Assembly (NCBI RefSeq): GCF_003008425.1
Contig: NZ_PXOQ01000009.1
Span: 379,501 to 443,500, forward strand
Direction: 5' to 3'
Source: Aurantibacter aestuarii
GTDB taxonomy: Bacteria > Bacteroidota > Bacteroidia > Flavobacteriales > Flavobacteriaceae
Length of the DNA: 64,000 nucleotides
In this document: piece by piece, positions 1 through 64,000 of the stretch
Layout of the letters: each line of letters opens with the position of its first letter
Numbering within the stretch: position 1 is the first letter of the stretch
The notes under the pieces: model-generated
What the model was told of the DNA's origin: nothing
The model's database searches: none
The model's input: the letters and a program-made list of their open reading frames with translations, nothing else
Translations under genes and position numbers: made by a program

Positions 1-1
1 A

Positions 2-1171
2 GAAGTTGTTATCGTATCGGCTGCCAGAACACCAATTGGTAGTTTTTTAGGTTCACTTTCTACAATTCCAGCTCCAAAATTAGGAGCTATAGCTATAAAA
101 GGTGCTTTAGAAAAAATCAATTTAGATCCTGCTCTTGTAAATGAGGTCTTAATGGGACACGTGGTACAAGCTGGAACTGGACAAGCTCCTGCAAGACAGG
201 CTGCTATTTTTGCTGGTATACCAGACACAGTACCTTGTACAACATTAAATAAAGTTTGTGCATCAGGTATGAAAGCTGTTATGCAAGCCGCTCAAAGCAT
301 CGCTTTAGGAGATGCTGAAATTATTGTTGCTGGTGGTATGGAAAATATGAGTTTAATACCTCATTATATGCATGCAAGATCTGCTACAAAATTTGGACCT
401 GCTACTTTAATTGATGGAATGCAAAAAGATGGATTAGTAGATGTTTACGATCAAAATGCTATGGGTGTTTGTGCTGATGCTTGTGCTAAGGAATATAACT
501 TTTCTAGAGAAGACCAAGATGCATTTGCAATAGAGTCATACACTAGATCTGCTGCAGCATGGCAAGCAGGAAAATTTGACAAAGAAGTAGTTCCTGTTCA
601 AGTGCCACAACGTAAAGGTGACCCTATAGAAGTAAAAAGAGATGAAGAATTCTCTAATGTTAATATTGAAAAAATACCTGTATTAAGACCCGCATTTACA
701 AAAGATGGTACTGTAACTGCTGCAAATGCTTCTACTATAAATGATGGTGCTGGAGCAATGGTATTAATGAGTGCAGAAAAAGCTAAAGAATTAGGTTTAA
801 AACCATTGGCCAAAATAACTGGTTATGCAGATGCTGCACATGAGCCAAAATGGTTTACAACTGCTCCTGCCAAAGCTTTACCAAAAGCTTTAGATAAAGC
901 TGGAGTTTCTTTAGATAAAGTAGATTTTTTCGAGTTTAATGAAGCTTTTTCGGTTGTAGGTTTAGCCAATATGAAAATTTTAGGTTTAAATAGCTCTAAT
1001 GTCAATGTAAATGGTGGGGCTGTTTCTTTGGGTCACCCACTTGGATGTTCTGGAGTAAGAATTCTAATTACACTTTTAAGTGTTTTAGAACAAAATAATG
1101 CCAAAATTGGTGCAGCTGCTATTTGTAATGGTGGTGGTGGTGCTTCTGCAATGGTTATAGAACGTTTTTAA
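2..1171 (+). CDS. Acetyl-CoA C-acetyltransferase (thiolase), 5' end cut by window edge
   Basis: Thiolase that condenses two acetyl-CoA to acetoacetyl-CoA or cleaves 3-ketoacyl-CoA. The frame is open from base 2 and begins EVVIVSAARTPIGSFLG, the normal thiolase N-terminus, so only the start codon and a few residues are missing. The first internal ATG (152) is not the start. The nucleophilic Cys is in KVCASGM (Cys codon 257-259). The C-terminal His is in GGAVSLGHPLGCSG and the second catalytic Cys in ICNGGGGASA near the end. All catalytic residues are present. Whether it is biosynthetic (PhaA/AtoB-like) or degradative cannot be decided. A rho-independent hairpin follows, so transcription probably ends here. 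Confidence 0.93.
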   Translation, partial: EVVIVSAARTPIGSFLGSLSTIPAPKLGAIAIKGALEKINLDPALVNEVLMGHVVQAGTGQAPARQAAIFAGIPDTVPCTTLNKVCASGMKAVMQAAQSIALGDAEIIVAGGMENMSLIPHYMHARSATKFGPATLIDGMQKDGLVDVYDQNAMGVCADACAKEYNFSREDQDAFAIESYTRSAAAWQAGKFDKEVVPVQVPQRKGDPIEVKRDEEFSNVNIEKIPVLRPAFTKDGTVTAANASTINDGAGAMVLMSAEKAKELGLKPLAKITGYADAAHEPKWFTTAPAKALPKALDKAGVSLDKVDFFEFNEAFSVVGLANMKILGLNSSNVNVNGGAVSLGHPLGCSGVRILITLLSVLEQNNAKIGAAAICNGGGGASAMVIERF

Positions 1172-1208
1172 AAAAATAGTTTAAATTTTATTTTATTCAA
1201 CGTATTTT

Positions 1209-1248
1209 AGTCGCTTAATAGTAAGATCTACTTTAAGCGACTTTTTTT
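1209..1248 (+). terminator. Rho-independent terminator after thiolase gene
   Basis: A perfect 10-bp stem (arms 1209-1218 and 1233-1242) is followed by a run of seven T, 38 bases after the thiolase stop codon. Confidence 0.85.
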
Positions 1249-1265
1249 AATCAATAACCTAAGAA

Positions 1266-2015
1266 ATGCAATACGGAATTTGTAATTTAAGCATTATTCC
1301 TTTACGAATTGAACCAGCAGATACCAGTGAAATGGTCTCACAAATTCTTTATGGTGAACATTTTAAAGTGTTAGAAATTAGAAAAAATTGGACTAAAGTT
1401 AGGTTAGCATTCGATAAATATGAAGGTTGGATAGATACCAAACAATATATTTTAATTAAAGAAGAAGATTACAAAATATTAACTAATGAAACGTCTAAAC
1501 TGTCTTCAGATTTAGTAGATTTTGTTCAAGATGAACATACCCAATTATACACAATAAGTTTAGGGTCTACGTTAAATGGTTTAAAATTGCTAAACCATTC
1601 TTTTGAAGGACATATTATTGAAGAACAAAAACCAAAGTCACAATTAATTTCTACTGCTTTAAATTATTTAAATGCACCTTATTTATGGGGTGGCAAAACG
1701 CCTTTTGGAATTGATTGCTCCGGATTTACACAAATGGTTTATAAACTAAATGGATATAAATTATTAAGAGATGCTTCACAACAAGCAACGCAAGGTGAAG
1801 CTTTAAGTTTTATTGAAGAAAGTGAACCTGGAGATTTAGCTTTTTTTGATAATAACGAAGGTCACATAATACATGTTGGTATAATAATGGAAGACAATTA
1901 TATCATCCATGCCCACGGAAAAGTTAGAATAGATCGTTTAGACCATTCCGGGATTTACAACGCCGAAAAAAGACAACATACCCACAAGCTTCGAGTTATT
2001 AAAAAGATTGTATAA
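1266..2015 (+). CDS. C40 (NlpC/P60) peptidase with N-terminal SH3-like domain
   Basis: Probable cell-wall hydrolase of 249 aa that cleaves peptidoglycan stem peptides. Residues about 1-60 look like a bacterial SH3 domain, which binds wall peptide. The C-terminal ~130 residues are the NlpC/P60 papain-like domain. The catalytic Cys is in GIDCSGFTQMVY, the His in GHIIHVGII, and the third polar residue is near HAHGKVRID. No signal peptide is visible at the chosen ATG. In Bacteroidota many members of this family lack one, or act on recycled muropeptides in the cytoplasm. The gene stands alone between two terminators and faces the TPR gene. Confidence 0.88.
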   Translation: MQYGICNLSIIPLRIEPADTSEMVSQILYGEHFKVLEIRKNWTKVRLAFDKYEGWIDTKQYILIKEEDYKILTNETSKLSSDLVDFVQDEHTQLYTISLGSTLNGLKLLNHSFEGHIIEEQKPKSQLISTALNYLNAPYLWGGKTPFGIDCSGFTQMVYKLNGYKLLRDASQQATQGEALSFIEESEPGDLAFFDNNEGHIIHVGIIMEDNYIIHAHGKVRIDRLDHSGIYNAEKRQHTHKLRVIKKIV

Positions 2016-2051
2016 AAAAAACCTTTAGTTTATCACTAAAGGTTTTTTTTT
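2013..2051. terminator. Bidirectional terminator between convergent genes
   Basis: A 10-bp stem (2020-2029 with 2035-2044, 5-base loop) is flanked by an A run on the left and a T run on the right, so it can stop transcription from both the + strand peptidase gene and the - strand TPR gene. Confidence 0.88.
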
Positions 2052-2068
2052 AAGAATGTATTTGTTTT

Positions 2069-3325
2069 TTATTTACCTTCTTCTATTGAAGCTATTTTAG
2101 CTTTCAAATCATTTGCTTTTGCAGATTCTCCTAAGGCACTATAGATATTTTTTAATTGTGTTAAAACATCTAAGTTTTTTGTATTTGGGTTCTTTGCAAT
2201 AAAATCTTCTAAAACCTTTGCTCCAGATTTAAATAACTCATTTTTTTGTGCTTTAAGTACATCATACTTTTTAAAATCTGCTGAAGAAGATCCTAATGCA
2301 TTCATTTTTTCATTTAAAGCATTACCTTCATTAATCTTTATAGTAGATAAATTAAGTGCTGCATTAGCATAATTAGAATCTACTTCTAAAGCTTTTTTAA
2401 AAAAACCAGCTGCTTCTTCTGTCTTATTTTCATTCATAGCCAGAACACCTACATTATAAATCAAATCTGGATTATTTGGGTCTTTAGAAATAGCTAATTT
2501 AAATAACTCTGATGCTTTGTCTGTATTCCCTAATTGCAGATTGATATTTGCCTCACTTATGACTAAATTTGCATCATCCGGATTTTTTTCTCTTGCATCT
2601 TTAATTGCTGATAAAGCCTTTTCATTTTCTCCCTTTTGGATATAAATTAAAGCAATATTTTTTACAATCTCCGCTTCTTTAGATTCAGACATTTTCTCTG
2701 TTGGCTGAATGTGAGTTCCAATTTTAACAGCTTTATCTCTAGCTGCTTTATCCATTAATTCCTTTTCATTACTTAACTTGCTTACTGCAAAATACTGCAT
2801 CTCTTCTCCAGTGTACCCCAAGTCTCTTAATTGAATAAAATAATTTAACGCACCATCATAATCTTTTGCTAAAAGAGAAGACTGAGAAGCATAATATAAG
2901 TAAGCTTGGTCTGAAGTGTTAATTTTATATAAAGTTTCAAAACCTTTAGCGGCAACATCGTAGTTTCCTCCTATGTAGGCATTGTTAGCAGCCTGCAAAA
3001 GTGTGTTTTCTGCCATTTTTCGCATTTGAGTAACCTCAGCTTTATACTCGCCTTCAGCTTTATTTAAGCTTTCAATAGCTGCATCAATATCCTTTGGTTG
3101 TATTTTTCCTCCTGCATAAAGAGCTTGTGCCTTATTAAAATAATATTTCGCTTTAAGCTTATCGTCCATTGTGCCTAACATGGGCTCTAGACTTGGTATC
3201 ATAGCTTTAGCTTCGCTATAATTTTCCTTACTTACAGCTTTTTCAAATTCTTTAACCTCTTTTTTTTGAGCAAAAGTATAAAGCGAAAGACTTAATGCTA
3301 GTGCTACTATAATCTGTTTTTTCAT
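2069..3325 (-). CDS. Secreted tetratricopeptide-repeat protein
   Basis: A 418-aa protein with an N-terminal signal peptide (MKKQIIVALALSLSLYTFAQ), hence periplasmic or outer-membrane associated. The body is helical TPR-like repeats. The clearest lies at about residues 215-325, with repeated A/L/Y spacing such as NPDDANLVISEANINLQLGN and NPDLIYNVGVLAMNENKTEE. Such proteins are scaffolds, and no catalytic motif is visible. The start lies only 27 bases downstream of the gyrA stop on the same strand, so the two are probably co-transcribed. Its partner is unknown. Confidence 0.85.
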   Translation of the reverse strand: MKKQIIVALALSLSLYTFAQKKEVKEFEKAVSKENYSEAKAMIPSLEPMLGTMDDKLKAKYYFNKAQALYAGGKIQPKDIDAAIESLNKAEGEYKAEVTQMRKMAENTLLQAANNAYIGGNYDVAAKGFETLYKINTSDQAYLYYASQSSLLAKDYDGALNYFIQLRDLGYTGEEMQYFAVSKLSNEKELMDKAARDKAVKIGTHIQPTEKMSESKEAEIVKNIALIYIQKGENEKALSAIKDAREKNPDDANLVISEANINLQLGNTDKASELFKLAISKDPNNPDLIYNVGVLAMNENKTEEAAGFFKKALEVDSNYANAALNLSTIKINEGNALNEKMNALGSSSADFKKYDVLKAQKNELFKSGAKVLEDFIAKNPNTKNLDVLTQLKNIYSALGESAKANDLKAKIASIEEGK

Positions 3326-3352
3326 TTTAAAAAAATTAAATTTTAATGTTTA

Positions 3353-5905
3353 TTATTCTTCTTCAGATGAATTATCAATACTTGTGCCATCTTCATTTTC
3401 TGTAACATTTAAAATGTTTTCATCCATTTCAACTTCTTCATCTTCATCACGCATAACTTTCGCTACAGCCGCAATAGAATCTTTTCCTTTAAGATTGATT
3501 AATCGAACTCCTTGAGTTGCTCTTCCCATAGTTCTTAGATTTTCTACTGCTAAACGAATTGCAACACCAGATTTATTAATAATCATTAAATCATCGGTAT
3601 CTGTTACAGATTTTATAGACACTAAACCACCTGTTTTTTCAGAAATAGAAATGGTTTTAACTCCTTTTCCACCTCTATTGGTAATTCTATAAACCGCTTC
3701 TCCATCTTCAGGGTCATCAATAAAAGTACGTTTACCATAACCATTTTCAGAAACTACTAATACGGTTTCTTCCTGAGGGTTTTCAATAGTAACCATACCT
3801 ATAACTTCATCTTTATCATGAGCTAAAGTAATTCCTCGAACTCCAGAAGCATTTCTTCCCATTGGTCTTGTCTTAGCTTCTTCAAATCGGATTGCTTTAC
3901 CAGATTTAAGAGCTATCATAACCTGGCTGTTACCTGTGGTTAATTTTGCCTCTAATAACTCATCGTCTTCCTTAATGGTTATCGCGTTAATACCATTAGT
4001 TCTTGGTCTAGAGTATTGCTCTAAAGCAGTTTTCTTAACCTGACCGTTTTTGGTTGCCATAATTACATAGTGGCTATTAATGTAATCTTCATCCTTAAGA
4101 TCTTGAGTACATATAAATGCCATGACTTTATCGTCCTGCTCTATATTTATAAGGTTTTGTATGGCTCTACCTTTAGAAGTTTTAGAGCCTTCAGGTATTT
4201 CATATACACGCATCCAGAAACACTTTCCTTTCTGAGTAAAGAATAACATGTATTGGTGATTTGTACCAACAAATAAATGTTCTAAGAAATCTTCATTACG
4301 CGTGGTAGAAGCTTTTTGTCCTACTCCACCTCTATTTTGAGTTTTATATTCGTTTAAAGATGTACGTTTAATATAGCCAGCATGAGAAATAGTAATTACT
4401 ACCTGCTCATCTGGAATCATATCTTCAATACTTAAATCGCCACCAGCATATTCAATAGTCGAACGTCTATCATCACCGTACTTCTCTTTAACTACTACTA
4501 ACTCCTCTTTAATAATTTCCATACGACGTTCTTTTCTTGCTAAAACGTCTTTTAAATCTTCAATAGTTTTAAGTATTTCTTCATACTCACTTCTTAACTT
4601 ATCTTGTTCAAGACCAGTTAATTGTCTTAATCGCATTTCTACGATTGCTTTGGCTTGAATTTCAGATAACTTAAAGCGTTCAATTAAATTATTTCGCGCT
4701 TCGTCTGCATTTGAAGACGCTCGAATAATTTTAATTACTTCATCAATATTATCTGAAGCAATAATTAAACCTTCTAAAATATGAGCACGTTCTTCTGCTT
4801 TGCGTAATTCGTAGGTTGTACGTCTTACCACAACATCATGTCTATGCTCTACAAAATGATGAATTAAATCTTTAAGATTTAACATTTCTGGTTTACCATT
4901 CACCAGTGCAATATTATTTACACTAAATGACGATTGTAACGCAGTATATTTATAAAGTTTATTTAAAACAATATTTGGAATGGCATCTCTTTTTAAAACG
5001 TACACAATACGCATTCCGTTTCTATCCGATTCATCTCGAATGGTAGAAATACCTTCAAGTTTCTTATCGTTTATTAAATCTGCCGTTTTCTTAATCATGT
5101 CTGCTTTATTGACCTGATAAGGAATTTCAGAAACAATAATACATTCACGTCCTTGTACTTCTTCAATATTAGCTTTAGCACGAATTACGATTCGTCCTCT
5201 ACCTGTTTCAAAAGCTTCCTTAACACCATCATAGCCGTAAATTATTCCACCGGTAGGAAAGTCTGGAGCTTTTACATGAGTTATTAACTCGCTAATTTCA
5301 ATCTCTGGATTGTCTATGTATGCAACAATACCATCAACCACTTCCGTTAAATTATGAGGAGGCATGTTTGTTGCCATACCTACCGCAATACCAGAAGCAC
5401 CATTAACTAATAGTCCTGGGATACGTGTTGGAAGTACAGTTGGTTCTTCTAAAGTATCGTCAAAGTTTAATTTATGGTCTACAGTTTCTTTATCTATATC
5501 GGCAAGCATATCCTCAGATATCTTACGCATTCTAGCTTCCGTATAACGCATTGCTGCTGGACTATCGCCATCAACAGACCCAAAGTTACCTTGCCCATCT
5601 ACCAACATATAACGTAAACTCCATTCTTGAGCCATACGCACCATAGTATCGTAAACAGAAGTATCTCCATGTGGGTGATACTTACCTAAAACTTCCCCGA
5701 CAATTCTTGCAGATTTTTTATGTGCGGTGTTAGATCTAACACCTAGTTCATGCATTCCGTAAAGTACACGTCTGTGTACAGGCTTTAAACCATCTCTTAC
5801 GTCTGGTAGTGCTCGTGACACAATGACTGACATTGAATAATCAATGTAAGCCGATTTCATTTCATCTTCTATATTAATTGGAATGAGTTTCTCTCCTTCT
5901 GCCAT
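3353..5905 (-). CDS. gyrA: DNA gyrase subunit A
   Basis: Breakage-reunion subunit of DNA gyrase; with GyrB it introduces negative supercoils. The protein has 850 aa, close to the usual length. The active-site tyrosine is Tyr121 in MRYTEARM. The quinolone-determining region reads [11 protein letters not shown] (residues 77-87), with Thr82 and Asp86 at the E. coli Ser83 and Asp87 positions. The C-terminal beta-pinwheel carries the GyrA box as QNRGGVG (family QRRGGRG) and further NRGGKG-type blades. The last ~35 residues are a strongly acidic tail, common in the family and thought to tune wrapping. The gene is divergent from clpC across a 259-base spacer. Confidence 0.98.
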
Positions 5906-6164
5906 TTGATAAAATTTATTTAATTCTAGTTATTACAAAACGTGCTAATATAACCATTTCGTCGCTACCAGACTGGTTTTTTAATAGCTTTTTTAACTAC
6001 TTTTTATTAACAATAAATGTATCCTTTTTCGTTAATAAGTTCAAGTCTTAAAATTTGAGCAATTCATTTAAAAGTTGTCTATTAGTTAATATCTTATTAA
6101 AATAAGGTATGATTTTTGAATTAGAACAATTCAATCCTTAATTTTAAAGTAATAAACAAGCAAT

Positions 6165-8723
6165 ATGGACGACAATTTTTCACCAAGAGTAAAAGACGTC
6201 ATTGCATACAGTAAAGAGGAAGCCCTTCGTTTAGGGCACGATTTTATAGGTACCGAACATTTAATGTTAGGTCTTCTAAGAGATGGCAGCGGTAAGGCTA
6301 TTACAATTTTAAATGCTTTAGATATAGATTTAAATCACTTAAGACGTAAAGTTGAAATACTTAGCCCGGCAAATCCAAATATTACTGTTGGTAATAACGA
6401 TAAAAAAAACTTACACTTAACAAGACAGGCCGAGCGTGCCTTAAAAACAACTTTTTTAGAAGCTAAACTCTTTCAAAGTACTTCTATTAACACCGCTCAT
6501 TTGTTATTGTGTGTATTAAGAAATGAAAATGACCCTACCACAAAACTTTTAAATAAGCTTAAGGTAGATTATGATAATGTAAAAGAACAATTTAAGCTCA
6601 TGATAACTAACGACGACGATTATATATCTGACCCAAAAGCAGAGTCTTTCCAAGACGATGATGGCTCTACTGCAGAAAGCAGCTCTAACGATCCTTTTAA
6701 CTCACCTACTCAAAAAGGTAATAAAAAGTCTAAAACACCTGTCCTAGATAATTTTGGTAGGGATTTAACTGCTATGGCAGAAGAAAATAAATTAGACCCT
6801 GTAGTTGGAAGAGAAAAAGAAATAGAACGTGTATCTCAAATCTTATCACGTCGTAAAAAAAATAATCCATTATTAATTGGTGAACCTGGTGTTGGTAAAT
6901 CTGCCATAGCAGAAGGTTTAGCTATTATGATTGTTAAGCGAAAAGTTTCTCGTATCCTTTTTGGTAAAAGAGTAGTTACCTTAGATCTAGCCAGTTTAGT
7001 GGCTGGTACAAAATATCGCGGTCAATTTGAAGAACGTATGAAAGCGGTAATGAATGAACTTGAAAAGAATGACGATGTGATTCTTTTTATAGATGAAATT
7101 CATACCATTGTTGGCGCTGGTGGCGCAACTGGAAGTTTAGATGCGTCTAATATGTTTAAGCCTGCATTAGCTAGAGGCGAAATACAATGTATTGGTGCAA
7201 CCACTTTAGATGAATATAGACAATATATAGAAAAAGATGGTGCTTTAGAGCGTCGTTTTCAGAAAGTTATTGTTGAACCTACAAGCGTGGAAGAAACTAT
7301 TGAAATTTTAAATAATATCAAGTTAAAATACGAAGAACACCATAATGTAACGTATACTGATGAAGCTATTGAAGCTTGTGTGAAGTTAACCAATCGTTAT
7401 ATGACTGAACGTTTTTTACCAGATAAAGCTATAGATGCTTTGGATGAAGCAGGATCTCGTGTGCACATAACCAATATTGATGTGCCTAAACAAATTATTG
7501 AGCTTGAGAAAAAGCTTGAAGACGTAAAAGAACTGAAAAATACTGTTGTTAAAAAACAAAAGTATGAAGAAGCCGCTCGATTACGTGATGATGAAAAACG
7601 TCTGGAAAAAGAATTGGCAGTTGCCCAAGAAAAATGGGAAGAAGAAACTAAACTAAATAGAATTACAGTAACTGAAGATAATGTAGCAGATGTAATTTCT
7701 ATGATGTCTGGAATTCCTGTTAACCGTATTGCTCAAACTGAGAGTAATAAATTAGCAGAATTACCAAGTTTAATAGGTAATAAAGTTATAGGTCAAAAAG
7801 AAGCGGTTGAAAAAGTAGTTAAAGCTATCCAGCGTAACCGTGCTGGACTTAAAGATCCTAACAAGCCTATTGGTTCATTTATATTTTTAGGACAAACTGG
7901 TGTTGGTAAAACGCAGTTAGCCAAAGTGTTATCTAAAGAATTATTTGATAGCGAAGAAGCTATGATTCGAATAGACATGAGTGAATACATGGAGAAATTT
8001 GCTATTTCAAGATTAGTTGGTGCACCTCCAGGGTATGTTGGTTATGAAGAAGGCGGACAATTAACTGAAAAAGTAAGACGCAAGCCTTATGCTGTAGTAT
8101 TATTGGATGAAATTGAAAAAGCGCATCCAGATGTATTTAATATGTTACTACAAGTTTTAGATGATGGTTTTTTAACCGATTCTTTAGGAAGAAAGATTGA
8201 TTTTAGAAACACCATTATTATAATGACGTCTAATATTGGAGCTCGAAAATTAAAAGATTTTGGTTCTGGTGTTGGTTTTAGCACAGCTTCACAAAAATCT
8301 CAGGAAAATGCAAATGCAAGAGCCGTTATACAAAATGCTCTTAAAAAGTCGTTTGCTCCAGAGTTTTTAAATCGTATAGACGATGTTGTGGTATTTAACC
8401 CTTTAGAAAAAGAAGATATCAATAAGATAATTGATATAGAATTAGCTAAACTTTACAAGCGTATAGACGATTTAGGGTATCATATTGAATTAACCGATAA
8501 GGCAAAAGATTATGTTGCTTTAAAAGGTTTTGATAAGGAATATGGTGCAAGACCTTTAAAAAGAGCAATTCAAAAATATGTTGAAGATGCTTTAGCTGAA
8601 GAGATTATTACGTCTAAAATTCATGAAGGCGATAAAATTATTTTAGACCTAAATGAATCTACAGATGAGATTGTAATTTCTATAGAAAAGGGAAAACCGT
8701 CAGAAGAACCTAAAGAAGATTAA
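6165..8723 (+). CDS. clpC: ClpC-type AAA+ unfoldase of the Clp protease
   Basis: An 852-aa Hsp100 protein that unfolds substrates for ClpP. Domains in order: Clp N-domain repeats (about 1-145), a linker, the first AAA+ module (Walker A GEPGVGKS about 239-246, Walker [10 protein letters not shown]), a middle domain with a UVR-like segment ([20 protein letters not shown]) typical of ClpC rather than ClpA or ClpB, then the second AAA+ module (Walker A GQTGVGKT). The tripeptide VGF in [11 protein letters not shown] matches the IGF/VGF loop that docks on ClpP. The gene is single, divergent from gyrA, with its own terminator. Bacteroidota ClpC is a general proteostasis and stress factor. Confidence 0.96.
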
Positions 8724-8724
8724 T

Positions 8725-8762
8725 AAAAACCTCCAAAACGTAATTGTTTTGGAGGTTTTTTT
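8725..8762. terminator. Strong bidirectional terminator between clpC and hutH
   Basis: A 15-bp perfect stem (8725-8739 with 8746-8760) with a 6-base loop. A-rich left arm and T-rich right arm serve both convergent genes. Confidence 0.92.
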
Positions 8763-8765
8763 ATT

Positions 8766-10256
8766 TTATGACTTGTAATACTTTAAAAAATCTATGGAAG
8801 CTTCAATGTCATCATGCAACACTTCATCTTCATTAATAAATGGCACAACTTTTCTATATTCTGAAATAAAGGTTTCTAAAGTTTTAGACGATTTTAAAGG
8901 TCTTCTAAACTCTAGAGCTTGTGAGGCATTCATAAGCTCTATAGCCAGAACACGTTCTACATTTTCAACCAAATCGTAAGCCTGAGTTGCCGCATTAGCT
9001 CCCATACTTACATGGTCTTCTTGCCCATTACTAGATACAATACTATCCACACTTGCAGGAGTTGCTAACTGCTTATTAGCACTTACAATACTTGCAGCGG
9101 TATATTGCGGAATCATAAATCCAGAATTTAAGCCTGGATTATTTACTAAAAATGCCGGAAGTTGTCGTTCACCAGAAATTAATTTATAAATACGACGCTC
9201 AGAAATACTACCTAATTCAGCCATAGCTATTTTTAAATAATCCAATGCTAAAGCTAAGGTCTGACCGTGAAAGTTTCCTCCTGAAATAATTTTATCTTCA
9301 TCTACAAATACATTCGGGTTATCTGTAACCGAATTGATTTCCGTTTCAAAAGTATTCTTTACAAAATCAATTGTATCTTTTGTAGCACCATGTACTTGTG
9401 GCATACATCTAAACGAATACGGATCTTGAACATGTAATTTTTTCTGTTTTATAATCTGGCTGCCTTTCAAAAATCCACGGATAGCTTCGGCTGTAGCGAT
9501 TTGCCCTTTATGTGGACGTATTTGATGAATTAAATCATTAAAAGGCTCAATTCTTCCATCAAAAGCATCTAGGGAAACACTTCCAATTTTATCGGCCAAA
9601 TAACTTAATTTTTCAGCCTTTATTAAATTATAAACGCCATAAGCACTCATAAATTGAGTACCATTTAAAAGTGCAAGACCTTCTTTGGCTTGTAATGTAA
9701 TGGGTTCCCAGTTAAACTGTTTTAAAATAGCTTCTCCGGAGATTTCTTTTCCTTTATAGTTTACTTTTCCTTTACCAATAAGTGGTAGAGACAAATGTGC
9801 TAATGGACTTAAATCTCCCGACGCTCCTAAAGAGCCTTGTGTATAAATTACTGGTAAAATATCATTATTATAAAAGTCTACTAAGCGCTCTACAGTTAAA
9901 AGTTGAACGCCTGAATTACCAAAACTTAAAGCCTTAATTTTAAGCAACAACATTAACTTTACAATTGCACCCGGCAATTTATTTCCTGTACCACATGCGT
10001 GAGACATGACTAAATTCTCCTGTAATTTGCTTAAATTGTTTTTAGAAATAGAAACATTATATAACGAACCAAACCCAGTATTAATTCCGTATATAGGTTT
10101 TCTATTCGTTTTTAATTTCTCGTCTAGAAATTGACGACATCTTGAGATAGCCTCTTTAGAGGTATCTGATAAAACAACCTCATTTTTGGACTGAATTAAT
10201 TCGGAAATTTCACGAATAGTTAGTGTATTTGTATTTATACTATAGGTCTGATTCAT
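8766..10256 (-). CDS. hutH: Histidine ammonia-lyase
   Basis: Converts L-histidine to trans-urocanate plus ammonia, the first step of histidine degradation. Length of 496 aa is normal. The Ala-Ser-Gly triplet that self-cyclises into the MIO electrophile is in GSLGASGDLSPL (about residues 141-152), and the N-terminal YGINTGFGSL motif carries the catalytic tyrosine. The other hut genes (hutU, hutI, hutG) are not adjacent, which is common in Flavobacteriaceae. A tyrosine ammonia-lyase-like specificity cannot be strictly excluded, but the sequence reads as HutH. Confidence 0.93.
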   Translation of the reverse strand: MNQTYSINTNTLTIREISELIQSKNEVVLSDTSKEAISRCRQFLDEKLKTNRKPIYGINTGFGSLYNVSISKNNLSKLQENLVMSHACGTGNKLPGAIVKLMLLLKIKALSFGNSGVQLLTVERLVDFYNNDILPVIYTQGSLGASGDLSPLAHLSLPLIGKGKVNYKGKEISGEAILKQFNWEPITLQAKEGLALLNGTQFMSAYGVYNLIKAEKLSYLADKIGSVSLDAFDGRIEPFNDLIHQIRPHKGQIATAEAIRGFLKGSQIIKQKKLHVQDPYSFRCMPQVHGATKDTIDFVKNTFETEINSVTDNPNVFVDEDKIISGGNFHGQTLALALDYLKIAMAELGSISERRIYKLISGERQLPAFLVNNPGLNSGFMIPQYTAASIVSANKQLATPASVDSIVSSNGQEDHVSMGANAATQAYDLVENVERVLAIELMNASQALEFRRPLKSSKTLETFISEYRKVVPFINEDEVLHDDIEASIDFLKYYKS

Positions 10257-10391
10257 AATTTTATAGAATAGGTGTCAAAAATGAGAATACTATTAATTTT
10301 ATGCAACATTATTGTTAATAATATTTAAATCAGCAACGAGTTAATTAAATAATGTTAAATTTGGTATATCAACTATAAAATAAAATATTAA

Positions 10392-11444
10392 ATGAAGAAA
10401 TTATTATTATGTCTTTGCGCAGTTGCACTATTTGGCTGTAAAGAAGATCCAAAAGAAGAACCTGCTAAAGACTATGTGACTTTTGCTGGAAAAATAGAAA
10501 ACCCAAATTCTGATTCATTATTTGTATATCTAGGTCGTGATTGGTCTAAAACTATAAAAGTTGCACCTGATGGTACTTTTAAAGATACTTTTAAAATTGC
10601 AGAACCAAATATGTATGGGTTTTATGATGGAAGCGAGTCTTCTTCACTATTTTTAAAAAATGGCTACGATTTAAATCTAACATTAAATACTGAAGAGTTT
10701 GATGAAACTATAGCATATACAGGAGAAGGTGCAGTAAGTAATAACTTTCTGGCTGAAAAGTCTCGTTTTGAAGAAAAAATCTTTGATGTGGATGCGTTAA
10801 GTGATTTAGATTCTACTGCTTTTGTTTCTAAAATAGCAGTCATAAAGTCTGATTTAAATAACTTTTACAATTCTAACAAAGAAGTAGATAGTATCGTTAT
10901 TGCTAAATCTAACGAAAGTCTTGAACCTATGGTAAAATCATTTTCGCAGTATATAAATCAGAAAATTGCTCTGAAAAAAGCATTACCTAAAGGTTCAGAA
11001 TCACCTTCATTTAAAGATTATGAAAATTATGCTGGTGGAAAAATGTCCCTAAATGATTTAAAAGGAAAATATGCTTACTTAGATATTTGGGCAACTTGGT
11101 GTGGACCATGTAAAGCAGAAATTCCTGCTTTAAAAGAATTAGATGAGGCATATAAAGATAAAAATATACAATTTGTAAGTATTTCTATTGACGATGAAAG
11201 AGCTCACAAAGGATCGATGGAAAAAGCTCATGAAGCATGGATGGCAATGGTAAAAGATAAAGAATTAACAGGTGTTCAATTAATGGCTCCTAAAGGTTGG
11301 GAAAGTCAATTTATTAGAGATTATCAAATAAACGGAATCCCAAGATTTATCTTACTTGATCCAGAAGGAAAAATTGTAACAGCAGATGCACCTAGACCTT
11401 CAAGTCCTAAATTAAAAGAATTATTTGGTTCTTTAGGAATTTAA
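10392..11444 (+). CDS. TlpA-like thioredoxin-fold lipoprotein with DUF4369-type N-terminal domain
   Basis: A 350-aa predicted lipoprotein. The lipobox is LFGC (Cys16), followed by a charged Lys/Glu-rich stretch. Residues about 25-125 form a beta-rich region like the DUF4369 domain that precedes many Bacteroidota thioredoxins. The C-terminal half is a TlpA/AhpC-TSA thioredoxin domain with WATWCGPCK (Cys237 and Cys240) and the cis-Pro loop NGIPRFIL. It probably acts as a membrane-anchored periplasmic thiol-disulfide oxidoreductase; the client is unknown. A TAAATTTG match to the -7 box lies at 10356-10363, without a convincing -33 element. Confidence 0.9.
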   Translation: MKKLLLCLCAVALFGCKEDPKEEPAKDYVTFAGKIENPNSDSLFVYLGRDWSKTIKVAPDGTFKDTFKIAEPNMYGFYDGSESSSLFLKNGYDLNLTLNTEEFDETIAYTGEGAVSNNFLAEKSRFEEKIFDVDALSDLDSTAFVSKIAVIKSDLNNFYNSNKEVDSIVIAKSNESLEPMVKSFSQYINQKIALKKALPKGSESPSFKDYENYAGGKMSLNDLKGKYAYLDIWATWCGPCKAEIPALKELDEAYKDKNIQFVSISIDDERAHKGSMEKAHEAWMAMVKDKELTGVQLMAPKGWESQFIRDYQINGIPRFILLDPEGKIVTADAPRPSSPKLKELFGSLGI

Positions 11445-11461
11445 GCACACAAATATTAAAT

Positions 11462-11491
11462 AAAAAGGCGACCAATTGGTCGCCTTTTTTT
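11462..11491. terminator. Bidirectional terminator
   Basis: A fully self-complementary element with arms 11462-11475 and 11476-11489 and a practical loop of AATT, ending in a T run. It lies between the convergent TlpA-like and nnr genes. Confidence 0.9.
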
Positions 11492-11501
11492 ATAGTTAAT
11501 T

Positions 11502-13052
11502 TTATTTCTTGTCTTCTACTTCTTCTATTTCTGGTCGTTCAGGTTCTTTAAATAAATCTAAATATGCTAGAGCAATACCTTCAATTACATGAGATGCAAT
11601 TAAACTTTGGTAACCAGTTTCTTCGACTTTTAAGTCGGCAGACTTGCCATGTAGATACACACCAAATAAAGAGGCTTGGACTGCATCAAATCCCTGCGCT
11701 ATTAAACCAGTAATTACACCTGTTAAAACATCTCCGGAACCTGCAGTTGCCAGTCCAGGATTACCCGTTGTGTTTACATAAAGCTTATCGTTAAAAACCG
11801 TTATGGTATGTGCGCCTTTAATAATTAAAATAACTTTATAAAGCTTGGCAAAGTTTTTTGCTTTTTTCAATTTATCGAAATCATCAGTCCATTTACCAAT
11901 TAATCGTTCCAATTCTTTAGGATGTGGTGTCAAAACCGACAATTCAGGTAAAAGCTTTAATAAAGAATCGTCCCCTGCTAAAATATTCAGTGCATCCGCA
12001 TCTACCACTAAGGGCGATTTATTAGTCGCTAAAAAAGATTTTAACGCTGCTTTTGTATTTTCATGCGTTCCCATGCCCGGACCTAAGCCAACAACGGTAG
12101 GTGTAAAATCTAATTGTACGTCGGTAATTTGAATTTCAGAGTGATCGGTAACAACCATAGCTTCTGGAAAAGACGTTTGCAAAGGAATATATCCACATTG
12201 TGGCACATAGCAACTTACTTTACCTGCTCCAGCAGACAAGGCAGCTTTACTAGCTAAAGTAACTGCTCCTATTTTACCATAGCTACCACCTAATATTAAA
12301 GCATGACCAAAATTACCTTTATGAGAAAATTTCCCTCTGGGTTGATACATTGGTAAAACTTCATTTTTTCCAATAAGTTCTACTTGGGTTTCTGTAGATT
12401 TTATATAAGCTTCATCTATACCTATATTTATTGCTTCCCACTGTACAGTATATTTTTCAGTATCTGGTAAGAAAAAAACCAATTTCGGTGTTTGAAAACT
12501 TAAGGTGTAACCTGCATTTACCACAGATTCTGGATTTTCTGGAACCTTATCGGTATCTAGTCCCGAAGGAATGTCTACAGAAAAAACAAACGCTTTACTA
12601 GCTCTAAAATGATTAAATATATCAATAACCCATGCATCTACTTCCCTGTTTAATCCAATCCCAAACACAGCATCTATAATAATATCGTTAGGATGAATTT
12701 CTGGTAAATGATCCGAATTATCCAACATAGTTGGCCATTCCTTAGTGGTATTTTTTAAAGCTTCATAATTAATTAAAAAATCTTTACTTCGGGTTTTGCT
12801 GTAATTAATAATATAGGTTTTTACATTATATCCGTGCTCTACCAAATGTCTTGCCACTACAAGTCCATCTCCACCATTATTTCCTATACCACAAAAGATA
12901 TGAATAGGTACCTGTGCACCTTGCATACGTATATGTAACCAATTGAAAATTTGTATTCCTACACGTTCCATAAGCTCTGTGGAAGTTATGTTTTGTGCTT
13001 TCACAGTAAAGGCATCACCTTGATATATTTGTTCTTTTGAAAATAATTTCAT
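11502..13052 (-). CDS. nnr: Bifunctional NAD(P)H-hydrate epimerase / ADP-dependent dehydratase
   Basis: Repairs damaged NADHX and NADPHX. The protein has 516 aa with the usual two-domain fusion. The N-terminal epimerase domain (about 1-215) shows the GIGNNGGDGLVVARHL phosphate-binding loop. The C-terminal dehydratase domain (about 230-500) is ribokinase-like, with GLGPGMG, the DADALN motif, the LTPHPKE motif and AGSGDVLTGVI. The gene stands alone on its strand, facing the TlpA-like gene. The call is secure because both domains are complete and in the standard order. Confidence 0.95.
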   Translation of the reverse strand: MKLFSKEQIYQGDAFTVKAQNITSTELMERVGIQIFNWLHIRMQGAQVPIHIFCGIGNNGGDGLVVARHLVEHGYNVKTYIINYSKTRSKDFLINYEALKNTTKEWPTMLDNSDHLPEIHPNDIIIDAVFGIGLNREVDAWVIDIFNHFRASKAFVFSVDIPSGLDTDKVPENPESVVNAGYTLSFQTPKLVFFLPDTEKYTVQWEAINIGIDEAYIKSTETQVELIGKNEVLPMYQPRGKFSHKGNFGHALILGGSYGKIGAVTLASKAALSAGAGKVSCYVPQCGYIPLQTSFPEAMVVTDHSEIQITDVQLDFTPTVVGLGPGMGTHENTKAALKSFLATNKSPLVVDADALNILAGDDSLLKLLPELSVLTPHPKELERLIGKWTDDFDKLKKAKNFAKLYKVILIIKGAHTITVFNDKLYVNTTGNPGLATAGSGDVLTGVITGLIAQGFDAVQASLFGVYLHGKSADLKVEETGYQSLIASHVIEGIALAYLDLFKEPERPEIEEVEDKK

Positions 13053-13103
13053 GCTATTGTTTTATATAAACGAAGATAAGATTTTAAAATACACTTTAAA
13101 AGA

Positions 13104-13136
13104 AAAGCCTTAAAAGGAAATTCCTCTTAAGGCTTT
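13104..13136 (-). terminator. Terminator for the DUF2911 gene
   Basis: A 10-bp stem (13104-13113 with 13127-13136) with extra GG/CC pairing inside. It lies 25 bases past the 3' end of the - strand gene at 13161. Confidence 0.75.
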
Positions 13137-13160
13137 AAAAAAATTGTTTTAAAAAATGAT

Positions 13161-14012
13161 TTACATTTTAGCGCCCCATTCTTTTAAAGAATCTTTATTC
13201 ATTTTTACATAATCTGCATTTCCAGCTTTTTCTGCACCTTCTAAAGACGCTTTTGCTGCAGTAATTGCTCCTTTTTTATCGCCTGCTTTAGCTTTAATTA
13301 GAGATTGCTGACGTAACCACCAAAATTTAGGCTTGTCTTTAGTCATTTCAACAGCTTTATCCATCCAAACGTTAGCCTGCTTAATGTCTTTATCTGCTTC
13401 TAAGTAATAACGTGCTGCAGCATAATAGTCGTCTGCACTTGGTCCACTCATAGCTTTAGTAATTGCTGCTGTTACGGCTTTATCTGTAGGAACTTCAATT
13501 TTAACCGCTACATAGGCTTTTTCCCACATTAACCCTAACATAGCAGAGTCGTTAGTCAAATCATCAAAAGACATAGTAAACGTTTCAATGTCCATTGGTA
13601 ATTCATATACTTCAGCATTTACTGTAGCAGCTACTTTTGAGTCATCCCATTTTTGTGGCGTTCCCCAATTATTTGTATCTGAGTAAAAAATAACTTCCCA
13701 ATTGTCTTTTCCTGGTTTTGTAAAAATAGCATAAGATCCTGCTTTTAATTCTTTTCCTCCTATCATAACAGGTGTAGAAAAAGTAACCATAGTATTATTA
13801 TTAGCTCCTGTTCTCCATAGTTGGTTAAAAGGTACCAAATCTCCAAAAATAGTTCTACCTCTCATAGAAGGTCTTGAATATTCTACAGAAACATCTGTTA
13901 ATCCAACCTTTTGCTCCATTTTTTGAAATGGACTTGGTTGAGGTGTTTCTATTTGCGCATTTAAAGCTAAGCTTGTACATGCCAAAAATGCTAGCATAAA
14001 TAATTTTTTCAT
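13161..14012 (-). CDS. Secreted DUF2911 protein with C-terminal TPR-like region
   Basis: A 283-aa protein with a signal peptide (MKKLFMLAFLACTSLALNAQ), so exported. Residues about 25-175 match the DUF2911 pattern: SVEYSRPSMRGRTIFGDLVP, then WRTGANNNT and KAGSYAIFTKPGKDNWEVIF. The remaining ~100 residues are alpha-helical and TPR-like, with repeated Ala/Leu/Lys helices. The function of DUF2911 is unknown; in Bacteroidota these are abundant periplasmic proteins. The gene has its own terminator and is divergent from the ars operon. Confidence 0.9.
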   Translation of the reverse strand: MKKLFMLAFLACTSLALNAQIETPQPSPFQKMEQKVGLTDVSVEYSRPSMRGRTIFGDLVPFNQLWRTGANNNTMVTFSTPVMIGGKELKAGSYAIFTKPGKDNWEVIFYSDTNNWGTPQKWDDSKVAATVNAEVYELPMDIETFTMSFDDLTNDSAMLGLMWEKAYVAVKIEVPTDKAVTAAITKAMSGPSADDYYAAARYYLEADKDIKQANVWMDKAVEMTKDKPKFWWLRQQSLIKAKAGDKKGAITAAKASLEGAEKAGNADYVKMNKDSLKEWGAKM

Positions 14013-14086
14013 AAATATCGATTTTTATTAGTCATGTAAAATTAATGATAAGTACAAGGTTAAATGTTAAGAAAACCTTAAAACAA

Positions 14087-14124
14087 TTTGACCTTTTTAT
14101 TATTTAATCGTAATATTGCAATAT
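14087..14124 (+). promoter_or_regulatory. arsR promoter with overlapping palindromic operator
   Basis: A TTTG element at 14087-14090 is followed after 20 bases by TAATATTG (14111-14118), one base off the Bacteroidota -7 consensus TANNTTTG. A perfect 12-bp palindrome ATATTGCAATAT (14113-14124) overlaps the -7 box and the expected transcription start, 15 bases before the arsR ATG. A repressor bound there would block initiation, as expected for ArsR autoregulation. Binding is inferred. Confidence 0.65.
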
Positions 14125-14138
14125 ATAAATACTACATT

Positions 14139-14468
14139 ATGGGTTTAGCAAAAACTGAATTGTTTACAACAGAACAAAATAAACTAGCATCTTTACTAAA
14201 AGCACTTGCACATCCCGCACGCATTGCAATTTTACAACATATTATACAATCGAACACCTGTATATGCGGAGATTTAGTTACTGAAATTGGTCTTGCACAA
14301 CCTACCATATCACAGCATTTAAAAGAGTTGAAAAATTCAGGCTTAATTAAAGGTACTATAGAAGGAACTAGCGTATGTTATTGTATAGATGAACAAAACT
14401 GGAATATAGCCCGAGAACTTATAAATAGCTTTTTTAACCAAAATTCTAATTCAGCAGATTGCTGTTAA
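14139..14468 (+). CDS. arsR: ArsR/SmtB-family metalloregulator (As(III)-type)
   Basis: A 109-aa winged-helix repressor. I start at the ATG at 14139 (MGLAKTELFTTEQ), not the upstream in-frame ATG at 14088, because the promoter and operator lie between them and the family begins here. Cys41 and Cys43 in TCICGDL match the ELCVCDL-type site in the DNA-recognition helix region that binds arsenite or antimonite and releases DNA. The recognition helix follows in QPTISQHLKELKNSG. The C-terminus ends Asp-Cys-Cys, adding a possible third thiol. It is the first gene of a four-gene operon and likely represses it. Confidence 0.92.
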   Translation: MGLAKTELFTTEQNKLASLLKALAHPARIAILQHIIQSNTCICGDLVTEIGLAQPTISQHLKELKNSGLIKGTIEGTSVCYCIDEQNWNIARELINSFFNQNSNSADCC

Positions 14469-14478
14469 ATTATAAATT

Positions 14479-14946
14479 ATGACACTTACAGAAATTAAAC
14501 AGTATTTAAAAGAACAAGAATCAATTTCATTCACATTGCCTAATGGCGAAAAAGTACCAGCTCATTTTCACGTTACCGAAATTGGAAAATCCTCTAAATC
14601 TTTTATTGATTGTGGCGGAACTTTAAGACAAGAAAAAAAGGTTACATTTCAATTATGGAATGCGAACGATTATGACCACAGACTTCATCCAGAAAAACTT
14701 ATTAAAATTATTGAAATGGCAGAAGACACTTTTAATTTAGACGATTTAGATATAGAAGTAGAATTTCAAGGCGAACAGACCATTGAAAAATTTGGCCTAG
14801 AATTTAAAACTAATTCCTTTTACTTAACTACTAAGTTAACCGACTGTTTAGCTCAAGATGCTTGTGGCATCCCACAAACTAAAGAAAAAAAGCAACTATC
14901 TACCTTACAAAACCAATCTTGCGATCCAAATTCTGGATGTTGCTAA
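14479..14946 (+). CDS. DUF6428 family protein of ars operons
   Basis: A 155-aa protein of unknown function that I recognise as the DUF6428 type found beside arsR in Bacteroidota. No signal peptide, so cytoplasmic. It contains HFHVTEIGK, IDCGGTLR and WNANDYDHRLHPEKL, conserved-looking polar motifs without a known catalytic pattern. The C-terminus is Cys-rich (Cys-Asp-Pro-Asn-Ser-Gly-Cys-Cys at the very end), and two more Cys lie nearby in TDCLAQDACG. This suggests, but does not prove, As(III) or metal binding. It lies 10 bases after arsR and 12 bases before the phosphatase gene. Confidence 0.8.
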   Translation: MTLTEIKQYLKEQESISFTLPNGEKVPAHFHVTEIGKSSKSFIDCGGTLRQEKKVTFQLWNANDYDHRLHPEKLIKIIEMAEDTFNLDDLDIEVEFQGEQTIEKFGLEFKTNSFYLTTKLTDCLAQDACGIPQTKEKKQLSTLQNQSCDPNSGCC

Positions 14947-14958
14947 ATTTATATAGTT

Positions 14959-15570
14959 ATGATTTACGAGACCATTAACCAAACGATATCTTCTTTAGAT
15001 ATTTCAACTATTTCTGAAGAAAGAAAAAGTCTTTTACTTAATCTAACTGAATTTATTCAGCAAAGAAAAAATAATGACGAAGCCATAACTATAAATTTTA
15101 TATGTACGCATAACTCCAGACGAAGTCATTTGTCACAAATTTGGGCACAGACTCTAGCTGCATTTTATAAAGTAAATAATATTACTTGTTATTCTGGTGG
15201 TACAGAAGCTACAGCTTTATTTCCTAAAGTAGCAGAGACCTTAGAAAATCAAGGATTTAAAATTCAAAATTTAAGCCAAACACAAAATCCTATATATAGC
15301 ATAAAATTTGGAAAGAATAGCTTACCAATAATTGGATTTTCTAAAACCTTTGACGATGCTTTTAATCCTGAAAACGGATTTGCGGCTATAATGACCTGCT
15401 CTTCTGCAGATGTTGGATGTCCTTTTATTGCTGGTGCTTCAAAGCGAATTCCTTTAACCTTTGACGATCCAAAATTGTTTGATCATACGCCTCAACAAGA
15501 TGAAAAATACTTAGAGCGCAGTATTCAAATTGCTACAGAATTAAAATACGTGTTTTCTGAAATTAAATAA
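14959..15570 (+). CDS. Low-molecular-weight phosphatase-fold arsenate reductase-like protein
   Basis: A 203-aa protein with the LMW protein-tyrosine-phosphatase P-loop CX5R, here Cys49 to Arg55 in ICTHNSRRSH. This is the fold used by thioredoxin-coupled ArsC to reduce arsenate to arsenite. Further Cys occur in MTCSSADVGCPF (about residue 147-158), a plausible redox relay. An Asp-Pro general-acid loop is seen as FDDPKLFDHTP. NCBI commonly names such proteins protein-tyrosine-phosphatase. The position between DUF6428 and an aquaporin under arsR supports arsenate reduction; this is not proven from sequence. Confidence 0.82.
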   Translation: MIYETINQTISSLDISTISEERKSLLLNLTEFIQQRKNNDEAITINFICTHNSRRSHLSQIWAQTLAAFYKVNNITCYSGGTEATALFPKVAETLENQGFKIQNLSQTQNPIYSIKFGKNSLPIIGFSKTFDDAFNPENGFAAIMTCSSADVGCPFIAGASKRIPLTFDDPKLFDHTPQQDEKYLERSIQIATELKYVFSEIK

Positions 15571-15576
15571 ATTATA

Positions 15577-16251
15577 ATGAAAAAAAAGCTTGTAGCAGAA
15601 ACTTTAGGAACGTTTGCCATGATATTTTGTGGCTGTGGTGCAATGACCATTAATGAAATTACAAATGGTAGTATTGGTCATATAGGCGTTGCTATAGTGT
15701 GGGGTTTAATTGTAATGTCTATGATTTATGCTTTTGGAGAAACATCTGGAGCACATTTTAACCCAGCAGTAACTATTGGATTTGCAGCAGCAAAAAAATT
15801 TAGCTGGCAAAAGGTCCCGTTTTATGTAATTGCTCAAGCTATTGGTGCTATAAGCGCTATTTTTATTCTATGGTTTTTATTTCCCGAGAGTGAGTTTTTA
15901 GGAGAAACTACACCTCGGGAAAATTTTCCTGCTTATAAAGCTGCGGTTTTAGAATTTTTGCTAACATTTTTTTTAATGCTTACTATTATTAATGTTTCTA
16001 CAGGAAGTAAAGAAACTGGTACTATGGCAGCCATAGCTGTTGGTGGTATTATTTTGCTGGAAGCCATGTTTGCTGGTCCTATAACTAAAGCGTCTATGAA
16101 CCCTATTCGTTCTATTGCTCCTGCTCTATTTACTGGAAATTTTCAATTTTTATGGCTTTATATTTTAGCTCCAGTTCTAGGAGCTGTAACTGCTGTTATA
16201 AGTTGTAAATGGGTTAAAGATGATGCGTGTTGTACATCAAATAATTGCTAA
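15577..16251 (+). CDS. MIP-family aquaporin/glyceroporin, likely arsenite channel
   Basis: A 224-aa membrane channel with six predicted transmembrane helices. The first half-helix motif is HFNPAVTIG (canonical NPA). The second is SMNPIRSIAP, where Ala is replaced by Ile but the selectivity Arg after it is kept. The C-terminus has vicinal cysteines (Ala-Cys-Cys-Thr-Ser-Asn-Asn-Cys). In Sinorhizobium meliloti, AqpS in an ars operon lets As(III) made by ArsC flow out; the same logic fits here because no ArsB or Acr3 pump is present. Last gene of the operon, 6 bases after the phosphatase gene. Confidence 0.88.
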   Translation: MKKKLVAETLGTFAMIFCGCGAMTINEITNGSIGHIGVAIVWGLIVMSMIYAFGETSGAHFNPAVTIGFAAAKKFSWQKVPFYVIAQAIGAISAIFILWFLFPESEFLGETTPRENFPAYKAAVLEFLLTFFLMLTIINVSTGSKETGTMAAIAVGGIILLEAMFAGPITKASMNPIRSIAPALFTGNFQFLWLYILAPVLGAVTAVISCKWVKDDACCTSNNC

Positions 16252-16320
16252 TCTCACAGTAGTATTAATATTGGAATAAATGGATTAAAGGTCAAGAATA
16301 AGTCGTTTATCAAAATCTTC

Positions 16321-16372
16321 TGTTAATTTTTGTTTAACTTTTATTTATTTTAGTTAAACATTCATATCTTTA
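16321..16372 (+). promoter_or_regulatory. Shared operator copy A and promoter of the tetR gene
   Basis: Contains TGTTAA (16321), TGTTTAAC (16331-16338), a 14-base spacer, then the exact inverted half-site GTTAAACA (16353-16360). A -7-like TATCTTTA follows at 16365-16372. The block of 19 bases from 16321 is identical to 25037-25055, and the inverted half-site recurs there at the same distance. This looks like a binding site for one regulator at two promoters of the photolyase island. Confidence 0.7.
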
Positions 16373-16392
16373 AGCTGTTAAATACACTACAA

Positions 16393-17049
16393 ATGGCTAA
16401 AAAGAAAAATATTACTTCTCAAGACATCATTTCATTTTATATGGATTATGTTCTAGAGCACAACGAACAACCTAAAACAGTTTATGCTTTTGCAAAACAC
16501 AACAATTTTGAGGAATCTAAATTTTACGAGTTTTATGGTTCTTTTGATGCTGTAGAAAAAAATATTTTTAAAGCATTTTTTGATCATACCATTATTGTTT
16601 TAGAAAAAAACGAAGATTATCAAAATTTTGAACCTCGAAACAAATTACTGAGTTTTTACTTTACATTTTTCGAAAATCTAACTGCTAATCGTAGTTATGT
16701 TCTACATGCACTTCATCAACACAAAAACAGTATGAAGTCATTACGTGTGTTAGCCGATTTAAAATCAAGTTTCACACATTATATTGAACATTTAGGCATA
16801 GAATTATTAGATGTCAAACAAGATCAGTTAGAAAAAATTCAAAACAGAGGTCTTAAAGAAACTGCTTGGTTGCAATTACTTCTAACCATAAAATTCTGGA
16901 TGGACGACACGTCTCCTTCTTTTGAAAAAACCGATATTTTTATTGAAAAATCTGTTAACACTAGTTTTGACGTGTTAAATATCGCTCCTCTTAAAAGCTT
17001 GATTGACTTTGGAAAATTTATTTTCAAAGAAAAATCTAAGATGAGATAG
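16393..17049 (+). CDS. TetR/AcrR-family transcriptional regulator
   Basis: A 218-aa one-component regulator. The N-terminal ~60 residues form the TetR DNA-binding domain, with TVYAFAKHNNFEESKFYEFY resembling the helix-turn-helix (turn at NNFEESKFY). The remaining ~155 residues are an all-helical ligand/dimer domain without a recognisable ligand motif. It is the first gene of the photoprotection island and follows the dyad operator of copy A, so autoregulation is plausible. It could instead be only a target of another regulator that binds this site. The following UbiB-like gene starts 87 bases downstream. Confidence 0.85.
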   Translation: MAKKKNITSQDIISFYMDYVLEHNEQPKTVYAFAKHNNFEESKFYEFYGSFDAVEKNIFKAFFDHTIIVLEKNEDYQNFEPRNKLLSFYFTFFENLTANRSYVLHALHQHKNSMKSLRVLADLKSSFTHYIEHLGIELLDVKQDQLEKIQNRGLKETAWLQLLLTIKFWMDDTSPSFEKTDIFIEKSVNTSFDVLNIAPLKSLIDFGKFIFKEKSKMR

Positions 17050-17073
17050 GTTTAGTGTAATTATGGTAATGTT

Positions 17074-17122
17074 TTGGTTAGTATATACCATTAGCTAAAC
17101 CTTAGTCTCATCTTTATATTTC
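17074..17122 (+). promoter_or_regulatory. Possible promoter of the UbiB-like gene with an imperfect dyad
   Basis: TTGGTTAG (17074-17081) and GCTAAACC (17094-17101) form an imperfect inverted repeat, with a GTATATAC palindrome at 17081-17088. A TATATTTC -7-like box lies at 17115-17122, 14 bases before the ATG. It could be a degenerate third copy of the island operator; the match is weak. Confidence 0.35.
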
Positions 17123-17136
17123 CAATACATACAGTT

Positions 17137-18447
17137 ATGAAAACAATAGATAAAATTCCTACTTCAAAAATACAGCGTGCCTCAAAATTAGTATCTACAG
17201 GCGCCAAAGTTGGAGTTAATTACTTAAAATATTACGGTGATAAAATCACCAAAACAGAACTTGAAGCAAAGGATCGCTTAAATAAAAATAATGCTGAAGA
17301 CATTTATGATGGTTTAAAGACTCTTAAAGGCAGTGCATTAAAAGTTGCACAAATGCTAAGTATGGAGAAAAGTATTTTACCACAAGCTTATGTAGAGAAA
17401 TTTTCTTTGGCACAATTTTCTGTCCCACCACTATCCGCACCTTTAGTAAGTAAAACTTTTAAAACCTATTTTGGTAAAACACCAAACGATATTTTTGATT
17501 CATTTAACCTTAATTCGGTCAATGCAGCAAGTATTGGTCAAGTTCATTTAGCCGAAAAAGATGGAAAAAAATTAGCAGTTAAAATTCAATATCCTGGTGT
17601 GGCAGATAGTATTTCTTCAGACCTGGCAATGGTTAAGCCTATTGCTATAAAAATGTTCAACATTAAAGGAAAAGATAGCGACAAATATTTTAAAGAAGTT
17701 GAAGATAAACTTATTGAAGAAACAAATTATATCCTTGAAGTCAAACAATCTAAAGAGATTGTAGCTGCTTGTAAACATATCCCGCATCTTAAATTTCCTG
17801 AATATTACGAAGATTTGTCTTCCGAACGTATTATTACAATGGATTGGATGGAAGGCGAACATCTTTCGGAATTTACTGCGTATAATACAAATCAGGATAA
17901 TGCCAATAAACTTGGACAAGCATTATGGGATTTTTATATGTACCAGATGCATGTTTTAAAAAAGGTACATGCCGATCCGCATCCTGGAAATTTTTTAGTC
18001 TCTAAGCAAGATGAATTAATTGCTTTAGATTTTGGGTGTATGAAAGAAATTCCTCAAGATTTCTACACGCCGTATTTTGATTTAGCAGTTAAACAAAATA
18101 TTGAAAACCTAGAATTCTTCAATGAAAAAATGTACCAGTTAGAGATTTTAAAACAGGAAGACACCGAAGAAGAAACTGCTTTTTTCACAGCTTTGTTTCA
18201 CGAGATGTTAAGCTTATTTACGCAACCATTTCATAATGACACATTCGATTTTTCCAATCCGGAGTTTTTTGATGCTATTACAGAATTAGGCCAACGTTAT
18301 AGTAAAAGTACAGAACTTAGAAAAATGAATGGAAATAGAGGTTCAAAACATTTCATTTACATAAATAGAACCTTTTTTGGACTCTATAATTTAATGTTCG
18401 ACCTAAAAGCGCAGGATATTAAAATAAATAATTTTAAAAATTTATAA
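17137..18447 (+). CDS. ABC1/UbiB (AarF) atypical kinase-like protein
   Basis: A 436-aa member of the ABC1/ADCK/UbiB kinase-like family, ATPases linked to isoprenoid quinone and lipid metabolism. The KxGQ-type N-terminal element appears as LKGSALKVAQMLS. The Ala-rich nucleotide loop is AASIGQVHLA, the lysine is in LAVKIQYPG, the catalytic loop is VHADPHPGNFLV, and the metal-binding DFG is in ALDFGCMKE. No clear membrane anchor. It overlaps the start of the flavin reductase by one base (TAATG), indicating translational coupling. ABC1 kinases in plastids and cyanobacteria affect photoprotection, which fits this neighbourhood; the substrate is unknown. Confidence 0.9.
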   Translation: MKTIDKIPTSKIQRASKLVSTGAKVGVNYLKYYGDKITKTELEAKDRLNKNNAEDIYDGLKTLKGSALKVAQMLSMEKSILPQAYVEKFSLAQFSVPPLSAPLVSKTFKTYFGKTPNDIFDSFNLNSVNAASIGQVHLAEKDGKKLAVKIQYPGVADSISSDLAMVKPIAIKMFNIKGKDSDKYFKEVEDKLIEETNYILEVKQSKEIVAACKHIPHLKFPEYYEDLSSERIITMDWMEGEHLSEFTAYNTNQDNANKLGQALWDFYMYQMHVLKKVHADPHPGNFLVSKQDELIALDFGCMKEIPQDFYTPYFDLAVKQNIENLEFFNEKMYQLEILKQEDTEEETAFFTALFHEMLSLFTQPFHNDTFDFSNPEFFDAITELGQRYSKSTELRKMNGNRGSKHFIYINRTFFGLYNLMFDLKAQDIKINNFKNL

Positions 18448-19064
18448 TGAAACAATTTAGCCTTAAAGATATCGATGCTTTAGAGAAACTATATCGTATA
18501 AATTTAATAAACAGTTGCTCTGGTTTTAAAAGCGCCAATCTTATTGGTAGTATATCTAAAAAAGGGGAAGAAAATGTTGCTGTGTTTAGTTCTGTTACAC
18601 ATATTGGTAGTCATCCGCCTTTATTAGGATTTTTTTGCAGACCAACCACAGTTACAAGACATACTTATGAAAATATTAAGAAAACTGGTGTATTTACTTT
18701 AAATCATATTCATACATCCATTATAGAAGCTGCGCATCACACCTCGGCAAAATATGATAGAGAAATTTCTGAGTTCGATATGACAAGCTTAACATCAGAA
18801 TATAAAGAAAATTGTATTGCTCCATTTGTTAAAGATTGTCCAGTTCAAATAGAAATGGAATTTAAGGAAGAATATCCTATAAAAGCTAATGACACGATAT
18901 TGGTTATTGCAGAAATTAAACAACTTTATATCAACGAAGCACTTTTAGAGGAAGATGGTTTTATTAATTTATCTAAAGGTAATGTAGTCGCTATAAATGG
19001 ACTTGATGCCTACAACACAACTGTATTAAAACAAAGATTAGAATACCAAAGACCCAAAAAATAA
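18447..19064 (+). CDS. Flavin reductase family protein (FMN-binding split barrel)
   Basis: A 205-aa flavin reductase-like protein that would use NAD(P)H to reduce FMN or FAD. It has the split-barrel signature: AVFSSVTHIGSHPPLLGFFC, RPTTVTRHTYENI and GVFTLNH. It is coupled by a one-base overlap to the UbiB-like gene, and the following SDR starts 6 bases after its stop. In an island with four flavoprotein photolyase/cryptochrome genes it could supply reduced flavin, but that link is inference. The family also contains flavin-dependent oxygenase components. Confidence 0.87.
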   Translation: MKQFSLKDIDALEKLYRINLINSCSGFKSANLIGSISKKGEENVAVFSSVTHIGSHPPLLGFFCRPTTVTRHTYENIKKTGVFTLNHIHTSIIEAAHHTSAKYDREISEFDMTSLTSEYKENCIAPFVKDCPVQIEMEFKEEYPIKANDTILVIAEIKQLYINEALLEEDGFINLSKGNVVAINGLDAYNTTVLKQRLEYQRPKK

Positions 19065-19070
19065 TAAATT

Positions 19071-20498
19071 ATGAGAGTTCTTGTTACCGGTGCCACAGGT
19101 TATATTGGCAAAAGAATTATTCCTATTCTTTTGGAACAAGGTCATACCGTAATTTGTGCGGTTAGAGGAACTCTAAGAACACAAAAAAAATATTCCGACG
19201 AAGCAAACGTACATGTGGTTGAGGCCGATTTTCTAAATCCAGAAACTTTAAAAAATATTCCTAAAGATATTGATGCTGCTTACTACCTTATTCATTCCAT
19301 GTCTAATTCTGTAGACAAATTTCATGAAATGGAGGAAAATTGTGCTTCAAATTTTAAAGCTTATATAGAGCAAACTAATGTTAAACAAGTCATTTATCTA
19401 AGCGGTATTACTAACGACACCAAATTATCTAAACATTTATTGTCTAGAAAAAATGTAGAACATACTTTAAAATCCAATCATTATGGTTTGACTGTTTTTA
19501 AAGCAGGAATTATTGTAGGTTCTGGTAGTGCAAGTTTTGAAATTATTAGAGATTTAGTTGAAAAATTACCCGTTATGATTGCTCCAAAATGGCTGAATAC
19601 AAAAACCCAGCCTATTGGAGTTCGAGATGTTCTTACTTTTTTAACCAAGGGTTTGGGAAAAGAAGATTTGTATAATACTTCTCACGATATATTTGGTCCG
19701 GAAATATTGACTTATAAAGAAATGTTACTTCAATTTGCCGACAGCAGAGGTCTAAAACGATACATTATTACGGTCCCTGTTATGACTCCAAAATTATCCA
19801 GCTACTGGTTATATTTTGTAACATCAACCTCTTATAAACTGGCCTCTTCATTAGTAAATAGTATGGGAATAGAAATAATTGGAGAAGAAAGTAATATTAA
19901 TTCCTTGCTTGATGTGAAACCTATGAGTTACAAACAAGCTATAAAATTTGCTTTTGTTAAGATTGAAGACAATGCTATTGTTTCAAGCTGGAAAGATGCT
20001 TTTATAAGCAGTCGCAATAAAAAACAAGCCTCTAGCAAATACTTGTCGGTACCAAAACATGGATGTTTTAAAGATATTAAAGAGCGCTTGGTTAAAAATG
20101 AAGAAAAAACCGTAGAAAAAATATGGGCAATTGGCGGACAAAATGGCTGGTATTACGGTACATTTTTATGGAAAATTAGAGGTTATATCGATAAATTATT
20201 TGGTGGTATTGGCTTGCGTAGAGGCCGAACCAATTCTAACAGTCTAAGAACTGGAGATGCTTTAGATTTTTGGCGTGTACTTCTTGCCGATAAAGAAGAA
20301 CAACGTTTAATCTTATTTGCAGAAATGCGCTTACCTGGAGAAGCTTGGTTGGAGTTTGAAGTCTCAAAAGGTAAAATATACCAACGCGCTACCTTTAGAC
20401 CAAAAGGATTAGCCGGACGTTTATATTGGTATAGCGTTTTACCATTTCATGGATTTATTTTTAATGGGATGATTAACAAACTTGCAAATGCCGAATAA
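19071..20498 (+). CDS. NAD(P)-binding SDR with C-terminal DUF2867 domain
   Basis: A 475-aa two-domain protein. The N-terminal ~210 residues are an atypical SDR Rossmann domain with [10 protein letters not shown] and [11 protein letters not shown]. The C-terminal ~165 residues match DUF2867, with [20 protein letters not shown], a GLRRGR motif and [11 protein letters not shown]. Hydrophobic segments in the last 60 residues suggest membrane contact. The reaction is unknown. The same architecture is frequent near photolyase genes in bacteria. Its last 11 bases overlap the DUF2256 gene. Confidence 0.88.
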
Positions 20499-20634
20499 AA
20501 TAAAGAAACAGCATTTACCTAGTAAAACATGTACTACCTGCGGGTTAGACTTTAACTGGCGCAAAAAATGGGAGAAAACCTGGGAAGATGTTAAATATTG
20601 TAGCGAAAAATGCAGAAGACAAAAGAAAAAATAA
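20488..20634 (+). CDS. DUF2256 small zinc-ribbon-like protein
   Basis: A 48-aa protein, overlapped at both ends: its ATG lies 11 bases inside the DUF2867 gene, and its last 25 bases overlap the cryptochrome start. Two CXXC/CX3C pairs (CTTC and CSEKC) flank the diagnostic FNWRKKW segment, giving the DUF2256 pattern C-x2-C-x4-F-x-W-R-K-K-W...C-x3-C. It is probably a zinc-binding mini-protein. DUF2256 genes are usually next to photolyase or cryptochrome genes, as here; the role is unknown. Very basic, Lys-rich ends suggest nucleic-acid contact. Confidence 0.88.
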
Positions 20635-21923
20635 GCTTAGTGTGGTTTACAACAAACCTAAGAACACAAGACAATAAAGTATTAAGTGAAGCCATAGCAA
20701 ATAGCGATAAAGTTATTGCAGCCTATTGTTTCGACCCAAAACATTATGCTCTAAATAATTATGGATTTAAAAAAACAGAACGCTACAGAGCTCAATTTTT
20801 AATTGAAACCGTTAAAGAACTTAAAGAAAACTTAGAAAAACTCAATATTTCATTATATGTTGCTCAAAAACCTACTGAAGAATTTCTTTTGGAATTACAA
20901 GAGAGCTTTCAATTTACCTCTATCTACTTCCAAAAAGAATGGACACAAGAAGAACAAGATATTTTACAATTAGTTAAAGATAATTTACCAGATTCTGTTA
21001 GCTTTAATTCATATTACGATCAGTTTTTATATCATCCAGAAGATATCTCCTTAGAAGTATCGGAAATCCCAAAAATATTCACTCATTTTAGAAAACACGT
21101 TGAAAAACAATGTGAGGTAAAGTCTGAGATAAAAACTCTTAAACCTCTAAATCCTACTAATTTAGTTGAAAACAATTTTACAGTCCCTACTTTAACAGAT
21201 TTAGGTCTAGAATCATTTACAACACATCCAAATACGGCGTTTTCTTTTAAAGGAGGCGAAAATGAAGCGCTTAAAAGATTGGAATCCTACTTTTTTAAAA
21301 CAAAACAATTAGGGGTTTATAAAAAGACCAGAAATGGACTAATTGGAGAAAATTACAGTTCTAAATTTTCAGCTTGGCTGGCTAACGGAAGTATTTCAGC
21401 GCGAACCATTTACTGGAAAGTAAAAGAGTTTGAGTCTAAAGAGTTTAAAAACGAATCGACTTACTGGCTTATTTTTGAACTTTTGTGGCGCGATTATTTT
21501 AAATACATCTCCTTAAAACATGGTAATAACCTATTTAAATTAGGTGGCATTTTACAAAAAGACTATACGTGGAGAACTCAAGAGAAAGACATTAATAAAT
21601 GGATTAACGGAGAAACAAAAGAGACTTTCGTAAATGCTAATATGATAGAGCTGAATAAAACTGGATTTATGAGTAATCGAGGCCGACAAAATGTAGCCAG
21701 TTATTTTGCAAAATCTTTAGAATTGGACTGGCGTATTGGCGCAAGCTATTTTGAAAGCTATCTTATAGATTACGATGTGCATAGCAATTATGGCAACTGG
21801 TTATATGTTTCTGGTGTTGGTAACGATCCAAGAGATCGTAAATTTAACGTAAAGTTACAAGCTGAACGTTATGATAGTCAAGGTAATTACCAGCGTTTAT
21901 GGCTTCAAAACACCTTATTTTAA
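20610..21923 (+). CDS. Cryptochrome DASH
   Basis: A 437-aa CRY-DASH flavoprotein; members repair CPD lesions in single-stranded or looped DNA and may signal. The N-terminal antenna domain opens [15 protein letters not shown], then [19 protein letters not shown] and [16 protein letters not shown], a DASH hallmark. The C-terminal FAD domain has [31 protein letters not shown] and [20 protein letters not shown], ending in DRKFN and a YDxxGxY motif, all DASH-specific. FAD and MTHF cofactors are expected from the family. The start overlaps the DUF2256 gene by 25 bases, implying coupled translation. Confidence 0.95.
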
Positions 21924-21951
21924 ACGATATATCAACTGAAAAAAAATTAAA

Positions 21952-23484
21952 TTGAAAACTCTAAGACTCATCCTTGGCGACCAATTAAACTCAAAACATT
22001 CATGGTTCAAAGAGCAATCGAAAGAAGTGATTTATTGCATGTTTGAAATGCGTCAAGAAACCGATTATGTGACGCATCATATTCAAAAAATAATTGGATT
22101 TTTTGCGGCAATGCGAGATTTTTCAGAGCAAATAAAAGCGAATAATAATGAGCTTATTTATTTCACTTTAGATGATAAAAAAAATAAACAGGATTTAGCT
22201 GAAAACCTTCAATTTTTAATTATAGAACATAAAATCGAACATTTTGAGTATCAGCTTCCAGATGAATACAGACTAGACCAACAACTTATTAACTTCTGTA
22301 AATCTTTAAAAATTTCTTCTAAAACCTACGATACCGAACATTTTTACACCAAAAGAAACGACTTAAAAGATTTTTTTAAAGGAAAAAAGCAGTTTTTAAT
22401 GGAAAGTTTTTATCGGGATATGCGTAAAAAACATGATATTTTAATTGTTGGAGATCAACCCGAAGGTGGCAAATGGAATTACGATAAGAGTAATCGTAAT
22501 AAATGGAATGAAAAAGATGAAATCCCAAGATTTAAATATTTTTTAAACAATGTAGAGGACATTGTAAAACTTATTAAAGATCAAAACCTTAAAACCATAG
22601 GTTCCTTTGAAACCAAAACTTTTCCATATCCTATAAATCGTAAACAAGCTCTAGAGCAACTCAAATATTTTTGTGAAGAATTATTAATTCATTTTGGAGA
22701 TTATCAGGATGCCATGCATACCGATGAAGCTTATTTATTTCATTCCAGATTGTCTTTTGCAATGAACTGTAAGATTATAAGTCCAAAAGATATTATTACA
22801 ACGGTTTTAAATTATTGGAGAAAACATGGTGAAGACATTCAAATTTCACAAATAGAAGGCTTTATTAGACAGATTATTGGTTGGCGCGAATACATGCGTG
22901 GCATGTACTGGTCGCAAATGCCAGAATTTAAAACAGATAACTTTTTAGAAAACAAAAATACATTACCTGAATTTTACTGGACAGGGAAAACAAAAATGAA
23001 CTGTTTAAGCACATCCATTCATAATAGTTTAGATAATGGTTATGCACATCATATTCAACGATTAATGATTACTGGAAATTATGCCCTACTTACTCAAATT
23101 AATCCAGATGAAGTCGATGCTTGGTATTTAGGTATTTATGTAGATGCAATAGAATGGGTACAATTACCCAACACTCGAGGTATGAGCCAGTTTGCAGATG
23201 GAGGCAAAATTGCGACAAAGCCTTATGTCTCCAGCGGGAGCTATATTAATAAAATGAGTAATTACTGTAGTGATTGTGTATATAATGTAAAGGAAAAGAC
23301 TACAGAAGACGCTTGTCCATTTAACAGTTTGTACTGGAATTTTTTAGATGATAAAAGGGCTTATTTAGAAGATAATTATCGAATGAAGATGATGTATAGT
23401 CTTTTAAATAAAATGTCTACCGATAAAATTTCCACGCTTAAAGAAAAAGCAAAAGACATTATTGAACATCCAGAAAACTACTAA
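21952..23484 (+). CDS. Iron-sulfur (6-4) photolyase of the PhrB/CryB (FeS-BCP) family
   Basis: A 510-aa DPRP-family photolyase that uses light to repair (6-4) photoproducts. It starts at TTG (21952), 28 bases after the CRY-DASH stop; the sequence MKTLRLILGDQLN is the family N-terminus. Four cysteines for a [4Fe-4S] cluster, Cys351, Cys439, Cys442 and Cys455, are each one position from those of Agrobacterium PhrB (350, 438, 441, 454). The paired histidines His366-His367 match PhrB His365-His366. Known members bind FAD and a lumazine (DMRL) antenna. All diagnostic residues are present, so activity is likely. Confidence 0.94.
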   Translation: MKTLRLILGDQLNSKHSWFKEQSKEVIYCMFEMRQETDYVTHHIQKIIGFFAAMRDFSEQIKANNNELIYFTLDDKKNKQDLAENLQFLIIEHKIEHFEYQLPDEYRLDQQLINFCKSLKISSKTYDTEHFYTKRNDLKDFFKGKKQFLMESFYRDMRKKHDILIVGDQPEGGKWNYDKSNRNKWNEKDEIPRFKYFLNNVEDIVKLIKDQNLKTIGSFETKTFPYPINRKQALEQLKYFCEELLIHFGDYQDAMHTDEAYLFHSRLSFAMNCKIISPKDIITTVLNYWRKHGEDIQISQIEGFIRQIIGWREYMRGMYWSQMPEFKTDNFLENKNTLPEFYWTGKTKMNCLSTSIHNSLDNGYAHHIQRLMITGNYALLTQINPDEVDAWYLGIYVDAIEWVQLPNTRGMSQFADGGKIATKPYVSSGSYINKMSNYCSDCVYNVKEKTTEDACPFNSLYWNFLDDKRAYLEDNYRMKMMYSLLNKMSTDKISTLKEKAKDIIEHPENY

Positions 23485-23507
23485 CCAAGTTACTACATAA
23501 GTATTCC

Positions 23508-24986
23508 ATTATTAAAAAGAAACTACATATTGTCTGGTTTAAAAGAGACCTACGTTTACATGATAACGAAGCTGTTTTTAATGCGCTTAAATCTAAAGAA
23601 TCCGTGTTATTCTTATATACTTTTGAAGATTTTTTACTTAAAGATAAGCATTACAGTAAAAGACATTGGGATTTTGTAAAACAGTCTTTGGAAGATCTAA
23701 ACCAACAACTACTGCCCTATTCCAGTAAAGTTTTAGTGGTTAATAACAACTTAGAAACTGTCATTTACAGTTTACTAGAAAATTATTATATCTCGCATAT
23801 ATATTCCCATCAGGAAACAGGACTTTTAACTACATTTAAAAGAGATCTTTCTTTTTCAAAATTTTGTAAAACCAATCACATTCAATGGATTGAAAATGAA
23901 AACAATGCCATACAACGAGGTCTTAAAAACAGAATTAATTGGGTAGAACATTGGGAATTTTTTATGAACTCTAAAGAGTTCGAGTTTTTACCAAAAGAAA
24001 ATCAACTACTATCAATTGCTGAGTTAGAAAAAATTGAAAAGCATTTAAATGGATGTGATATTTCCACAAAACCAAATCAAAATTTTCAAAATGGCGGAAG
24101 AACAACAGGACTAAAATACCTTAACAGTTTTTTAGATGAGCGCTATAAAAATTACAGTAAAAATATTAGTAAACCACTAAAAGCCAGAAAAAGCTGCAGT
24201 CGCATATCGCCTTACATTGCTTGGGGTAACTTAAGTATAAAAGAAGTAATAAATAAAGCCTATCAACTAAGAGAAACTTCAACATTTAAAAAACCTATAG
24301 ATGCTTTTACGTCACGTTTACGGTGGCAGGCTCATTTTATACAAAAGTTTGAAATGGAGCATCTTATGGAGTTTAAAAGTATTAACAAAGGTTATCATGG
24401 TTTACAAAAATCAATTAATTTAGTGTATCAAAATGCTTGGAAAAATGGGTTAACTGGATTCCCGTTAGTAGATGCTTGTATGCGTTGTTTAAAAGAAACC
24501 GGCTATTTAAATTTTAGAATGCGTGCGCTGGTTGTTTCCTTTTTTACGCATAATTTATGGCAGCCTTGGCAAGATTGCAGCGAATACTTAGCCAGTTTAT
24601 TTTTAGATTTTGAGCCCGGCATACATTATCCGCAACTACAAATGCAGGCTGGTGAAACAGGCATAAACATGCTACGCATATACAATCCTATAAAAAACAG
24701 TTTAGAACACGATCCTGAAGGTTTATTTATAAAAAAATGGGTACCAGAACTTGCACATTTAGAATTACCTTTTATTCACGAACCTTCAAAAATGACATAT
24801 TTCGACCAGCAACTTACTGGATTTCAATTGGGAAAAGATTATCCATGTCCTATTGTAGACGAAAATCTGTCACGTAAAAAAGCAAGTGATATATTGTGGC
24901 AGTTAAAAGACCAAACATTAGTAAAACAGGACGCTTTAAGGATATTAGCTCGACACACTTTACAAGACAGAAAACGTCTTATGTAA
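23508..24986 (+). CDS. Cryptochrome/photolyase family protein with unusual FAD site and non-canonical start
   Basis: Photolyase-fold flavoprotein of about 490 aa. The conserved first strand, KLHIVWFKRDLRLHDNEAVF, is encoded from about 23520, upstream of the first GTG (23604) in frame. Between the in-frame stop at 23463 and that GTG there is no ATG, GTG or TTG; ATT at 23508 or 23511 is the best candidate, so the exact start is uncertain. The FAD domain includes SRISPYIAWGN, SRLRWQAHFIQ, GFPLVDACMRCL and RIYNP. The segment DFEPGIHYPQLQ (24606-24641) replaces the usual Asn and the proximal Trp of the electron chain. Expected role: photoreceptor or altered photolyase. Confidence 0.85.
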   Translation: MIKKKLHIVWFKRDLRLHDNEAVFNALKSKESVLFLYTFEDFLLKDKHYSKRHWDFVKQSLEDLNQQLLPYSSKVLVVNNNLETVIYSLLENYYISHIYSHQETGLLTTFKRDLSFSKFCKTNHIQWIENENNAIQRGLKNRINWVEHWEFFMNSKEFEFLPKENQLLSIAELEKIEKHLNGCDISTKPNQNFQNGGRTTGLKYLNSFLDERYKNYSKNISKPLKARKSCSRISPYIAWGNLSIKEVINKAYQLRETSTFKKPIDAFTSRLRWQAHFIQKFEMEHLMEFKSINKGYHGLQKSINLVYQNAWKNGLTGFPLVDACMRCLKETGYLNFRMRALVVSFFTHNLWQPWQDCSEYLASLFLDFEPGIHYPQLQMQAGETGINMLRIYNPIKNSLEHDPEGLFIKKWVPELAHLELPFIHEPSKMTYFDQQLTGFQLGKDYPCPIVDENLSRKKASDILWQLKDQTLVKQDALRILARHTLQDRKRLM

Positions 24987-25036
24987 TATTGAAATTTAGG
25001 CATCATTATTGACCACTAATTAGATACATAAATAAA

Positions 25037-25089
25037 TGTTAATTTTTGTTTAACTATTTTAAATAAACCTTAAACATTTTGTAACTTTG
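25037..25089 (+). promoter_or_regulatory. Shared operator copy B with promoter for the second half of the island
   Basis: TGTTAATTTTTGTTTAACT (25037-25055) is identical to the copy before tetR. It contains TGTTTAAC (25047-25054), a 14-base spacer and the inverted half-site CTTAAACA (25069-25076, 7 of 8 bases). A good -7 box TAACTTTG follows at 25082-25089. No TTG is found at the -33 distance, so the promoter may need an activator. It lies in a 120-base gap and starts the transcription unit running toward folE and phr. Confidence 0.72.
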
Positions 25090-25106
25090 AGTCAAAAGGG
25101 AAATAA

Positions 25107-25538
25107 TTGCTATATAACACGACACATACAAATAAAGAAACTGTAAGAGCTATTGACCAGATGGTTGGTAAACCTTACGGTTTCTTTGAGTCGTTAAAAC
25201 TGAAAGGTACGGGATCCAAACGAATGATTGTTGATGAAGTTAGCCCTAACCTAAAAAGTGTTATAAATGCGGTAGATGATATTAATTATGGAAATATTGA
25301 GCTTAGACCTCAAGGTATTTTAATTCATATTACTAAAGGTCATAAAAATTTCACATGGGCAATTCCTTACTACCAATTAGTTATTTATAAAATAAATGGA
25401 TCAAGTATTCATGCTCAAGGAAAATTTGTGCATTTTAGAAATAATAAAACCTTTAAAGAAAATAAAAAGTTTTTCGACAAATTATTAGACATAAAAGTCA
25501 AATTTGACGAGCAATATAATTTTACAAGTGTTGGATAA
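25107..25538 (+). CDS. Conserved hypothetical protein of photolyase island
   Basis: A 143-aa protein that I do not recognise. It starts at TTG (25107), 18 bases after a clear -7 box. No signal peptide or membrane helix. It is a mixed alpha/beta chain with GSKRMIVDEVSPNLKSVINA in the first half and beta-strand-rich text (YYQLVIYKINGSSIHAQGKF) in the second, perhaps a PH-like or beta-sandwich fold. The 3' end overlaps the DUF2805-type gene, so the two are probably translated together. First gene behind operator copy B, so likely induced with the repair genes. Confidence 0.7.
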   Translation: MLYNTTHTNKETVRAIDQMVGKPYGFFESLKLKGTGSKRMIVDEVSPNLKSVINAVDDINYGNIELRPQGILIHITKGHKNFTWAIPYYQLVIYKINGSSIHAQGKFVHFRNNKTFKENKKFFDKLLDIKVKFDEQYNFTSVG

Positions 25539-25809
25539 TGACTTTAACATAAGACAAATAGACCGCATTATAGAAATGGCTTGGGAAGACCGAACACCTT
25601 TTGATGCCATCACGTTTCAGTTTGGAATAAAGGAACAGGAAGTCATTGAGTTGATGCGTAAAGAAATGAAACCGAGTAGTTTTAGACTTTGGCGTAAGCG
25701 TGTGCAAGGTCGTACGACAAAACATAGTAAAAAACGTGAATTTGAAAAAGGACGCTTTAAATGTAGCCGACAAAAGCAAATTACACATAATAAAATATCT
25801 AAACGATAG
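25528..25809 (+). CDS. TIGR03643/DUF2805 family protein
   Basis: A 93-aa basic protein. The core IDRIIEMAWEDRTPFDAITF, GIKEQEVIELMRKEMKP and SFRLWRKRVQGRTTKH matches the TIGR03643 (DUF2805) family pattern. I choose GTG at 25528 (TTG at 25531 is equally possible) rather than TTG at 25504, because the family begins only ~10 residues before the core. It overlaps the preceding gene by 11 bases. The helical core looks like a helix-turn-helix, and the tail is Lys/Arg-rich, so DNA or RNA binding is plausible. The family recurs beside photolyase and folE genes; function is unknown. Confidence 0.83.
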   Translation: MLDNDFNIRQIDRIIEMAWEDRTPFDAITFQFGIKEQEVIELMRKEMKPSSFRLWRKRVQGRTTKHSKKREFEKGRFKCSRQKQITHNKISKR

Positions 25810-25865
25810 ATATTTCTAACGTGCTTTGCTTTAAGTTTTTAAAGACAGCAATTAAAAAAGATAGA

Positions 25866-26555
25866 ATGAAAAATAATCAAACATTGGTAAATGATCACAA
25901 TCTAAAAGATTTTAATATTGACGATATTGGAGATGATCACCTTTACACTGGTTTGGAAACACCTTTGAAAGCTAATGCTTTCAAAATTTCAGACGAAGAA
26001 AAAAAACAGAAAATAGCCATACTTTTTGAGGAAATTATGGATGTAATGGGATTAGACTTGACAGACGATTCTTTAAAAGGGACACCGCAGCGTGTCGCTA
26101 AAATGTATATAGATGAAATATTTTCTGGTCTAAACCCTAAAAATAAGCCAAAAATTGCTTTATTTGACAATAAGTATAAGTACAACCAAATGTTGGTGGA
26201 GAAAAATATTACATTTTACTCTAATTGCGAACATCATTTTGTACCCATTATTGGTAAAGCACATATAGCTTATATTTCATCTGGAAAAGTTATTGGTTTA
26301 TCAAAATTGAATAGAATTGTACAGTATTACGCTAAACGTCCGCAGGTACAAGAACGTTTAACAAATCAAATTGCAGAAGATTTAAAAGCAATTTTGCAAA
26401 CAGAAGATGTTGCCGTTATTATAGACGCTAAACATTTATGTGTATCTTCAAGAGGAGTTAAAGATGATACTTCAAGTACTGTAACAGCTTATTATAGCGG
26501 TGCTTTTAAACAAACATCTAAAATTGTTGAACTACAAAATTATTTAAATGACTAA
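25866..26555 (+). CDS. folE: GTP cyclohydrolase I
   Basis: Converts GTP to 7,8-dihydroneopterin triphosphate, the first step of folate and pterin synthesis. I use the ATG at 25866 (MKNNQTLVNDH); an upstream in-frame ATG at 25821 would add an unlikely 15 residues. That gives 229 aa, the usual length. Zinc ligands and active-site residues are visible in FYSNCEHHFVPIIGKAHIAY and KHLCVSSRGVKDD, with SKLNRIVQYYAKRPQVQERL between. A copy inside a photolyase island could raise folate for the MTHF antenna of photolyases, or pterins. The stop overlaps the next gene by 8 bases. Confidence 0.95.
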   Translation: MKNNQTLVNDHNLKDFNIDDIGDDHLYTGLETPLKANAFKISDEEKKQKIAILFEEIMDVMGLDLTDDSLKGTPQRVAKMYIDEIFSGLNPKNKPKIALFDNKYKYNQMLVEKNITFYSNCEHHFVPIIGKAHIAYISSGKVIGLSKLNRIVQYYAKRPQVQERLTNQIAEDLKAILQTEDVAVIIDAKHLCVSSRGVKDDTSSTVTAYYSGAFKQTSKIVELQNYLND

Positions 26556-26784
26556 AAAAGTTGACATACTAGAGCACGCCAAAGAGTTTGAAGAGCGTAA
26601 CCATTCTTTTAAAACTACAAGTGACAGAATTTTAGCCTCAAGAGAAGTTAAAGACCTTATTTTAAGTGTTAACGAAATTTATAAAGAAGAAAACGATCCT
26701 GAATTAATGGATTTAATGAAGCGTCTAACTGCAATTAAGCAAAAAATAGAAAAACGCTTAAAAGGTAGACCAAACAAAAGCTAA
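26548..26784 (+). CDS. Small helical protein coupled to folE
   Basis: A 78-aa protein of unknown function. It is almost entirely alpha-helical, charged (many Glu, Lys and Arg) and without Cys or a membrane segment. The last 20 residues (LTAIKQKIEKRLKGRPNKS) are strongly basic. Its ATG overlaps the end of folE by 8 bases, which argues for coupled translation and that it is real. It might be a coiled-coil adaptor or regulator of the island products; nothing in the sequence decides this. Confidence 0.7.
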   Translation: MTKKVDILEHAKEFEERNHSFKTTSDRILASREVKDLILSVNEIYKEENDPELMDLMKRLTAIKQKIEKRLKGRPNKS

Positions 26785-26828
26785 GTCTTCAGGATTTAAA
26801 GATCTCATTTTTTAAATTATATTTTAAT

Positions 26829-27512
26829 ATGAAAACCATACTTATCGTTGGCGGTAGTAAAGGTATAGGGAATGCTATACTTAAAAATTTAGCCGACTCT
26901 CATCACATAATTAACATAAGTCGCTCTAAACCAGATTTTAAACATGACAATCTAACTCATCATAGTTTAGATGTTTTAAGCGAAGACCTACCAGAAATTG
27001 AACTTTTAGATACTATTATTTATTGTCCTGGAAGTATCAACTTAAAACCAATAAAACGTTTAAAGGTTGAAGATTTTAAAGAAGACTTTAATATTAATGT
27101 TATTGGTGCCGTAAAAGTTATTCAGCAGTATTTAGATGTCTTACGTAAAGGAGACAAACCATCAATTTTATTGTTTAGTACGGTTGCAGCAAAATTAGGG
27201 ATGCCATTTCACGCAAGTGTTGCCGCATCAAAATCGGCTGTAGAAGGTTTAACCAAGTCTTTAGGAGCAGAATTGGCACCAAGCATTAGAGTTAACGCAA
27301 TTGCTCCGACGGTGACAGATACGGAACTAGCTTCAAAATTACTTCGAAATGAAAAACAAATAGAGAATATGGTTGACCGTCATCCTCTTAAAAAATTTTT
27401 ACAACCAGAAGAAGTTGCCGATATGGCTGCCTTTTTAATTTCAGACAAAGCAGCCTCACTTTCTGGGCAAGTATTTGAAATGGATTGCGGAATTGTAAGT
27501 TTTAAAATTTAA
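26829..27512 (+). CDS. Short-chain dehydrogenase/reductase lacking the catalytic tyrosine
   Basis: A 227-aa classical-SDR fold. The nucleotide motif GGSKGIGNAIL is at residues 8-18. The usual NNAG motif is replaced by YCPGS, and the YxxxK active site reads V131-A-A-S-K135 in FHASVAASKSAVEGL, so the proton-donating Tyr is missing while Lys135 and a Ser (Ser117) remain. The C-terminal RVNAIAPTVTDTELA and SGQVFEMDCG motifs are intact. This HAS(V/I)AA(S/A)K variant is, as I recall, a recurring subfamily near photolyase genes, so it is not a random mutation. Substrate unknown. Confidence 0.88.
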   Translation: MKTILIVGGSKGIGNAILKNLADSHHIINISRSKPDFKHDNLTHHSLDVLSEDLPEIELLDTIIYCPGSINLKPIKRLKVEDFKEDFNINVIGAVKVIQQYLDVLRKGDKPSILLFSTVAAKLGMPFHASVAASKSAVEGLTKSLGAELAPSIRVNAIAPTVTDTELASKLLRNEKQIENMVDRHPLKKFLQPEEVADMAAFLISDKAASLSGQVFEMDCGIVSFKI

Positions 27513-27516
27513 ATCT

Positions 27517-28053
27517 ATGAACCCTTTAAAAGCTTTTTTTGCAACATTTAGTACTTCTGAACTTATTGATAAACGCCAAAAAACTTCGTTGTATGATATT
27601 GAATTACATACATTACAAGGTAAAAAGCTTGATTGGGTGCATTTTAAAGGAAAATATATACTTATTGTTAATGTGGCTTCTAAATGTGGTTTTACATCGC
27701 AATACAAAGAGCTACAAACCTTATATGACACTTATAAAGACCAATTAGAAGTAATTGGTGTTCCATGCAATCAATTTGGCCATCAGGAACCCGGTGACGC
27801 ATCAGAAATTGCTGAGTTTTGTGAGGTTAATTATGGAGTTACTTTTACAATAACCGAGAAACTTGATGTTAAAGGATCAAATCAGCATCCACTATATAAA
27901 TGGCTTACACAAGCCAGAAAAAACGGATTTAAAAACACAAAAGTCAAGTGGAACTTTCAAAAATATCTTGTTAATCCAAATGGGCAACTCGTAGACTACT
28001 TCTACTCTATAACCAAACCCAATAGCCGAAGAATTGTAACATATTTCAAATGA
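27517..28053 (+). CDS. Glutathione peroxidase-family thiol peroxidase
   Basis: A 178-aa GPx-fold protein that reduces lipid or hydrogen peroxides. The peroxidatic Cys is in NVASKCGFTSQY (Cys, not selenocysteine). The catalytic tetrad partners are Gln in GVPCNQFGHQEPG and Trp-Asn in VKWNFQKYLV. A second Cys in IAEFCEVNYG probably resolves the disulfide with thioredoxin, as in Cys-GPx enzymes. A hydrophilic ~25-residue N-terminal extension is present, with no signal peptide. It lies 4 bases after the SDR and overlaps tspO by four bases (ATGA), so it belongs to the island operon. Confidence 0.92.
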   Translation: MNPLKAFFATFSTSELIDKRQKTSLYDIELHTLQGKKLDWVHFKGKYILIVNVASKCGFTSQYKELQTLYDTYKDQLEVIGVPCNQFGHQEPGDASEIAEFCEVNYGVTFTITEKLDVKGSNQHPLYKWLTQARKNGFKNTKVKWNFQKYLVNPNGQLVDYFYSITKPNSRRIVTYFK

Positions 28054-28511
28054 AAAAACTGAAACTTTTTATTTTTTTTCTACTTATAAATTTTGGAGGT
28101 TTAGCTTTAGGCTCATGGCTTATGGGCTCTGGTGCAACAAGTTCTTGGTATTTAGAATTAAATAAAGCGCCTTGGACACCTCCAGGTTGGGTTTTTGGAG
28201 CAGCATGGACTACAATTATGCTTTTTTTTTCAATCTACCTCGCTCAGATATTTTCTTACCATCCAACTAAAAAGCTAAAAATAGTATTTACTATACAGGT
28301 GTTTTTAAATATTATTTGGAATTACATCTTTTTTAATCAACATCTTATCTCTTTAGGTTTAATTACTATTATTTTATTAACCGTTCTACTATTTTATATG
28401 TTTTTCGCGTTTAAACACTATAATAAATTTACTAAAGGCTTACTTCTTCCTTGTATGGTTTGGCTTGTTATTGCAAGTTCTTTAAATGCTTATATTTTAA
28501 TCTATAATTAA
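28050..28511 (+). CDS. tspO: TspO/MBR family protein
   Basis: A 153-aa tryptophan-rich sensory protein/translocator with five transmembrane helices. The signature SWYLELNKAPWTPPGWVFG followed by AAWTTIMLFFSIYLAQ is plain. Family members bind porphyrins and are linked to light and oxidative-stress responses (Rhodobacter TspO down-regulates photosynthesis genes). The ATG overlaps the glutathione peroxidase stop by four bases. Placement between a peroxidase and an SRPBCC protein ahead of phr supports a photo-oxidative role here. Confidence 0.94.
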   Translation: MKKLKLFIFFLLINFGGLALGSWLMGSGATSSWYLELNKAPWTPPGWVFGAAWTTIMLFFSIYLAQIFSYHPTKKLKIVFTIQVFLNIIWNYIFFNQHLISLGLITIILLTVLLFYMFFAFKHYNKFTKGLLLPCMVWLVIASSLNAYILIYN

Positions 28512-28522
28512 GACTGTAACAA

Positions 28523-28984
28523 ATGAAAATATACCGTTTACACGAAATACAAAAATTACCAATTTCTAAAGAGAAAGCATGGGAATTTTTATCTAGTCCA
28601 GAAAATTTAAAAACAATTACACCAGACTATATGGGATTTGATATTCTTTCTGGAGCAGATAGACCTATGTTTGCTGGACAAATTATTCAGTATATTGTAA
28701 CTCCAATATTAGGAATAAAGACCAAATGGGTTACAGAAATTACTCATGTAAAAGATGGTGAATATTTTGTAGACGAGCAACGTTTTGGACCTTATGCGTT
28801 ATGGCATCATAAACATTTTATAAAAGAAATTGATGGTGGCGTAGAAATGGAAGATATTATAGACTATAAAGTGCCTTTAGGTTTTCTTGGCCAGTTGGTT
28901 CATCCTATACTAGTAAAACCTAAACTAACCGAAATTTTTAATTACAGAAAACAAAAGCTTGAAGCGTTATTTGGCACCTACTAA
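28523..28984 (+). CDS. SRPBCC/START-fold ligand-binding protein
   Basis: A 153-aa helix-grip protein. It begins YRLHEIQKLPISKEKAWEFL, the classic first strand and helix of SRPBCC proteins, and includes SSPENLKTITPDYMGFDIL and FVDEQRFGPYALWHHKHFI. A hydrophobic pocket for a lipid, pigment or polyketide is expected from the fold; the ligand is unknown. This type of SRPBCC gene often sits next to phr in bacteria. It follows tspO by 11 bases and precedes phr by 39 bases. Confidence 0.88.
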   Translation: MKIYRLHEIQKLPISKEKAWEFLSSPENLKTITPDYMGFDILSGADRPMFAGQIIQYIVTPILGIKTKWVTEITHVKDGEYFVDEQRFGPYALWHHKHFIKEIDGGVEMEDIIDYKVPLGFLGQLVHPILVKPKLTEIFNYRKQKLEALFGTY

Positions 28985-29023
28985 ATCTTAAATAGCTTTT
29001 AATTTTCATAGAATTACATTATA

Positions 29024-30328
29024 ATGACACAAACACTTAATATATTTTGGTTTCGTCGGGACCTAAGACTAGATGATAACATTGGTTTTTACAATGCATT
29101 AAAACAAGACCTACCAGTTTTACCTATTTTTATTTTTGATTCTGAAATATTAGACGATTTACCAGAAGATGATGCACGTGTAGAATTTATTTATAATACA
29201 CTACAAGACATGCGTAAAACACTTCGTGATGATCACGATAGTGGGATTGCAATGTACCACGGTAAACCTGAACAAGTGTTTAAAGAACTTATTAAAAACT
29301 ATAAAATAGATACGGTTTATACCAATCACGATTATGAGCCCTACGCTAGAGATAGAGATGAATCCATCCAAAAACTCTTAGAAAAAAATGATATTGAATT
29401 TAAAACTTATAAAGATCAAGTCATTTTTGAAAAAAGCGAAGTTGTAAAAAAAGATGGAGATCCTTATGTGGTTTATACGCCATATATGAAAACCTGGAAA
29501 GAGAATTTTAAAGAAGACCAATTAAAAATCTATTATACTAACGATGTTATTAGTAATGTGATTAAAAATAGCAGGTTGCCAAATTTAGATTTGGGAGATA
29601 TTGGTTTTAAAAAAGCATCTCAAAGTGTAGAGGATTTTACAGTTACACCAACACTCATTCAGGAGTATGAAGATACCCGAAATTATCCTGCCAAAGATAG
29701 CACGTCTAAGTTAGGACCACATTTAAGGTTCGGAACAGTAAGTGTTCGTAAAATGGTAAAGAAAGCTATTGCCGAAAAAAATGAAATATTCTGGCAGGAA
29801 TTAATCTGGAGAGAATTTTTTATGCAAATTTTATGGCATTATCCAGATACACATAAAGACGCTTTTAAAAGTAAGTATGATAATATTAAATGGAGAAATA
29901 ATAAAGATGAATTTAAAGCTTGGTGCGAAGGTAAAACAGGTTATCCATTTGTAGATGCTGGAATGCGACAACTTAATAAAACAGGTTTTATGCATAACCG
30001 AGTGCGAATGCTGGTAGGAAGTTTTTTATGTAAACATTTATTAATCGACTGGCGCTGGGGCGAGGCCTATTTTGCTGAAAAATTACATGATTATGAAATG
30101 TCAAGCAATGTTGGTAATTGGCAATGGGTAGCTGGTTCTGGCGTAGATGCTTCTCCTTACTTCAGAATATTCAATCCCACCACGCAAATAGACAAGTTTG
30201 ATAAAGACTATAAATACATTAAAAAATATGTACTAGATTATGGGGAAGAATCTTATCCCGATCAAATTGTAGACCATAAAGAAGCACGAGAACGTTGTCT
30301 AAAAGTTTACAAAGAAGCCGTTTCTTAA
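29024..30328 (+). CDS. phr: Class I CPD photolyase (deoxyribodipyrimidine photo-lyase)
   Basis: A 434-aa flavoprotein that splits cyclobutane pyrimidine dimers with blue light. The antenna domain begins LNIFWFRRDLRLDDN. The FAD domain contains KLGPHLRFGTVSVRKM, the LIWREFFMQIL motif (Glu contacting the dimer), GYPFVDAGMRQLNKTGFMHN, and YEMSSNVGNWQWVAGSG, which keeps the flavin-N5 Asn and the electron-chain Trp, then SPYFRIFNPTTQ. All functional residues are present, so it should be active in repair, unlike the divergent paralogue at 23508. It is the last gene of the island unit. Confidence 0.96.
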   Translation: MTQTLNIFWFRRDLRLDDNIGFYNALKQDLPVLPIFIFDSEILDDLPEDDARVEFIYNTLQDMRKTLRDDHDSGIAMYHGKPEQVFKELIKNYKIDTVYTNHDYEPYARDRDESIQKLLEKNDIEFKTYKDQVIFEKSEVVKKDGDPYVVYTPYMKTWKENFKEDQLKIYYTNDVISNVIKNSRLPNLDLGDIGFKKASQSVEDFTVTPTLIQEYEDTRNYPAKDSTSKLGPHLRFGTVSVRKMVKKAIAEKNEIFWQELIWREFFMQILWHYPDTHKDAFKSKYDNIKWRNNKDEFKAWCEGKTGYPFVDAGMRQLNKTGFMHNRVRMLVGSFLCKHLLIDWRWGEAYFAEKLHDYEMSSNVGNWQWVAGSGVDASPYFRIFNPTTQIDKFDKDYKYIKKYVLDYGEESYPDQIVDHKEARERCLKVYKEAVS

Positions 30329-30397
30329 TAAAGAGAAAATATTTTATCTGATAACTATAATTTGTTAACTTTAAAAGAACTTTAAAACTTAGATAAA

Positions 30398-30760
30398 ATG
30401 ACCACACAAGACGTTGCAAAAAAGTGGCACCAAATGTGCCAAGAAGGAAAAAATATGGATTGCGTAAACGAGCTTTACGCCGAGAATGTAGTTAGCCAAG
30501 AAATGCCAAATGCTCCTAACCCATTAGTTAAAGGCAAACAAAATGTATGGAATAAAGGCAAGCAATGGTATGATAGTGTGGAAGAATACCATTCTGGAGA
30601 AGTAAGCGAACCTTTAGTTGCTGGTAACCATTTTACAAGTAAAATGACTATGGATGTCACGTTTAAAAACCATGGTCGTATGCAAATGGAAGAAGTTGCG
30701 GTTTATAAAGTCGAAAACGGTAAAATTGTAAGTGAACAATTTTTCTATGATATGGACTAA
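30398..30760 (+). CDS. SnoaL-like/NTF2-fold protein
   Basis: A 120-aa cytoplasmic protein with the NTF2-like cone fold. It has an N-terminal helix (TTQDVAKKWHQMCQEGKNMD), ELYAENVVSQEMP, an internal strand series, and the C-terminal VAVYKVENGKIVSEQFFYD that is typical of SnoaL-like members. Whether it is an enzyme or a binding protein is unknown. It begins 69 bases after phr and ends before a strong terminator, so it may be read through from the island. Confidence 0.85.
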   Translation: MTTQDVAKKWHQMCQEGKNMDCVNELYAENVVSQEMPNAPNPLVKGKQNVWNKGKQWYDSVEEYHSGEVSEPLVAGNHFTSKMTMDVTFKNHGRMQMEEVAVYKVENGKIVSEQFFYDMD

Positions 30761-30802
30761 TATTTTTTAAAATAGATTCCTTTCTATTATTACAAATTAT
30801 AC

Positions 30803-30839
30803 AAAAAAAACCGCTAAATAGTATTTAGCGGTTTTTTTT
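30803..30839. terminator. Bidirectional terminator between the SnoaL-like gene and murA
   Basis: A 9-bp GC-containing stem (30811-30819 with 30823-30831) is extended by A8 on the left and T8 on the right. Confidence 0.9.
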
Positions 30840-30857
30840 GTAATGTTATTTTAAATT

Positions 30858-32174
30858 TTAATTGCCTTCAAAACGTTCAATTTTAGCACCAATACGCTGT
30901 AAACGTTTTACTATATGCTGGTAACCTCTATCTATTTGTTCAATATTATGGATGGTAGACGTTCCTTTAGCAGATAAAGCTGCAATTAATAAAGAAATTC
31001 CTGCTCTAATATCTGGAGATACCATTGTAGTCGCTTTTAATTGCGATTTAAAATCATGACCTATAACGGTTGCTCTATGAGGATCACATAAGATAATTTT
31101 AGCACCCATATCTATCAACTTATCTGTAAAAAACAAGCGACTTTCAAACATTTTTTGGTGGATTAATACTTCACCTCTAGCTTGAGTGGCTACAACTAAA
31201 ACAATACTTAATAAGTCTGGCGTAAAACCAGGCCAAGGAGCATCTGCAATAGTTAATATAGAACCATCAATATAGTTTTGTATCTCATAACCATCTTTAT
31301 GTTCTGGTATATAAATATCATCTCCTCTACGCTCTAAAGTAATACCTAATTTAGCAAATACATTAGGGATTTGTCCTAAATCGTCCCAGCTCACGTTTTT
31401 AATGGTTAATTCACTTTTAGTCATGGCTGCTAAACCAATCCATGAACCAATCTCAATCATATCTGGCAACATGGTATGCTCTGTACCACCTAATTGGTCA
31501 ACACCTTCAATAGTTAATAAGTTAGAACCAACACCAGAAATTTTAGCTCCCATGCGGTTTAACATCTTACAAAGCTGTTGTAAATAAGGTTCACAAGCCG
31601 CATTATAAATAGTGGTTGTTCCTTTAGCTAGAACAGCAGCCATAACAATATTTGCTGTACCAGTTACCGATGCCTCATCTAAAAGCATATCGGTTCCTAT
31701 TAACTCATCGGATTCAACACCATAAAAATATTCTTCACGATTATATCTAAATTTAGCACCTAAATTAATAAAACCTTCAAAGTGTGTATCTAAACGTCGT
31801 CTTCCAATTTTATCGCCTCCAGGTTTTGGAATATAACCTTTTCCAAAACGCGCTAATAATGGTCCAACCATCATAATAGAACCTCTTAAACCGCTTCCTT
31901 CCTTTTTAAATTCGGCAGACTGCATGTAATCCAAGTTAATATCATCAGCCTGAAACGTATAAGAGTAGTCCGAAACTCTATTCACTTTAACCCCTAAATT
32001 ACTTAATAAGGCTATTAACTTGTTAATATCAATAATATCAGGAATATTATTAATGGTGACTTGCTCTGGCGTTAATAAAACTGCGCAAAGAATTTGTAAG
32101 GCTTCATTTTTAGCTCCTTGTGGTTGTATATCGCCTTTTAGCTGATGTCCACCTTCAATTTTAAATGTTCCCAT
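30858..32174 (-). CDS. murA: UDP-N-acetylglucosamine 1-carboxyvinyltransferase with Asp in place of the fosfomycin-target Cys
   Basis: Transfers enolpyruvate from PEP to UDP-GlcNAc, the first committed step of peptidoglycan synthesis. The protein has 438 aa, normal length. The substrate Lys-Asn pair is in PQGAKNEAL (Lys22-Asn23), and LRGSIMMVGPLLAR is intact. The flexible catalytic loop reads PKPGGDKIGRR: residue 121 (codon 31812-31814) is Asp where E. coli has Cys115, the residue alkylated by fosfomycin. The same change makes mycobacterial and chlamydial MurA insensitive, so this enzyme should also be resistant. It is downstream of the DUF4290 gene, 6 bases apart. Confidence 0.96.
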   Translation of the reverse strand: MGTFKIEGGHQLKGDIQPQGAKNEALQILCAVLLTPEQVTINNIPDIIDINKLIALLSNLGVKVNRVSDYSYTFQADDINLDYMQSAEFKKEGSGLRGSIMMVGPLLARFGKGYIPKPGGDKIGRRRLDTHFEGFINLGAKFRYNREEYFYGVESDELIGTDMLLDEASVTGTANIVMAAVLAKGTTTIYNAACEPYLQQLCKMLNRMGAKISGVGSNLLTIEGVDQLGGTEHTMLPDMIEIGSWIGLAAMTKSELTIKNVSWDDLGQIPNVFAKLGITLERRGDDIYIPEHKDGYEIQNYIDGSILTIADAPWPGFTPDLLSIVLVVATQARGEVLIHQKMFESRLFFTDKLIDMGAKIILCDPHRATVIGHDFKSQLKATTMVSPDIRAGISLLIAALSAKGTSTIHNIEQIDRGYQHIVKRLQRIGAKIERFEGN

Positions 32175-32180
32175 AAATGT

Positions 32181-32849
32181 TTAATAGCGTTTTCTTCCTC
32201 TATTGGAGTTGTTATTTTTTTTATGATAGGTTTTCTTGTTACTCGAATTAGAATTATTACTTGACGAGAATTTTTTATTCGATTTTAATAAACGAGCAGC
32301 ATCTGTTAAATCTTCTTCAGTAGATTTTAAATTAATTTTCCCTTCAGATAATTCGTATAAATGCTGAAAAATCACATCATCTTCAACTGTATCTTTATTC
32401 CAGTTTAAAAAACTTTTTTTCATGTGATTGGCAATCGTGTAGACTAAAGCTTCTTTTAAATCGCCTTCTTCCCATGTGTTTGCCACATCAATCATGGTTT
32501 TAATATTATTACCGTAAAAACGGTATTTCGGAAAATTTTGCGGGTATTTTAAAGGCTTAGGTCTTTCGGTAAGTTCTTCTTTAGAAGGCTTATCGTATGG
32601 AGAGTCTACGTCCAATTCAAAATTGGACATAATAAAAAGTTGATCCCATAATTTATGTTGAAAATCTGGCACATCACGTAAATGCGGCTGCATATTGCCC
32701 ATAACCGAGATAATAGCTTTGGCCAATTTATTACGTTCTTCCTTAGATTCTTGCTCTTTAACGTGGTTAATCATTTTTTGAATATGTCTGCCATATTCAG
32801 GAATAATTAAATGTTCACGTTCGGTGTTATACTCTATGTCGTCTATCAA
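32181..32849 (-). CDS. DUF4290 family protein
   Basis: A 222-aa Bacteroidota-specific protein of unknown function. It opens YNTEREHLIIPEYGRHIQKM, a well-conserved block in the family, followed by helical text with PHLRDVPDFQHKLWDQLFIM and PKYRFYGNNIKTMID. The last ~35 residues are low-complexity Asn/Ser/Lys/Arg and probably disordered or RNA-binding. The gene is nearly always directly upstream of murA in this phylum, as here (6-base gap), so a link to the cell envelope or murA translation is possible. Confidence 0.88.
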   Translation of the reverse strand: MIDDIEYNTEREHLIIPEYGRHIQKMINHVKEQESKEERNKLAKAIISVMGNMQPHLRDVPDFQHKLWDQLFIMSNFELDVDSPYDKPSKEELTERPKPLKYPQNFPKYRFYGNNIKTMIDVANTWEEGDLKEALVYTIANHMKKSFLNWNKDTVEDDVIFQHLYELSEGKINLKSTEEDLTDAARLLKSNKKFSSSNNSNSSNKKTYHKKNNNSNRGRKRY

Positions 32850-32916
32850 AATAAAAAAAGTGTAGAAAATTAATGTTGCATGTAGTAATTATGCTTGTGC
32901 AAAATACAAAAAAAAA

Positions 32917-33210
32917 TTAAAGACTTATAACACCTTCTACTTTTTCTGAAACTTCTTTATACTTTGCAATTACCGCATCTGGATTCTTTAAACGAACATT
33001 TATCGAAATACTGGTATACTTACCATTAGAAGACGCTTTGGTTGTTATTACTGCTCCTAAATTATCAAAAATATCTTCTACAGTTTTAATTTTTTCAGGC
33101 GATGACTTTACAATAAATTTATATAAATATTCAGATGGCCAAATAGACGTATCTTTAAGTTGTGCTTTTAATTTTTTATAAAAGGCTTCTGGATTTTCTT
33201 GTGGATTCAT
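32917..33210 (-). CDS. DUF493 family protein
   Basis: A 97-aa small alpha/beta protein of the DUF493 (YbeD-like) family. The pattern FIVKSSPEKIKTVEDIF and the regularly spaced strand SSNGKYTSISINVRLKNPD fit the ACT-like ferredoxin fold of YbeD. Such proteins may bind small ligands or regulate partner proteins; the function is not known. It stands upstream of the DUF4290-murA pair on the same strand, 67 bases away, and divergent from the ATPase gene. Confidence 0.87.
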   Translation of the reverse strand: MNPQENPEAFYKKLKAQLKDTSIWPSEYLYKFIVKSSPEKIKTVEDIFDNLGAVITTKASSNGKYTSISINVRLKNPDAVIAKYKEVSEKVEGVISL

Positions 33211-33313
33211 AAATTTGTTTAATATGCTACAAATATAAGGTTTAGAAAGGATTTTTTTTTAATGAATATAATCCCGAATTTTACCAAATCACTTTTCCAT
33301 TAAAATTTTCAGT

Positions 33314-33856
33314 TTGAAAGCAAAAAAAATTGTTATAACCGGCGGACCAGGAACCGGAAAATCTTCCATAATTAATGAACTTTCTAAAAGAGGGTTTACC
33401 TGTTTTGAAGAGGTCTCTCGTCAGGTTATCTTAGACGCTCGTAAAAATGGTGATGACCAATTGTTTTTAACTAAGCCCCTACTTTTTAGCGAATTATTGT
33501 TAGAAGGTAGATTAAAACAATTTAAAGACGCAGAAAAAAGTCACAAAGCTGTGGTTTTTTTAGATAGAGGTTTACACGATGTTGTTGCTTATATGGATTA
33601 TGTCAACGAGACCTACCCAGAAAGTTTTGTAAATACTTGTAAAAACAACCGTTATGATTTAGTTTATGTTTTGGAACCATGGGAAGCTATTTACCAACAA
33701 GATAACGAACGTTACGAATCTTTTGATCAAGCAAAAGAAATACATAAACACTTAGTAAAAACCTATCAAAACTATGGTTATGAACTAAATAATGTACCTT
33801 TTGATAGTATTGAAGCCAGAGTAGATTATATTTTAAATGCTGTTAAATCCTTATAA
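33314..33856 (+). CDS. AAA_28-type P-loop ATPase/kinase-like protein
   Basis: A 180-aa P-loop protein that starts at TTG (33314). The Walker A GGPGTGKSSI is at about residues 10-19 and the Walker-B-like VVFLDRG at about 79-85. The overall pattern (CFEEVSRQVI, DRGLHDVVAYMDY, DLVYVLEPW) matches the AAA_28 family of predicted nucleotide or cofactor kinases. The substrate is unknown. Its stop codon is directly followed by the recQ ATG with no gap, so recQ is probably translated by coupling. Confidence 0.87.
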   Translation: MKAKKIVITGGPGTGKSSIINELSKRGFTCFEEVSRQVILDARKNGDDQLFLTKPLLFSELLLEGRLKQFKDAEKSHKAVVFLDRGLHDVVAYMDYVNETYPESFVNTCKNNRYDLVYVLEPWEAIYQQDNERYESFDQAKEIHKHLVKTYQNYGYELNNVPFDSIEARVDYILNAVKSL

Positions 33857-35755
33857 ATGGATCATCCGGTAACTGTTCTTGAAACTTATTTTAATCACAC
33901 TTCTTTTAGACCCTTACAAGAAGAGGTTATTAATGAGGTTATAAATGGTGAGGATTGTTTGGTATTAATGCCTACAGGTGGAGGAAAATCCTTATGTTTT
34001 CAAATTCCAGCATTAGTTAAACCTGGAATTTGTTTAGTTATTTCTCCGTTAGTAGCTTTAATGAAAGATCAGGTAGATGCTTTAACAAGTAAAGGCATTA
34101 AGGCTATGGCACTAACCAGCGGGTTAAGTTTTGAAGAACTAAGCATAAAATTGGATAATTGCATTTATGGTAACTATAAGTTTTTATACTTGTCTCCAGA
34201 GCGTTTACAGCAAGACATTGTACAAGAACGCTTAAAAAAAATGAACGTTAATCTTATAGCTGTAGACGAAGCTCACTGTATTAGCCAATGGGGAAACGAT
34301 TTTAGACCTTCTTATAAAAATATTACTTTTCTAAGAACCTTATTGCCTACTGTAAACGTCATAGCGCTTACTGCTTCTGCCACCAATGATGTTGTAGAAG
34401 ACATAGTTAAAGAATTAGATTTTATAAAACCAAGAGTTTATAAAACTTCTTTTAGCCGAAAAAACTTGGCTTATATGGTGTTTAATGTTGAAGATAAATT
34501 ATTTCGTTTAAAAACCATTCTTATAAAACACAAAGCATCTTCAATTGTATATGTAAGAAACAGACGATCTACTGTAGAAATTTCAGAATATCTTAAACAA
34601 CAAGGTATCTCTAGTACTTTTTACCATGGTGGATTGGACGTTTCTAAAAAAACTGAACATTACGAACTTTGGATGCAGGATAAAGTACAAGTTATGGTAG
34701 CCACTAATGCGTTTGGTATGGGAATTGACAAACCAAATGTTAAGAGCGTTATACATTTAAATTTACCAGACAGTTTAGAAAGTTATTTTCAAGAGGCAGG
34801 CCGAGCAGGTAGAAATAATAACAAAGCGTTTGCTGTAGTATTATGTAACACAAATGATGAGAACCTATTAAAAAAGCAATTTTTATCTGTTTTACCCAAA
34901 GTTGAAGATGTAAAAACCGTATACAAGAAAATAAATAGTTTTTTCCAAGTGGCTTATGGAGAAAAGCCTGAAGAGGTTTTTGATTTTGATTTTGCCCACT
35001 TTTGTAATCATTACCAGCTTAATTATACGCTAACCTACAATGCGCTTAAAATTTTAGACCGTACAAGTATTATAAGTTTAAGTAAACAGTTTAACAAAAA
35101 TAATTTTGTGCAGTTTATAGTTAGTAATCAACAATTATTTGATTATTTAGACAGGCAAAAAAAATTAGCACTTATTATTAAAGCTATTTTAAGAACTTAT
35201 GGAGGAATTTTTGACCATATAACTAATATAAACTTAGAACTCATTTCAAATAAAGTTGGTTTAACGGTTTCTCAAATTGATGCTGCACTTCTTCAGTTGG
35301 AAAAAGATGAGATTATTACTTTACAACAAACTAGAACAGACGCTAGCTTAGTTTTTTTAGTACCAAGAGAAGATGATCAGACTATAAACACTATTGCCAA
35401 AATAATTAAGCAGCAAAATAAAGTAAAATTTAATCAAGTAAATGCTGTTATTAATTATATAGAAAATGATACAGTTTGTAAAAGCAAACAGTTGGTATCT
35501 TATTTTGGTGAGACCATAAAGGAAAGTTGTGGTATTTGTTCTGTTTGTATTACAAAGAAAATAGTTAAAACAGATGACCAAAAACTTATAGCCTCTAAAA
35601 TTCTAAGTTATTTAGAAACTCAATCTGCAGACTCCAGAACTTTAAGTATAAAATTAAAGCTTTCAGAATCGGCATTATTATCAGTTTTAAAACAATTACT
35701 AGAACATAAACGAATTACTATTACCAAATCAAACACCTATACACTATTACCATGA
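33857..35755 (+). CDS. recQ: ATP-dependent DNA helicase RecQ
   Basis: A 632-aa 3'-5' superfamily 2 helicase for recombination and fork repair. Motif I is MPTGGGKSLCF, motif II DEAH is in AVDEAHCISQWGNDFRP, motif III is ALTASA, and motif VI is FQEAGRAGRNN. The RecQ-specific zinc cysteines are present in the RQC region (VCKSKQLVSY, then ESCGICSVC). A C-terminal winged-helix segment is seen, but the final HRDC domain seems reduced or absent, as in other short Bacteroidota RecQ paralogues. It overlaps the fmt start by four bases. Confidence 0.95.
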   Translation: MDHPVTVLETYFNHTSFRPLQEEVINEVINGEDCLVLMPTGGGKSLCFQIPALVKPGICLVISPLVALMKDQVDALTSKGIKAMALTSGLSFEELSIKLDNCIYGNYKFLYLSPERLQQDIVQERLKKMNVNLIAVDEAHCISQWGNDFRPSYKNITFLRTLLPTVNVIALTASATNDVVEDIVKELDFIKPRVYKTSFSRKNLAYMVFNVEDKLFRLKTILIKHKASSIVYVRNRRSTVEISEYLKQQGISSTFYHGGLDVSKKTEHYELWMQDKVQVMVATNAFGMGIDKPNVKSVIHLNLPDSLESYFQEAGRAGRNNNKAFAVVLCNTNDENLLKKQFLSVLPKVEDVKTVYKKINSFFQVAYGEKPEEVFDFDFAHFCNHYQLNYTLTYNALKILDRTSIISLSKQFNKNNFVQFIVSNQQLFDYLDRQKKLALIIKAILRTYGGIFDHITNINLELISNKVGLTVSQIDAALLQLEKDEIITLQQTRTDASLVFLVPREDDQTINTIAKIIKQQNKVKFNQVNAVINYIENDTVCKSKQLVSYFGETIKESCGICSVCITKKIVKTDDQKLIASKILSYLETQSADSRTLSIKLKLSESALLSVLKQLLEHKRITITKSNTYTLLP

Positions 35756-36699
35756 GAGATTTAAGAATTGTATTTATGGGTACCCCAGAATTTGCGGTAA
35801 CTATTTTGAGACAGTTAATAGCACACAAATACAATGTAGTTGGTGTAATTACAGCACCAGATAAACCAGCGGGTCGAGGTAGAAAACTGCAACAATCTGC
35901 TGTAAAAACTTATGCATTAGAACAAAATTTAAATGTACTTCAACCTACAAATTTAAAGAGTGAAGCTTTTACTGAAGAATTAAAGGCATTAAAAGCTAAC
36001 TTACAAATTGTAGTTGCTTTTAGAATGCTACCAAAAAGTGTTTGGCAAATGCCTGAGTTTGGTACTTTTAATTTACATGCCTCCTTATTACCACAATATC
36101 GTGGAGCAGCACCTATAAATTGGGCAATTATAAATGGAGAAGAAACAACAGGTGTTTCAACCTTTTTTATAGATGAAAAAATTGATACTGGTGCTATGAT
36201 TCTTCAAGAAGGTATCTCAATTGATAAAAATGAAAATGCAGGAAGTCTTCATGACAAATTAATGCATGTAGGTGCAAAGCTTGTATTGGAAACTGTGAAC
36301 TTAATTGAAAAAGGTACTGTAGAGACAAAGCCACAGCCAGAAAATAAATCTCTTAAAACCGCCTATAAACTTAATCGAGATAATTGTAAGATAAATTTTA
36401 ATGCTTCAAAAGAGGATATTTATAATCTTATAAGAGGTTTAGATCCTTATCCAGCTGCATATTGCTATTTAGTTAATGGTAATGAAAAAATAGAAGTTAA
36501 AATTCATGAGACAGAATTAATAAATGAGTCTCACGAGCTTGATGCTGGAACCATAGTTACAACTAAAAAAGATCTTAAAGTAGCTGTAGAAGACGGTTTT
36601 ATAAATGTATTAAGTTTAAAATTATCTGGTAAGAGAAAAATGAGTGCAAAAGATTTATTAAATGGCTATCAATTTGAGGAAAACGCAAAACTTCTCTAA
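35752..36699 (+). CDS. fmt: Methionyl-tRNA formyltransferase
   Basis: Formylates initiator Met-tRNA using 10-formyl-tetrahydrofolate. The length of 315 aa is standard. The N-terminal Rossmann-like domain starts RIVFMGTPEFAVTILRQL. The formyl-folate site contains the hallmark NLHASLLPQYRGAAPINWAI with catalytic Asn and His, then the Asp in DEKIDTGAMI. The C-terminal OB-like tRNA-binding domain follows from about residue 210. ATGA overlap with recQ indicates an operon ATPase-recQ-fmt. Confidence 0.97.
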   Translation: MRDLRIVFMGTPEFAVTILRQLIAHKYNVVGVITAPDKPAGRGRKLQQSAVKTYALEQNLNVLQPTNLKSEAFTEELKALKANLQIVVAFRMLPKSVWQMPEFGTFNLHASLLPQYRGAAPINWAIINGEETTGVSTFFIDEKIDTGAMILQEGISIDKNENAGSLHDKLMHVGAKLVLETVNLIEKGTVETKPQPENKSLKTAYKLNRDNCKINFNASKEDIYNLIRGLDPYPAAYCYLVNGNEKIEVKIHETELINESHELDAGTIVTTKKDLKVAVEDGFINVLSLKLSGKRKMSAKDLLNGYQFEENAKLL

Positions 36700-36748
36700 A
36701 GCCCTTATTTTACTAATAAACTTAAAAATTCATAAAAAAGTCACTTCT

Positions 36749-36841
36749 TTATTAACAAATAGCCTAAGTTATTAACAAAAAAGGGTAATTCCCTTGCTAT
36801 GACTTGCATGGTAGGATTTTCCGTTTAAATTTGTAAACGGA
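36749..36841 (+). promoter_or_regulatory. HU gene promoter with palindrome and direct repeats
   Basis: TTG (36804-36806) is followed after exactly 19 bases by TAAATTTG (36826-36833), a textbook Bacteroidota promoter. The -7 box lies inside a dyad CCGTTTA / TAAACGG (36821-36827 and 36834-36840). Upstream, TTATTAACAAA occurs twice, at 36749 and 36769, a 20-base period. These are candidate sites for regulation of HU. Confidence 0.75.
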
Positions 36842-36890
36842 TTATAATATTATAACCAACTATTTAATTAATAACTAAAAAATTAAAATT

Positions 36891-37163
36891 ATGAACAAAA
36901 CAGATTTAATCGACGCTATGGCGGAACACGCTGGAATTACTAAAGCTGCATCAAAGAAAGCATTAGAGTGTGCGTTAATCGAAATCGAAGGAGCTTTACA
37001 AAAAGGAGATAGAGTTTCTTTAGTAGGATTTGGTTCTTGGTCAGTTTCTAAAAGAGCTGCAAGAGAAGGAAGAAATCCTCAAACAGGAAAAACTATTAAA
37101 ATCGCTGCTAAAAACGTAGTGAAATTTAAAGCTGGTTCTGATTTAGCAAATGCCGTTAACTAG
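36891..37163 (+). CDS. hup: HU family DNA-binding protein
   Basis: A 90-aa nucleoid-associated protein that bends DNA as a dimer. It has the HU sequence NKTDLIDAMAEHAGITKA, then GFGSWSVSKRAAREGRNPQT with the beta-arm Pro in RNPQTGKTI, and the C-terminal FKAGSDLANAVN. Its codon use is more biased and G-rich than that of its neighbours (GGA, AGA, GAA), as expected for a highly expressed gene. It is monocistronic, with its own strong promoter and terminator. Confidence 0.97.
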   Translation: MNKTDLIDAMAEHAGITKAASKKALECALIEIEGALQKGDRVSLVGFGSWSVSKRAAREGRNPQTGKTIKIAAKNVVKFKAGSDLANAVN

Positions 37164-37186
37164 TATTTGGTTAAAAAAACTTATAG

Positions 37187-37222
37187 AAACGTCTAAAACA
37201 TAGTTTTAGACGTTTTTTTTTG
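37187..37222 (+). terminator. Terminator of the HU gene
   Basis: A 13-bp stem (37187-37199 with 37203-37215), a 3-base loop and a T run of 10. Confidence 0.92.
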
Positions 37223-37291
37223 GAAAAAAATAAATAAAAAATCTATTTATTTAAAAATATATTTTAAATTGATGTATCTAACTCAACAAAA

Positions 37292-37852
37292 ATGATTGCA
37301 ATTAAACCAAAAAAAGGCGATTTATTATTTGCTGAACCTACAATTCTCGGGGACATTTCATTTAATAGATCTGTTATTTTGCTTACCAATCATTCTAAAG
37401 ATGGTTCTATAGGTTTTATTTTAAATAAACCACTTAACTTTCTATTAAGCGATTTAATTCCTGAAATTGAACAAGAATTTAAAGTATATAATGGTGGCCC
37501 TGTAGAACAAGACAACCTTTACTTTATCCATAAAAAACCAGACTTAATTCCAGATAGTATTGAAATAAACAACGAAATATACTGGGGTGGAAATTTTGAT
37601 GTGGCACTGCAGCTAATAAAAGATAAGAAACTAGACAGTAATGATATTAAGTTTTTTTTAGGGTATTCCGGATGGGATTTTAATCAGTTAGAAGTCGAGT
37701 TAAAAAATAATGCCTGGATTGTTTCTAAAAATCCTTACAAAAACAAAATTATAAATAAAGATTACGAATTTTTCTGGAAGGAAAAAATGTTAGAACTTGG
37801 TGGCGAATATTCAATCTGGTCTAATGCGCCAGAACACCCAAGTTACAACTAA
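37292..37852 (+). CDS. YqgE/AlgH family protein
   Basis: A 186-aa member of the YqgE/AlgH family. The signatures GDLLFAEPTILGDISFNRSV, HSKDGSIGFILNKPL and FFLGYSGWDFNQLEVEL are all present. The molecular function is unknown; AlgH was named as a regulator in Pseudomonas. The stop codon overlaps the stop of the convergent aminotransferase gene (CTAA at 37849-37852), and no terminator separates them. Confidence 0.95.
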   Translation: MIAIKPKKGDLLFAEPTILGDISFNRSVILLTNHSKDGSIGFILNKPLNFLLSDLIPEIEQEFKVYNGGPVEQDNLYFIHKKPDLIPDSIEINNEIYWGGNFDVALQLIKDKKLDSNDIKFFLGYSGWDFNQLEVELKNNAWIVSKNPYKNKIINKDYEFFWKEKMLELGGEYSIWSNAPEHPSYN

Positions 37853-38691
37853 CTCAATCTTAATTTAATATTTATCTTATTTAGCAACTCTGCTGCTACA
37901 GCATGCTTAAATGTTTTCTTTCTATACCGTGTAATAGGTCTTATACCTTGTATAACATTAGTTATAAATAACTCATCTGCTTTTTGTAATTCAAATGGAG
38001 AAATAGAGGTTTCAACTAGTGTATAGTCAGGCAGCTTCTTTATAGCTTCAATAATTTGACTTCTAAAGATACCTTTTAAACAACCATCACTAAGTGGTGG
38101 CGTTTTTATTTCATTGCCTTTTACTAAAAAGATATTACCATTTGTAGCTTCAATAACAGATTTTTCAGTATTTAATAATAAACAATTATCCAAGTCATTT
38201 TCTTTAGCATAAATGCTAGCTACTATGTTTGTTGCTTTATTACTTGTTTTTAAAGTCGAAAGTAAACTTGGTGAGATATAAAAATCTTTAAATAAATCTA
38301 CAACACATTCCTCTTCTACTATACTGTAAAATTCCTGATCTAAAGAATTTACAGTAATAAAATAATTTACATTATGGTTTAAAGGTGTATAAAGTCCACC
38401 TTCTACTCTATTAACAATAATTTTTACACGTGCCGTACGTTCATGTAAATTATTCGCTTTTAAAGTCTTAATGATTTCTTCTTCTAAAAATTCCATGGTA
38501 AAATTCATAGGAATTTCCATACGCAAAATACGCATACTTGCCATTAACCGGAAATAATGATCTTCCAAGAAAAGCACTTTGGAGTGGCTTACTTTTAAAG
38601 TCTCAAAAACAGCATCGCCATAATTAAAACCTCTATTAGAAATGCTTATACAAGATGTGTTTTCGCTTAAATTACCGTTACAATTAATCAT
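37849..38691 (-). CDS. Class IV PLP-dependent aminotransferase (IlvE/PabC-like)
   Basis: A 280-aa fold-type IV PLP enzyme: D-amino-acid or branched-chain aminotransferase, or aminodeoxychorismate lyase. Typical blocks are NRGFNYGDAVFETLKV at the N-terminus (the FxYGDGxFET motif), the PLP-lysine region LLSTLKTSNKATNIVAS, and VIEATNGNIFLVKG followed by TPPLSDGCLKGI. The family cannot be resolved further; PabC-type is plausible because of length and the TPPLxxGCLxGI motif. It runs in the same direction as the START-like gene but has a terminator before it. Confidence 0.88.
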   Translation of the reverse strand: MINCNGNLSENTSCISISNRGFNYGDAVFETLKVSHSKVLFLEDHYFRLMASMRILRMEIPMNFTMEFLEEEIIKTLKANNLHERTARVKIIVNRVEGGLYTPLNHNVNYFITVNSLDQEFYSIVEEECVVDLFKDFYISPSLLSTLKTSNKATNIVASIYAKENDLDNCLLLNTEKSVIEATNGNIFLVKGNEIKTPPLSDGCLKGIFRSQIIEAIKKLPDYTLVETSISPFELQKADELFITNVIQGIRPITRYRKKTFKHAVAAELLNKINIKLRLS

Positions 38692-38718
38692 AAAAAAAGT
38701 CCCAAATTTCTTTGGGAC
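38691..38718 (-). terminator. Terminator after the START-like gene
   Basis: An 8-bp stem (38699-38706 with 38711-38718) followed, on the - strand, by a run of T (38692-38698 as A on the + strand). It separates the START-like gene from the aminotransferase gene. Confidence 0.82.
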
Positions 38719-38743
38719 AAATATACTTTAAATAAAACGTTTT

Positions 38744-39130
38744 TTAAACGGAACCAATCACTTGTTTTAAACTCGAGATTTGGTTATCCCATAACATTTT
38801 TGCTTCGTCAATTTCATCATCTTCAGCAAAATCTACAACAATAATAGAAACGTCTTTAGTAATTTCGTCAACCTGAATTTTAATTTCAAAAAAATAATCC
38901 TCTCCTTCATCGGCAACCCATCTAAATTTTACACGTTCTCCAGATTTTTTTACTAATAGTTTAGCGTGTTCTTCAGACTCATCCCAAATAAACTTAAACA
39001 ATTCGCCTCTAGAATTTACGTTATCGGCAAACCATTCAGAAAGTCCTGAAGGTGTAGAAATATAGGTATATAGTAATGCAGGTGATGCGTGAATAGGATA
39101 TTCTAATTCAAATTTAACTTTATCGTCCAT
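38744..39130 (-). CDS. START-like (SRPBCC/AHSA1) domain protein
   Basis: A 128-aa helix-grip protein known in Flavobacteriaceae as START-like domain protein. It opens VKFELEYPIHASPALLYTYI, followed by PSGLSEWFADNVNSRGELF and the strand KFRWVADEGEDYFFEIKI. The C-terminal helix (MLWDNQISSLKQVIGSV) would close the cavity. It probably binds a lipid-like ligand, or acts in protein homeostasis like Aha1. The ligand is unknown. It is monocistronic. Confidence 0.9.
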   Translation of the reverse strand: MDDKVKFELEYPIHASPALLYTYISTPSGLSEWFADNVNSRGELFKFIWDESEEHAKLLVKKSGERVKFRWVADEGEDYFFEIKIQVDEITKDVSIIVVDFAEDDEIDEAKMLWDNQISSLKQVIGSV

Positions 39131-39211
39131 GTAATCAATTTTATTTGGTCAATATATATATTATTAAATAAAACACGCCCATTTTTTTTTAATTTTTTAA
39201 TTAAAATTTAG

Positions 39212-39241
39212 TTGCCAAATCTCATAATGTTATTATATTTG
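39212..39241 (+). promoter_or_regulatory. Promoter of tRNA-Met
   Basis: TTG (39212-39214), a 19-base spacer and TATATTTG (39234-39241) match the Bacteroidota -33/-7 consensus exactly; the tRNA starts 16 bases later. Confidence 0.88.
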
Positions 39242-39256
39242 CAAACTCAAAATCAT

Positions 39257-39330
39257 GGCGAGGTAGCTCAGTTGGTTAGAGCGTCGGATTCATAACCCGG
39301 AGGTCACGAGTTCAAATCTCGTTCTCGCTA
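39257..39330 (+). tRNA. tRNA-Met (anticodon CAT)
   Basis: A 74-base cloverleaf. The acceptor stem pairs 39257-39263 with 39323-39329 (including G-U at 1-72 and 7-66) and the discriminator is A. The D stem is GCTC/GAGC, the anticodon loop TTCATAA, and the T arm ACGAG-TTCAAAT-CTCGT. CCA is not encoded. Paired 1-72 and the GGTAGCTCAGTTGGTTAGAG D-arm point to elongator Met rather than fMet. An Ile-tRNA with lysidine-modified CAT cannot be excluded. The anticodon stem has an A31-C39 mismatch. Confidence 0.94.
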
Positions 39331-39354
39331 CAAAATTTAAATTATTGCAAATAA

Positions 39355-39384
39355 GCGGTTTAGTCTTTCTAAACCGTTTTTTTT
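39355..39384 (+). terminator. Terminator after tRNA-Met
   Basis: An 8-bp stem (39356-39363 with 39369-39376), a 5-base loop and a run of T. Confidence 0.88.
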
Positions 39385-39680
39385 ATGCGTACTTTTAAAG
39401 AGATTGTTAATTTTGTAAACGATTTATTTAAAAACAATTTTGTTTTTATTTATTTTATAGAGGTTTTAATTGCTGCTAAAAGAAAATGCAACTTTATAAG
39501 ATTTTCACAGAACAAAAGATTTTTATTACGTCTATTACTTTACAGATTTATTTATAATTTGACAAAATGGTAGACTTTTCTACTTGATATCTTCATCTTA
39601 AGAAAACTATCAAAACATATAAAAAATTCCACTTTTACTATTTATTAAATTCATACCTTAGAAATTAAAAACATAAAATC
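39385..39680. other. Intergenic stretch without a supported gene
   Basis: About 300 bases between the tRNA terminator and the 51-aa gene. A 62-codon reading frame at 39385-39573 is AT-driven, begins inside the terminator T run and has no family resemblance, so I do not call it. No repeat or RNA structure is evident. Confidence 0.6.
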
Positions 39681-39836
39681 ATGAAAGGAATCGTTATAGG
39701 TATTATAATAGCAGTTATTTTTTTTATTCTTTTTTTCTACGTTCTTAAGTTTGTTTTTATTACTTCACTAATCATTTCGGTTTTAATTATAATTGTTCCT
39801 ATTATCTACGCGGTGTACAAGGCAAAAAGCAACTAA
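39681..39836 (+). CDS. Small double-spanning membrane protein
   Basis: A 51-aa hydrophobic peptide. It has two transmembrane stretches (about residues 3-20 and 25-44) separated by VLKFVF, and a basic C-terminus (YKAKSN). The strong bias toward Ile, Val, Phe and Leu codons over 50 residues, a normal ATG and a stop 29 bases before msrA support a real gene, but I know no family. It may be co-transcribed with msrA. Confidence 0.6.
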   Translation: MKGIVIGIIIAVIFFILFFYVLKFVFITSLIISVLIIIVPIIYAVYKAKSN

Positions 39837-39865
39837 ATATTGCTTTTCTTTATTTTATTTAAATC

Positions 39866-40354
39866 ATGACTAAAAAAATTGGTTTTGGTGGTGGCTGTCA
39901 CTGGTGTACAGAAGCCTATTTTCAGTCATTAAAAGGCGTGGAAAAAGTAGAACAAGGTTGGATTAGTGCTGTAACTCCAAACGAAGCCTTTTCGGAAGCT
40001 GTTATTGTACATTATAATGAACATGTAATTGCTTTAGATATCTTAATCAGTATCCATTTGCATACGCATGCTTCAACTAAAAACCATAGTTTTAGAGAAA
40101 AATACCGTTCTGCAGTTTATATATTTGACTCAACCATTGAAGCCACTAAAGATATTATTGCAGCACAACAAAAGGATTTTAAAGAACTAATAATCACACA
40201 AGTATTACCATTCAAAGCCTTTAAAAAGAATAGCGAAAAACAGCAGAATTACTTTAAAAAACATAAAGAAGGTCACTTTTGCCAAAAGTACATCTCGCCA
40301 AAATTACAATGGATTGAGAAGGAATACCTTAACTATTTTAAACCTATTAAGTAA
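39866..40354 (+). CDS. msrA: Peptide-methionine (S)-S-oxide reductase (divergent MsrA)
   Basis: Repairs oxidised methionine in proteins. The protein has 162 aa; the active-site motif is GGGCHWCTEAYF (Cys11), where typical MsrA has GCFWC. His in place of Phe occurs in a known sub-branch. The downstream HLHTHASTKNHSFREKYRSA corresponds to the family D/H-x-T region that shapes the substrate pocket. The C-terminal HFCQKYISPKL contains a Cys that may be the resolving thiol. Cytoplasmic. The next gene starts 16 bases later. Confidence 0.88.
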   Translation: MTKKIGFGGGCHWCTEAYFQSLKGVEKVEQGWISAVTPNEAFSEAVIVHYNEHVIALDILISIHLHTHASTKNHSFREKYRSAVYIFDSTIEATKDIIAAQQKDFKELIITQVLPFKAFKKNSEKQQNYFKKHKEGHFCQKYISPKLQWIEKEYLNYFKPIK

Positions 40355-40370
40355 TTTAGTTTAAATATTA

Positions 40371-40622
40371 ATGAAGCTCCTTAAACACATAAAATCGATA
40401 GCACTTGGATATTCTGAAGTTTTTTATAAAGGCGAAAAATATGGTGTTACGCGAGAAGATTTTAATGGCGGAAAAAGTATTAAAGTGTATGCGAAAGCTT
40501 TAGGTGGATCTCATTTTATTAGTTTTAATTACTATCTTACCTCTACATCTCAACTTTTAAAACCTTGCGAAATGTCTGCAGAAGAGGTTATTCACTTTTT
40601 AAAATACTACAAAAGTATTTAA
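40371..40622 (+). CDS. Conserved hypothetical protein downstream of msrA
   Basis: An 83-aa soluble protein of unknown function. It contains SEVFYKGEKYGVTREDFNGG and AKALGGSHFISFNYYL, a compact alpha/beta pattern. In Flavobacteriaceae genomes this small gene is, as I recall, commonly placed next to msrA and sometimes named after it by transfer. No catalytic motif is seen. The gap to msrA is 16 bases, so it is probably co-transcribed. Confidence 0.72.
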   Translation: MKLLKHIKSIALGYSEVFYKGEKYGVTREDFNGGKSIKVYAKALGGSHFISFNYYLTSTSQLLKPCEMSAEEVIHFLKYYKSI

Positions 40623-40685
40623 ATCTTTACCATTCCATTAACGCATAACAAATTCGAAAACTTTTACTTTCGTAACAAAAACGAT

Positions 40686-41519
40686 ATGAATTTGAAACTG
40701 ATTACCATAACATTAACAGCATTTCTATTATGCAATTGTGCCTCTAAAAAAATAAAAGACATTAGCTATAAAAGTAAAACTGAGCGTACTTTAAATAGTA
40801 ACTTAAACCTAAACGTCTTTGAGCCCAATCGCACTAAAACTGATAAAAACCCTGTAGTTATTTTTGTGCATGGCGGTTACTGGACAGAAGGTCACAAAGA
40901 TATTTATGGCTTTTTAGGTCGTAATTTTGCAAAAAATGATGTGGTAACTGTGATCCCAAATTATACTTTAAGCCCCAAGGGTTCTTACGATACTATGGCT
41001 AAAGATATTGTAGATGCCATACAGTGGACTCAAACCAATATTGACCAATATAAAGGCGACCCAGAGCAGATTTATTTAATGGGACATAGCGCTGGGGGAC
41101 ATTTAATTGCTTTGGTAAGTACCAATCCTAAATATTTGAATGATAAATCCCTTATAAAAGGTGTTATTTTAAATGATGCTGCAGGTTTAGATATGAAAAG
41201 TTATTTGGAAAAAAATCCACCAACTACCGAATATAATTACATTACCACATGGACTAAAGATTCAAAAAACTGGAAAGATGCTTCGCCTATTTATTTTTTA
41301 GATGAAGCTGCGCCACCATTCTTAATTTATGTTGGCGAAAAAACTTATCCTTCCATTATTACTCAAAATGACGCATTTATTGAAGAATTGAAAGAGTTTC
41401 AACCCAGTGTTGAAGCTATTCGTTTAGATAAAAAACATGTCCCAATGATGTCACATTATTTCTTTCCTTGGGTAAATAGATATGATGAAATTTTAGCCTT
41501 TATAAAAAAAACAAAATAA
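40686..41519 (+). CDS. Alpha/beta-hydrolase lipoprotein
   Basis: A 277-aa esterase-like hydrolase of the HSL/BD-FAE type. A lipobox is seen as LLCNC (Cys18), so it is probably anchored on the outer or inner membrane facing the periplasm. The oxyanion motif HGGYW is in VIFVHGGYWTEGH, the nucleophile Ser in LMGHSAGGHL, and the catalytic His in LDKKHVPMM. The acid is probably the Asp or Glu near the YVGEKTYPS region. The substrate is unknown; carboxylic esters are likely. Confidence 0.88.
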   Translation: MNLKLITITLTAFLLCNCASKKIKDISYKSKTERTLNSNLNLNVFEPNRTKTDKNPVVIFVHGGYWTEGHKDIYGFLGRNFAKNDVVTVIPNYTLSPKGSYDTMAKDIVDAIQWTQTNIDQYKGDPEQIYLMGHSAGGHLIALVSTNPKYLNDKSLIKGVILNDAAGLDMKSYLEKNPPTTEYNYITTWTKDSKNWKDASPIYFLDEAAPPFLIYVGEKTYPSIITQNDAFIEELKEFQPSVEAIRLDKKHVPMMSHYFFPWVNRYDEILAFIKKTK

Positions 41520-41526
41520 GCTCTGT

Positions 41527-41552
41527 TGTCAGTTCGAGCGGAGTCGAGAACT
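41527..41552. repeat. Fragment of a dispersed flavobacterial repeat
   Basis: The 26 bases starting TGTCAGTTCGAGCGGAGTCG and ending GAGAACT resemble an interspersed intergenic repeat that recurs in many Flavobacteriaceae genomes, usually as half of an inverted pair. Only one arm is visible here; it is far more GC-rich than the flanks. Confidence 0.5.
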
Positions 41553-41740
41553 AATTAATAATCAAATTAAGTTTCTACTTTGGCTTGTGTAAATCCATAA
41601 TTAAGAGTTTTAATCACACATTTTGTAATATAAATTTTCACCAAATCACGCTTTTAATACTACATTTGATAGGGTTTTGATTTCGTCTTAATCGTTTTTT
41701 TTAGTTTTAAAAGTTACATTTGCAGAATTAAGAGTTTGTT

Positions 41741-42418
41741 ATGCGCATAGACATCATTACCGTTTTACCAGAATTATTAAAAAGTCCGTTTGAAGCTTCT
41801 ATTTTAAAACGCGCTATTGAAGCTAATTTAGTCGAAGTTCATTTTCATAACTTAAGAGATTACACGACCGACAAACATAAATCGGTAGACGATTACCAAT
41901 TTGGTGGTGGCGCAGGTATGGTGATGCTTGTGGAACCGATTGATAAATGTATTTCGGATTTAAAGGCTGAAAGACATTATGATGAAGTCATCTATATGAC
42001 ACCAGATGGAGCAACCCTAAATCAAGGCATCGCTAACACACTATCTTTAAAAGAAAACATCATCATTCTTTGCGGACATTATAAAGGTGTAGACCAACGT
42101 GTTCGAGATATGTTTGTAACAAAAGAGATTTCGATTGGCGACTATGTACTTTCTGGCGGAGAGTTAGGTGCTGCAGTACTTTGCGATAGTATTATTAGAT
42201 TAATTCCAGGAGTTTTAGGCAATGAAACCTCTGCCCTAACCGATTCTTTCCAGGATAATTTATTGGCACCACCTATTTATACCAGACCAAGAAGCTATAA
42301 AGGCCATGATGTTCCTGAAATATTATTCACTGGAAACTTTCCTAAAATTGAAAAATGGCGTGAAGACCAAGCTTACGAACGTACAAAAGCACGTCGTCCA
42401 GATTTGTTGGAAGATTAA
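41741..42418 (+). CDS. trmD: tRNA (guanine-37-N1)-methyltransferase
   Basis: Methylates G37 next to the anticodon, preventing frameshifts, using S-adenosylmethionine. The protein has 225 aa, standard. SPOUT trefoil-knot motifs are clear: [49 protein letters not shown] and the knot loop [15 protein letters not shown] with IPGVLGN. The C-terminal helices end in [17 protein letters not shown] boxes lie at 41661-41668 and 41715-41722. Monocistronic, with a repeat-rich spacer downstream. Confidence 0.97.
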
Positions 42419-42425
42419 TGTTCAA

Positions 42426-42471
42426 TTATCAGTTATCATTTATCATTTATCAGTTTAAGTTTAAGTTTAAG
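42426..42471. repeat. Two adjacent short tandem repeats
   Basis: Four 7-base units TTATCA(G/T) at 42426-42453 are directly followed by three TTTAAG units at 42454-42471, starting 8 bases after the trmD stop. Confidence 0.8.
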
Positions 42472-42690
42472 TTTTTTAATCTTAAATCTTTTTTTTTATT
42501 GGATAAACTGCCCTTATTAGGCAACGACGCGGAATTTTTTCACATTTAAAACCTGAATATTATTAGTGTTGTTATTCCACTTGCATTCCAACAATCTAAT
42601 ATTTCTAAAAAAGTTAAAGAAATTATAAAGCCTACTTACAATAGTGGGAATCCTTATATTTGAGTATTCATCAAATTGATTCCTTTTTTC

Positions 42691-45183
42691 ATGCAAAAAA
42701 CTATTGCTTTTTTTCTATTCACTATATTATTTTCAATAGCTCTAAACGCCCAACAACCTAAAAAACCTAATTCTTCCGAAATTTTTGAGTCTATAAAAAA
42801 ACTCAATTTTTTAGGATCCGTTTTATATGTTGCGGCACATCCCGATGATGAAAACACGCGACTTATTTCCTATTTGGCAAATAATGTTCATGCCAGAACC
42901 GCTTATTTATCCTTAACCCGAGGTGATGGCGGACAAAATTTAATTGGTCCAGAAATTAGAGAATTATTAGGTGTTATTCGTACTCAAGAATTATTGGCTG
43001 CACGAAGAACCGATGGTGGCTCGCAGCGTTTTACTAGAGCTAACGATTTTGGCTATTCAAAACATCCCGATGAAACCTTAGATATTTGGAATAAAACCGA
43101 AGTGCTAAGCGATGTAGTTTTAGCCATTAGACAGTTTAAACCAGACATTATTATTAACCGTTTTGACCATAGAAGTCCTGGATCTACACACGGACATCAT
43201 ACCAGTTCTGCCCTATTAAGTTTAGAAGCTTTTGAAGCTTCTGGAGAAGCTAATAAATATCCGGAACAAGTTAAAACCTATGGTACTTGGCAACCCAAAC
43301 GTGCTTTTTTTAATACATCGTGGTGGTTTTATGGCAGCCAAGAAAAGTTTGATGCAGCCGATAAAACCAATCTTTTAAGTGTAGATGTTGGGGTATTTTA
43401 TCCATCTTCCGGACTTAGTAATACCGAAATTGCGTCTTTCAGTAGAAGCCAACATAAATCTCAAGGATTTGGAAATACAGGAACCAGAGGTTCCGAATTG
43501 GAATATATTGAATTACTTAAAGGCGATTTACCCAAAGACAAGTCTAACTTATTTGATGGAATCAATACTACTTGGACGCGAGTTAAAGGTGGAAAAGCTA
43601 TTGGAGAATTATTATCTAAAGTAGAAAATAATTATGATTTTAAAAACCCGTCTGCCTCTTTACCAAATTTGGTTAAAGCCTATCAATTAGTTTCTAAATT
43701 AGAGGATAAACATTGGAGAATAATAAAAACGGAAGAATTAAAAGCAATCATTTATGCATGTTCTGGCTTGTATATTGAGGCAGTTGCAGATACCAATCAT
43801 GCCACACCTGCTTCATCGGTAAACGTCAATCTAGAAATTATCAATAGAAATAGTTCTAAAGTTGTGTTGAAAAACATCATTTTACCAGACAACACTTCCG
43901 TAGAAAAAAATATAAACCTAACAGCTAACACTAATTTCAATTTCAAAGAAATACTACAAATTCCAGAAAACCAGCAACCTACTACTCCTTATTGGCTTAA
44001 CGAAACTGGTAGTTTAGGGATGTACAAAGTAACCGATAAGTCTTTAATTGGTTTAGCTGAAACACCTCGCGAATTCTTTTATGCATTTGAATTACATATT
44101 GAAAACACGACGATAAGCTATAAAAAACCAGTGGTTTTTAAGTTGAATGATCCCGTAAAAGGTGAAGTGTATAAACCTTTTGAAATTATACCTGAAGCAG
44201 CTATTAAACTAAGCGATAAAGTTTTTATTTTTAATACCAACGATACTAAATTAATTCCTGTAACTATAAAAGCAGGAAAAAATCAGCTTAAAGGAACAGT
44301 TTCACTAAATGCTCCGGAAAACTGGAAAGTATCACCTAGACAACATGAAATAGAAATTACTAATAAAGGTCAAGAAAAAGTTGTAGTTTTTACAGTTCTG
44401 CCTCCTTTAACAAATTCTGAAGGATATATTTCTCCAGAAATTAAGGTTGGTACTAAAACATACTCTAAAGAATTAATTGAAATGGATTATGACCATATTC
44501 CGTATCAAACCGTGCTTTTGCCTAGCGAGAGTAAAGTAGTAAAATTGAATATTGAAAAACGAGGTGCTAATATTGCTTATATTGAAGGTGCTGGAGATGT
44601 AGTTCCTGAAAGTTTAGGTCAAATTGGTTATTCGGTTACTGTAATGGATCCAGAAAGTATTTCTACTGAAAACTTAAAAGGTTTTGATGCAGTTGTAATT
44701 GGTATTAGAGCGTATAATACTGTTGATGTCTTAAAGTTTAAACAAGACATCTTATTCGAGTTTGTAAAAAATGGCGGTAACATGATTGTACAGTACAATA
44801 CGAGTCATCGTTTAAAAGTAGACCAATTAGCACCATACGACTTAAAATTATCCCGAGATCGCGTTACAGACGAGTTTGCAGAGGTAACATTTTTAGAAAA
44901 AAATCATCCCGTTTTAAATAATCCAAACAAAATAACTTCTAAAGATTTTGAAGGTTGGACACAAGAACGAGGTTTGTATTTTCCAGATGAATGGGCTAAA
45001 GAATTTACCCCTATTTTATCTATGCATGACAAAGATGAAACACCAAAAACAGGTAGTTTATTAGTTGCTCCTTACGGAAAAGGTTATTATATCTATACCG
45101 GATTGAGCTTTTTTAGAGAATTCCCAGAAGGCGTTTCGGGAGCTTATAAATTATTCGCTAACTTGTTAAGTATTGGGAAATAG
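42691..45183 (+). CDS. Secreted PIG-L family deacetylase with large C-terminal extension
   Basis: An 830-aa exported protein. I start at ATG 42691, which gives a proper signal peptide (MQKTIAFFLFTILFSIALNAQ), not at the upstream TTG 42676. The PIG-L/LmbE zinc domain occupies about residues 40-290, with AAHPDDENTRL (zinc-binding AHPDDE) and the later STHGHHTSS histidines. Such domains remove acetyl groups from GlcNAc-type sugars. The remainder is a beta-sandwich region and a Rossmann-like segment (VVIGIRAYNTVDVL, PYGKGYYIYTGLSF) resembling ThuA or glutamine-amidotransferase-like domains. Probably acts on extracellular glycans. Confidence 0.9.
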   Translation: MQKTIAFFLFTILFSIALNAQQPKKPNSSEIFESIKKLNFLGSVLYVAAHPDDENTRLISYLANNVHARTAYLSLTRGDGGQNLIGPEIRELLGVIRTQELLAARRTDGGSQRFTRANDFGYSKHPDETLDIWNKTEVLSDVVLAIRQFKPDIIINRFDHRSPGSTHGHHTSSALLSLEAFEASGEANKYPEQVKTYGTWQPKRAFFNTSWWFYGSQEKFDAADKTNLLSVDVGVFYPSSGLSNTEIASFSRSQHKSQGFGNTGTRGSELEYIELLKGDLPKDKSNLFDGINTTWTRVKGGKAIGELLSKVENNYDFKNPSASLPNLVKAYQLVSKLEDKHWRIIKTEELKAIIYACSGLYIEAVADTNHATPASSVNVNLEIINRNSSKVVLKNIILPDNTSVEKNINLTANTNFNFKEILQIPENQQPTTPYWLNETGSLGMYKVTDKSLIGLAETPREFFYAFELHIENTTISYKKPVVFKLNDPVKGEVYKPFEIIPEAAIKLSDKVFIFNTNDTKLIPVTIKAGKNQLKGTVSLNAPENWKVSPRQHEIEITNKGQEKVVVFTVLPPLTNSEGYISPEIKVGTKTYSKELIEMDYDHIPYQTVLLPSESKVVKLNIEKRGANIAYIEGAGDVVPESLGQIGYSVTVMDPESISTENLKGFDAVVIGIRAYNTVDVLKFKQDILFEFVKNGGNMIVQYNTSHRLKVDQLAPYDLKLSRDRVTDEFAEVTFLEKNHPVLNNPNKITSKDFEGWTQERGLYFPDEWAKEFTPILSMHDKDETPKTGSLLVAPYGKGYYIYTGLSFFREFPEGVSGAYKLFANLLSIGK

Positions 45184-45337
45184 GTATTTAATGTAACAAT
45201 TTACTAATGTAGCAATTTATTAATGGAGTAATTTGAAGATGTGATGATTTGATAATGGTTTATTAGCACTATAAAATCATTTAAACACTAACAGCAAAAA
45301 GCAAAAAGCTAGAGGCTAAAGGCTAACACCAAAACAT

Positions 45338-45433
45338 ATGAAAGACTATAAATGGAAACCCTTATACACCATAGTACTGGTGGCAAATGCATTATATCTC
45401 GTCGCTTTTTACATTATAACAAAAGCCTTTTAA
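45338..45433 (+). CDS. 31-aa single-span membrane peptide upstream of the SSS transporter
   Basis: MKDYKWKPLYTIVLVANALY followed by LVAFYIITKAF. It has a charged N-terminus and one transmembrane segment (about residues 10-28). It ends 1 base before the ATG of the transporter gene at 45435. The position, the ATG and the composition suggest a real small subunit or leader peptide, as small partners precede some SSS transporters. No family is known to me, and the call rests on context. Confidence 0.55.
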   Translation: MKDYKWKPLYTIVLVANALYLVAFYIITKAF

Positions 45434-45434
45434 C

Positions 45435-47186
45435 ATGCAAACAGTAGACTGGATTGTTCTTATAGGGACTTTACTAACCATAGTCATATATGGGACTTAC
45501 CAAACCCGTGGTAGTAAAAATGTACAGGATTATTTAAAAGGTGGCAACACAAGTCCGTGGTGGACCATTGGCTTATCGGTTATGGCTACTCAAGCAAGTG
45601 CGATTACTTTTTTATCTACGCCAGGACAAGCATTTAACGATGGTATGGGCTTCGTACAGTTTTATTTTGGGCTTCCTATTGCGATGGTGATTATTTGTAT
45701 GGTGTTTATTCCATTGTATCACCGATTAAAAGTTTACACAGCTTACGAGTTTTTAGAAAAACGTTTCGATAAAAAAACAAGAACATTAACTGCGGTGTTA
45801 TTTTTGATACAACGTGGACTAGCTGCTGGAATTACCATTTTTGCACCTGCCATTATTTTATCGGCTGTTTTAGGCTGGAATTTACTGTTGCTTAACGTAA
45901 TTATTGGTATTCTAGTCATTATTTACACGGTTTCCGGTGGTACCAAAGCCGTAAATGTGACACAGAAACATCAAATGGTAGTAATTTTTACAGGAATGGT
46001 TATTGCTTTTGTTTTAATTGTTTTAAAATTACCAGATAACATCACCTTTGGAAAAGCCATAGAAATTGCCGGAGCAAGCGGTAAAATGGAAGTCTTAGAT
46101 TTTTCTTTCGATTTAAATAATCGCTACACAGTATGGAGTGGACTTATTGGCGGTACGTTTTTAATGTTATCTTATTTTGGGACAGACCAAAGTCAGGTAC
46201 AACGTTATTTATCTGGTAAATCGGTTAAAGAAATGCAACTGGGTTTAATTTTTAATGGTTTATTAAAAGTCCCTATGCAGTTTTTTATTCTTTTGGTTGG
46301 TGTTATGGTATTTGTGTTTTATCAATTTAATGAAGCGCCTTTAAATTTTAATCCAACCGCTACAGAAGTGGTTTTAGACTCTGATTATGCAAGAGAATAC
46401 CGAACTATAATAGATGAACAAAACGTGTTATTTGAACGTAAAAAAAAGGTATTGACAAATAATGCGACAGATAATTCTTTAGATGTTTTAGCTATAAACG
46501 AACGTGTAGAACGTAATAGAGAAAAAGCTCGTGAGTTAATAGATAAAGCTGGAGCCGATAAAAATATTAAGGTAGAAAGTAATGATAAAGATTATGTATT
46601 TATTCACTTTATACTAAACAATCTTCCAAAAGGTCTTATTGGTTTACTACTTGCCGTTATTTTAAGTGCGGCTATGTCTAGTACGGCGAGCGAATTGAAT
46701 GCTTTAGCCAGTACCACCACTATAGATTTATATCAAAATGACAAAAACAAAAAAGAAGATCAACGTATGTTAAGTGCCTCACGTAAATTTACTTTACTTT
46801 GGGGTATATTAGCTATAGGAGTCGCCTGTGTTGCCAATTTAGCCGAAAATTTAATCCAGTTGGTTAATATTATTGGTTCTATTTTTTATGGTAATGTTTT
46901 AGGAATCTTTTTACTGGCGTTTTTCTTTAAACATGTTAAAGCCAATGCGGTATTTATATCCGCTTTAATTACTCAGCTTATCATCATTGGGCTATTTTTA
47001 TTAAATGCTTACGAGTATATTAATTTGCCTTTTTTATGGCTGAATTTTGTGGGTTGTTTCTTAGCTATCATTATTGCTTTAATTTTATCCTTAAAAGATT
47101 CTAATACTAAAAGCAAAGGATTATTAGTTTTGTTTACAACCATCTTATGTGTTTTTGGTTATTTAATTTATTTAAATTCTATTTAA
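45435..47186 (+). CDS. Sodium:solute symporter (SSS family)
   Basis: A 583-aa inner-membrane transporter with about 13 transmembrane helices, driven by Na+. The family start is seen in YLKGGNTSPWWTIGLSVMAT and SAITFLSTPGQAFNDG (unwound TM1), and the Na+-site region in ILSAAMSSTASELNALASTT. A hydrophilic insertion of about 80 residues (roughly 305-385, rich in Glu, Lys and Asn) lies between two helices, as in several Bacteroidota sialic-acid or sugar SSS proteins. The substrate is unknown. Adjacency to the deacetylase gene suggests sugar or amino-sugar uptake. Confidence 0.92.
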   Translation: MQTVDWIVLIGTLLTIVIYGTYQTRGSKNVQDYLKGGNTSPWWTIGLSVMATQASAITFLSTPGQAFNDGMGFVQFYFGLPIAMVIICMVFIPLYHRLKVYTAYEFLEKRFDKKTRTLTAVLFLIQRGLAAGITIFAPAIILSAVLGWNLLLLNVIIGILVIIYTVSGGTKAVNVTQKHQMVVIFTGMVIAFVLIVLKLPDNITFGKAIEIAGASGKMEVLDFSFDLNNRYTVWSGLIGGTFLMLSYFGTDQSQVQRYLSGKSVKEMQLGLIFNGLLKVPMQFFILLVGVMVFVFYQFNEAPLNFNPTATEVVLDSDYAREYRTIIDEQNVLFERKKKVLTNNATDNSLDVLAINERVERNREKARELIDKAGADKNIKVESNDKDYVFIHFILNNLPKGLIGLLLAVILSAAMSSTASELNALASTTTIDLYQNDKNKKEDQRMLSASRKFTLLWGILAIGVACVANLAENLIQLVNIIGSIFYGNVLGIFLLAFFFKHVKANAVFISALITQLIIIGLFLLNAYEYINLPFLWLNFVGCFLAIIIALILSLKDSNTKSKGLLVLFTTILCVFGYLIYLNSI

Positions 47187-47187
47187 A

Positions 47188-47937
47188 ATGAAAAGATTAG
47201 CTCTACTTCTATTGATTTCTATAAGTTCTTTAAATGCTCAAAATGAAGCTTTAGATTATATGGTTACACCAAAAAATGATACGATTTTTGGAAGCATTCA
47301 AAAAACTCAAATTATTCATTATAGTAATAATAAAACTCTAATGAAATCTGATATTTCAGAAGCAAAAAGCATTCTTAAAAATGATGTCGTTTATAATCAA
47401 ATCAGCGAAAATTTTAAAGCAGACAAAACAAAAGACACTAAATTTTATACCGATAATTTTGTGTCTGAAAATAATTACAAATCAGACTTTATTGTAAACA
47501 AAGAGAACGATACGGTTTTTGGAAACATAAAATCACCACTTTTTGGACCAAAATTTATTAAAACTGAATCTGAAAAATTTAAAATTTGTACAGACGATAG
47601 TAAGTCTTACCGAAAAGATAATGTAGCGTATGACTTAAAAACTATAAGTTCTCCTATTCTATCTACAGAAAAAGAAGTCTTTTTAAAACGATTATATAAA
47701 GGAAAAGCTAACTTATACGCCTACAAAATTTTAAGAAGTGATGTAGGAACCGTTGAACCTAAAACATTTTATATAATTGAAAAAAACAATAAGCTACACC
47801 TTATTTCTAACAGCAATAGCAAGCAAGATTTAGTCGATCTTTTTATTGATAATTCTAAATTATCCGATTTAATTTTTGACGATTTCTATACTATTGAAAA
47901 CATTTACTTGATACTAAAAGCTTACGATTTAGAATAA
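47188..47937 (+). CDS. Secreted hypothetical protein with an internal duplication
   Basis: A 249-aa protein with a signal peptide (MKRLALLLLISISSLNAQ). Two similar units begin YMVTPKNDTIFGSI and FIVNKENDTVFGNI, so the N-terminal half is duplicated. Later VFLKRLYKGKANLYAYKIL resembles VLLKLISKGNINLYQFKD in the barrel protein at 60549, suggesting a shared domain. The function is unknown. It starts one base after the transporter stop, so it is co-transcribed. Confidence 0.75.
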   Translation: MKRLALLLLISISSLNAQNEALDYMVTPKNDTIFGSIQKTQIIHYSNNKTLMKSDISEAKSILKNDVVYNQISENFKADKTKDTKFYTDNFVSENNYKSDFIVNKENDTVFGNIKSPLFGPKFIKTESEKFKICTDDSKSYRKDNVAYDLKTISSPILSTEKEVFLKRLYKGKANLYAYKILRSDVGTVEPKTFYIIEKNNKLHLISNSNSKQDLVDLFIDNSKLSDLIFDDFYTIENIYLILKAYDLE

Positions 47938-47974
47938 GTGATTAAACAGTTCGTAAATCACTTATTCAAAACCA

Positions 47975-49762
47975 TTAGTCATCTTCTAAACTTTTCATAA
48001 AAGTAATCACATCTTTTACCTCTTTATCTGTCAGGTTTAAACTATCGCCTGGCAAGGTTTGGTATTCTAAATTTAAACCTAATCCTGCACCGCCACCATT
48101 ATTATAAAAAGTCATAACCTGTTCTAAAGTTGTGTAAACTCCATTGTGCATATAAGGACTTGTTTTACTCACATTTCTAACCGTTGGAGTTTTAAAAAAA
48201 TACTTGCGCTCTTCTGTATTAAATACATCGTAACGACCTAAGTCTGAATCTATCTCGGTTAGTGCTAAAGTGTCTTTGGGAACACCTAATAATTCAAATT
48301 CGGTTTCAGTAAAATCTGGTGGCACAGTACCATTAAATACCGGAGCAAAATGGCATGTAGCACATTTAGCTTTGCCCATAAATAAGTTAAAACCATTAAT
48401 TTCAGATTTGCTAAGGTCGTTTTGTTTATTATTTATATTGTTGTCGAATTTAGAATTGAACGTATTTAAACTTCTAACATATTGTGCAATAGATTGTCTA
48501 ATGTTATAGTCGGTCACTGTTCCATTATAAATGCTGTCAAATAATTTGTTGTAATTCACATCCTTTTTAACAACACTAACCAAATCTTTTAAATTGCTAT
48601 GAAATTCATTGGTATTATTAACCACATCTACAATTTGCCCTTCTAAATTTCCTGTTCTACCATCATAAAAAAAACGTTGTTGCAAAGCTGCATAGGTTAA
48701 AGTAGGCGTATTTCTTTTCTGGTTTTTAAAAACAACCCTACCATCTGTAAACGATTTTTCGTTGATATGACAGGTTGCACAGCTCATTGTACCATTGGAT
48801 GATAAATTTTTATCATTAAACAGCATTTTTCCTAAAGCAATCGTTGCAGTTTTAACTGAATCTTCTTGTTTATAGTCTGAAAAAAAGTCCATATTGAACG
48901 TCTCTTCAGAAAAAAATGACGTTATAGAACCATTAAATGCCAGATTATAAGGAAAATTAACATTCCAATCTTTTTTTGAGGCATTAATTAATTCTAACTG
49001 TTTATGCGAATGCTTTTTAATAAAATCGTATCTATTAAACCCTTCAAAATTTGAACTTTCTAGATTAGAAATACTTTGATCCAGTTCGTTTTGAAATGCT
49101 TCGTACAAGTCCAAGGATTTAAAGTTAGATTTATAAATTTCTAAAAGGTGTTTTAAACTTTTATACACCACAGCAGATTCCTCTAAAGATGCTTCTAAAA
49201 CAGGAGAATCGAAACCTGTTATTCCAGTAAATGCCACACGAGCAATTGCTTCACGTAAAATCCAAAGAATATGGTAATCCTGTAATTTAAGTTGAGTGTT
49301 TTGATGCACAAAACCTAATCTGATTTTGGTTTTTTTAGCCTGAAGTTTAACTGCCTCAATAGAAAAAGGCGCTTCAAAAATAGTTTCTTCTAATACCTGA
49401 TATCCAAAGGGTTGATTAATTTTAATATCGGTTGCATCTTCTTCTTCAACTTTAAGAATATTGGGTGCATTTAATGCTTTGTAATTATCCTTATCTGAAA
49501 ACCCTAAAATGGGTTCTGCATACTTAAATTGAGTTCTGCTGGCTTTGTAAAATTTTAAAACATCAGATTTAGAGTTTGCATTCATTAACGAATCCAGATA
49601 AACCGTAGATAAATTTAAATGAGATTTGTAGGTTTGATTTAATAGCTCTAAGGCACTTAATGCTTCATAATCCTTACTAGCATCTTTTTTACAAGAAAAA
49701 CTACAAAGGAAAAGACACACTAAATAAAAGTGTGTCTTTTTAATGTTTAAATAATAGTTCAT
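47975..49762 (-). CDS. Di-heme cytochrome c peroxidase-like lipoprotein with imelysin-like N-terminal domain
   Basis: A 595-aa lipoprotein (lipobox LCSFSC). The C-terminal ~320 residues are a MauG/CCP module with two heme sites, MSCATCHINEKSF and AKCATCHFAPVF, and the downstream Met in SPYMHNGVYTTLEQV. The N-terminal ~250 residues are helical, with FKYAEPILGF and PFGYQVLEETIF, which recall the imelysin/M75 GxHxxE region (here G-Y-Q-V-L-E, with His replaced by Gln). Expected role: periplasmic peroxide reduction or redox chemistry of iron. The start codon is 1 base after the PhoX-like stop, so they form one operon. Confidence 0.87.
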   Translation of the reverse strand: MNYYLNIKKTHFYLVCLFLCSFSCKKDASKDYEALSALELLNQTYKSHLNLSTVYLDSLMNANSKSDVLKFYKASRTQFKYAEPILGFSDKDNYKALNAPNILKVEEEDATDIKINQPFGYQVLEETIFEAPFSIEAVKLQAKKTKIRLGFVHQNTQLKLQDYHILWILREAIARVAFTGITGFDSPVLEASLEESAVVYKSLKHLLEIYKSNFKSLDLYEAFQNELDQSISNLESSNFEGFNRYDFIKKHSHKQLELINASKKDWNVNFPYNLAFNGSITSFFSEETFNMDFFSDYKQEDSVKTATIALGKMLFNDKNLSSNGTMSCATCHINEKSFTDGRVVFKNQKRNTPTLTYAALQQRFFYDGRTGNLEGQIVDVVNNTNEFHSNLKDLVSVVKKDVNYNKLFDSIYNGTVTDYNIRQSIAQYVRSLNTFNSKFDNNINNKQNDLSKSEINGFNLFMGKAKCATCHFAPVFNGTVPPDFTETEFELLGVPKDTLALTEIDSDLGRYDVFNTEERKYFFKTPTVRNVSKTSPYMHNGVYTTLEQVMTFYNNGGGAGLGLNLEYQTLPGDSLNLTDKEVKDVITFMKSLEDD

Positions 49763-49763
49763 T

Positions 49764-51239
49764 TTATTGTTCTAAACCTTCAATAACGTATAAAACACTA
49801 CCTTCTTTTCTACTATTAAGATCAGGATTTGCATTAGGATCTGTAAACGCACTACCATCTGCTGGTTCCCAACCATGATTTTGTGTAATTACTATAAACG
49901 ATCCTGGTTTTCCAGTTTGAGCAGAAATGTCTATCATCCCAGTAATTTCCCAAATGCTATTTTCTGAACCATAACCTTGAGCTGCTGCAGCAACCTGGTC
50001 ACATTCTAATACTTTTTTAAGTTCTCCTGTATTAATATTATACTGGTATAAACTTGCATAGTGAGTTTTGTCGGCATTATCAAAATACCCATTAGGATCT
50101 TCTTGAATATAAACATAGTTTTCAGTAACTAAAACATTATCTGGACTATGAAACATTTTTGCTTTTCCATTGGTTAAATCGCCATCTAACACACAAGTAA
50201 TGGTTCCTGCTCCAGAAGGATCATTCGCATTTAAAGTCACTTTATAAATACGCCCATATATGGTCCCTTTTCCAACTAAATCTGGTTTTTTACGTCCTGT
50301 TACTGCAAAATAAATCTCTCTGTTATTGCTTGCAGAACCTCTTCTCCAGTCAATATCTTCTAATCTAGAAAAACCCATAACGCCTTTAGCTTTAGCTTCA
50401 GCATCTAATAAGTTAATTTCTGTTTCTTGTAAGGCTACAAAATCGATTGGATAGGTTTGACCTTCTTGCATATCTACTTCAAAAGTAATTGAAGCATCGG
50501 TAACACGTAAACCAAATAATTGTCCATTAAACAAGTCTCCTCTATTGCCTACATACATTCCTAATTGTCCTGAAGGTACAGAATTATCTGAATGGTCGTC
50601 TCCTATGAAGGCTACCGTTTTTGTAGGATAAGCATCTTTTCCAATCACTACTGCATTTTCTGTAGACCATTGTCCGAAAGCAGGTAACATTTGTGCAAAC
50701 GACGCAGAACTTGGATCTTTATCTGGATAAGTTGCAAAAACACCTTTAGAAGCACCGCCCCATTCGCCTCCAGATAAATAAACTGGTCCAAAACCATGTT
50801 CTTCTGGAGTTACTAAAGAACCAGAACATTGTGCCGTAAATCCAGTTGCTTGAGCATTTAAGATATATTCTCCCGCAACAGGCTTAAACGTTTGATCTAA
50901 AGTGATTCTTGCTATAGAATAATCAGCTTCAATATTATTAATTAAAGTAAAGGTATTATCTGAATTTTTTAGTAATCCAGCTCCATCTGCCATAGAACCA
51001 TAAACAAAATTTGGGGTTTGTTCTAGAACGTCTTCTGAAGATATTAAAGGATACACATTAACATTAGAAAACTCCGATGTAGTTTTTAAAAAGTTAGGTG
51101 TGGTTGATAAAGCTTCAAATTTTACTAAATTTTGCTCTCCTACAGGTTGATTTGTTACAGCGTTGTCGTCGTCGGACTTACAAGCCAAAATACTTAATAG
51201 TGGTAATGCTATTAATGCGATACGATAATTTGGTTTCAT
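49764..51239 (-). CDS. PhoX-like (DUF839) lipoprotein
   Basis: A 491-aa predicted lipoprotein (LLSILAC with Cys20). Beta-propeller features of PhoX alkaline phosphatases are seen: GFSRLEDIDWRR, MFHSPDNVLVTENYVYIQED, and the Glu/His-containing regions GPVYLSGGEWGG and FIVITQNHGWEP. PhoX enzymes bind Ca and Fe and release phosphate from esters; here several ligands differ from the textbook order, so activity is uncertain. It is followed by the di-heme peroxidase gene after one base, an arrangement worth noting. Confidence 0.8.
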   Translation of the reverse strand: MKPNYRIALIALPLLSILACKSDDDNAVTNQPVGEQNLVKFEALSTTPNFLKTTSEFSNVNVYPLISSEDVLEQTPNFVYGSMADGAGLLKNSDNTFTLINNIEADYSIARITLDQTFKPVAGEYILNAQATGFTAQCSGSLVTPEEHGFGPVYLSGGEWGGASKGVFATYPDKDPSSASFAQMLPAFGQWSTENAVVIGKDAYPTKTVAFIGDDHSDNSVPSGQLGMYVGNRGDLFNGQLFGLRVTDASITFEVDMQEGQTYPIDFVALQETEINLLDAEAKAKGVMGFSRLEDIDWRRGSASNNREIYFAVTGRKKPDLVGKGTIYGRIYKVTLNANDPSGAGTITCVLDGDLTNGKAKMFHSPDNVLVTENYVYIQEDPNGYFDNADKTHYASLYQYNINTGELKKVLECDQVAAAAQGYGSENSIWEITGMIDISAQTGKPGSFIVITQNHGWEPADGSAFTDPNANPDLNSRKEGSVLYVIEGLEQ

Positions 51240-51413
51240 AATTTTTGATTATTAATTTTTTTGCTAAGTAACAATCAAAATATGAGTAGAATATTATCTA
51301 AAACTTAAGAACTTATGAATAAATTGTTATGAATATTACCAAATGTTTAATACTTATAATTAATCTAAATAAGAAGGTTTAAGCTTTATTTCTATAATTT
51401 ATAGCTATAAAAA

Positions 51414-51447
51414 AAGCCTCTAAAAATTTAATTTTTAGAGGCTTATA
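51414..51447 (-). terminator. Terminator of the aminopeptidase gene
   Basis: A 15-bp inverted repeat (51414-51428 with 51430-51444), A-rich to the left, 23 bases past the stop codon of the - strand gene. Confidence 0.82.
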
Positions 51448-51469
51448 ACAACTTTTTTATAAGCTATTA

Positions 51470-53086
51470 TTAATCTATTTTAGGTAACACAAACTTATCT
51501 AACGGACTCGATTTTTTCATTAAGGCTTCAATCTCATCGGCTTTACGAGGTGCATCTGCACTTAAGTTTACCGGACCGTTTTTAGTAATTAATATATCGT
51601 CTTCTATACGCACGGCAATAGTCCACCATTTTTCGTCGCAAGGACTACCTTCGGGAATATAAATTCCTGGTTCTACAGTAATTACACTATTGGCTTTTAA
51701 TGGCCCATAAGTTCCTGTGTCGTGAACATCTAAACCTATGTAATGCGAAACACCATGGGGTAAATAATTGTGTTTTTCATTTAAAGATTTAATTATCCCA
51801 AGTTCTAACAAGCCTTTATTAATTTCGGCTTGGCAAGCCGCATTACTTTCCCAAAATGCTGCACCAACTTTACAAGCAGCTATTCCAGCTTCCTGAGCTT
51901 TATACACAATATCATATATAGCACGTTGCTCTTTGGTAAATGTGCCATTTGCAGGAATAGTTCTAGTTACGTCTGCCGTATACCCATGATACTCTGCGCC
52001 TAAATCCATTAATACCAAATCATTATCTACTTTAGTTTTATTATTTTCTGTGTAATGCAAGACACAACCATTAGCACCAGCTCCAACAATACTTGGGTAA
52101 CCTTCATATTCTACACCATATTTTTTGTAAACAAACTCATGTACACCTTGTATTTCCGTTTCCGACATTCCCGGATGCATAGCTTTCATAATTTCTATTT
52201 GACCTTGAGCCGAAATTTTCACAGCTTTGGTTAATAACTTTAATTCTTCAGCCGTTTTAATCTCTCTAAGTTCTGCCATAAAACCGCCTAACATTTTAGT
52301 GTTATATTTTGGTTGTTCTGCTTCTAAATTTAAGATGTAGGTTTTTACATCACTACGCTCACTGTCGTCTTTAGCATTTATATATTTTTTTATTTGGTCG
52401 TTGTTATTTAACTCTGGATACGTTACTGTATAACTTCCTATATTTTGTGCTACGTTTGCGCTATTCTCTATTGGTGTCGCTTTAATAACTTTGTAAACTT
52501 GCTCTTCTATTGGAGAGACGTCACTTTTAGAAAATCCAACTTTCTTTTTAAATGTAGAAATTAAATTATATAGGTCTGTACTGCTTCTGCCATCTCTATA
52601 ATCATCTTTAAAATTATGAAATAGAATTGTGTTAAAAGAATTATAGTTTACATCAGACGTTATAAATGCTCCAGTATTAAGAACATAATCAAATCCTAAT
52701 TCAGTTTTTGCTTTTTCTTCACCTAAACGACTTCCATTCCACATTTCTGCTCTAGGATCTTTTTCTTGTACATATAAAATATCATTATAAGACAAACCTT
52801 TTGCATTGGTTTGTTTTTCAGAAAAAATGACTAATACCGAATTTGGTTCTTTTAAACCCGTTAAGTAATAAAAATCCGGATCTTGATGATACACATAATC
52901 TACATCATTAGCTCTGTTTCTTACGGGATTAGAAAAGAAAACAGCCACAGTATTAGCAGGCATTTTAGCTCTTAAAGCTTCTCTTCGTTCTTTATGAAAC
53001 TCTTTAGACAAATAATCCTTTGGCAAATTTTGTGCCTTTACAAACGTCGATAAAATAAATAATAAAGTAAAACAGTATATTTTCAT
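51470..53086 (-). CDS. Exported aminopeptidase P (Xaa-Pro aminopeptidase, M24B)
   Basis: A 538-aa metallopeptidase that removes N-terminal residues before proline. The signal peptide (MKIYCFTLLFILSTFVKAQ) sends it to the periplasm, where it can process peptides taken from outside. The N-terminal creatinase-like domain is followed by the pita-bread domain. Metal ligands are Asp in LMDLGAEYHGYTADVTRTIP (two Asp), His in LPHGVSHYIGLDVHD, Glu in TVEPGIYIPE and Glu in IRIEDDIL-like text near the end. The full set is present, so it should be active. Confidence 0.94.
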   Translation of the reverse strand: MKIYCFTLLFILSTFVKAQNLPKDYLSKEFHKERREALRAKMPANTVAVFFSNPVRNRANDVDYVYHQDPDFYYLTGLKEPNSVLVIFSEKQTNAKGLSYNDILYVQEKDPRAEMWNGSRLGEEKAKTELGFDYVLNTGAFITSDVNYNSFNTILFHNFKDDYRDGRSSTDLYNLISTFKKKVGFSKSDVSPIEEQVYKVIKATPIENSANVAQNIGSYTVTYPELNNNDQIKKYINAKDDSERSDVKTYILNLEAEQPKYNTKMLGGFMAELREIKTAEELKLLTKAVKISAQGQIEIMKAMHPGMSETEIQGVHEFVYKKYGVEYEGYPSIVGAGANGCVLHYTENNKTKVDNDLVLMDLGAEYHGYTADVTRTIPANGTFTKEQRAIYDIVYKAQEAGIAACKVGAAFWESNAACQAEINKGLLELGIIKSLNEKHNYLPHGVSHYIGLDVHDTGTYGPLKANSVITVEPGIYIPEGSPCDEKWWTIAVRIEDDILITKNGPVNLSADAPRKADEIEALMKKSSPLDKFVLPKID

Positions 53087-53169
53087 AAGAGGTCATTTTA
53101 AGTGTGAAAATTAGTATTTTTTTATTAAATGTGACTTATTAAATAGGCTGAATTCACATTATTTTTCAA

Positions 53170-53177
53170 TACTTTTG
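53170..53177 (+). promoter_or_regulatory. Candidate -7 box of the gcvT gene
   Basis: TACTTTTG matches TANNTTTG, 22 bases before the gcvT ATG. No good TTG is seen at -33, so the call is tentative. Confidence 0.45.
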
Positions 53178-53198
53178 TTGAAACCATAAATTTAAAAA

Positions 53199-54269
53199 AT
53201 GAAAAATACAGCTCTTACTGCCACTCACGAAGCACTTGGTGCAAAAATGGTGCCTTTTGCAGGTTACAATATGCCCGTACAATATGATGGTGTTACGGTA
53301 GAACATGAAGCCGTTAGAAATAGTGTTGGTGTTTTTGATGTTTCTCACATGGGAGAATTTTTAGTGGAAGGTCCGAATGCATTAGCTTTAATACAAAAAA
53401 CCTGTACTAATGATGCTTCAAAATTAACTATTGGTAAAGCTCAGTATAGCTGTATGCCTAATGATAATGGTGGTATTGTAGACGATTTAATTATTTACAG
53501 AATAAAAGAAGAAACTTACCTTCTTGTAGTTAATGCTAGTAATATTGAAAAGGACTGGAATTGGTTGCAATCTAAAAATGATGTTGATGCTGAAATGCGT
53601 GATTTAAGTGAAAATTATTCACTTTTAGCCATACAAGGTCCTCAAGCGGTAAGTGCCATGCAAAGTTTAAGCTCTCACGATTTATCTCAAATTGAATTTT
53701 ATAATTTTATTATTGGCGATTTTGCAGGTATTGAGCATGTCATTATTTCTGCAACTGGTTATACTGGTAGTGGCGGATTTGAAATTTATTGTAAAAACAG
53801 TGAAGTCAAACAAATTTGGGATGCTGTAACTAAAGCTGGTGCAAAACCAATTGGTCTAGCAGCAAGAGATACGTTACGTTTAGAAATGGGGTACTGCTTA
53901 TATGGAAATGATATTAATGATGAAACATCTCCTATTGAAGCTGGTTTAGGCTGGATTACAAAATTCACAAAAGATTTTACAAGTTCAGATGTATTTAAAA
54001 AACAAAAAGAACAAGGTGTAGATCGCAAATTAGTTGCTTTTGAGTTAGATGAACGTGGAATCCCACGTCACGACTATGATATTGTAGATGGAAATGGAAA
54101 AAAAATTGGGGTAGTTACATCTGGAACTATGTCGCCTAGTTTAGGAAAAGGCATTGGTTTAGGCTATGTTCCAACCGTATTATCTAGCATAGGAAGCAAA
54201 ATACATATTCAAATTAGAAAAAATGCTGTTCCAGCAACGGTAATTAAGTTACCTTTTTATAAAAAATAA
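53199..54269 (+). CDS. gcvT: Glycine cleavage system T protein (aminomethyltransferase)
   Basis: Transfers the methylene of the H-protein aminomethyl group to tetrahydrofolate, giving 5,10-methylene-THF and ammonia. The protein has 356 aa, normal. Family blocks: [50 protein letters not shown] and [20 protein letters not shown]. The C-terminal barrel domain carries [19 protein letters not shown]. The other gcv genes are not adjacent. The glutaminase gene follows in the next 4 bases, starting a long same-strand series to yebC. Confidence 0.96.
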
Positions 54270-54272
54270 TGA

Positions 54273-55187
54273 ATGATAGATTTTAAAAGCGTTTTAAAAG
54301 ACATACAACATACTGTAACTCAAATTGAAGATAAAGGCGAAGTCGCTAACTATATCCCAGAGTTACAGCATGTCGATAAAAACGCTTTTGGAATCTATTT
54401 AAATGTTATTGGCAGCGAAGATTTTGAAATTGGTCAATCCCAAACTAAATTTTCTGCTCAAAGTATTACTAAAGTACTTTCATTAGCTTTGGCTGTATCT
54501 AAAAATGCCGATGAAGTCTGGAAACGTGTCGATGTAGAACCTTCTGGGAACCCTTTTAATCATATTTCACTTTTAGAAGTAGAAAACGGTTTTCCTAGAA
54601 ACCCGTTTATAAATTCTGGAGCTATAGTTATTGCGGATATTTTGGTGTCTTCTTTAAAAAATCCTAAACAAGACTTTTTAGAATTTGTAAGACTTCTGGC
54701 TAATGATAATGACATTCATTACGACACAAAAGTTGCTCAATCTGAAAAAAATACAGGTTTTAAAAATTATGCAATTGCGAACCTGCTAAAGTCTTTTGAT
54801 AATCTAAATAATGATGTAGATGTTGTATTAGACTTCTACTTTCACCAATGTTCGCTTTACATGTCTTGTGAGCAATTAACAAACGCTTTTTTCTTATTTG
54901 CTAATCATGGTAGATGCTTGTCTAATAAGTTGCATATATCAGCAAGTCAAGCTAAACGTATTAATGCCATTATGTTAACCTGCGGATTTTATGATGAAGC
55001 CGGAGAATTTGCTTTTGAAGTGGGATTACCTGGAAAAAGTGGTGTTGGCGGCGGTATTGTAGCATTGTTGCCTAACAAATTTATTATTTCTGTGTGGTCT
55101 CCAGGTTTAAATCCTAAAGGAAACTCTAAAATTGGCATGTCTGCTTTAGAACTTTTTACAACCAAAACCAATCTTTCTATTTTTTAA
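54273..55187 (+). CDS. glsA: Glutaminase (GlsA family)
   Basis: Hydrolyses L-glutamine to glutamate and ammonia. The protein has 304 aa, typical. The serine beta-lactamase-like active site S-x-x-K is in KFSAQSITKVLSL, the region NPFINSGAIVIA binds substrate, and VGLPGKSGVGGGIVALLP closes the pocket. I chose ATG 54273; an overlapping ATG at 54269 is out of frame. It lies close behind gcvT, so both are probably on one message with the genes that follow. Confidence 0.95.
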   Translation: MIDFKSVLKDIQHTVTQIEDKGEVANYIPELQHVDKNAFGIYLNVIGSEDFEIGQSQTKFSAQSITKVLSLALAVSKNADEVWKRVDVEPSGNPFNHISLLEVENGFPRNPFINSGAIVIADILVSSLKNPKQDFLEFVRLLANDNDIHYDTKVAQSEKNTGFKNYAIANLLKSFDNLNNDVDVVLDFYFHQCSLYMSCEQLTNAFFLFANHGRCLSNKLHISASQAKRINAIMLTCGFYDEAGEFAFEVGLPGKSGVGGGIVALLPNKFIISVWSPGLNPKGNSKIGMSALELFTTKTNLSIF

Positions 55188-55201
55188 GCGTTTCGGTTAT
55201 A

Positions 55202-56035
55202 ATGCAAAACAATACTAAACATCGCATCTTAATATTTGGTGCCACAGGTTTTTTAGGCGATGCCATTTACAAGGAATTAAACGCCTATTATAAAACGTTT
55301 GGAACCTATCGTATGGAAACCCGTGCACTTCAAAAAAACCAGCATTTATTTCATTTTAATGTTGAAGAAGATGATGCGCTAGAAATTATTGAAGTGGTAA
55401 AACCGAGTATTATTATTTCCGCTATGCGTGGTGAATTTGGAGCTCAAATTGTAGCCCATTTACATATGATAGATTATGTAAAAGAGAATGATTGTAAACT
55501 TATATTCCTGTCTTCTGCCAATGTGTTTGATGCTTACAGCCAGTTTCCTAGTCATGAAAACGATAAAACTTTAAGTTTAAGTAAATACGGCTATTTCAAA
55601 ATTAAAATTGAAAATAAACTATTACGACTACCTAAAAAAAAGTATGTAATTATTAGGTTACCCATGGTATTTGGAAAACAATCTCCAAGAATAAAGGAAA
55701 TTAAAACATTTTATAAGGAAAAGCTTCCTATTGAAACTTTTCCTAACTTAATCATGAATGTGGCTACCGATAGTAAAATAACCCAACAAATACATTATAT
55801 GATTAACCGAAATAAAACCGGTATCTATCATATTGGTAGTACAGATTTAGTGCATCACGAGGACTTTATAAAAGAAATCACTAAGCTTTTAGGATTCGAA
55901 AATCCTATTTTTAAGCGTGTTTATACAACAAATAACGATAGGTATTTGGCTGTGTTACCAAAAGACAATATCTTACCTAAACATTTACAATTTACAAGTC
56001 AATATATTTTAGACGAATTAAAACCAAACTTATGA
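55202..56035 (+). CDS. RmlD-like NAD-dependent sugar-nucleotide reductase/epimerase
   Basis: A 277-aa Rossmann-fold extended SDR with ILIFGATGFLGDAIYKEL at the N-terminus and KLIFLSSANVFDAYSQFP, where the catalytic Ser/Thr region lies. The YxxxK motif is seen as Y-G-Y-F-K in LSKYGYFKIKIENKL, and RLPMVFGKQSPRI follows. It resembles dTDP-4-dehydrorhamnose reductase, but the rest of the rml pathway is absent. The substrate is unknown. Its stop overlaps the pterin dehydratase ATG by four bases. Confidence 0.83.
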   Translation: MQNNTKHRILIFGATGFLGDAIYKELNAYYKTFGTYRMETRALQKNQHLFHFNVEEDDALEIIEVVKPSIIISAMRGEFGAQIVAHLHMIDYVKENDCKLIFLSSANVFDAYSQFPSHENDKTLSLSKYGYFKIKIENKLLRLPKKKYVIIRLPMVFGKQSPRIKEIKTFYKEKLPIETFPNLIMNVATDSKITQQIHYMINRNKTGIYHIGSTDLVHHEDFIKEITKLLGFENPIFKRVYTTNNDRYLAVLPKDNILPKHLQFTSQYILDELKPNL

Positions 56036-56319
56036 AAGCATTTACTGAAAAAGAAATTACCGAAAAACTTAAAAATTTTCCAGAATGGGAATTTTATGAT
56101 GATGCCATTCATACCGAAATTGAATTTGGCAATTTTAAAGATTGTTTTAGCGCTATGAGCCGTATTGCTTTTGAGTGTGAAGCATTAAACCATCATCCAG
56201 ATTGGTCTAACACCTACAATGTGTTATCTATTTCATTATCTACTCATGATGCTGGTGGCGTTACACAAAAAGATTTCGATTTAGCTCAAGCTATAGAAAA
56301 TATTGTAGAAGAAGACTAA
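56032..56319 (+). CDS. phhB: Pterin-4a-carbinolamine dehydratase
   Basis: A 95-aa enzyme that dehydrates 4a-hydroxytetrahydrobiopterin during recycling of the pterin cofactor of aromatic amino-acid hydroxylases. The signature NHHPDWSNTYNVLSISLSTH with the [ED]-x(3)-H-[HN]-P pattern and GGVTQKDFDLAQAI is complete. No phenylalanine hydroxylase gene is near, so it could also serve molybdopterin or other pterin roles known for this family. ATGA overlap with the previous gene. Confidence 0.94.
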   Translation: MKAFTEKEITEKLKNFPEWEFYDDAIHTEIEFGNFKDCFSAMSRIAFECEALNHHPDWSNTYNVLSISLSTHDAGGVTQKDFDLAQAIENIVEED

Positions 56320-56328
56320 ACAATTTTA

Positions 56329-58368
56329 ATGAAGCATTTTATAACCTGCGCAATTACACTATTCTGGTGTATAAGTCATTTTGCGCAAGATCAGCCTGTA
56401 TTTTGTCAGCAGCTTCAGGCTTCTAAAGATGTCATTTTAACACAACATTACGCTTCAAAAGCTATAGATGATAGCTTATCTAAAGGTGTATTTTATTTGT
56501 TTTTAAACAAGTTAGATGAGGAAAAAGACTTTTTTTTTCAAGAAGACATCGATGTATTCAAAGCAGATGAATTTGAGTTAGACAATTATATTAATGAAAA
56601 TAATTGCAGTTTTTCGGCTGTATATGCAAAAATATTAGAAAATAGATACCGTCAAGCCTATCATATTCTTGAAAAATTAAAAGATACTATTTTCGACTAT
56701 TCTGGTAAAGTAACCTTAACTCCTGTTGCAAAGAAAGATTACAAATATTTTTCTTCAGAAAAAAAATTCACATCTTATCTTTCAAAAAAAATAGCTTACA
56801 ATACACTAAGAGAGTTACTTTCTCAAAACGACTCTATTTCAACTCAAGATAAAAATTTTACTGACTTAGAAATAAAAGCCAGACATATCGTTATAAACAG
56901 AGAATTGTGTCAACTTAATACTTTTTTAAATCAATCTAATGGTGTTATAAATTTTGTAAACAACCAATTTCTAAGCGCATATTTTAATTATCAGGATCCG
57001 AATTCAGAATATTTTAGTGCTAATGAAAAAGAAGATTATGAAGGAAGTCTTTCAACCAATCAAGAATCATTTGGCATCATTCCTAAGAAAACAAAAAATG
57101 GTGAAATTGCCATAGATTATATAATACCAGGTAGTTCAGCTTATAAAAATGGGACTTTAAATGAAGATGATATCATTTTAGAACTAACAAGTGATGAAGA
57201 CCAATTAGTTGTGACCTGTCTATCTTTAGAAGAATTATCTGTTTTTCTAAATAAAGAAAATCATACCACGACTCAATTCTTAATAAAAGATAAGAACAAC
57301 AACATCAAAGAAGTTACTTTAACAAAATCTGAAATTAAAGTCACAGAGAATGCCGTTAGAGGTTTTATTTTAGGAGATAAAACTAAAATAGGTTATATCA
57401 AAATCCCTTCATTTTATACAGACTTCGATTCAAAAAATGGACGAGGTGTTTCTGCAGATATAGCAAAAGAACTCTATAAACTTCAAAAAGAAGGTATTGA
57501 AGCTTTAGTTTTAGACCTACAATTTAATGGCGGAGGTTCTATGCAGGAAGCTATAAACTTATCTGGGATGTTTATCGATAAAGGGCCATTAGCCATTTTA
57601 AAATTTAAAGACCAAAGCACTTATACCATTAGAGATCCTAGAAGAGGAACTTTTTTTAATAAACCAATAGCTATTTTAGTCAACGATTATTCGGCATCTG
57701 CATCCGAATTTTTTACAGCTGCCATGCAGGATTATAATAGAGCTTTAGTAGTAGGCTCTAAAACATTTGGAAAAAGTACGGCACAAAACATCGTACCTTT
57801 AAAAGAAGGAAGCGATTTAGGCTTTTGTAAAATTACGGTTGAAATGTTTTTTAGAGTTAGTGGAAATAGTCATCAAGCGATTGGAATTACACCAGACATT
57901 GAGCTACCTTCATTATATAAAAAAATGAATGTTAGTGAAGCATCAAAAGCATTTGTAATTCCAAATGATCGTCTAGATAATAGAGAATATTACAAAGCTT
58001 TTATAATCAAAAATTTAAAGGAACTTAAAGAAAATAGTTCTAAGAGAACCTCAAATAACTCCTATTTTAATAGTATTGAAAATAAAGGTGAAATGCTTTA
58101 TAAACTTGTAAATGTACCCACAGCAAAATATGCTTTAAGTATTAATGGTATTAACGAACGTATAGAAAAACGTAAAAAAGCTTATGACACTATATTTTCA
58201 GAAAATGACATTGTACTAACTCCAGTTACAAATACAAAAGCTACAGAAGAATTTATTATATATAATACCGACGACAAAAATGAAAATGATTTTATAATAA
58301 ACAATTTATCTAAAGACATTTATATAAACGAAACCTTTAATATTTTATTAGATTATTTAAACTTATAA
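56329..58368 (+). CDS. S41 carboxy-terminal processing protease, periplasmic
   Basis: A 679-aa exported protease (signal peptide ITCAITLFWCISHFAQ). An N-terminal helical Tsp-type region includes YLFLNKLDEEKDFFFQEDID. A PDZ domain lies around residues 240-330 (IDYIIPGSSAYKNGTLNED). The catalytic S41 core has NDYSASASEFFTAAM (Ser nucleophile) and GSKTFGKSTAQNIVPL (general-base Lys). The layout fits Prc/Tsp-type enzymes that trim lipoproteins and cell-wall hydrolases. It starts 9 bases after phhB. Confidence 0.92.
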   Translation: MKHFITCAITLFWCISHFAQDQPVFCQQLQASKDVILTQHYASKAIDDSLSKGVFYLFLNKLDEEKDFFFQEDIDVFKADEFELDNYINENNCSFSAVYAKILENRYRQAYHILEKLKDTIFDYSGKVTLTPVAKKDYKYFSSEKKFTSYLSKKIAYNTLRELLSQNDSISTQDKNFTDLEIKARHIVINRELCQLNTFLNQSNGVINFVNNQFLSAYFNYQDPNSEYFSANEKEDYEGSLSTNQESFGIIPKKTKNGEIAIDYIIPGSSAYKNGTLNEDDIILELTSDEDQLVVTCLSLEELSVFLNKENHTTTQFLIKDKNNNIKEVTLTKSEIKVTENAVRGFILGDKTKIGYIKIPSFYTDFDSKNGRGVSADIAKELYKLQKEGIEALVLDLQFNGGGSMQEAINLSGMFIDKGPLAILKFKDQSTYTIRDPRRGTFFNKPIAILVNDYSASASEFFTAAMQDYNRALVVGSKTFGKSTAQNIVPLKEGSDLGFCKITVEMFFRVSGNSHQAIGITPDIELPSLYKKMNVSEASKAFVIPNDRLDNREYYKAFIIKNLKELKENSSKRTSNNSYFNSIENKGEMLYKLVNVPTAKYALSINGINERIEKRKKAYDTIFSENDIVLTPVTNTKATEEFIIYNTDDKNENDFIINNLSKDIYINETFNILLDYLNL

Positions 58369-58370
58369 CC

Positions 58371-59405
58371 ATGAAGACTAACCATTTCCTTTCATTAATT
58401 ACACTTTTATTTTTTGTACCACTAAGCTATGCACAAACTTTTGACAGTGCTATAGATTATTTAAATTTTATAGGTAAAGAACAAACCGAAGTTACCAAAA
58501 GTATGTGGAAATACACCAAAGCAGTTGCACACAGCAAAAGAGATTCTAAAATTAGTAAAAGACGAGAACAATTATTAGATCAAATTGCAACTTCAAAAAA
58601 AAATATAACTAAAGCTAACGGTTTTGATGGTAATGATTTTAAAAATAATGTATTAGAACTTATAAGAGTAAACGAAAGTATCTTAAAACAAGACTATGCT
58701 CAAATTATAGACATGAAAGAAGTTGCAGAGCAATCTTATGATTTAATGGAGGCTTATATTTTAGCACAAGAACTTGCAGACAAAAAAATGGAAGAATCTC
58801 AAGCCACTTATGAAAAACAATTATTAGAATTTGCTGGTAAACACAAGATAAATATCGTAGAAAACGATAGCGATTTATCTAAAAAAATGGCAAAATCCAA
58901 TGAAGTATTTAGCTATAATAACAAACTTTACCTACTATTTTTTAAAGTTTATATAAACGATGTCTATTTAAATGAAGCCATAAACACTAAAGATTTAAGT
59001 GGTATTCAACAAAATTCAAATGCTTTAAATATAGCTGCAAAAAATGGTTTAGAACAATTGGAAACTATGGAAGCCTATGGATCTGATAAAGCTTTATTAA
59101 TAGCTACAAAAGAGGTTTTTGACTTTTATGTTTCTATGACCACTAACGATATACCTAAGCTTATTGATTTTCATATTTTGGAAGAAGAGTTTAAAACCTT
59201 AACAAATTCGATAGAACAAACGCCTGCAAAGAAAAGAACAAAAGAGCAAATAGATACTTATAATAAAAAAGTGAAAGCATTTAATAATGGAGTTGCCACC
59301 TTTAATAAAACCAATCAGAACTTAAATAATAATAAGCAACGTATTTTTAACGATTACGAGGACTCTAAACAATCTTTTTTAAGTCGCCATATCCCTAACG
59401 ATTAA
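58371..59405 (+). CDS. Exported helical surface-type protein
   Basis: A 344-aa protein with a signal peptide (LSLITLLFFVPLSYAQ) and a long alpha-helical, Lys/Glu-rich body with coiled-coil character (for example SKISKRREQLLDQIATSKKN). It may correspond to what NCBI calls the LIC11966 family of surface proteins; I am not certain. No catalytic motif. It starts 2 bases after the S41 protease stop, so it may be its substrate, adaptor or a co-regulated envelope factor. Confidence 0.72.
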   Translation: MKTNHFLSLITLLFFVPLSYAQTFDSAIDYLNFIGKEQTEVTKSMWKYTKAVAHSKRDSKISKRREQLLDQIATSKKNITKANGFDGNDFKNNVLELIRVNESILKQDYAQIIDMKEVAEQSYDLMEAYILAQELADKKMEESQATYEKQLLEFAGKHKINIVENDSDLSKKMAKSNEVFSYNNKLYLLFFKVYINDVYLNEAINTKDLSGIQQNSNALNIAAKNGLEQLETMEAYGSDKALLIATKEVFDFYVSMTTNDIPKLIDFHILEEEFKTLTNSIEQTPAKKRTKEQIDTYNKKVKAFNNGVATFNKTNQNLNNNKQRIFNDYEDSKQSFLSRHIPND

Positions 59406-59482
59406 TTTGCTATTTAAACAAAAAAACATAATTTTGAACTAGTAATAAGAAAACACACGCTTAGGCGATAAAACACATCACT

Positions 59483-60193
59483 ATGGGAAGAGCTTTTGAG
59501 TTTAGAAAAGCACGTAAAATGAAACGTTGGTCTGCTATGAGTAAAGCATTTACTCGTATTGGAAAAGATATTGTTATGGCTGTTAAAGAAGGTGGACCAG
59601 ATCCAGATTCTAACTCCAGATTAAGAGCGGTTATACAAAATGCTAAGGCTGTAAATATGCCTAAAGACAATGTAGAACGTGCTATTAAGAAAGCTAGCGA
59701 AAAAGGTCAGGGTGATTATAAAGAAGTAATTTTTGAAGGTTATGCACCTCATGGAATAGCCATACTTGTAGAAACAGCAACAGATAATAATACCAGAACT
59801 GTAGCTAATGTAAGAGCTTGTTTTAATAAATGTGATGGAAGTCTTGGAACTTCGGGTTCTGTGGTTTTCATGTTTGATCATACCTGTAATTTTAGAGTAA
59901 ATGCTGAAGGCTTAGATCCTGAAGAATTAGAATTAGAACTTATAGATTTTGGTGCTGAAGAAGTCTTTAACGATGAAGATGGCATTATTATTTATGCACC
60001 TTTCGAAAGTTTTGGAGCATTACAATCTGAATTAGAGCGTCGTGAAATAGAAATTTTATCTTCCGGTTTTGAACGTATTCCACAAGTTTTAACCGAGTTA
60101 ACTGAAGAGCAACAAGCAGATGTTGAAAAATTATTAGAACGATTGGAAGAAGATGATGATGTACAAAACGTTTACCATAATATGAAAGAATAA
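59483..60193 (+). CDS. yebC: YebC/PmpR family regulator
   Basis: A 236-aa protein of the YebC/TACO1 family. It opens GRAFEFRKARKMKRWSAMSK, and has GGPDPDSNSRLRAVIQNAKA and FEGYAPHGIAILVETATDNN, all diagnostic. Family members were first called transcription regulators, and recent work ties them to translation of stalling proline-rich motifs on the ribosome. Cytoplasmic. It ends before a strong terminator. Confidence 0.95.
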   Translation: MGRAFEFRKARKMKRWSAMSKAFTRIGKDIVMAVKEGGPDPDSNSRLRAVIQNAKAVNMPKDNVERAIKKASEKGQGDYKEVIFEGYAPHGIAILVETATDNNTRTVANVRACFNKCDGSLGTSGSVVFMFDHTCNFRVNAEGLDPEELELELIDFGAEEVFNDEDGIIIYAPFESFGALQSELERREIEILSSGFERIPQVLTELTEEQQADVEKLLERLEEDDDVQNVYHNMKE

Positions 60194-60217
60194 TTTTCTT
60201 CGCTATAAAACACAAAA

Positions 60218-60247
60218 ACGCTTCAAATTACCTGAAGCGTTTTTTTA
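60218..60247 (+). terminator. Terminator after yebC
   Basis: An 8-bp stem (60218-60225 with 60233-60240) followed by a T run to 60246. Confidence 0.87.
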
Positions 60248-60256
60248 CACATAAAA

Positions 60257-60280
60257 AAAGGAATGCTTATGCATTCCTTT
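60257..60280 (-). terminator. Terminator of the 58-aa gene
   Basis: A 10-bp stem (60257-60266 with 60271-60280), a 4-base loop and, on the - strand, a run of T. It lies 23 bases past the stop codon at 60303. Confidence 0.82.
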
Positions 60281-60302
60281 TAAATTTATTATTAGTGACG
60301 TA

Positions 60303-60479
60303 TTAAGCTTTATTCTGCTTAGCCTTACGTTCTTCCATGATTTCTTTTACACGTTCAATTAAAGAACCGCCAATCCAATATGGCACTACAAAAGTTGCTA
60401 AAAAGATTAATAACCAAAAACCAATGGTTAAAATGGTTAAAAATGCTAAAAATCCTAAATATTGGTCAAATTCGAACAT
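60303..60479 (-). CDS. 58-aa single-span membrane protein
   Basis: Encodes a short acidic N-terminus (MFEFDQYLGF), one long transmembrane segment (about residues 8-34, FLTILTIGFWLLIFLATFVV) and a charged cytoplasmic tail (ERVKEIMEERKAKQNKA). The ATG is at 60477-60479 on the - strand, the stop is TAA, and a terminator follows, so the gene is well delimited. No family is known to me. The tail with its regular Glu/Lys helix suggests a protein-interaction anchor. Confidence 0.72.
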   Translation of the reverse strand: MFEFDQYLGFLAFLTILTIGFWLLIFLATFVVPYWIGGSLIERVKEIMEERKAKQNKA

Positions 60480-60548
60480 AATTCGTGTGTCTTATTAATT
60501 GATAACTCTGCAAATATAAAACATTGCTTTTTTTAATACAATATTCTA

Positions 60549-61733
60549 CTAAAATAAATTATAACTTAATCCTAGAGATAGATTATTAAATTTTGAATTA
60601 ACACTTCTAGCTTGAATTAATTTTTTACCAAGTTCATAGTTTAGCTCAACCGTAAACTTATTATTAAATGTATATCCTGCACCAAGACTATAAAAATTTC
60701 CTGGATCAATAAATAATTGTTGTGTTAGTGATTCGGAATAAATTATTTTAGAATCAGAATTATTGGTAAAAGTAAAATTTAGTGCGGCATTAAGCGATAT
60801 TTTTGAATTAACATTTAAAAACATATAATGTTTAAACCCAATTCTTGAAACAATAGCACTGTAATTTATTTTTATATTCTCAAATCTTTCATTGCTTACA
60901 TTTTCTTCAAGTTTCTCATAATATGGAAAGATATAAAACGACCATTTATCATTATTAAAACCAAAAACATATTCAAATTCAATTCCATAACTTAGATAAA
61001 TTTCATTATCAGTGTCTAAATTTAAAATTGAAACTTCTTCTGTAGAAATAGAAAAGTTTGATTTGTTTAAAGCGATTTTTGGAGATAATGATATTTTTCC
61101 TTTGTTAGACTCTTTTTCTACATCTACAAAATTCTCATTGTCACAGTTATTATACGTATTAAATATTTTTTTAAAACTGTATAATTCATATTTTAAAGTT
61201 TGGATATCTTCTGTCTTAATTTTGTCACAATTTAAAAGAGTTAGCAATTGTGATTTGTAGTAATCATTTTTTAAAATTTGATTTTCAGCATTTAAATAAG
61301 GTTTAAAAACTAACTGTTCTATAGAGTCATTTTTATCATAAAAAAATCTATTTTTTTTAGAATCTTTAAATTGATACAAGTTTATATTGCCCTTAGAAAT
61401 TAATTTTAATAAAACAGTCTCTTTTTTAAAATTAGGCTCCTTATTTTTGGTTAGATTATTGACTAGCTCAGATGAATGGTCTATGAGCACTTCCGCTTTT
61501 TTAAAAGTTAAATTACCTATAGTGAACGATTGAATATTTTCAAAGCTAATTATCTCATTATCTGAATTTAAATCAGATTTAAATCTAATTTCGGTTGGGT
61601 TATATTTCCAATCTAAATTTTTAATTAAACCTACATTTTTAACACCTTCTGCATTAATAAAGTATCCTGGTTCAAAAGTATTTTGAGATATTAGAATTAT
61701 CGGAAAAAATAAAAAGAATAATAGTTGCTTCAT
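60549..61733 (-). CDS. Outer-membrane beta-barrel protein with N-terminal soluble domain
   Basis: A 394-aa exported protein (signal MKQLLFFLFFPIILISQ). The first ~190 residues are soluble and beta-rich, with GYFINAEGVKNVGLIKNLDW and VLLKLISKGNINLYQFKD. This recalls the secreted protein at 47188. The last ~180 residues show alternating strands (for example LSPKIALNKSNFSISTEEV), and the protein ends SLGLSYNLF with terminal Phe, the outer-membrane barrel signature. An insertion of the barrel by the Bam machinery is expected. Function unknown. Confidence 0.78.
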   Translation of the reverse strand: MKQLLFFLFFPIILISQNTFEPGYFINAEGVKNVGLIKNLDWKYNPTEIRFKSDLNSDNEIISFENIQSFTIGNLTFKKAEVLIDHSSELVNNLTKNKEPNFKKETVLLKLISKGNINLYQFKDSKKNRFFYDKNDSIEQLVFKPYLNAENQILKNDYYKSQLLTLLNCDKIKTEDIQTLKYELYSFKKIFNTYNNCDNENFVDVEKESNKGKISLSPKIALNKSNFSISTEEVSILNLDTDNEIYLSYGIEFEYVFGFNNDKWSFYIFPYYEKLEENVSNERFENIKINYSAIVSRIGFKHYMFLNVNSKISLNAALNFTFTNNSDSKIIYSESLTQQLFIDPGNFYSLGAGYTFNNKFTVELNYELGKKLIQARSVNSKFNNLSLGLSYNLF

Positions 61734-61795
61734 GATTGGTTTTTAATTTTCCAGCAAATATATAATATTGGTAAAAGTTCCAACGATTTTTTATT

Positions 61796-62599
61796 TTAAT
61801 ATTTCCCACTCATCTCTACTGCTCTATCAAAAGCAGCAAATGCAGCATCTTTAATTAACTCTTCCACTTTGTTTTCTTTCATAGAGTCCAAAGCTGCTCT
61901 TGTTGTTCCTCCTTTACTCGCCACACGATTCATCCAACCCGTTGGGCTTAAATCGCTTTCTTTAAATAATTTTACCGCTCCTTCAAAAGTTTGAGTAACT
62001 AGGACTTTACTGTCATTTTGTGAAAACCCCATTTTTAAAGCGGCTTGCATCATGCTTTCCATAAAATAAAATACATAAGCTGGTCCACTACCGCTAATTC
62101 CTGTGCTTTTATCTATAAACATTTCATTTTCAACATAAATAGCTTCACCAGTCGTATCTAATAACTTAGAGATGGTTAATAGTTCTATTCGGCTTACCTC
62201 TTCACTTGGAGTATAAGACGTCATTCCCAAACCTACTTTTGCTGGTAAATTAGGCATTGCTCTTACCACTTTATTTATTCCTAAACCGCTTTGGATAGCT
62301 TCTATAGATACACCTGCCATTAATGACACAACAATCTGGCTTTGGTTTACAGAACTTTTCATAGTGTCAAACAAATCCATTGCATGATAAGGTTTAACCA
62401 CTAAAAAAATAACGTCTACTTCTTCTACTGCTTTTTGTAAATTGTTACAAACCTTAAATAATTTTTTCTTTTTTAATTTAATGGTTTGCACTTCAGATGC
62501 ATCATAAATTAAAATTTCTCCATCAATTAAACTAGATTTACTCATACCTTTGGCATAAGTATATCCCATGTTTCCTCCGCCAATTACTAAAACTTTCAT
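61796..62599 (-). CDS. proC: Pyrroline-5-carboxylate reductase
   Basis: Reduces pyrroline-5-carboxylate to proline with NAD(P)H, the last step of proline synthesis. The protein has 267 aa, typical. The dinucleotide motif GGGNMGYTYAKGM is at residues 7-19, and FLVVKPYH and VVRAMPNLPAKVGLGMT follow. The substrate-side motif is GISGSGPAYVFYFMES, and the C-terminal domain has VASKGGTTRAALDSM. The call is clear. It is separated from the BLUF gene by a terminator. Confidence 0.95.
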   Translation of the reverse strand: MKVLVIGGGNMGYTYAKGMSKSSLIDGEILIYDASEVQTIKLKKKKLFKVCNNLQKAVEEVDVIFLVVKPYHAMDLFDTMKSSVNQSQIVVSLMAGVSIEAIQSGLGINKVVRAMPNLPAKVGLGMTSYTPSEEVSRIELLTISKLLDTTGEAIYVENEMFIDKSTGISGSGPAYVFYFMESMMQAALKMGFSQNDSKVLVTQTFEGAVKLFKESDLSPTGWMNRVASKGGTTRAALDSMKENKVEELIKDAAFAAFDRAVEMSGKY

Positions 62600-62679
62600 A
62601 ATATATTTTTATTTACTGCAAAACTATGTCTATTGTTGGTTTTTATCAAAAATAGGATGTTATAATATTGTTATAATGC

Positions 62680-62714
62680 AAAACCGTCTAAAACAATATG
62701 TTTTAGACGGTTTT
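62680..62714 (-). terminator. Terminator of the AraC-BLUF gene
   Basis: A 15-bp perfect stem (62680-62694 with 62700-62714) and a 5-base loop, 20 bases past the stop codon on the - strand. Confidence 0.9.
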
Positions 62715-62733
62715 ATTATACTAGAGATTGTTG

Positions 62734-64000
62734 CTATTTATTGACTTGCTCAACCAACAAATGATTTCTTGTTTTCTCCCAAAAATGAGAGGCACTCAAT
62801 CCTTTGTGTTTTAATAAGTCTAAAGAAATTTCTGGATTTAAAAATTTAATTGCTTTTTGGTCTTTAAAAAATGAAGGACTATTATCTATAAGTGCCATAC
62901 TCCATTCTTTAAAATATCGGCCAGCCTTAACACCTTCATAAAGTTTTATCACATTTTTATGCCTGTCATCTTTAGAAATTTTTTTCATTAATTTTAAAAT
63001 ATCATCTTTTGGTCCCTCTAATATTTGAAAGAAATAAGAATCATGATAAATTAAACAGCCATTAATTCCCTTTTTTAAATTATTAATACGAGATACTTCA
63101 ATAATATCAGAAATATCTTCTGCATTAATTTTTGAACTTGCTTTAGAATAATAACAATATTCAAACGTTGGATGTGTTAAATGGTGGTGTTTCTTGTATT
63201 CTGTGGGCAATAAACCATACCGCTTGGCAAAAATCTTTGAAAAATAACTGCGACTATTAAAACCAATATTGTAAACAATTTCGGACATTGATAAGTCGGT
63301 CGTTTCAATAAGTTCTTTGGATTTTAATATTCTTAAATTGGTTATAAATTTATTTACACTTTCATCAAAAAACAATCTAAATCCTAATTGTATTTTCTTT
63401 TGATTTAAACCACTTACTTTTTCTAACTCTGATATAGTTAATGTTGATGATAAATTGTTGGTAATATATTCACTTAAAGCTATAATTTTTGAACGTTCCG
63501 TTTGATTAAGCTTAGACTCTTTAGAATCAGTATTAAATTCGCTAGAATTATAACTTTTAAATTGAGCAGATAGCATTTTAAAAACAGAAGCTTCAAATAC
63601 AAGTCTGTTTGCCAGACCTATTAAATCGTTATTTATAATTTGCTTAAAATACTTACTACAATCTAAACTAATTTCTCCAAAATAAGCATAGCTTTTACTA
63701 CGGTCTACATTAGCAATTAAATCTTTAAGTAAATGAGATAAACGGCTTGTTTTTACAAAATTGGTATAGTCAATAATTTGACTGGTAATTGAGATAATAC
63801 TCATTCTAACCATGGATTGATCCTTAAAGTAAAATTGACTTGAATAGTAGTCATTACCACCTAAAATAACATTTTGTAATCTATGAATTTCCTTCTTTTC
63901 ATTTTCTGATGAAAATTTATGAGAAATACTTCCTTCAAAACAAAACACAAAATGTAATGCTTCTGTTAAATTAAAAAAATTATCAATTTTAAATCCATTT
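62734..64000 (-). CDS. AraC-type regulator with C-terminal BLUF blue-light sensor domain, 5' end cut by window edge
   Basis: The frame is open to the right edge (GTG at 63948 is inside the gene, since NLTEALHFVFCFEG reads on upstream), so the N-terminus is missing. Residues below are counted from that GTG. About 1-140 is an AraC-type regulatory domain. About 155-255 is the AraC double helix-turn-helix (TISELEKVSGLNQKKIQLGF and MSEIVYNIGFNSRSYFSKIF). About 262-355 is a BLUF domain with every key residue: Tyr267 (CYYSKAS), Asn289 (SRINN), Gln308 (FFQILEGP), Trp349 and Met351 (KEWSMALID). It should bind FAD and respond to blue light; targets are unknown. BLUF at the C-terminus of AraC is a rare fusion as far as I know. 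Confidence 0.9.
   Translation of the reverse strand, partial: NGFKIDNFFNLTEALHFVFCFEGSISHKFSSENEKKEIHRLQNVILGGNDYYSSQFYFKDQSMVRMSIISITSQIIDYTNFVKTSRLSHLLKDLIANVDRSKSYAYFGEISLDCSKYFKQIINNDLIGLANRLVFEASVFKMLSAQFKSYNSSEFNTDSKESKLNQTERSKIIALSEYITNNLSSTLTISELEKVSGLNQKKIQLGFRLFFDESVNKFITNLRILKSKELIETTDLSMSEIVYNIGFNSRSYFSKIFAKRYGLLPTEYKKHHHLTHPTFEYCYYSKASSKINAEDISDIIEVSRINNLKKGINGCLIYHDSYFFQILEGPKDDILKLMKKISKDDRHKNVIKLYEGVKAGRYFKEWSMALIDNSPSFFKDQKAIKFLNPEISLDLLKHKGLSASHFWEKTRNHLLVEQVNK

Follow-up and report, generated by a model that had tools for sequence, protein, structure and literature searches.

AraC-BLUF, a candidate one-component blue-light transcription factor from Flavobacteriaceae

A gene at the end of the window (the whole stretch of 64,000 nucleotides analysed here) encodes an AraC-type DNA-binding domain followed by a BLUF domain, and we consider it likely, from domain matches and alignments, that its product, AraC-BLUF, is a one-component blue-light transcription factor. 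A single protein thus probably converts light into gene control, as the join between both domains is kept in around thirty related genomes. A wider picture is put forward tentatively, in which an old single fusion would have given rise to a family of BLUF photoreceptors whose own chain provides the DNA-binding output, having spread among the Flavobacteriaceae and to at least one species of the Haliscomenobacteraceae, controlling their own promoters through a site like CCC[GA]AT-N-G-N-GTTA, with a rigid joint of fixed length between the light sensor and the helix-turn-helix (HTH), and possibly working with a paralogous AraC protein as a two-regulator switch. The features of the gene are the following, with positions in the window and residues numbered in the full protein:

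62737..63999, minus strand: in-window part of the AraC-BLUF fusion gene (residues 61-481 of 481)
62734-62736, minus strand: stop codon of AraC-BLUF, whose start lies outside the window, at G000:C6:443679
63415..63999, minus strand: N-terminal AraC-type region (residues 61-255), modelled as strands and then helices, with residues 1-60 beyond the window
63190..63414, minus strand: HTH_18 / AraC DNA-binding domain (residues 256-330, Pfam)
62893..63162, minus strand: BLUF domain (residues 340-429; Pfam, structure search, alignment)
62737..62892, minus strand: C-terminal tail (residues 430-481), whose end is modelled as a helix that contains W467
63151-63153, minus strand: Y343, putative BLUF photocycle Tyr
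63079-63081, minus strand: N367, putative BLUF photocycle Asn
63025-63027, minus strand: Q385, putative BLUF photocycle Gln
62902-62904, minus strand: W426, BLUF Trp
62896-62898, minus strand: M428, BLUF Met
62680..62714, no strand: terminator-like hairpin of 16 pairs (z -6.4), between AraC-BLUF and its downstream neighbour, which we take by eye to be proC

The open frame at 62734-64000 of the minus strand runs over the window edge, and the missing N-terminus was recovered from the flanking sequence of the host genome (G000, 2.9 Mb in 19 contigs). The full gene spans G000:C6:442234-443679 and encodes 481 aa from an ATG that is preceded by an in-frame TTG, 60 of these residues falling past the window edge. 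The GTG at 63948, from which the first-pass annotation had numbered its residues, is not a likely start; the full gene begins at the ATG, at 443679. The fusion proposed in that annotation was borne out, in such a way that both domains were found by Pfam and the same join was present in 33 distinct full-length sequences. For the part inside the window, BLUF (PF04940) scored 95 bits against a cut-off of 25, covering positions 3-92 of 92, while HTH_18 scored 57 bits (cut-off 33.6) and HTH_AraC 28 bits (cut-off 26.6). In the full protein, HTH_18 (256-330, E 2e-15) and BLUF (340-429, E 3e-27) were both above the curated cut-offs. The domain search assigned the C-terminal region to BLUF and not to some other family, and the AraC DNA-binding module is complete, as had been claimed, with an additional N-terminal region that is cut by the window edge and showed no Pfam match. 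A phmmer search against solved structures led from the BLUF part to bPAC, AppA, PixD and BlsA, and from the HTH part to AraC-family proteins. The domain matches place a photosensor and a DNA-binding domain in one chain, and this is the sole BLUF match in the whole genome. A search of the genome for rhodopsin gave no match either, a result that carries no weight since its control also matched nowhere. Near the gene, Rfam gave no match and a promoter scan performed no better than shuffles; the terminator-like hairpin before the putative proC suggests that AraC-BLUF is the last or sole gene of its transcript.

The distribution of the protein was also studied. Across 397 genomes of the family, a full-length search at E 1e-40, with scoring limited to four candidates per genome, detected at least 13 fusions, carried by 10 of the genomes, and a draw of 395 genomes from the phylum, searched at E 1e-50, gave full-length fusions in three (G000, G154 and G456). 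BLUF matches as such were found in 154 of the 397 genomes of the family, and among the matches listed most were short stand-alone frames. One Flavobacteriaceae genome (G253) carries a 355-aa frame with a BLUF and a cyclase-like region (L176:1854-2882), bPAC-like by eye. On the contigs of species genomes, a single-protein query produced no match, and a query with a 13-row alignment produced 79 distinct loci, some of them AraC-only and some fusions; the fusion-bearing records include ones named Polaribacter, Portibacter, Galbibacter, Maribacter, Aquimarina, Zobellia, Euzebyella, Pareuzebyella, Pricia and Dokdonia. In all, 33 distinct full-length fusions from around thirty genomes were gathered, nearly all of Flavobacteriaceae and one of Portibacter, with identities to the query of about 27-44% in the alignments made. 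Five duplicates (L041, L045, L046, L054 and L055, of L065, L076, L077, L075 and L132, respectively) and L082 are not counted among the 33, and the set was collected with BLUF and HTH patterns, in such a way that its proportions are not frequencies. The fusions of two loci labelled Algicola and Cytophaga (L063 and L079) nest among those of Flavobacteriaceae in the AraC tree, with Dokdonia and Euzebyella, and these labels may be misleading.

A structure model of AraC-BLUF was built from an input of 40 aligned sequences (mean pLDDT 80), with a pTM of 0.51 that leaves the arrangement of the domains unsure. The modelled BLUF part superposed on Tll0078 (1x0p) with an rmsd of 0.8 Å over 95 columns, and in the same predicted model some three residues separate the last AraC helix from the first BLUF strand. 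Foldseek aligned the model to Rns, CsvR and ToxT over 268-292 columns with an rmsd of around 20 Å, and hence only locally. Residues 218-436, which comprise the HTH, the linker and the BLUF domain, form a block of 219 columns without indels in 33/33 fusions. As 350 of the 462 windows of linker length in this alignment are free of indels, most of AraC-BLUF being ungapped, a constant linker length is by itself unremarkable; the position of the domain boundary inside the 219-column block suggests a rigid joint.

Upstream of AraC-BLUF lie a divergent gene of 151 aa, with no Pfam family above the cut-off, and an AraC paralogue of 338 aa (L006:8316-9332). The promoters were analysed by expectation-maximisation on the 250 bases that precede each of the 33 fusions, which produced a motif like CCC[GA]AT-N-G-N-GTTA with a log-likelihood ratio (LLR) of 101.9, against 54-63 for eight dinucleotide shuffles with equal starts, and 102 against 46-55 for simple shuffles, which had fewer starts. 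In a thinned set of 23 promoters, with 10 near relatives removed, the LLR was 78.7 versus 48-59 for shuffles. As controls, motifs of similar strength came from AraC-only promoters (LLR 83-107 for three samples of 33 without thinning), and sequence downstream of the fusions reached an LLR of 72.5, more than any shuffle of the upstream set. The promoter of the fusion in this genome holds a longer version of the motif, CTCAATCGGGTATATAATTAAC, 122-143 bases before the ATG (443801-443822), between AraC-BLUF and the 151-aa gene (intergenic region G000:C6:443680-443860), and this site fits the family motif imperfectly. The longer consensus was written from three promoters (this genome, G256 and Portibacter), so that the match in L075, with three mismatches, is the only independent one. 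Genome-wide, each of the other 15 matches (two with three mismatches and 13 exact for the short motif) falls within a called reading frame, the promoter region of the fusion itself being the sole intergenic match. A genome-wide regulon was not detected with the short motif, as its 13 exact matches, all within called frames, compare with 16 for a reversed control. The intergenic match, at a site chosen partly from this same sequence, favours autoregulation, with the divergent gene also under control, rather than a broad regulon.

The neighbourhoods of 25 fusion loci and 53 AraC-only loci, all from the 79-locus search, were compared. AraC aside, no gene family was present in more than 6 of 27 loci, so synteny yields no target. 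In two loci (L064:10341-15277 and L069:10394-15320), genes for a bacteriophytochrome, heme oxygenase, response regulators and an AraC protein lie beside the fusion, the identities in L069 being assigned by BLAST to the L064 proteins (57% identity for the phytochrome homologue); putative red-light and blue-light sensors would here stand side by side. Matches to the L064 phytochrome used as a probe, mostly kinases, were found in 9/25 fusion versus 6/53 AraC-only loci (p 0.015, uncorrected), and matches to the L069 probe in 10/25 versus 9/53 (p 0.046), an excess of kinase-type neighbours that is weak because of near relatives and the use of several probes. That these kinases, detected by BLAST, were phytochromes was rejected: of six scanned, a Pfam phytochrome region was found in one (L064), the other five being kinase/PAS only. 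The gene for the SOS-associated peptidase SRAP was detected in 38/53 AraC-only loci (L083-L138) versus 2/25 fusion loci, and a stress-locus context for the fusions was dropped on the basis of this low count. In the loci looked at from L089 to L138, a recurring cluster contains related AraC genes with SRAP and DUF2383-like genes, in some cases also with DNA topoisomerase IB, DUF421 and a stand-alone BLUF, and it looks like a stress or DNA-protection locus.

The paralogous AraC gene bears on what the main input to AraC-BLUF may be. A ligand or a partner AraC protein, acting through the N-terminal region, might be the main input, with light at the BLUF domain only tuning the response, an idea that is compatible with a light-regulated factor and that we consider possible, if doubtful, as the paralogue at the locus could form mixed dimers with the fusion. 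Along this line, clustering (35 members in 27 loci, with that of L132 added) showed a second AraC gene in 8/27 loci. Also in its favour, the neighbour AraC of the window is the sister of that of the Portibacter fusion in the AraC tree (SH-aLRT 100), and a clade of five (SH-aLRT 98) unites both fusions, suggesting that this particular pair has stayed together. By contrast, matches to the N-terminal region revealed two or more AraC genes in 29/53 AraC-only loci versus 3/25 fusion loci, which makes multiple AraC genes a habit of the wider family and not a mark of the fusions.

For AraC-BLUF to respond to blue light, its BLUF domain should keep the residues that make the photocycle in AppA and PixD. 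The five residues claimed in the first-pass annotation are all present in the alignment to AppA and bPAC, and two of the numbers were off by one. Gln308, Trp349 and Met351 were right and correspond to Gln385, Trp426 and Met428 of the full protein, while the given Tyr267 is residue 344 and the given Asn289 residue 366, the correct ones being Tyr343 (266 in the earlier count) and Asn367 (290). In the phmmer alignment the column of Y343 holds Phe in the bPAC entry 5mbk and Tyr in the other bPAC entries, a difference that marks it as the column of the photocycle tyrosine. Among the fusions, Y343 and Q385 are conserved in 33/33, as is W467 of the modelled C-terminal helix, and N367 is conserved in 32/33. 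W426 is kept in 27/33 and replaced in the other six, and position 428 is Met in 21/33 and Leu in 12/33, so the photocycle may differ within the family. For the BLUF part, dN/dS values of 0.11 and 0.055 were obtained from the only two pairs with unsaturated dS in this region, which points to purifying selection on the BLUF part in these two measurable pairs. The G154 genome carries a tandem pair of AraC-BLUF genes (L143:6402-9500), the second of them with Lys at the position of Asn367 and Cys at that of Trp426; this copy may have lost normal photochemistry.

These variations have to be weighed against the idea of a light switch. The BLUF domain might have been retained for sensing flavin or redox state, or as a module for dimerisation or protein contacts, with no switching by light. 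The relaxed Trp/Met pair is consistent with this, as is the lack of significant enrichment of light-related genes beside the fusions, either for heme oxygenase (2/25 fusion versus 0/53 AraC-only loci, p 0.10) or for photolyase (1/25 versus 0/53, p 0.32). However, a mere contact module would not require the Tyr, Gln and Asn that are kept almost without exception, and we regard this alternative as unlikely.

The window also contains a photolyase island, as noticed in the first pass, with four photolyase-like genes. The island holds in addition a TetR-like gene and genes for an ABC1 kinase, a flavin reductase, a GTP cyclohydrolase and TspO. The link between the fusion and the island that was suggested earlier we consider weak. 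On the positive side, in Euzebyella marina (L075) homologues of the TetR-like gene, the ABC1 kinase and the photolyase (43, 68 and 58% identity to those of the window, respectively) lie a few kb from the fusion, this being one of 25 loci with such a neighbourhood. The TetR-like gene is present in 10/10 fusion-bearing genomes of the family draw versus 250/387 others (p 0.014 one-sided, 0.018 two-sided), and in 10/10 versus 230/320 among genomes at least 90% complete (p 0.039 and 0.067), with p values that ignore kinship. Both observations speak for direct control of the photolyase island by AraC-BLUF in response to light. Against this, the motif of the fusion promoter has no match in the island, the remaining 24/25 fusion loci showed no photolyase match, and the dyad at 16321 and 25037, proposed as a target of AraC-BLUF, turned out to belong to a separate palindrome that sits before the TetR-like gene.

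This palindrome, TGTTTAAC-N14-GTTAAACA, is found at 16331-16360, with a one-mismatch copy within the island at 25047-25076. The exact copy lies in front of the TetR-like gene of the island and also before its homologue in Euzebyella marina (L075:5083-5112); other matches have two mismatches each, their total is not above the control, and none was detected near AraC-BLUF. It is a candidate operator of the TetR-like protein of the island, a TetR-type dimer being the natural candidate to bind it. The motif and palindrome searches revealed no candidate operator common to the fusion promoter and the island, and direct control of the island by AraC-BLUF appears improbable.

The origin of the fusion was analysed in trees of its two parts, both made by quick searches on a pattern-drawn sample, the BLUF tree with few columns and the AraC tree with L082 on a long branch. 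In the BLUF-part tree, a branch (SH-aLRT 96) separates the 33 fused domains from L082 and 36 stand-alone rows, the latter being the best-scoring matches of the family plus BLUFs beside AraC loci, with two identical rows. In the AraC-part tree, of 99 rows, a single clade of 42 (SH-aLRT 99) contains all the 33 fusions and nine AraC-only rows that include L082. As the fused BLUF domains form a clade apart from the stand-alone ones, the fusion probably arose once, and the presence of eight AraC-only genes and the unfused L082 inside the AraC clade supports that BLUF is dispensable in places; the simplest account would be one fusion followed by about two losses of BLUF. AraC-BLUF is a conserved protein family, probably of single origin.

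In L082 (L082:7869-9320), an AraC gene and a BLUF gene lie in tandem in the same frame, three bases apart with one stop. A fission of the fusion was rejected as its origin, since the BLUF groups with the stand-alone rows, and it looks like a second, independent pairing of AraC and BLUF. This tandem arrangement could also suggest that the fusion itself is an assembly artefact or a chance read-through of two genes, an explanation with practically no probability left, refuted by 33 distinct fusions, each a single open frame, and by the stand-alone type of the L082 BLUF.

Returning to AraC-BLUF as a blue-light transcription factor, a mechanism can be proposed. The C-terminal BLUF domain would bind FAD, and under blue light the hydrogen bonds that link Tyr343, Gln385 and the flavin would be rearranged. 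This rearrangement would be relayed through the first BLUF strand and the C-terminal helix with Trp467 to the two helix-turn-helix motifs of the AraC domain, resulting in altered DNA binding or activation, while the N-terminal AraC region would serve for dimerisation and perhaps for a second, chemical input. The likeliest first target would be its own promoter region, shared with the divergent 151-aa gene, and for the direction of the switch our guess, by analogy, would be activation in light. Most of what is known of BLUF signalling comes from partner proteins, cyclases or EAL enzymes. If the proposal is true, one gene would suffice to switch transcription by blue light, which would be of use as a tool in Bacteroidota. 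AraC-BLUF would then also offer a clean system to see how a small photochemical change in BLUF reaches a DNA-binding domain, and it would tell how these bacteria read light.

We compared AraC-BLUF with known systems. AppA, PixD (Slr1694, Tll0078), BlsA and bPAC have the same BLUF domain and fold, and the alignments with AppA and bPAC show the same Tyr and Asn columns. These proteins consist of BLUF alone or carry it together with a C-terminal regulatory region or a cyclase, and they are not AraC proteins, whereas in AraC-BLUF the BLUF domain is C-terminal to the output domain. ToxT, Rns, CsvR and other AraC-family regulators with solved structures also have an AraC HTH after an N-terminal region; unlike them, AraC-BLUF carries an extra C-terminal BLUF domain and tail. 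EL222-type proteins differ from AraC-BLUF in their photochemistry and in the type of HTH. In the part of PMC4844311 that deals with them, these LOV-HTH proteins follow the same logic of a one-component blue-light transcription factor, with a LOV sensor instead of BLUF.

According to a 2014 review (section 2.2, PMC4844311), 64% of the bacterial BLUF proteins are short and 34% have EAL domains. As described in parts of PMC3509220 and PMC8508746, respectively, the BLUF proteins BluF of E. coli (on BluR) and BlsA of Acinetobacter act on transcription regulators; there the regulator is a separate protein, whereas in AraC-BLUF it is in the same chain, and the tandem AraC and BLUF genes of L082 may represent a two-protein version of AraC-BLUF. 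Among the open PMC papers listed in literature searches, none describes an AraC-BLUF protein in its title or at the start of its abstract; the catalogue of Kaushik et al. 2019 may contain such an entry. There is a precedent for a BLUF domain joined to a regulator: Table 4 of PMC8508746 lists, following Kaushik et al. 2019, a BLUF+AcrR protein of Curtobacterium luteum. By its annotation in that table, this protein resembles AraC-BLUF in having BLUF and a DNA-binding regulator in one chain; its regulator is TetR-type and it is one entry in a selected table, whereas AraC-BLUF has an AraC regulator and constitutes a conserved family.
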